From positions 1 through 14,166 of the forward strand of contig NVQY01000158.1 of the NCBI GenBank assembly GCA_002400675.1: a DNA stretch of 14,166 nucleotides. Direction: 5' to 3'. Shown piece by piece: positions 1-14,166 of the stretch (its first letter is position 1; each line of letters begins with the position of its first letter). Under the pieces are notes generated by a model. That model worked only from the letters and a program-made list of their open reading frames with translations. It searched no databases and was not told the DNA's origin. The stretch is from Paracoccaceae bacterium (GTDB lineage: Bacteria; Pseudomonadota; Alphaproteobacteria; Rhodobacterales; Rhodobacteraceae). The translations under genes were made by a program, and so were the position numbers.

Positions 1-1069
1 AAACCAACCGATGACGGCTGGCGGTTAGCGCCATTTCGCGCCCATCCATACCGGGCGCGGGCCAGTAGACGCCCGCGCCCGCCACCTGCCAATCGGCAGA
101 GGGCAGCACATAATCGACCCGCAACCGGCCCACGCGCGGCCAATCGACCGTGTCCAGCGCATTGTCGCCCTCATGCCCCTGATCATCCGCCATCGCGGCC
201 CCGTCGCTGCGCGGTTGCGGGTCTTGCAGGCGCCGGTCGGTCAGAAGGGTTCGAATTGCAACCTGGCGTCCGTCGCTGTCGTTGGGATCAAGGTTGCCCC
301 CCCCGGCAAGGACAAAGCGCCCGGTTACAGGTGGGGGAAACGCGCCGTCCAACAGCTTGCGCCAGAACAGGATTTCGTCGTGGTTGCGCCGCCCATTGCG
401 GTCCTCGGCCCCGTCAAATACCGGCGGGCCAGCCTGAAAAGTCATCAGGGTCATCCCTACCCCATCCGGCAAACGGATCGGCACAAGCCAGTGGCCGGTA
501 CTGGACAGGCGCTGAATTTCAAGGGCCTCTGACGACGGAAACGGCGTCCCGTCAGGGTGTTGCGGCAACAAGGCGTTAGGCAGATCGCGCCACAGCAGCG
601 CGCTATAGTCGCGCGCCTGATCTGGCAGGATGGCAAACCGCGACAGGACGGCCATTCCGCCCCGCCCGCTGAAGGCTCCAAAGCCTTGCGCGTCGCCCGG
701 CCCGCCGGTGCGCCCGTCGCCGTCAAGGTCCAGATCACTGGCCAGCCCAGCATTCGGTTGGGGTGCATACGTATAGGGATAGTCCACCCCCGCATCGCGC
801 AAAAGATCGACAAAGGCCGCCAGCGCAACGCCGTCGTAATCCCAGTCAAACCCCTGCACCGCCAGTATATCCGGTGCCGTGCGGGCAATCACCTGAACCA
901 CGGCTGCAATCTGCGCGTCCTTGCCGCGCCGGATATCGCGCAGCAACACCCCCGGCCCGTCCCGGTTAAGTTCAACGTTGAAACTGGCCACGCGCAGGGT
1001 ATCGGCAAGGGCGGAAAACGACAGCAGGATCAGGGCGACTGCCCCGCAAAGTGCCCGCACGGGGATCAT
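1..1069 (-). CDS. Endonuclease/exonuclease/phosphatase-fold exported protein, 3' end outside window
   Basis: Reading from ATG at 1069, 356 codons stay open to the window edge, so the C-terminus is missing. Residues 1-22 look like a signal peptide (hydrophobic core, then S-A-L-A before D-T), which points to the periplasm. The fold is indicated by the N-terminal RVASFNVEL strand (26-34), ILAVQGFDWD (68-77), NLDPNDSDGR (259-268), RVDYVLPSAD (317-326) and SRHRLV at the edge. Canonical catalytic positions are altered. The usual Q-E is Q72-G73, the His of the central strand is Q212 (TFQAGPP), and G-D-x-N reads G256-G-G-N259; H353 is kept. It may bind without catalysing. The start overlaps the stop of the upstream membrane-protein gene as ATGA, so the two are very probably co-transcribed and translationally coupled. 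The family call is fairly sure; the substrate is unknown. Confidence 0.75.
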   Translation of the reverse strand, partial: MIPVRALCGAVALILLSFSALADTLRVASFNVELNRDGPGVLLRDIRRGKDAQIAAVVQVIARTAPDILAVQGFDWDYDGVALAAFVDLLRDAGVDYPYTYAPQPNAGLASDLDLDGDGRTGGPGDAQGFGAFSGRGGMAVLSRFAILPDQARDYSALLWRDLPNALLPQHPDGTPFPSSEALEIQRLSSTGHWLVPIRLPDGVGMTLMTFQAGPPVFDGAEDRNGRRNHDEILFWRKLLDGAFPPPVTGRFVLAGGGNLDPNDSDGRQVAIRTLLTDRRLQDPQPRSDGAAMADDQGHEGDNALDTVDWPRVGRLRVDYVLPSADWQVAGAGVYWPAPGMDGREMALTASRHRLV

Positions 1070-1899
1070 GCAGCCTGCATGGCCTGCGCGTTGGCATAGG
1101 CCCGGCGGCGCTTTTCCTCGATCAGATCGGCGATACGGGTCATCGCCACGCCGCGCATGATCATGCTGGCGGGCAGAAAGGACCACGCGCTCATCGTCCA
1201 GATCATGGTTTGCGGGTTTTCGAACATCATCGGACTGCCCCAATCGCCCGCCGCCTTGACCACGGCGGGGATGATGAACGGTAGCAGAACGCCAAAGATA
1301 ATGTTGACCCGGCCATCGCGATGCAGCCGGTAAACCACATCGCCGCCGGTGGTCGGGTCAAACAGCGGAAGATTAACCCAGACGTTGAAGGCCCCGTTGC
1401 CGGTTGGCCAGCCCAGAATACGCACGGCAAACAGAAACGATGTGACCGTCAGCAAGGCAATCAGATACGACACCCCGGCCGATATCCGCACGGTTTCCAC
1501 GACCGTCTGCGAGGTGCCCGGCGGCAGCATCAGAACCACCAGACGGACCGGCGAATACGGAAAGTCCAGACCGTTGCCGATCCCGGCCCCGATATTGCTG
1601 AGCAGCATCGTCAGATTGGTAGGATGGTAGGTGTTGTTGCTGACCAGTGTCAGAATGACCACGGTGGCAAACAGGGCGAAATAACGAATTCGGTTCAGCG
1701 GCGGTGCATCGCGGAACTCAACAAAACTGGGAAAGTGGGAATTGTATTCCACAAACGTCAGCATCGCCGCCAGCAACGCCAGCAGCACGCTCATTTCGAT
1801 GGATGTATCGGTCGCACGCGGCAGCAACAACGAAGGCGTTGCAACCAGCATGGCCACCAATAATCCGCGCATAGCTGCGCCTGATGTGCGTGCAAACAC
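1066..1899 (-). CDS. Conserved multi-pass membrane protein of unknown function
   Basis: The product has 277 residues with several hydrophobic segments: about 10-27, 36-50, 72-88, 121-129, 143-163 and 200-218. A basic C-terminal tail (EEKRRRAYANAQ) is probably cytosolic. I recognise no domain or catalytic motif. The start is GTG at 1899, chosen because a GAAGGG Shine-Dalgarno sequence lies about 8 bases upstream; an ATG nine codons further in (MRGLL) is a possible alternative. It is the first gene of a two-gene unit, its TGA overlapping the start of the phosphatase-fold protein by four bases. An intrinsic terminator (2161-2195) separates it from leuD, so it needs its own promoter. A function in the envelope together with its exported partner is only an inference from the overlap. 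Confidence 0.7.
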   Translation of the reverse strand: MFARTSGAAMRGLLVAMLVATPSLLLPRATDTSIEMSVLLALLAAMLTFVEYNSHFPSFVEFRDAPPLNRIRYFALFATVVILTLVSNNTYHPTNLTMLLSNIGAGIGNGLDFPYSPVRLVVLMLPPGTSQTVVETVRISAGVSYLIALLTVTSFLFAVRILGWPTGNGAFNVWVNLPLFDPTTGGDVVYRLHRDGRVNIIFGVLLPFIIPAVVKAAGDWGSPMMFENPQTMIWTMSAWSFLPASMIMRGVAMTRIADLIEEKRRRAYANAQAMQAA

Positions 1900-1926
1900 T
1901 GTTCGATCCCTTCAAACTGGACAGGC

Positions 1927-1954
1927 GTGATACGTTGCCGCGCCTTTGTTCCAA
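1927..1954 (-). promoter_or_regulatory. Candidate promoter of the membrane-protein/phosphatase-fold operon
   Basis: On the minus strand a TTGGAA hexamer (1954-1949) and a TATCAC hexamer (1932-1927) are 16 bases apart, each matching 4 of 6 sigma-70 consensus positions. Initiation would fall near 1920 and give a leader of about 20 bases containing the GAAGGG ribosome binding site. A promoter is needed here because a terminator stands upstream at 2161-2195. The match is modest. In the rest of 1900-2160 I see no gene or other clear signal. Confidence 0.3.
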
Positions 1955-2160
1955 CTTGATCCCGCCAACTTGGACGGTATGCCTCATTTTGGCCTTATTT
2001 GTGCCTTCATTCGGCCAGGCACTCAAGCCGTTGAACCGCCCAACGGGCAATTTTGGCTAAGATCATGGCGATACTGGTGCGTCTTTGCATCAAGTCCGGC
2101 CCGCCTTATGGCCAGACGCATTGGCGTCCACAACATCTTGTAGCGGCACGGACAGATGCG

Positions 2161-2195
2161 AAAAAAAAGCCATGGGCCGCCTTGCAAAGCGGCCC
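2161..2195 (-). terminator. Intrinsic terminator of the leu operon
   Basis: On the minus strand, starting 34 bases after the leuD stop, a perfect 7-bp GC stem (GGGCCGC / GCGGCCC; 2195-2189 and 2180-2174) closes an 8-base loop. Five bases later comes a run of eight T. This is a textbook Rho-independent terminator. It separates leuD from the membrane-protein gene that follows on the same strand. Confidence 0.9.
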
Positions 2196-2228
2196 AAAAG
2201 CGGTCTCTGGGGGAAAGGCGACCCTAGA

Positions 2229-2834
2229 TCAGACCCACGGGCGTTCCACGGCTGCTTTGGCCTCGAACCCGTCGATGGCGGCGACCTTGTTCAGGGTCAG
2301 GCCGATGTCATCCAACCCTTCTAACAGACAGTGTTTCTTGAAGGAATCCACTTCGAAGGCAAACACTTCGCCATCGGAGGTGGTCACGGTCTGGGCCTCA
2401 AGATCGACGGTCATCCGGGCGTTTTCGCCTTTTTCCGCGTCCTGCATCAACACGTCGACCACCTCTTTGGGCAGGACGATCGGCAGGATGCCATTCTTGA
2501 AACAATTGCTGAAAAAGATGTCGGCAAAACTGGTCGAGATCACACAGCGGATGCCGAAATCCTTGATCGCCCAAGGCGCATGTTCACGCGACGACCCACA
2601 GCCGAAATTGTCGCCTGCCACCAGAACTTCGGTGTTGCGATAGGCCGGTTTGTTCAGCACGAAATCGGGCCGTTCATTGCGGTCGTCGTCATAGCGCATC
2701 TCGTCAAACAGGTTCACGCCAAGGCCCGAGCGTTTGATGGTTTTGAGGAACAGCTTGGGGATGATCATGTCGGTGTCGATATTGATCAGCGGCATAGGGG
2801 CCGCGACCCCGGTGATTTTGGTGAATTTTTCCAT
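2229..2834 (-). CDS. leuD: 3-isopropylmalate dehydratase small subunit LeuD
   Basis: This is the small (swivel-domain) subunit of isopropylmalate isomerase, which with LeuC converts 2-isopropylmalate to 3-isopropylmalate in leucine synthesis in the cytosol. The 201-residue length is normal. Visible signatures are MEKFTKITG at the N-terminus, [10 protein letters not shown] (18-27), and the conserved [17 protein letters not shown] block (74-90). The ATG at 2834 is preferred over in-frame upstream starts because it has GGAG seven bases upstream and gives the family N-terminus; upstream starts would run into the DUF4276 gene. The RBS and first 11 codons lie inside a 44-bp direct repeat whose other copy sits 1847 bases upstream, on the far side of the inserted ATPase/DUF4276 pair. 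The DUF4276 stop is one base before this ATG, so leuD is probably now translationally coupled to the inserted genes. The coding sequence appears intact. Confidence 0.97.
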
Positions 2835-2846
2835 GTTAGTCTCCGA
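2803..2846 (-). repeat. 44-bp direct repeat, leuD-proximal copy
   Basis: This copy contains the leuD GGAG ribosome binding site, the ATG and the first 11 codons (through most of the Ala codon). It matches 4650-4693 at 43 of 44 positions in the same orientation. The one difference (2829 versus 4676) makes codon 2 GAA (Glu) here and GAT (Asp) in the other copy. Identity breaks off cleanly on both sides. The two copies bracket the ATPase/DUF4276 module, as expected for an insertion that duplicated or replaced its target. No terminal inverted repeats of transposon quality accompany it. Confidence 0.95.
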
Positions 2847-3396
2847 TTGTAACGGCAAGGTGCCTGAGGCTAGCCACCGTGTGGCCAAAACTTTTCGAAT
2901 TGTTGTTGTCGACATCCAAATGTTGCGCGATGTCGTTTGCGCGCATGATCTTGCCCGGCCCTCTATTTGAAAGTCGCCTCAAAACCTCTGAAGGCTGGGG
3001 AATATCATCCGGGTTACCCCGAACCGAATTCGGTCTGCTGCCTTGTGTAAGATACCCCGCCATTTCAAGCGCAAGAGGATCGCCCAGAAACCAAGCCTCC
3101 AGTTCCTGACACACGATCCGTACGGTTGTTTTGGCTTCTTTGCCGGCGTTTCGAGCGAACACCTTTAGAGTTTCTTTTCTGGCGATACAGTCTCCATTGT
3201 CATTATCACGAAGTATCAGGAACGATGTATCTGGAGTATTCCAGTTTGGTAGCTTGATACGAACGGACCGTTCCAAGTCCTGTACCCCCTGATGCGGCAA
3301 AATTTGGATCAGTGAAGCGTCCAGCCCAAGTTTTGGAATCAGATGGTCCAGCGTGGTCTTCATGCTTTTTTCCTCAACAAAGATAACCAGCGTCAT
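2836..3396 (-). CDS. DUF4276-type, TOPRIM-like protein, partner of the adjacent ATPase
   Basis: The 186-residue product resembles the DUF4276 family, which is related to the TOPRIM fold of OLD-type nucleases. Candidate metal-binding acids are E8/E9 in the first strand (VIFVEEK), the acidic motif LRDNDNGD (62-69; D64, D66 and D69) and E98/E100 in [11 protein letters not shown] (96-106). HQGVQDLE (35-42) is also typical. The ATG at 3396 overlaps the ATPase stop as ATGA, so the two are a coupled pair. Its last three codons and TAA come from the 44-bp repeat, that is, from the leuD leader. Hence the native C-terminus of this protein may have been changed at the junction. GC is lower than in neighbouring genes. 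A nuclease-like effector role is inferred from the fold and partner. The family call is fairly confident; the function is not known from sequence. Confidence 0.8.
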
Positions 3397-4607
3397 GCGG
3401 GATCAACTCCGGCAAAAAGGTTTTCGCGCCATAACCAACCCGGCCTGTCCCCTGCGTCGACAAACGACTTGAGCAGTGCATCGTCTGCCGCCCGATGAAT
3501 TGTGCTGTAACCGGCCTCTTTCTTGAGCCAAAAAATTGAAGAAAGCGGAACTGCGTTTAGAAAGTCTGGTGAGTGGGTGGTAACAAATACCTGACCCTCG
3601 CCCCTTCGTCGATGGGCGTAATCCGCAAACTCCTCAGCAAGGATCGTAAGTAGGCTCGGGTAAAGTTGATTTTCAGGCTCCTCTACGCAAAGCAGAGGAT
3701 GCGGGTTTGGGTCCGCCAGAAGGGCAAGATACGCGAACATCTTGATAGTTCCATCTGATACTGAACGGGCGATAAAGGAAGTATCAAATGCCTCATCCCG
3801 GAATCGAAGCACTACCCGGCCATCGCCGGTATCCTGCGCAATCACTTCGGCTATGCCCGGAACACGATCTGCCATTCTTTTGATAACATCTGAAAAAATT
3901 TTCGGGTGATCGTCATGTAAATATTGCGCATAGAGCGCAAGATTGTCACCTGACGCACTTAGGTGCTCTGCCGGTGCCGCATCCGGCTCCCCGCGCGCAT
4001 CAGCAATATGAAAATCGCTGACGGTCCATTGCTCTATCAGTGAACGAAGTTGGCTGGCAGCATCAAAATCATTGAGTTGCCCTAGCGCCTTGATGGCCAG
4101 AAAGTATGGTTTGTCCAACTGATAAGTTTCACGGGGCAGTGTTTTGTAATCTACATCAGGATTAAAGGCATCATCCGTTTCTTTTACAGCCTCACCAATA
4201 CCATTTCGGAAGTCAAGAAAATGATACGGGGATCCAGTGTGCAGAGCGCGCCTGAATCTGAGAATTTCCCTTTTTACGGTTGTTCTGCGCTCATGCTCCG
4301 CAATCTCAATCGAGTACGTAACTAGCCGGGATACATCCTCATCCTCGAAATCCAGCTTGACTTTGAGCTGAATTAGAATTGTATCCTTTTCGCTTCCACG
4401 GGATACAACCTGTGTAAACCCACCTCTCTTTTGAAGCGCTGATCGCACGTCACCGATCAAACAATCCTTGAGGAATTCAAACACGTCAATCAGAGTGGAC
4501 TTTCCCGAACCATTGGCACCAACCAGCACAGCAAATCCTGGAATGTTGTTCATCTCAACGTCTTTGAGTGCCTTGAAGTTTTTTACCTTAATGGATTGTA
4601 TTTGCAC
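3393..4607 (-). CDS. AAA ATPase (AAA_21 / OLD-like, ABC-type head), candidate defence ATPase
   Basis: The protein has 404 residues. It opens with the SMC/RecF-like IQSIKVKNFKAL, followed by Walker A GANGSGKS (30-37). An ABC-like signature SVSDGT lies at 282-287, Walker B LLCVEEPEN at 305-313 (with E309/E310) and an H-loop TTHSPDF (343-349, H345). The long middle part (about 60-270) is divergent. The start is GTG at 4607, with AGAGG seven bases upstream. The gene is preceded by a 23-codon leuD stub that stops two bases before this GTG, and it overlaps the TOPRIM-like gene by four bases. GC is uneven but clearly lower than the flanks: the row 4141-4200 is 37% by hand count, against 70% at 5341-5400 in leuC. 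ATPases of this class pair with TOPRIM nucleases in OLD, Gabija and PARIS systems; anti-phage action here is inference. A DNA-repair role is the main alternative. Confidence 0.87.
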   Translation of the reverse strand: MQIQSIKVKNFKALKDVEMNNIPGFAVLVGANGSGKSTLIDVFEFLKDCLIGDVRSALQKRGGFTQVVSRGSEKDTILIQLKVKLDFEDEDVSRLVTYSIEIAEHERRTTVKREILRFRRALHTGSPYHFLDFRNGIGEAVKETDDAFNPDVDYKTLPRETYQLDKPYFLAIKALGQLNDFDAASQLRSLIEQWTVSDFHIADARGEPDAAPAEHLSASGDNLALYAQYLHDDHPKIFSDVIKRMADRVPGIAEVIAQDTGDGRVVLRFRDEAFDTSFIARSVSDGTIKMFAYLALLADPNPHPLLCVEEPENQLYPSLLTILAEEFADYAHRRRGEGQVFVTTHSPDFLNAVPLSSIFWLKKEAGYSTIHRAADDALLKSFVDAGDRPGWLWRENLFAGVDPA

Positions 4608-4609
4608 TA

Positions 4610-4681
4610 CTATACCTCTCTACCGTCCGGCACCCTAACGGTAATCATTGCGACCCCGGTGATTTTGGTGAATTTATCCAT
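4610..4681 (-). pseudogene. leuD 5' stub: duplicated RBS, start and 11 codons, read as a 23-codon minigene
   Basis: From ATG at 4681 the frame reads [11 protein letters not shown], matching the LeuD N-terminus except Asp for Glu at position 2. It then crosses the junction into unrelated sequence (MITVRVPDGREV) and ends at TAG, 4612-4610. The GGAG ribosome binding site seven bases upstream is intact, so ribosomes probably still initiate here. The stop lies two bases before the ATPase GTG, an arrangement that favours re-initiation. This is either the remnant of the original leuD start or an element-borne copy. No function of the peptide is claimed. Confidence 0.8.
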
Positions 4682-4693
4682 GTTAGTCTCCGA
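4650..4693 (-). repeat. 44-bp direct repeat, HdeD-proximal copy
   Basis: This is the second copy of the leuD RBS/start segment (43/44 identical to 2803-2846). On its upstream side it abuts a small GC hairpin (4694-4708, stem CGGGG/CCCCG, loop of five) after the HdeD-like gene; that hairpin is absent next to the leuD-proximal copy. The 4693/4694 border therefore probably preserves the ancestral leader of leuD. Confidence 0.95.
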
Positions 4694-4713
4694 CGGGGCT
4701 GATCCCCGGTTTG

Positions 4714-5241
4714 TTACTGGTCGATACGATTTTTGAGCGCACGCAGGAAAAAGGCCAGCATGACCAGCCCGGCTCCGTTGAACAAAAGTTCAATGCCCAG
4801 AAGAATACCAAGCAGACTCGGGGCGATCACAAAGAAATTGGCGGTGATGTAACCGGCCAGCAGGAGCGACAGGGCACCAGACAGCAGCATCGGCCAGAAG
4901 AACGGCGTGGTGCGCATCTGATACGCGGTAATCAGCCGGGTAACGCCGCTGGCCGCAAAGATGATTGTCACCAGCGTGGCAAGCGAAATGACGCCTTCCA
5001 AGGGCCGGAATATCAGGGACGCCCCGAGGAACAGCATCAACAGGCCCAGCGCGAGTCCCATCCATTTGGCCCCGCCCTCACCGCTAAACCCCGCAAATAT
5101 CTGGATGCCTCCGGATATGGCGAACATGAACCCGGCCAGCACGGTGACGGTTACGGAAGCGGCGATCGGATTGGCCAGCACAACGAAACCGAACACAATC
5201 GAAAGGATGCCGAGGATAAGCCATTTGACCCAGATTTTCAT
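4714..5241 (-). CDS. HdeD-like (DUF308) small membrane protein
   Basis: The 175-residue protein is almost entirely hydrophobic, with about six membrane segments: near 7-24, 31-53, 61-80, 86-103, 115-137 and 140-167. The N-terminus MKIWVKWLILGILSIVFGF, the repeated small-residue helices and the length fit the HdeD/DUF308 family, named after an E. coli membrane protein linked to acid resistance. No catalytic motif is present. The ATG at 5241 has an AGGAG site about eight bases upstream. It lies 30 bases after the leuC stop and before the leuD leader, so it is co-transcribed with the leucine genes. Its relation to leucine synthesis is unclear; sharing the operon may be incidental. The family call is good, while any acid-stress role here is only inferred from the family name. 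Confidence 0.85.
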   Translation of the reverse strand: MKIWVKWLILGILSIVFGFVVLANPIAASVTVTVLAGFMFAISGGIQIFAGFSGEGGAKWMGLALGLLMLFLGASLIFRPLEGVISLATLVTIIFAASGVTRLITAYQMRTTPFFWPMLLSGALSLLLAGYITANFFVIAPSLLGILLGIELLFNGAGLVMLAFFLRALKNRIDQ

Positions 5242-5271
5242 TTGATAACTCCTATTACAACTGTCATCTGC

Positions 5272-6675
5272 TTACAGCATTTTCCGCACATCCGTCAGCT
5301 TTCCGGTGATTGCCGCCGCTGCGGCCATGATCGGGCTGACCAGATGGGTGCGCCCTCCGCGGCCCTGACGCCCTTCAAAGTTGCGGTTCGAGGTGGCGGC
5401 GCAACGTTCGCCCGGTTCCAGCTGATCCGGGTTCATCGCCAGACACATAGAGCACCCCGCGAGGCGCCATTCAAAGCCGGCATCGGTGAAAATCTGCGCC
5501 AGCCCCTCTTCTTCGGCCTGCAAACGCACCAGACCAGAACCGGGCACGATCATCGCCCGCATCCCGTCCTTGATCTTTTTACCCTTGAGGATACCGGCAG
5601 CGGCGCGCAGATCTTCGATCCGCCCGTTGGTGCACGATCCAATGAATACGGTGTCGATTTCGACCTCGGTCAGCGGCGTGCCGGGGGTCAGGCCCATGTA
5701 GTCCAGCGCGCGTTGAACCGCCCCTACCTTGCCACCCTCGAAATCCGCAGGTGCGGGCACGTTCGAGGTGATCGGCAGCACGTCTTCGGGCGAGGTGCCC
5801 CATGTCACGACTGGGGCGATGTCTTCTGCGGCGATGGTGATCACTTCGTCCCAAACCGCATCGTCGTCGGTGAACAGGGTTTTCCACCACGCAAGCGCGG
5901 CCTCCCACTGTGCGCCCTTTGGCGCGTGGGGGCGGCCCATGACATAATCATAAGTGGTTTGATCCGGCGCGATCAGACCGGCGCGCGCGCCGCCCTCAAT
6001 CGCCATGTTGCAGACGGTCATGCGGCCTTCCATCGACAGATCGCGAATCGCCTCGCCGCAATACTCGATCACATAGCTGGTGCCGCCGGCGGTGCCGGTC
6101 TTGCCGATCACCGACATGGTGATGTCCTTGGCGGTGACGCCGGGGGACAGTTTTCCGGTGATCTCGACCTTCATGTTCTTGGATTTCTTCTGGATCAGCG
6201 TTTGCGTGGCCAGAACATGTTCCACCTCTGACGTGCCGATGCCATGCGCCAGCGCGCCGAATGCGCCATGGGTGGCGGTGTGGCTGTCGCCGCACACCAC
6301 GGTCATACCCGGCAGGGTCCAGCCCTGTTCGGGACCGACGATATGCACGATACCCTGACGGATGTCGCTGACCGGGTAGTAATGGATGCCAAAATCACGG
6401 GCGTTCTTGTCCAGCGCCTCGACCTGAATGCGGCTTTGTTCGTTCTTGATGCCCTGTTCACGGTCCGGCGTTGTTGGTACGTTGTGATCGGGCACGGCGA
6501 TGGTCTTGTCGGGTGCGCGCACCGGGCGGTTCAACAGGCGCAGGCCCTCAAAGGCTTGCGGGCTGGTCACTTCGTGCACCAGATGGCGGTCGATATACAG
6601 CAGGCAGGTGCCATCGTCGGATTGATCCGCGACATGGGCATCCCAGATTTTGTCATAAAGCGTTTTGGGGGACAT
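5272..6675 (-). CDS. leuC: 3-isopropylmalate dehydratase large subunit LeuC
   Basis: This is the aconitase-family large subunit of isopropylmalate isomerase; with LeuD it interconverts 2- and 3-isopropylmalate using a [4Fe-4S] cluster in the cytosol. The 467-residue length is standard. The cluster ligands are C348 (SCTNGR), C408 and C411 (GCSMCLAMN). Other signatures are [14 protein letters not shown] (29-42), VPDHNVPTT (61-69), [13 protein letters not shown] (128-140) and [16 protein letters not shown] (430-445). ATG at 6675 is preferred over an in-frame ATG ten codons upstream. It has AGAGG five bases upstream and gives the usual [11 protein letters not shown] start. It is the first gene of the operon leuC - HdeD-like - ATPase - DUF4276 - leuD and has a long structured leader, so transcript-level regulation is plausible. 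Confidence 0.98.
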
Positions 6676-6723
6676 GTGTCCTCTCCCGTAGTTTGGAAAT
6701 GTCAAAAAGGGTGGCGGTGCCGG

Positions 6724-6822
6724 TTACAGGCAAGCCAGAACGGTGCGGGTCGCGCCAAAGAACCGTTCGCGCAGGCGGGCACGGTCTTGCAGGTTCATAA
6801 CGCGGTCGCAAACATGGCTCAT
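6724..6822 (-). CDS. Possible 32-residue leader ORF upstream of leuC
   Basis: In the leuC leader an ATG at 6822 opens 32 codons to TAA, ending 48 bases before the leuC start. The peptide runs MSHVCDRVMNLQDRARLRER, then ends in VLACL; it is Arg-rich with four leucines, all CTG. Its ribosome binding site is weak (GGGCAG). The position suits a leader peptide or an upstream ORF, but it lacks the run of leucine codons expected of classical leu attenuation, and no terminator is obvious after it. A chance ORF is quite possible. Confidence 0.3.
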   Translation of the reverse strand: MSHVCDRVMNLQDRARLRERFFGATRTVLACL

Positions 6823-6872
6823 ACTGCCCAAGTACAGAGGCCGGGCCAGTCAATCAAGCACCCAAGCAACGT

Positions 6873-6947
6873 TTCGCCGGTGCGAATATGCCTGTTGTGC
6901 CCGCATCCGCCTTGGCATAAAGGGCACAAGCCCGCCGTGTTGCGGGC
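6873..6947 (-). promoter_or_regulatory. Three consecutive stem-loops in the leuC leader
   Basis: In the presumed leuC 5' leader three perfect stems follow each other. The first is GCCCGC/GCGGGC around a 6-base loop (6947-6930). The second is TTGTGCCC/GGGCACAA around 19 bases (6929-6895), starting at the very next base. The third is TTCGC/GCGAA around 4 bases (6886-6873). They lie between the likely promoter and the small leader ORF. This may be a regulatory RNA leader; no known riboswitch class was recognised. Confidence 0.4.
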
Positions 6948-6968
6948 AAATCCCAAGGAATTATTGAA

Positions 6969-6998
6969 ATATTACCTTCGGATTGTTACCTATTACAA
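6969..6998 (-). promoter_or_regulatory. Candidate leuC-operon promoter
   Basis: On the minus strand TTGTAA (6998-6993) and TAATAT (6974-6969) are 18 bases apart, each matching 4 of 6 sigma-70 positions. They lie in an AT-rich island inside otherwise GC-rich DNA. It would give a leader of nearly 290 bases before leuC. It overlaps the oppositely directed rsfS promoter candidate. Confidence 0.35.
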
Positions 6999-6999
6999 T
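6972..6999 (+). promoter_or_regulatory. Candidate rsfS-rlmH promoter
   Basis: TACAAT (6994-6999) is a good -10 box; TTACCT (6972-6977), 16 bases upstream, is a poor -35. TTACCT recurs at 6986-6991, 14 bases after the first copy, which could be a regulator half-site repeat. The divergent leuC promoter candidate shares this island, so the two transcripts may be co-regulated or compete. Confidence 0.35.
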
Positions 7000-7097
7000 A
7001 TCCCCTGTGCCGGGGGCGAGCGGCACGCTTTATGGAGGACAAAGTCCTGACATCCCCTGCAGAGGCGGTTGTGACCGCTGATGACAAGGGTGGTCCG

Positions 7098-7448
7098 ATG
7101 ACCGCCCACACAAAACCCACCAGCGACAAGCTGATTGCGCATGTTCGTTCCTCACTGGATGACGACAAGGCCGAAGAAGTTGTGCAGATTGACCTGCGCG
7201 GCCAGACCGAGATTGGCGACTATATGGTCATCGCCTCGGGCCGGTCCACGCGTCAGGTTTCAGCCATAGCGGAAAAACTGGTTGATAGCATCAAACAGGA
7301 ATTCGGCTTTACGCCCAAGGTCGAGGGACGCGAGTCTGGCGACTGGGTGCTGGTTGATACCGGCGATGTGATCGTCCACATCTTCCGCCCCGAAGTGCGC
7401 GAATTCTATCAACTGGAAAAACTGTGGCAGCCAACCGGCGACAGCTGA
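7098..7448 (+). CDS. rsfS: Ribosomal silencing factor RsfS (Iojap family)
   Basis: RsfS binds ribosomal protein uL14 on the large subunit and blocks subunit joining, lowering translation in starvation or stationary phase. The 116-residue product is nearly all the RsfS domain. It shows SLDDDKAEEVVQIDLRGQ (19-36), DYMVIASGRSTRQVSAIAEKL (41-61), EGRESGDWVLVDTGDVIVHIF (76-96) and REFYQLEKLW (101-110). I chose ATG at 7098, where AAGGGTGG lies six bases upstream. An in-frame ATG at 7032 would add 22 residues of no family likeness and has a poorer ribosome binding site. rlmH starts 32 bases downstream, the common rsfS-rlmH pairing, so the two form an operon of ribosome-acting proteins. The function is secure from the family; the start is likely rather than certain. 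Confidence 0.95.
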   Translation: MTAHTKPTSDKLIAHVRSSLDDDKAEEVVQIDLRGQTEIGDYMVIASGRSTRQVSAIAEKLVDSIKQEFGFTPKVEGRESGDWVLVDTGDVIVHIFRPEVREFYQLEKLWQPTGDS

Positions 7449-7480
7449 CGCCTGCCCGCGCCGGATAGGGTTGCAACGCC

Positions 7481-7951
7481 ATGCGAGTTCACATTTGTGC
7501 GGTTGGCCGGCTGCGCGCCGGGCCGGAAAAAACCCTGTTTGATGACTATCTTACCCGGTTCGACCGCACGGGCCGCGCTTTGGGGTTGGGGCCGGCCAGA
7601 TTGATCGAGGTCGAAGATCGCAAAGGCGGCGGCATGGGCGCAGAGGCGGCGTTATTGCGCCGGGCCATCCCCAAGGGCGCGTTGATCTGCACGCTGGATG
7701 AACGCGGCAAGACCCTGACCTCGCCGCAATTTTCCAAACATCTGGGCAAATGGCGCGACGCCGGGCGCGGCGATCTGGCGTTGGTGATCGGCGGCGCGGA
7801 TGGCATTGACCCCGGCCTGCGCGCCGAGGCCGACTTCAGCCTGTCGTTTGGCGCGATGGTCTGGCCGCATATGCTGGTGCGGGTGATGTTGGCCGAACAG
7901 CTATACCGCGCCGCGACCATATTGGCTGGCGGGCCGTATCACCGGAGCTAG
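7481..7951 (+). CDS. rlmH: 23S rRNA (pseudouridine1915-N3)-methyltransferase RlmH
   Basis: RlmH is a SPOUT-class dimeric methyltransferase that uses S-adenosylmethionine to methylate pseudouridine 1915 in helix 69 of 23S rRNA on the assembled ribosome. The 156-residue length is normal. The trefoil-knot SAM site is seen as [10 protein letters not shown] (101-110) and the helix [17 protein letters not shown] (128-144). The invariant C-terminal YHRS (153-156) is present. The ATG at 7481 is preceded by GGATAGGG about ten bases away. The stop is only ten bases from the stop of the opposing gene at 7962, leaving no room for a terminator, so the two transcripts probably overlap at their 3' ends. Confidence 0.97.
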
Positions 7952-7961
7952 TTCGGCGGGT

Positions 7962-8324
7962 TTAGTTTAGGGAAACAATCGTGGTTTCCGGGCTCCAGCC
8001 ATCGACCAGACAACGCGCCTGAATCTGCACCTGTGTAGTGCCATCGGGCAGGTCTACGCCGGTCAGGGACCGGGTAAAAGGTTGCTCGCCCACATGCGGG
8101 TGGACCAGAATACGAATCGCCAGCTCTTTGCCGTCCATATCCAGAACACGCCACGCATCGGCGTAATGTTCCCACCCGGTATCGGGGTGCGACAGGGTGA
8201 CATCAAACCGCCACCCGTTTGAAGATTTGTCCACGGCGACCCTTTCGACCACAGCAAAATCGGCAAACGCCGGGGCAGCGATCAGAACAGCGGGCAGCAT
8301 CAAAGCAAGCAGAGTATGTTTCAT
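7962..8324 (-). CDS. Small conserved exported protein of unknown function
   Basis: The 120-residue product starts with a clear signal peptide, MKHTLLALMLPAVLIAAPAFA (1-21), cut before DF, so it is probably periplasmic. The mature part has beta-rich character with the blocks WRFDVTLSHPDTGWEHYADAW (39-59) and LVHPHVGEQPFTRSL (73-87), and a single cysteine at position 104. It is rich in His and Trp, but I recognise no catalytic motif or named domain. ATG at 8324 is chosen because it gives the signal peptide; the ribosome binding site is weak. Upstream in-frame starts would overlap the DUF599 gene. It follows that gene by 35 bases on the same strand, so the two are probably co-transcribed. It looks like a conserved Rhodobacteraceae protein; no function is claimed. 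Confidence 0.75.
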   Translation of the reverse strand: MKHTLLALMLPAVLIAAPAFADFAVVERVAVDKSSNGWRFDVTLSHPDTGWEHYADAWRVLDMDGKELAIRILVHPHVGEQPFTRSLTGVDLPDGTTQVQIQARCLVDGWSPETTIVSLN

Positions 8325-8359
8325 GCGGTCGTTATGACAGCCACCGCGCGAAATTGGAA

Positions 8360-9070
8360 TCACGTCTGTGTGTCCGGTGGCACCCGCAACAGGATCTGGC
8401 GCGATTGCGATACAAATTCGCGCCGGTACAACATCGCGGACGTCAAAACCACCGCCAGAATAAGCGGGATCGGCCCCAGCAACCACGCCACCACCGCCAG
8501 CGCAAAGTAGACCGACCGCATCGCCCGGTTGAACGAGCGCGCCGCCGTGATGCTGAGGTCTGCCGACTGACTGGCGCGCGGCAGGGCAAGCGGGGCGGTA
8601 GGATCATTGGGCACCGAGGCCATCAAAACAGAGCAATAGCCAAACAGCCGGTGCGACCAGACGAATTTCAGGAAAGCATTGGACAGAAACAACAAAAGCA
8701 TCAGGATCTTGATCTCCCAGACTACAGTCGGCGCGTTTCCCAGTGTCAGGTCACTGGCCAGCCCGGCCAGCCGTTCGGTGTTGCCAATCAGGGCAAGACC
8801 TCCGCCAATGGCAATCATCGAGGCCGAAGCGAAGAACGCCGTGCCCTGGCGTAAGTTGCTGACCAGTTGAGCGTCAAAGATTCGCGGCTCGCGGGTGACC
8901 ATCTGTTGCATCCAGTCACGGCGGAAATTATCCATCAACACCGAAACCGAGGGTTTACCCGGCGATGTTTTTTCGATCCGCCAGTTGATCCAGACCCACA
9001 GCACGGCCAGCACCGCCAATGCGCCATAGTCCAGCGGCGAAAACAGATATAGTCGGTCATTCCATGTCAT
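8360..9070 (-). CDS. DUF599 family membrane protein
   Basis: The 236-residue protein resembles the DUF599 family. It has an N-terminal membrane segment (about 14-30), then a soluble stretch with RRDWMQQMVTREPRIFDAQL. A hydrophobic pair follows (about 78-97 and 118-130), then the motif FLKFVWSHRLFGYCSVLM (133-150), and two C-terminal segments (about 187-215). No enzymatic motif is visible and the family has no established role. ATG at 9070 gives the expected MTWNDRL start, but no strong ribosome binding site precedes it. It is transcribed divergently from glcD with only 80 bases between the two starts, so its promoter must lie close to or overlap the glc control region. The small exported protein follows 35 bases downstream. 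Confidence 0.85.
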   Translation of the reverse strand: MTWNDRLYLFSPLDYGALAVLAVLWVWINWRIEKTSPGKPSVSVLMDNFRRDWMQQMVTREPRIFDAQLVSNLRQGTAFFASASMIAIGGGLALIGNTERLAGLASDLTLGNAPTVVWEIKILMLLLFLSNAFLKFVWSHRLFGYCSVLMASVPNDPTAPLALPRASQSADLSITAARSFNRAMRSVYFALAVVAWLLGPIPLILAVVLTSAMLYRREFVSQSRQILLRVPPDTQT

Positions 9071-9100
9071 GGCTGTGACAGTATGTTTTCGGATGCGTAC

Positions 9101-9129
9101 TTGCCAGATGGTAAAATTGGTAATATCTT
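9101..9129 (+). promoter_or_regulatory. Candidate promoter of glcDEF
   Basis: TTGCCA (9101-9106; 5 of 6 consensus) and TATCTT (9124-9129; 4 of 6) have the ideal 17-base spacing. Initiation would fall near 9136, giving a leader of about 15 bases that carries the AGGAGA ribosome binding site before the ATG at 9151. The -10 box lies within the spacer of an inverted repeat, so a bound regulator would be expected to block it. Confidence 0.5.
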
Positions 9130-9138
9130 TTTACCAAT
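9116..9138. promoter_or_regulatory. Candidate operator: 8-bp inverted repeat over the glcD -10 region
   Basis: ATTGGTAA (9116-9123) and TTACCAAT (9131-9138) are perfect inverted copies separated by seven bases. A further near-copy, ATGGTAA, sits at 9108-9114 in direct orientation. TTGGT/ACCAA half-sites resemble those of GntR/FadR-subfamily regulators such as PdhR, LldR and GlcC, which often control glycolate and lactate oxidases. The regulator gene is not in the window, so the identity is inference. Confidence 0.5.
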
Positions 9139-9150
9139 AGGAGAATCCGC

Positions 9151-10599
9151 ATGGAAATGCCCACCCCCAACCCGGAAATCATCGCCCGCAAGGCGGCCCT
9201 TGTTGCGCGTCTGGAACGTGTGTTGCCCAAGGAGGCCATCATCTCGGACGAGATCGAAACCCGCGCCTATGAGTGTGACGCGCTGACCGCGTATAAGTGC
9301 CCGCCGATGCTGGCCGTGTTGCCGTCCTCGACGCAGGAAGTGTCTGACGTTTTGCGCATCTGCCACGAGATGGGGGTGCCTGTGGTGCCGCGCGGGGCCG
9401 GCACTTCGCTGGCCGGGGGGGCGTTGCCGACCGCTGACAGTATTATTCTGGGCGTGGCCAAGATGAATGACGTTCTGGAAACCGATTATGAAAACCGCAT
9501 CATTAGGGTGCAGACCGGGCGCACGAACCTCAGCGTCAGCGGCGCGGTGGCGGAAGAGGATTTCTTTTACGCGCCCGACCCGTCAAGTCAGCTGGCCTGC
9601 GCCATTGCCGGCAATATCGCGATGAATTCCGGCGGGGCGCATTGTCTGAAATACGGGGTGACGACCAACAATCTGCTGGGCGTTACGTTGGTGTTGATGG
9701 ATGGCACGGTGACGGAAATCGGCGGGGGCTATCTGGATTCAGGCGGGCTTGACCTGTTGGGGTTGATCTGTGGCTCTGAGGGGCAGTTGGGCGTGGTGAC
9801 CGAGGCCACGTTGCGTATTTTGCGCAAGCCTGAGGGCGCAAGGCCGGTGTTGATCGGCTTTGACAGCAACGAAGTGGCCGGGGCCTGTGTCAGCGACATC
9901 ATTCGCGCCGGGGTTTTGCCGGTGGCAATCGAGTTCATGGACCGCCCGTGCATCGAGGCGACCGAGGCCTTTGCCCACGCCGGGTACCCCATGTGCGAGG
10001 CCTTGTTGATCGTCGAAGTCGAAGGCAGCCCGGATGAGATTGACGCGCAGTTGAAGGTGATCAAGGACATCGCGCGCGGTCACAACCCGGTGGAGTTGCG
10101 CGAGGCACAGGACGAAGACGAGGCCGCGCGCATCTGGCTGGGACGCAAGAGCGCGTTTGGGGCCATGGGGCAGATCAACGATTACATGTGTCTGGATGGC
10201 ACGATTCCGGTCACGGCCTTGCCGCTGGTTCTGCGAAGGATTGAAGAGATGTCGAAGGAATATGGGCTGGACGTGGCCAATGTGTTTCATGCGGGTGACG
10301 GCAACATGCATCCGCTGATCCTGTTTGACGCCAACAAGCCGGGTGATCTGGAGTTATGCGAGGATTTTGGCGCGGATATTCTGAAACTATGCGTCGAGGT
10401 TGGCGGCTGTCTGACCGGAGAGCACGGGGTTGGGGTGGAAAAGCGCGATTTGATGCTGGTGCAGTATTCAAAGGTGGATCTGGAGGCGCAGTTGGCGATC
10501 AAGGACGTGTTTGATCCCGCATGGTTGTTGAACCCGGCCAAGGTGTTTCCGCTGGCCATAACGAAAGACCGCAGGGAAGCGCGCGCGACTGCCGCGTAA
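9151..10599 (+). CDS. glcD: Glycolate oxidase FAD subunit GlcD
   Basis: GlcD is the FAD-binding catalytic subunit of the membrane-associated glycolate oxidase complex GlcDEF, which converts glycolate (a phytoplankton exudate and 2-phosphoglycolate product) to glyoxylate. The 482-residue length is typical. The PCMH-type FAD domain shows VPRGAGTSLAGGALP (79-93) and GNIAMNSGG (154-162). The C-terminal FAD-oxidase domain shows HAGDGNMHP (380-388), LTGEHGVGVEKR (421-432) and NPAKVFP (461-467). ATG at 9151 is chosen over the ATG at 9157 because AGGAGA lies about seven bases upstream. A D-lactate dehydrogenase of the same fold is the alternative, but glcE and glcF directly downstream support GlcD. 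A promoter and inverted-repeat operator precede it. Confidence 0.96.
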   Translation: MEMPTPNPEIIARKAALVARLERVLPKEAIISDEIETRAYECDALTAYKCPPMLAVLPSSTQEVSDVLRICHEMGVPVVPRGAGTSLAGGALPTADSIILGVAKMNDVLETDYENRIIRVQTGRTNLSVSGAVAEEDFFYAPDPSSQLACAIAGNIAMNSGGAHCLKYGVTTNNLLGVTLVLMDGTVTEIGGGYLDSGGLDLLGLICGSEGQLGVVTEATLRILRKPEGARPVLIGFDSNEVAGACVSDIIRAGVLPVAIEFMDRPCIEATEAFAHAGYPMCEALLIVEVEGSPDEIDAQLKVIKDIARGHNPVELREAQDEDEAARIWLGRKSAFGAMGQINDYMCLDGTIPVTALPLVLRRIEEMSKEYGLDVANVFHAGDGNMHPLILFDANKPGDLELCEDFGADILKLCVEVGGCLTGEHGVGVEKRDLMLVQYSKVDLEAQLAIKDVFDPAWLLNPAKVFPLAITKDRREARATAA

Positions 10600-10601
10600 G
10601 A

Positions 10602-10657
10602 GGGGGCCAGCCCCCATCGCCCTGACGGGCAATTCCCCCGGAGTATTTTGAACAAGA
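10602..10657. repeat. Intergenic tandem hairpins between glcD and glcE
   Basis: Three bases after the glcD stop, GGGGG/CCCCC around CCAG (10602-10615) is followed by GCCC/GGGC around four bases (10619-10630). Then comes a CCCCCGGAGTATTTTG stretch and an AAGAAG run. There is no T tract, so this does not look like an intrinsic terminator. The layout recalls intergenic repeats I associate from memory with Rhodobacteraceae genomes. It may tune mRNA stability between the two cistrons. The repeat status cannot be shown from a single copy. Confidence 0.45.
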
Positions 10658-10665
10658 AGAAGCGT

Positions 10666-11796
10666 ATGGAACCGAAGAATGAGGCCGAACTGGCCGGGAT
10701 TATAGCAGCGGCTGAAGGGCCTTTGGCGATAGAGGGTGGCGGCACACGGGGTGTTGTGGTTGGCGGTGAGGTGTTGAGCACGTCGGGGCTGGCTGGGGTT
10801 GAATTGTATGAACCGGGGGCGCTGACGTTGGTGGCGCGCGCGGGCACGCCGGTGGCGAAGATTGAGGCGGTATTGGCCGAGCATAATCAACGGATGGCGT
10901 TTGAGCCGATGGATCATCGGGGGTTGGTCGGATCATCCGGCACGCCGACCATTGGCGGGGTGATTGCCGGGAATATCTCGGGGCCGCGTCGGGTTCAGGT
11001 CGGGGCGGCGCGGGATTTCCTGTTGGGGGTTCGTTTTGTTGATGGGCGGGGCCAGGTTATTCGCAATGGCGGGCGGGTGATGAAGAATGTCACTGGCTAT
11101 GATCTGGTCAAATTGCTGGCCGGGTCGTGGGGTACGTTGGGGGTATTGAGCGAGGTTGCTCTTAAGGTGTTGCCGATGGCCGAGACGCAGGCGTCGGTTC
11201 TGGTTGAAGTATCGGATGCAGGGGCGGCGGTTGGGGTGATGTCGCGGGCGTTGGGGTCTCCGTTTGAAGTCAGCGGCGCGGCGTTTGATCCGGCGGCATC
11301 GCTGGTGATGCTGAGGGTTGAGGGATTTGAGGCGTCGGTGGCCTATCGTTTGGAGCGGTTGAAGGATCTGCTGGGGGATGCGGGTGAGGTGAGTTTCACT
11401 GAGACGTTTGAGCAATCAGAGCTGCTTTGGCGGGCCGTGCGCGATGTTGATGTGTTTCAGGGGCGTGCGGGGGATGTGTGGCGACTGTCGGTTAAGCCTT
11501 CGCAGGCACCGGAGGTGGTGGCGAGGCTGGAGGCGGATGGGCTGTTGTTCGATTGGGGCGGCGGGTTGATCTGGGTTTTGATGCCCGAGGGGGTCAATTT
11601 TCGCCAGCGCGCCGGGGGTTTTGCCGGCCATGCGACGTTGGTTCGGGCAAGTGAGGAGGTCAAGGCGCGGTTGGGAGTGTTTCACCCGTTGCCCGCGCCG
11701 TTGCAGGTGATCAGTGACGGGATACGCAAGCGGTTTGATCCCAGGGGCATTCTGAACGCCGGGTTGATGCAGCCGGGCGCGGGGGTGGCTATCTGA
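10666..11796 (+). CDS. glcE: Glycolate oxidase FAD-binding subunit GlcE
   Basis: GlcE is the second, shorter FAD-binding subunit of the glycolate oxidase complex. The 376-residue product has the PCMH-type FAD domain with AIEGGGTRG (21-29), SSGTPTIGGVIAGNISGPRR (roughly 89-108) and MKNVTGYDLVKLLAGSWGTLG (roughly 138-158). It ends in FDPRGILNAG, the usual oxidase C-terminus. I chose ATG at 10666. An in-frame TTG at 10648 would add six residues read from the A-rich repeat-like stretch. The ribosome binding site is weak for either start (GAAGAAG). The stop TGA shares its last base with the glcF ATG (TGATG), so glcF translation is coupled to it. The gene is strongly purine-skewed, with many TTG and GGG codons. 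Confidence 0.93.
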   Translation: MEPKNEAELAGIIAAAEGPLAIEGGGTRGVVVGGEVLSTSGLAGVELYEPGALTLVARAGTPVAKIEAVLAEHNQRMAFEPMDHRGLVGSSGTPTIGGVIAGNISGPRRVQVGAARDFLLGVRFVDGRGQVIRNGGRVMKNVTGYDLVKLLAGSWGTLGVLSEVALKVLPMAETQASVLVEVSDAGAAVGVMSRALGSPFEVSGAAFDPAASLVMLRVEGFEASVAYRLERLKDLLGDAGEVSFTETFEQSELLWRAVRDVDVFQGRAGDVWRLSVKPSQAPEVVARLEADGLLFDWGGGLIWVLMPEGVNFRQRAGGFAGHATLVRASEEVKARLGVFHPLPAPLQVISDGIRKRFDPRGILNAGLMQPGAGVAI

Positions 11797-13124
11797 TGCA
11801 GACCGTTTTCACCAAGGAGCAGTTGCAGGACCCGGCCATTCAAAGCGCCAATGATATTCTGCGGGCCTGTGTGCATTGCGGGTTTTGCACCGCCACCTGC
11901 CCCACCTATCAGGTGTTGGGCGACGAATTGGACAGTCCGCGAGGGCGAATCTATCTGATCAAGGACATGCTTGAGAACGACCGGGTGCCGGATGAACGCA
12001 CGGTCAAGCATATTGATCGCTGTCTGTCGTGTCTTGCCTGCATGACCACCTGCCCGTCCGGCGTGCATTACATGCATCTGGTCGATCAGGCACGGGCCTA
12101 TATTGAACGGCGCTATAAACGTCCCCTGACCGATCGCGCGTTGCGTTGGGTGTTGGCACGGATATTGCCGCATCCGGGGCGGTTTCGTCTGGCGTTGCTG
12201 GGGGCCAAGATTGCGCGGCCTTTCAAGGGGCTGATCCCGGACCCAAGGCTGCGCGCGATGCTTGAGATGGCCCCAAAGCAGATCCCGCCGGTCAGTCGCA
12301 ACGACGACCCGCAAAGCTTTGCGCCGCGCGCGCCACGCAAGATGCGGGTGGCGTTGATGACCGGCTGTGCGCAGAAGGCGCTGAACACCGATATCAATGA
12401 CGCCACCATCCGTCTGTTGACCCGGTTGGGCTGCGAGGTGGTGGTGGCACGCGGGGCGGGTTGTTGCGGGGCGTTGACGCATCACATGGGCAAAGAGGAT
12501 GAAAGCCACGCCAGTGCAGCGCGTAATATTTCCGCTTGGGTGCAGGAAATGGACGGCGAGGGGTTGGACGCGATTGTCATCAACACCAGCGGGTGCGGCA
12601 CCACGGTCAAGGATTATGGGTTCATGTTTCGCAACGCCCCGCTGGCTGAGGATGCCGCGCGGGTGTCGGCGCTGGCCATGGATGTGAGCGAGGTTCTGAT
12701 GCGTCTTGATACGCCCGTGGGTGAAGAAATTAACCTGACGGTGGCCTATCACGCGGCCTGTTCGCTGCAACACGGGCAAAAGATCACGGCGGCCCCCAAG
12801 ACCTTGCTGAAACGCGCCGGGTTCAGGGTGGTGGAGCCTAAGGACAGTCATTTGTGCTGTGGGTCTGCCGGGACGTATAACCTGATGCAGCCCGAGATTT
12901 CAGGCGAGCTAAAGGCGCGAAAGGTGCAGACGTTAGAGGCGAAATCGCCCGATATCATTGCCGCTGGTAACATCGGCTGCATGATGCAGATCGGGTCGGG
13001 GACGCAGGTTCCGATTGTTCATACAGTTGAATTGCTGGACTGGGCCACGGGGGGGCCGCGCCCTTCGGCGTTGGGGAATTCGGACATCCCGGCGCGGTTG
13101 CCGACCCGCGAGAATGCCTGTTAA
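11796..13124 (+). CDS. glcF: Glycolate oxidase iron-sulfur subunit GlcF
   Basis: GlcF carries electrons from the GlcD/GlcE flavins towards the respiratory chain at the inner membrane. The 442-residue protein has two 4Fe-4S motifs: C25-x2-C28-x2-C31-x3-C35 (CVHCGFCTATCPTY) and C76-x2-C79-x2-C82-x3-C86 (CLSCLACMTTCPSG). These are followed by the paired CCG domains of the heterodisulfide-reductase type, centred on GAGCCGAL (220-227) and HLCCGSAGTYN (352-362). ATG at 11796 overlaps the glcE stop by one base. It is the last gene of the oxidase operon. No intrinsic terminator is visible in the 60 bases before the protease gene, so read-through is possible. Confidence 0.96.
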   Translation: MQTVFTKEQLQDPAIQSANDILRACVHCGFCTATCPTYQVLGDELDSPRGRIYLIKDMLENDRVPDERTVKHIDRCLSCLACMTTCPSGVHYMHLVDQARAYIERRYKRPLTDRALRWVLARILPHPGRFRLALLGAKIARPFKGLIPDPRLRAMLEMAPKQIPPVSRNDDPQSFAPRAPRKMRVALMTGCAQKALNTDINDATIRLLTRLGCEVVVARGAGCCGALTHHMGKEDESHASAARNISAWVQEMDGEGLDAIVINTSGCGTTVKDYGFMFRNAPLAEDAARVSALAMDVSEVLMRLDTPVGEEINLTVAYHAACSLQHGQKITAAPKTLLKRAGFRVVEPKDSHLCCGSAGTYNLMQPEISGELKARKVQTLEAKSPDIIAAGNIGCMMQIGSGTQVPIVHTVELLDWATGGPRPSALGNSDIPARLPTRENAC

Positions 13125-13184
13125 TCGCCGTATTTCCGCCGCACCTGCCCCCTAGGCCTTGGCCAAAGAAGCAAAGGATAGGCG

Positions 13185-14021
13185 ATGCGCGGGCTTTTAA
13201 CATTGTTGGTGATGGTGCTGATGGCACCTGTGGCCTTTGCACAAACCGGCGCACAGATCAGCGCACAGACCAGCGCGCTGGAAAGTCTGGACACCATGGA
13301 TGCGGGGCGTCAGTGGCAGGCCGTTGGGCGACTGGATATCAACGGCACCGGGTTTTGCACCGGCGCGTTGATTGCGCCCAATCTGGTGCTGACCGCGTCC
13401 CATTGCCTGTTCAACAAATCCGACGGGTCGCGCGTTGACCCCGGGACGATCGAGTTTCTGGCCGGGTGGCGCAATGGCCGCGCTGCCGCCTATCGCAAGG
13501 TGCGCCGGGCTGTCGTGCATCCCGATTATGTTTTCAATCAGGCGGTGTCGCCGGAACGGGTGCGCAATGATCTGGCGCTGCTGGAACTGGAACGCCCGAT
13601 CCGCAATACCACGGTGATTCCGTTCGAGACCGATCCGCGCCCGCGCAAGGGCGATAAGGTTGGCGTCGTGTCCTATGCCAAAGGCCGCGCAGACGCCCCG
13701 TCGCTGCAACAGGTCTGCGCGGTGATTGCCCGCCAACAGGGCATTCTGGTGATGAACTGTGACGTTGATTTCGGATCCTCGGGTGCGCCGATCTTTTCCT
13801 TTGCAAGCGGCACGCCGCGCATCGTATCCATCGTTTCCGCCAAAGCCGAAATCAGCGGTGAACGCGTGGCCTTGGGTACATCGTTGCTGGAACCCTTAGC
13901 CGTGTTGCACCGTGAACTGGCCGCTGGGCGGGGGTTTGCGTTGGCTCCGTCCCCCAGCACCACCCGCATCGTCGTCGGCGGATTGCGCAACAATACCGGT
14001 GCGAAATTCGTGAAACCCTGA
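13185..14021 (+). CDS. Secreted trypsin-fold (S1) serine protease
   Basis: The 278-residue product has a signal peptide (1-19, ending FA before Q20). An S1 peptidase domain follows, with the catalytic triad H73 (LTASHC), D129 (RNDLALLELE) and S199 (DFGSSGAPIF). The serine motif is G-S-S-G rather than trypsin's G-D-S-G, a form found in many bacterial and V8-like S1 peptidases, so activity is expected. C58-C74 and C178-C192 are likely disulfides, consistent with a periplasmic or secreted location. About 25 residues between the signal peptide and the domain may be a short propeptide. ATG at 13185 has AAGGA about eight bases upstream. It follows glcF by 60 bases on the same strand; a functional link to glycolate oxidation is not evident. 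The substrate is unknown. Confidence 0.88.
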   Translation: MRGLLTLLVMVLMAPVAFAQTGAQISAQTSALESLDTMDAGRQWQAVGRLDINGTGFCTGALIAPNLVLTASHCLFNKSDGSRVDPGTIEFLAGWRNGRAAAYRKVRRAVVHPDYVFNQAVSPERVRNDLALLELERPIRNTTVIPFETDPRPRKGDKVGVVSYAKGRADAPSLQQVCAVIARQQGILVMNCDVDFGSSGAPIFSFASGTPRIVSIVSAKAEISGERVALGTSLLEPLAVLHRELAAGRGFALAPSPSTTRIVVGGLRNNTGAKFVKP

Positions 14022-14051
14022 CGCCGAGTGTGATCGCTATATGATGCGCCC

Positions 14052-14074
14052 AAGAAAATTCGCCGAATTTTCTT
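14052..14074. repeat. Perfect 11-bp palindrome with one central base
   Basis: AAGAAAATTCG (14052-14062) is followed, after a single C, by its exact reverse complement (14064-14074). As RNA it could form a nine-pair, AU-rich stem with loop CGCCG. It lies 31 bases after the protease stop and may be a weak bidirectional terminator or a protein-binding site. The remaining 92 bases to the window end show no convincing gene start. Confidence 0.6.
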
Positions 14075-14166
14075 ACCCGTCGCACCCGTGCGCTGTGCCG
14101 CGATGTCTGGCCCGGACAGGGGCTTGAAACCCAATCGCGCCATTCCCATCTGAAATGTATCGGATC

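Follow-up and report, generated by a model that had tools for sequence, protein, structure and literature searches.

An ATPase/DUF4276 module inserted into a leucine-synthesis operon with a 44-bp copy of the start of leuD

Introduction

Some integrative elements restore the end of a gene at their att site. How small defence modules that carry neither integrases nor transposases reach new places is, to our knowledge, poorly understood. For restriction-modification systems, the original papers on insertion with long target duplication are said to be those of Nobusato et al. in 2000 and Furuta et al. in 2010.

The available part of PMC3874152 states that some restriction-modification systems insert with long and variable duplications, of the order of 100 bp, and the available text of PMC3031569 says much the same. 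PMC1643837, as far as its excerpt goes, is a further source for such insertions, the accessible portion of PMC4978471 presents one H. pylori case, and PMC2654758, in the excerpt at hand, merely cites long target duplication. Here we describe a gene pair in the leucine-synthesis operon of an alphaproteobacterium that bears the same kind of scar around a different cargo, and compare it with other modules.

Results

The window, by which we mean the whole stretch of 14,166 nucleotides analysed, comes from a draft genome of 251 contigs that is 67.6% complete, and its minus strand carries leuC, an HdeD-like gene, an ATPase gene, a DUF4276 gene and leuD, in that order. Both leuC (5272-6705, Pfam Aconitase at 2.4e-177) and intact leuD (2229-2834, Aconitase_C at 1e-37) are readily recognised; the named relatives of the window's LeuC are mostly from Ruegeria, Roseovarius and other Paracoccaceae/Rhodobacteraceae. 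The native upstream neighbour of the insert is a DUF308 membrane protein gene (4714-5241, PF03729 at 4e-19), which we call HdeD-like because its match to the NCBIfam HdeD model falls below that model's cut-off. Between this gene and leuD, two minus-strand copies of a 44-bp direct repeat (43/44 identical, 1847 bp from start to start) were located by repeat scan and by alignment to an empty locus (L002, below). Each holds the leuD ribosome binding site (RBS) region and first codons, the upstream copy (4650-4693) leading into the insert and the downstream copy (2803-2846) running into intact leuD. This is the top direct repeat in the window, where the other families are of 17-32 nt at 72-89%; it has just these two matches at up to 3 mismatches in the source assembly, which is incomplete, and a search of GTDB contigs for the exact 44-mer gave no match.

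The repeat consists of 12 nt containing the leuD RBS, then leuD codons 1-10 plus two bases of codon 11. Its upstream copy opens a leuD stub frame of 23 codons (4610-4681, minus strand), which starts with 11 LeuD residues, altered only at the single mismatch, and continues with insert-derived codons to a TAG just 5' of the GTG with which the ATPase gene begins. Because the DUF4276 stop codon (TAA, 2836-2838) falls inside the downstream copy, where it is part of the leuD RBS region, we place the insert proper at 2847-4649 (1,803 bp, minus strand). The initial annotation, made from the letters alone, had pointed out the repeat with its identity and period, the intact leuD on one side and stub on the other, and the lower GC of the module, and we recovered all of these. 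It had described the pair as flanked by the repeats; the DUF4276 frame in fact ends within the downstream one.

GC content drops from 0.603 in the remainder of the window to 0.491 in the insert, and GC3 is 0.46 and 0.53 for its two genes against 0.73-0.75 for leuC, leuD and hdeD. The insert holds these two genes only, and our search for a recombinase gene within it found none. A weak imperfect terminal inverted repeat is present at its ends, with a score reached by 9/1000 shuffles; the 12 other bracketed loci described below have none comparable (lowest p about 0.07, at L145), and terminal inverted repeats were rejected as a transposon signature. The view in the initial annotation that the insert lacks an integrase or transposase is upheld, its denial of a good terminal inverted repeat needs the qualification of this weak one, and its point that 44 bp is long for ordinary transposition is supported, the duplication being too long for that.

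The module is co-directional with, and downstream of, the leu genes, and the sequence AGAGAGG precedes the ATPase GTG. A dedicated promoter in the insert was rejected as a candidate, the scanned region giving two -35/-10-like matches where 2.3 are expected by chance, and RNA structure over the leuD stub is unremarkable (z -0.08). Among HEC-01 loci (the class of the window's pair, below) with both neighbours seen, 38/71 lie between two genes on the module's strand, a count made without a control. It is plausible that the module is read from its host operon.

An empty site was found in a congener, G001 (locus L002), where LeuD is 95% identical and leuC and hdeD are present together with just one leuD start. 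The window aligns with L002 in two blocks, 1-1532 and 1489-2107, and their overlap, 1489-1532, is exactly 44 bp; when the window flanks are joined in silico, a single alignment of 1,238 columns at 80.5% crosses the joint. This is the one empty site found, at about 80% DNA identity, and empty sites are what the initial annotation had proposed to look for; the window uses these 44 bp twice. The module is inserted into the leucine-synthesis operon with a 44-bp copy of the start of the next gene. The G001 copy of the leuD start differs from the window's two copies at about 4/44 sites and these differ from each other at 1/44, so the window gives no hint that the leuD edge came from a distant donor. 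Three congeners were searched in all. The leuD gene was found in G001 and G003, with no leuD match in G002 (G001 is 76% and G002 68% complete); in G003 the leuC-leuD interval lacks both hdeD and the insert, and the ATPase is absent from all three at E <= 1e-20. At E <= 1e-60 it occurs in 4/394 genomes of the family, the window's own included.

In 29 relatives examined more broadly, the gap between leuC and leuD ranges from 3 to 1,300 bp (in the 25/29 with leuC inside the fetched stretch), and 7 of the 29 have an HdeD-like gene within it. A second copy of the leuD start, sought up to 1.5 kb upstream, occurs in 0/29 (best score 13; leuC is outside the stretch in 4/29). The interval is variable and tolerates insertions, and it gives no sign of a shared attachment site. 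The initial annotation had taken the 5' end of leuD for an insertion point of small accessory modules and had suggested looking for other cargo there; with no further leuD-start duplication in the stretch fetched from these relatives, a preferred leuD point is not supported.

The pair itself looks like a split OLD-type ATPase/Toprim module and carries the PADLOC label HEC-01. The ATPase (3393-4607, minus strand, 404 aa) is of the AAA_21/AAA_15 ABC type (PF13304 at 9.3e-31), and the adjacent DUF4276 protein (2836-3396, minus strand, 186 aa) matches PF14103 at 2.5e-13; both match the PADLOC models for HEC-01 (PDLC04144 at 1.4e-165 and PDLC04143 at 1.7e-41, respectively). The DUF4276 partner is predicted to have a Toprim fold, as in OLD- and PARIS-type systems. 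Across 51 DUF4276 sequences D64, D66, E98 and E100 are invariant and E8 and E9 nearly so; these acidic residues may belong to a Toprim site. No convincing relative of DUF4276 was found in the PDB by sequence. By analogy with PARIS and Gabija, the pair probably works as a split OLD-type anti-phage ATPase/nuclease. Plasmid DNA similarity is limited to short distant matches to the ATPase and leuD, and at the protein level the ATPase matches 241 plasmid and 5 phage records, all at <60% identity.

We then looked at other HEC-01 loci, sampled as 80 ATPase loci from GTDB genomes plus others, for direct repeats that bracket both genes with a score of at least 18. Bracketing duplications of 21-92 bp were found at 7/135 loci, the window included: 6/85 in the first set (with the window), 1/30 in the second (L145) and 0/20 in the third. 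The first set had been reduced from 91 entries to 85: L033 was removed for overlap with itself and L035 and L038 for insufficient length, L039 and L040 duplicated L043 and L044, and L094 shared an identical ATPase with L098. Several of the remaining 85 are closely related to one another; from the 31 entries of the second, L143 was dropped as the window again. L123 also reached the score, but its 602-bp repeat belongs to a cluster of dispersed repeats, and the locus was therefore treated as negative. The L145 positive rests on the second-set scan and was missed in the tight scan, where its DUF4276 frame was misplaced. Since 128/135 loci have no bracketing repeat, this would be one route among several, or else the scar decays.

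Controls gave 1/786 for mixed-locus pairs, 3/591 for shifted placements and 0/27 for leuD loci. In tight geometry, 6/102 modules had a duplication compared to 2/243 ordinary ORF groups (Fisher P 0.0097; the 102 include the duplicate L094). The weakest positives are L054 (24 bp) and L100 (23 bp), because the shifted control also reached 24. These two and L047 (40 bp) lie between genes; the duplication at L073 (21 bp) is the end of one gene with the overlapping start of the next, that at L075 (92 bp) is the 3' end of a meaB-like gene, and that at L145 (51 bp) comes from the 3' end of a RhuM-like gene, which precedes an apparent hsdR; the gene names at these loci are readings of translations. Empty sites were sought for the window and L145 alone among the 13 bracketed loci, and for L145 its genus gave two weak partial matches, neither usable.

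AbiE, chosen as a control, showed the same scar at 5/54 loci: 112 bp of the end of an upstream gene (L182), 60 bp of the start of a cinA-like gene (L186), 200 bp of the end of an opposite-strand gene (L195), 42 bp of the start of an hsdR-like gene (L202) and 94 bp between genes (L246). Gabija showed it at 1/12 loci, with 336 bp of the 3' end of a gspM-like gene (L221), and the best of 6 Shedu loci scored 17, below the positive threshold. In the AbiE/Shedu scan of 36 loci, L175, L177, L181 and L200 were dropped, as windows overlap on short loci; in the scan that gave the third HEC-01 set, L227 and L230 were dropped as too short and L239, with a partial duplication inside AbiEii, was scored negative. 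For Gabija, 13/17 matches were fetched and L209 was dropped for want of a GajA frame. Overall, the targets of the 13 bracketed loci are all different, mostly host-gene edges, with duplications of 21-336 bp. The inserts barely exceed their modules (1.68-2.03 kb, and 3.84 kb for Gabija), in scans limited to repeats close to the modules. Since AbiE and Gabija carry it too, the scar is not special to HEC-01.

A second copy that arose in place would be a dead fragment, and drift would therefore be expected at all codon positions. At the nine loci with differing coding repeats, 25/34 mismatches fall at third codon positions (window 1/1, L075 1/2, L073 1/1, L145 3/3, L182 3/5, L186 0/1, L195 12/16, L202 2/3, L221 2/2), in codon frames of our own choosing (P 1.9e-6 against one third, and 4.7e-4 against 0.44, our own rough estimate of the null). 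The bias leans on L195, which supplies 16 of the 34 mismatches; without it the count is 13/18 (P 0.015 against 0.44), and HEC-01 alone gives 6/7 (P 0.03). At L075 the resemblance extends past the identical core into diverged codons (EKLN versus QKLN). This pattern suggests that some second copies stem from the functional gene of another lineage, imported with the module on a circle or fragment. In the window, homology breaks off abruptly on either side of the 44 bp, as for a plain target duplication, and with sharp ends and one mismatch only it is uninformative on whether the edge was copied or imported. DUF4276 in close relatives has ends such as SGDNHG, SGE and NGE, and these ends could pair with GGAGAC of the leuD RBS, allowing a microhomology joint.

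The contigs that carry relatives of the pair offer a further lead. For the 120 ATPase relatives listed, the longest contig per cluster falls at 1200-1799 in 6 cases (2 of them at 1600-1799), at 1800-1999 in 25 and at 2000-2199 in 13, followed by 12 and then 4, 4 and 4 in the higher bins and by 52 of at least 3 kb; the 117 DUF4276 relatives listed go from 1 at 1600-1799 to 17 at 1800-1999. LeuC gave 3/120 between 1600 and 1999, an imperfect control because long reference contigs are plentiful for a core gene of this kind; the argument therefore rests on the jump between adjacent bins. Assemblies may break at the module ends since the module has several contexts.

Discussion

We consider it probable that insertion with long target duplication brought a compact, horizontally acquired defence-type module into the leuC-hdeD-leuD operon, a degree of confidence that concerns the class of event and not one route. 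The DNA bearing the module would have entered at the leuD edge in one of two ways: it may already have carried a leuD edge and recombined through it, as an excised circle or as a linear piece of donor DNA with homology at one end as its anchor, or it may have joined at a staggered break that was then filled in. The 44-bp duplication would have rebuilt the leuD RBS and start, leaving leuD intact, and the module is probably read from the leu operon. In the window the routes are indistinguishable, and the mechanism of insertion is one that we infer.

Of these routes, passive illegitimate insertion has appreciable weight, if somewhat less than an even chance. Here, captured DNA would enter at a staggered break with fill-in, the module itself would be inert, and selection would keep those cases that leave the neighbouring genes intact. 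A scar common to unrelated modules agrees with this, as do the sharp end of homology in the window and the possible microhomology at the DUF4276 end, whereas the excess of third-position mismatches is unlike the drift of a dead copy. For the wider class, that codon pattern favours an imported homologous gene edge, and it is compatible, together with the module-sized contig peak, with a circular intermediate. We would go further only tentatively, and as a less likely reading, in proposing that the unrelated HEC-01, AbiE, Gabija and restriction-modification modules share a transposase-free mobility, in which the bare module travels as a small circle or fragment with a functional host-gene edge, recombines at that edge in a related genome and rebuilds the host gene, the leuD case being a young one.

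The remaining explanations fare less well. A recombinase-less integrative element, using the leuD start as attB and mobilised in trans by a tyrosine recombinase, would account for the restored gene edge, for a flanking repeat of att-like length and for an insert that has no recombinase gene of its own; yet each of the 13 bracketed loci has its own duplication sequence and length, which argues against one att site, and no leuD-start duplication recurs in the stretch fetched from the 29 relatives. We therefore regard this as improbable, and do not follow the initial annotation in its comparison with att-site integration. Similarly small is the probability that the module is old at this place and that G001 lost it by deletion between the repeats. 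Recombination between the 44-bp repeats would give exactly the G001 arrangement, and repeat-bounded indels are often deletions, as in Haloquadratum, where the available part of PMC3119063 counts 10/11 decidable cases; however, the stub and repeat require an earlier insertion anyway, and the module is missing from G002 and G003 as well at E <= 1e-20. Because it is rare in the family and of foreign composition, insertion is the better reading.

It is very unlikely that the ATPase-Toprim pair mobilised itself by making a staggered cut and inserting there, as a new transposon-like or homing-like element. The insert consists of this pair alone, its partner protein has a predicted Toprim-like fold and the contigs of ATPase relatives jump at the module's own size, but the same scar around AbiE and Gabija counts against the pair moving itself, so that the enzyme need not be the pair, and the loci have no ends in common. 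Chance or an assembly artefact, which a draft of this contig number and completeness might invite, is scarcely credible, since both copies of a gene start lie on one contig with 43/44 bases identical and the independent empty site agrees with them base for base.

Returning to insertion with long target duplication, a scar described for restriction-modification systems is now found to surround defence modules of three further kinds, in most cases at the edge of a host gene that is left intact. The pattern of differences between the copies provides a test of whether a gene edge was duplicated locally or imported, and the mechanism thereby becomes testable from genome data and by junction PCR. 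The extension of the scar to HEC-01, AbiE and Gabija cargo is, we claim on the strength of limited full-text searches only, new: a search for DUF4276 returned no paper, HEC-01 appeared in none of the matches listed for searches including it, and among the matches listed for searches combining these cargo and scar terms, 'target duplication' occurred only in PMC3874152 and PMC2654758.

With regard to function, the pair resembles PARIS (AriA/AriB), Gabija GajA and the OLD nucleases in combining an ABC-type ATPase with a Toprim-fold partner or domain, and differs in that DUF4276 is a separate protein of 186 aa, with 12-18% identity to these structures. Both window proteins match the models of the candidate defence system HEC-01, which is a PADLOC-DB database name, and phage protection by the window pair is a predicted role. 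With regard to insertion, the host gene stays intact through an element-borne gene edge, as it does with att-site integrative elements, but here the insert has no integrase, no site is shared and the duplication depends on the locus in sequence and length.

The pattern matches what has been published for restriction-modification systems as insertion with long target duplication. In both, a gene pair without a known mobile element lies between long and variable direct repeats, here exceeding the duplications usual for transposons, and a relative has the empty site with a single copy, here L002 1489-1532. The target varies between insertions in sequence and in length. The cargo differs, being an ATPase/Toprim pair and not a methylase and endonuclease; the HEC-01 repeats measure 21-92 bp, where the available text of PMC3874152 gives lengths of the order of 100 bp; and the copies here differ mostly at third codon positions. 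The locus thus joins the scar known from restriction-modification systems to another class of cargo, an ATPase with DUF4276.

Repeats flanking defence modules at other loci

The Gabija pair at locus L221 is flanked by a 336-bp duplication (L221:4575-4910 and 8751-9086) in which a gspM-like gene has its 3' end repeated, and the copies differ at two positions, both of which are synonymous (2/2). Repeats of other kinds were found at further loci scanned. At L123, a 602-bp dispersed-repeat cluster brackets the HEC-01 pair of ATPase and DUF4276 genes (L123:816-1417 and 3399-4000); the layout resembles that of a composite element more than it does a duplicated target. At the AbiE locus L239, the 5' part of AbiEii is partially duplicated (L239:2601-2664 and 3537-3600), with the second copy lying downstream of the intact AbiEii gene. 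In two related genomes (L150 and L259), the pair is bracketed by the short repeat TTTCCGAATA(A/G)AAAAT, with one copy close to where the ATPase gene begins and the other beyond its partner; this repeat scored under the threshold used for bracketing repeats.

Genomic context of the modules

Downstream of leuD, the window encodes a 277-aa protein (1066-1899) for which a Pfam search returned no match. Three HEC-01-type ATPase matches, some of them fragments, occur in each of eight genomes (G468, G475, G488, G504, G515, G534, G545 and G587). Among the ATPase and DUF4276 relatives listed (P0001-P0237), the lengths of the longest contigs cluster at 1.8-2.0 kb, a peak that matches the length of the module's two genes together, and few are slightly shorter.

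Two unrelated modules, HEC-01-like at L145 and AbiE at L202, occupy the same kind of site, with a RhuM-like gene on one side and an hsdR-like gene on the other. Gene-edge duplications are present at both loci, and in each the hsdR-like gene appears to belong to a type I restriction operon.
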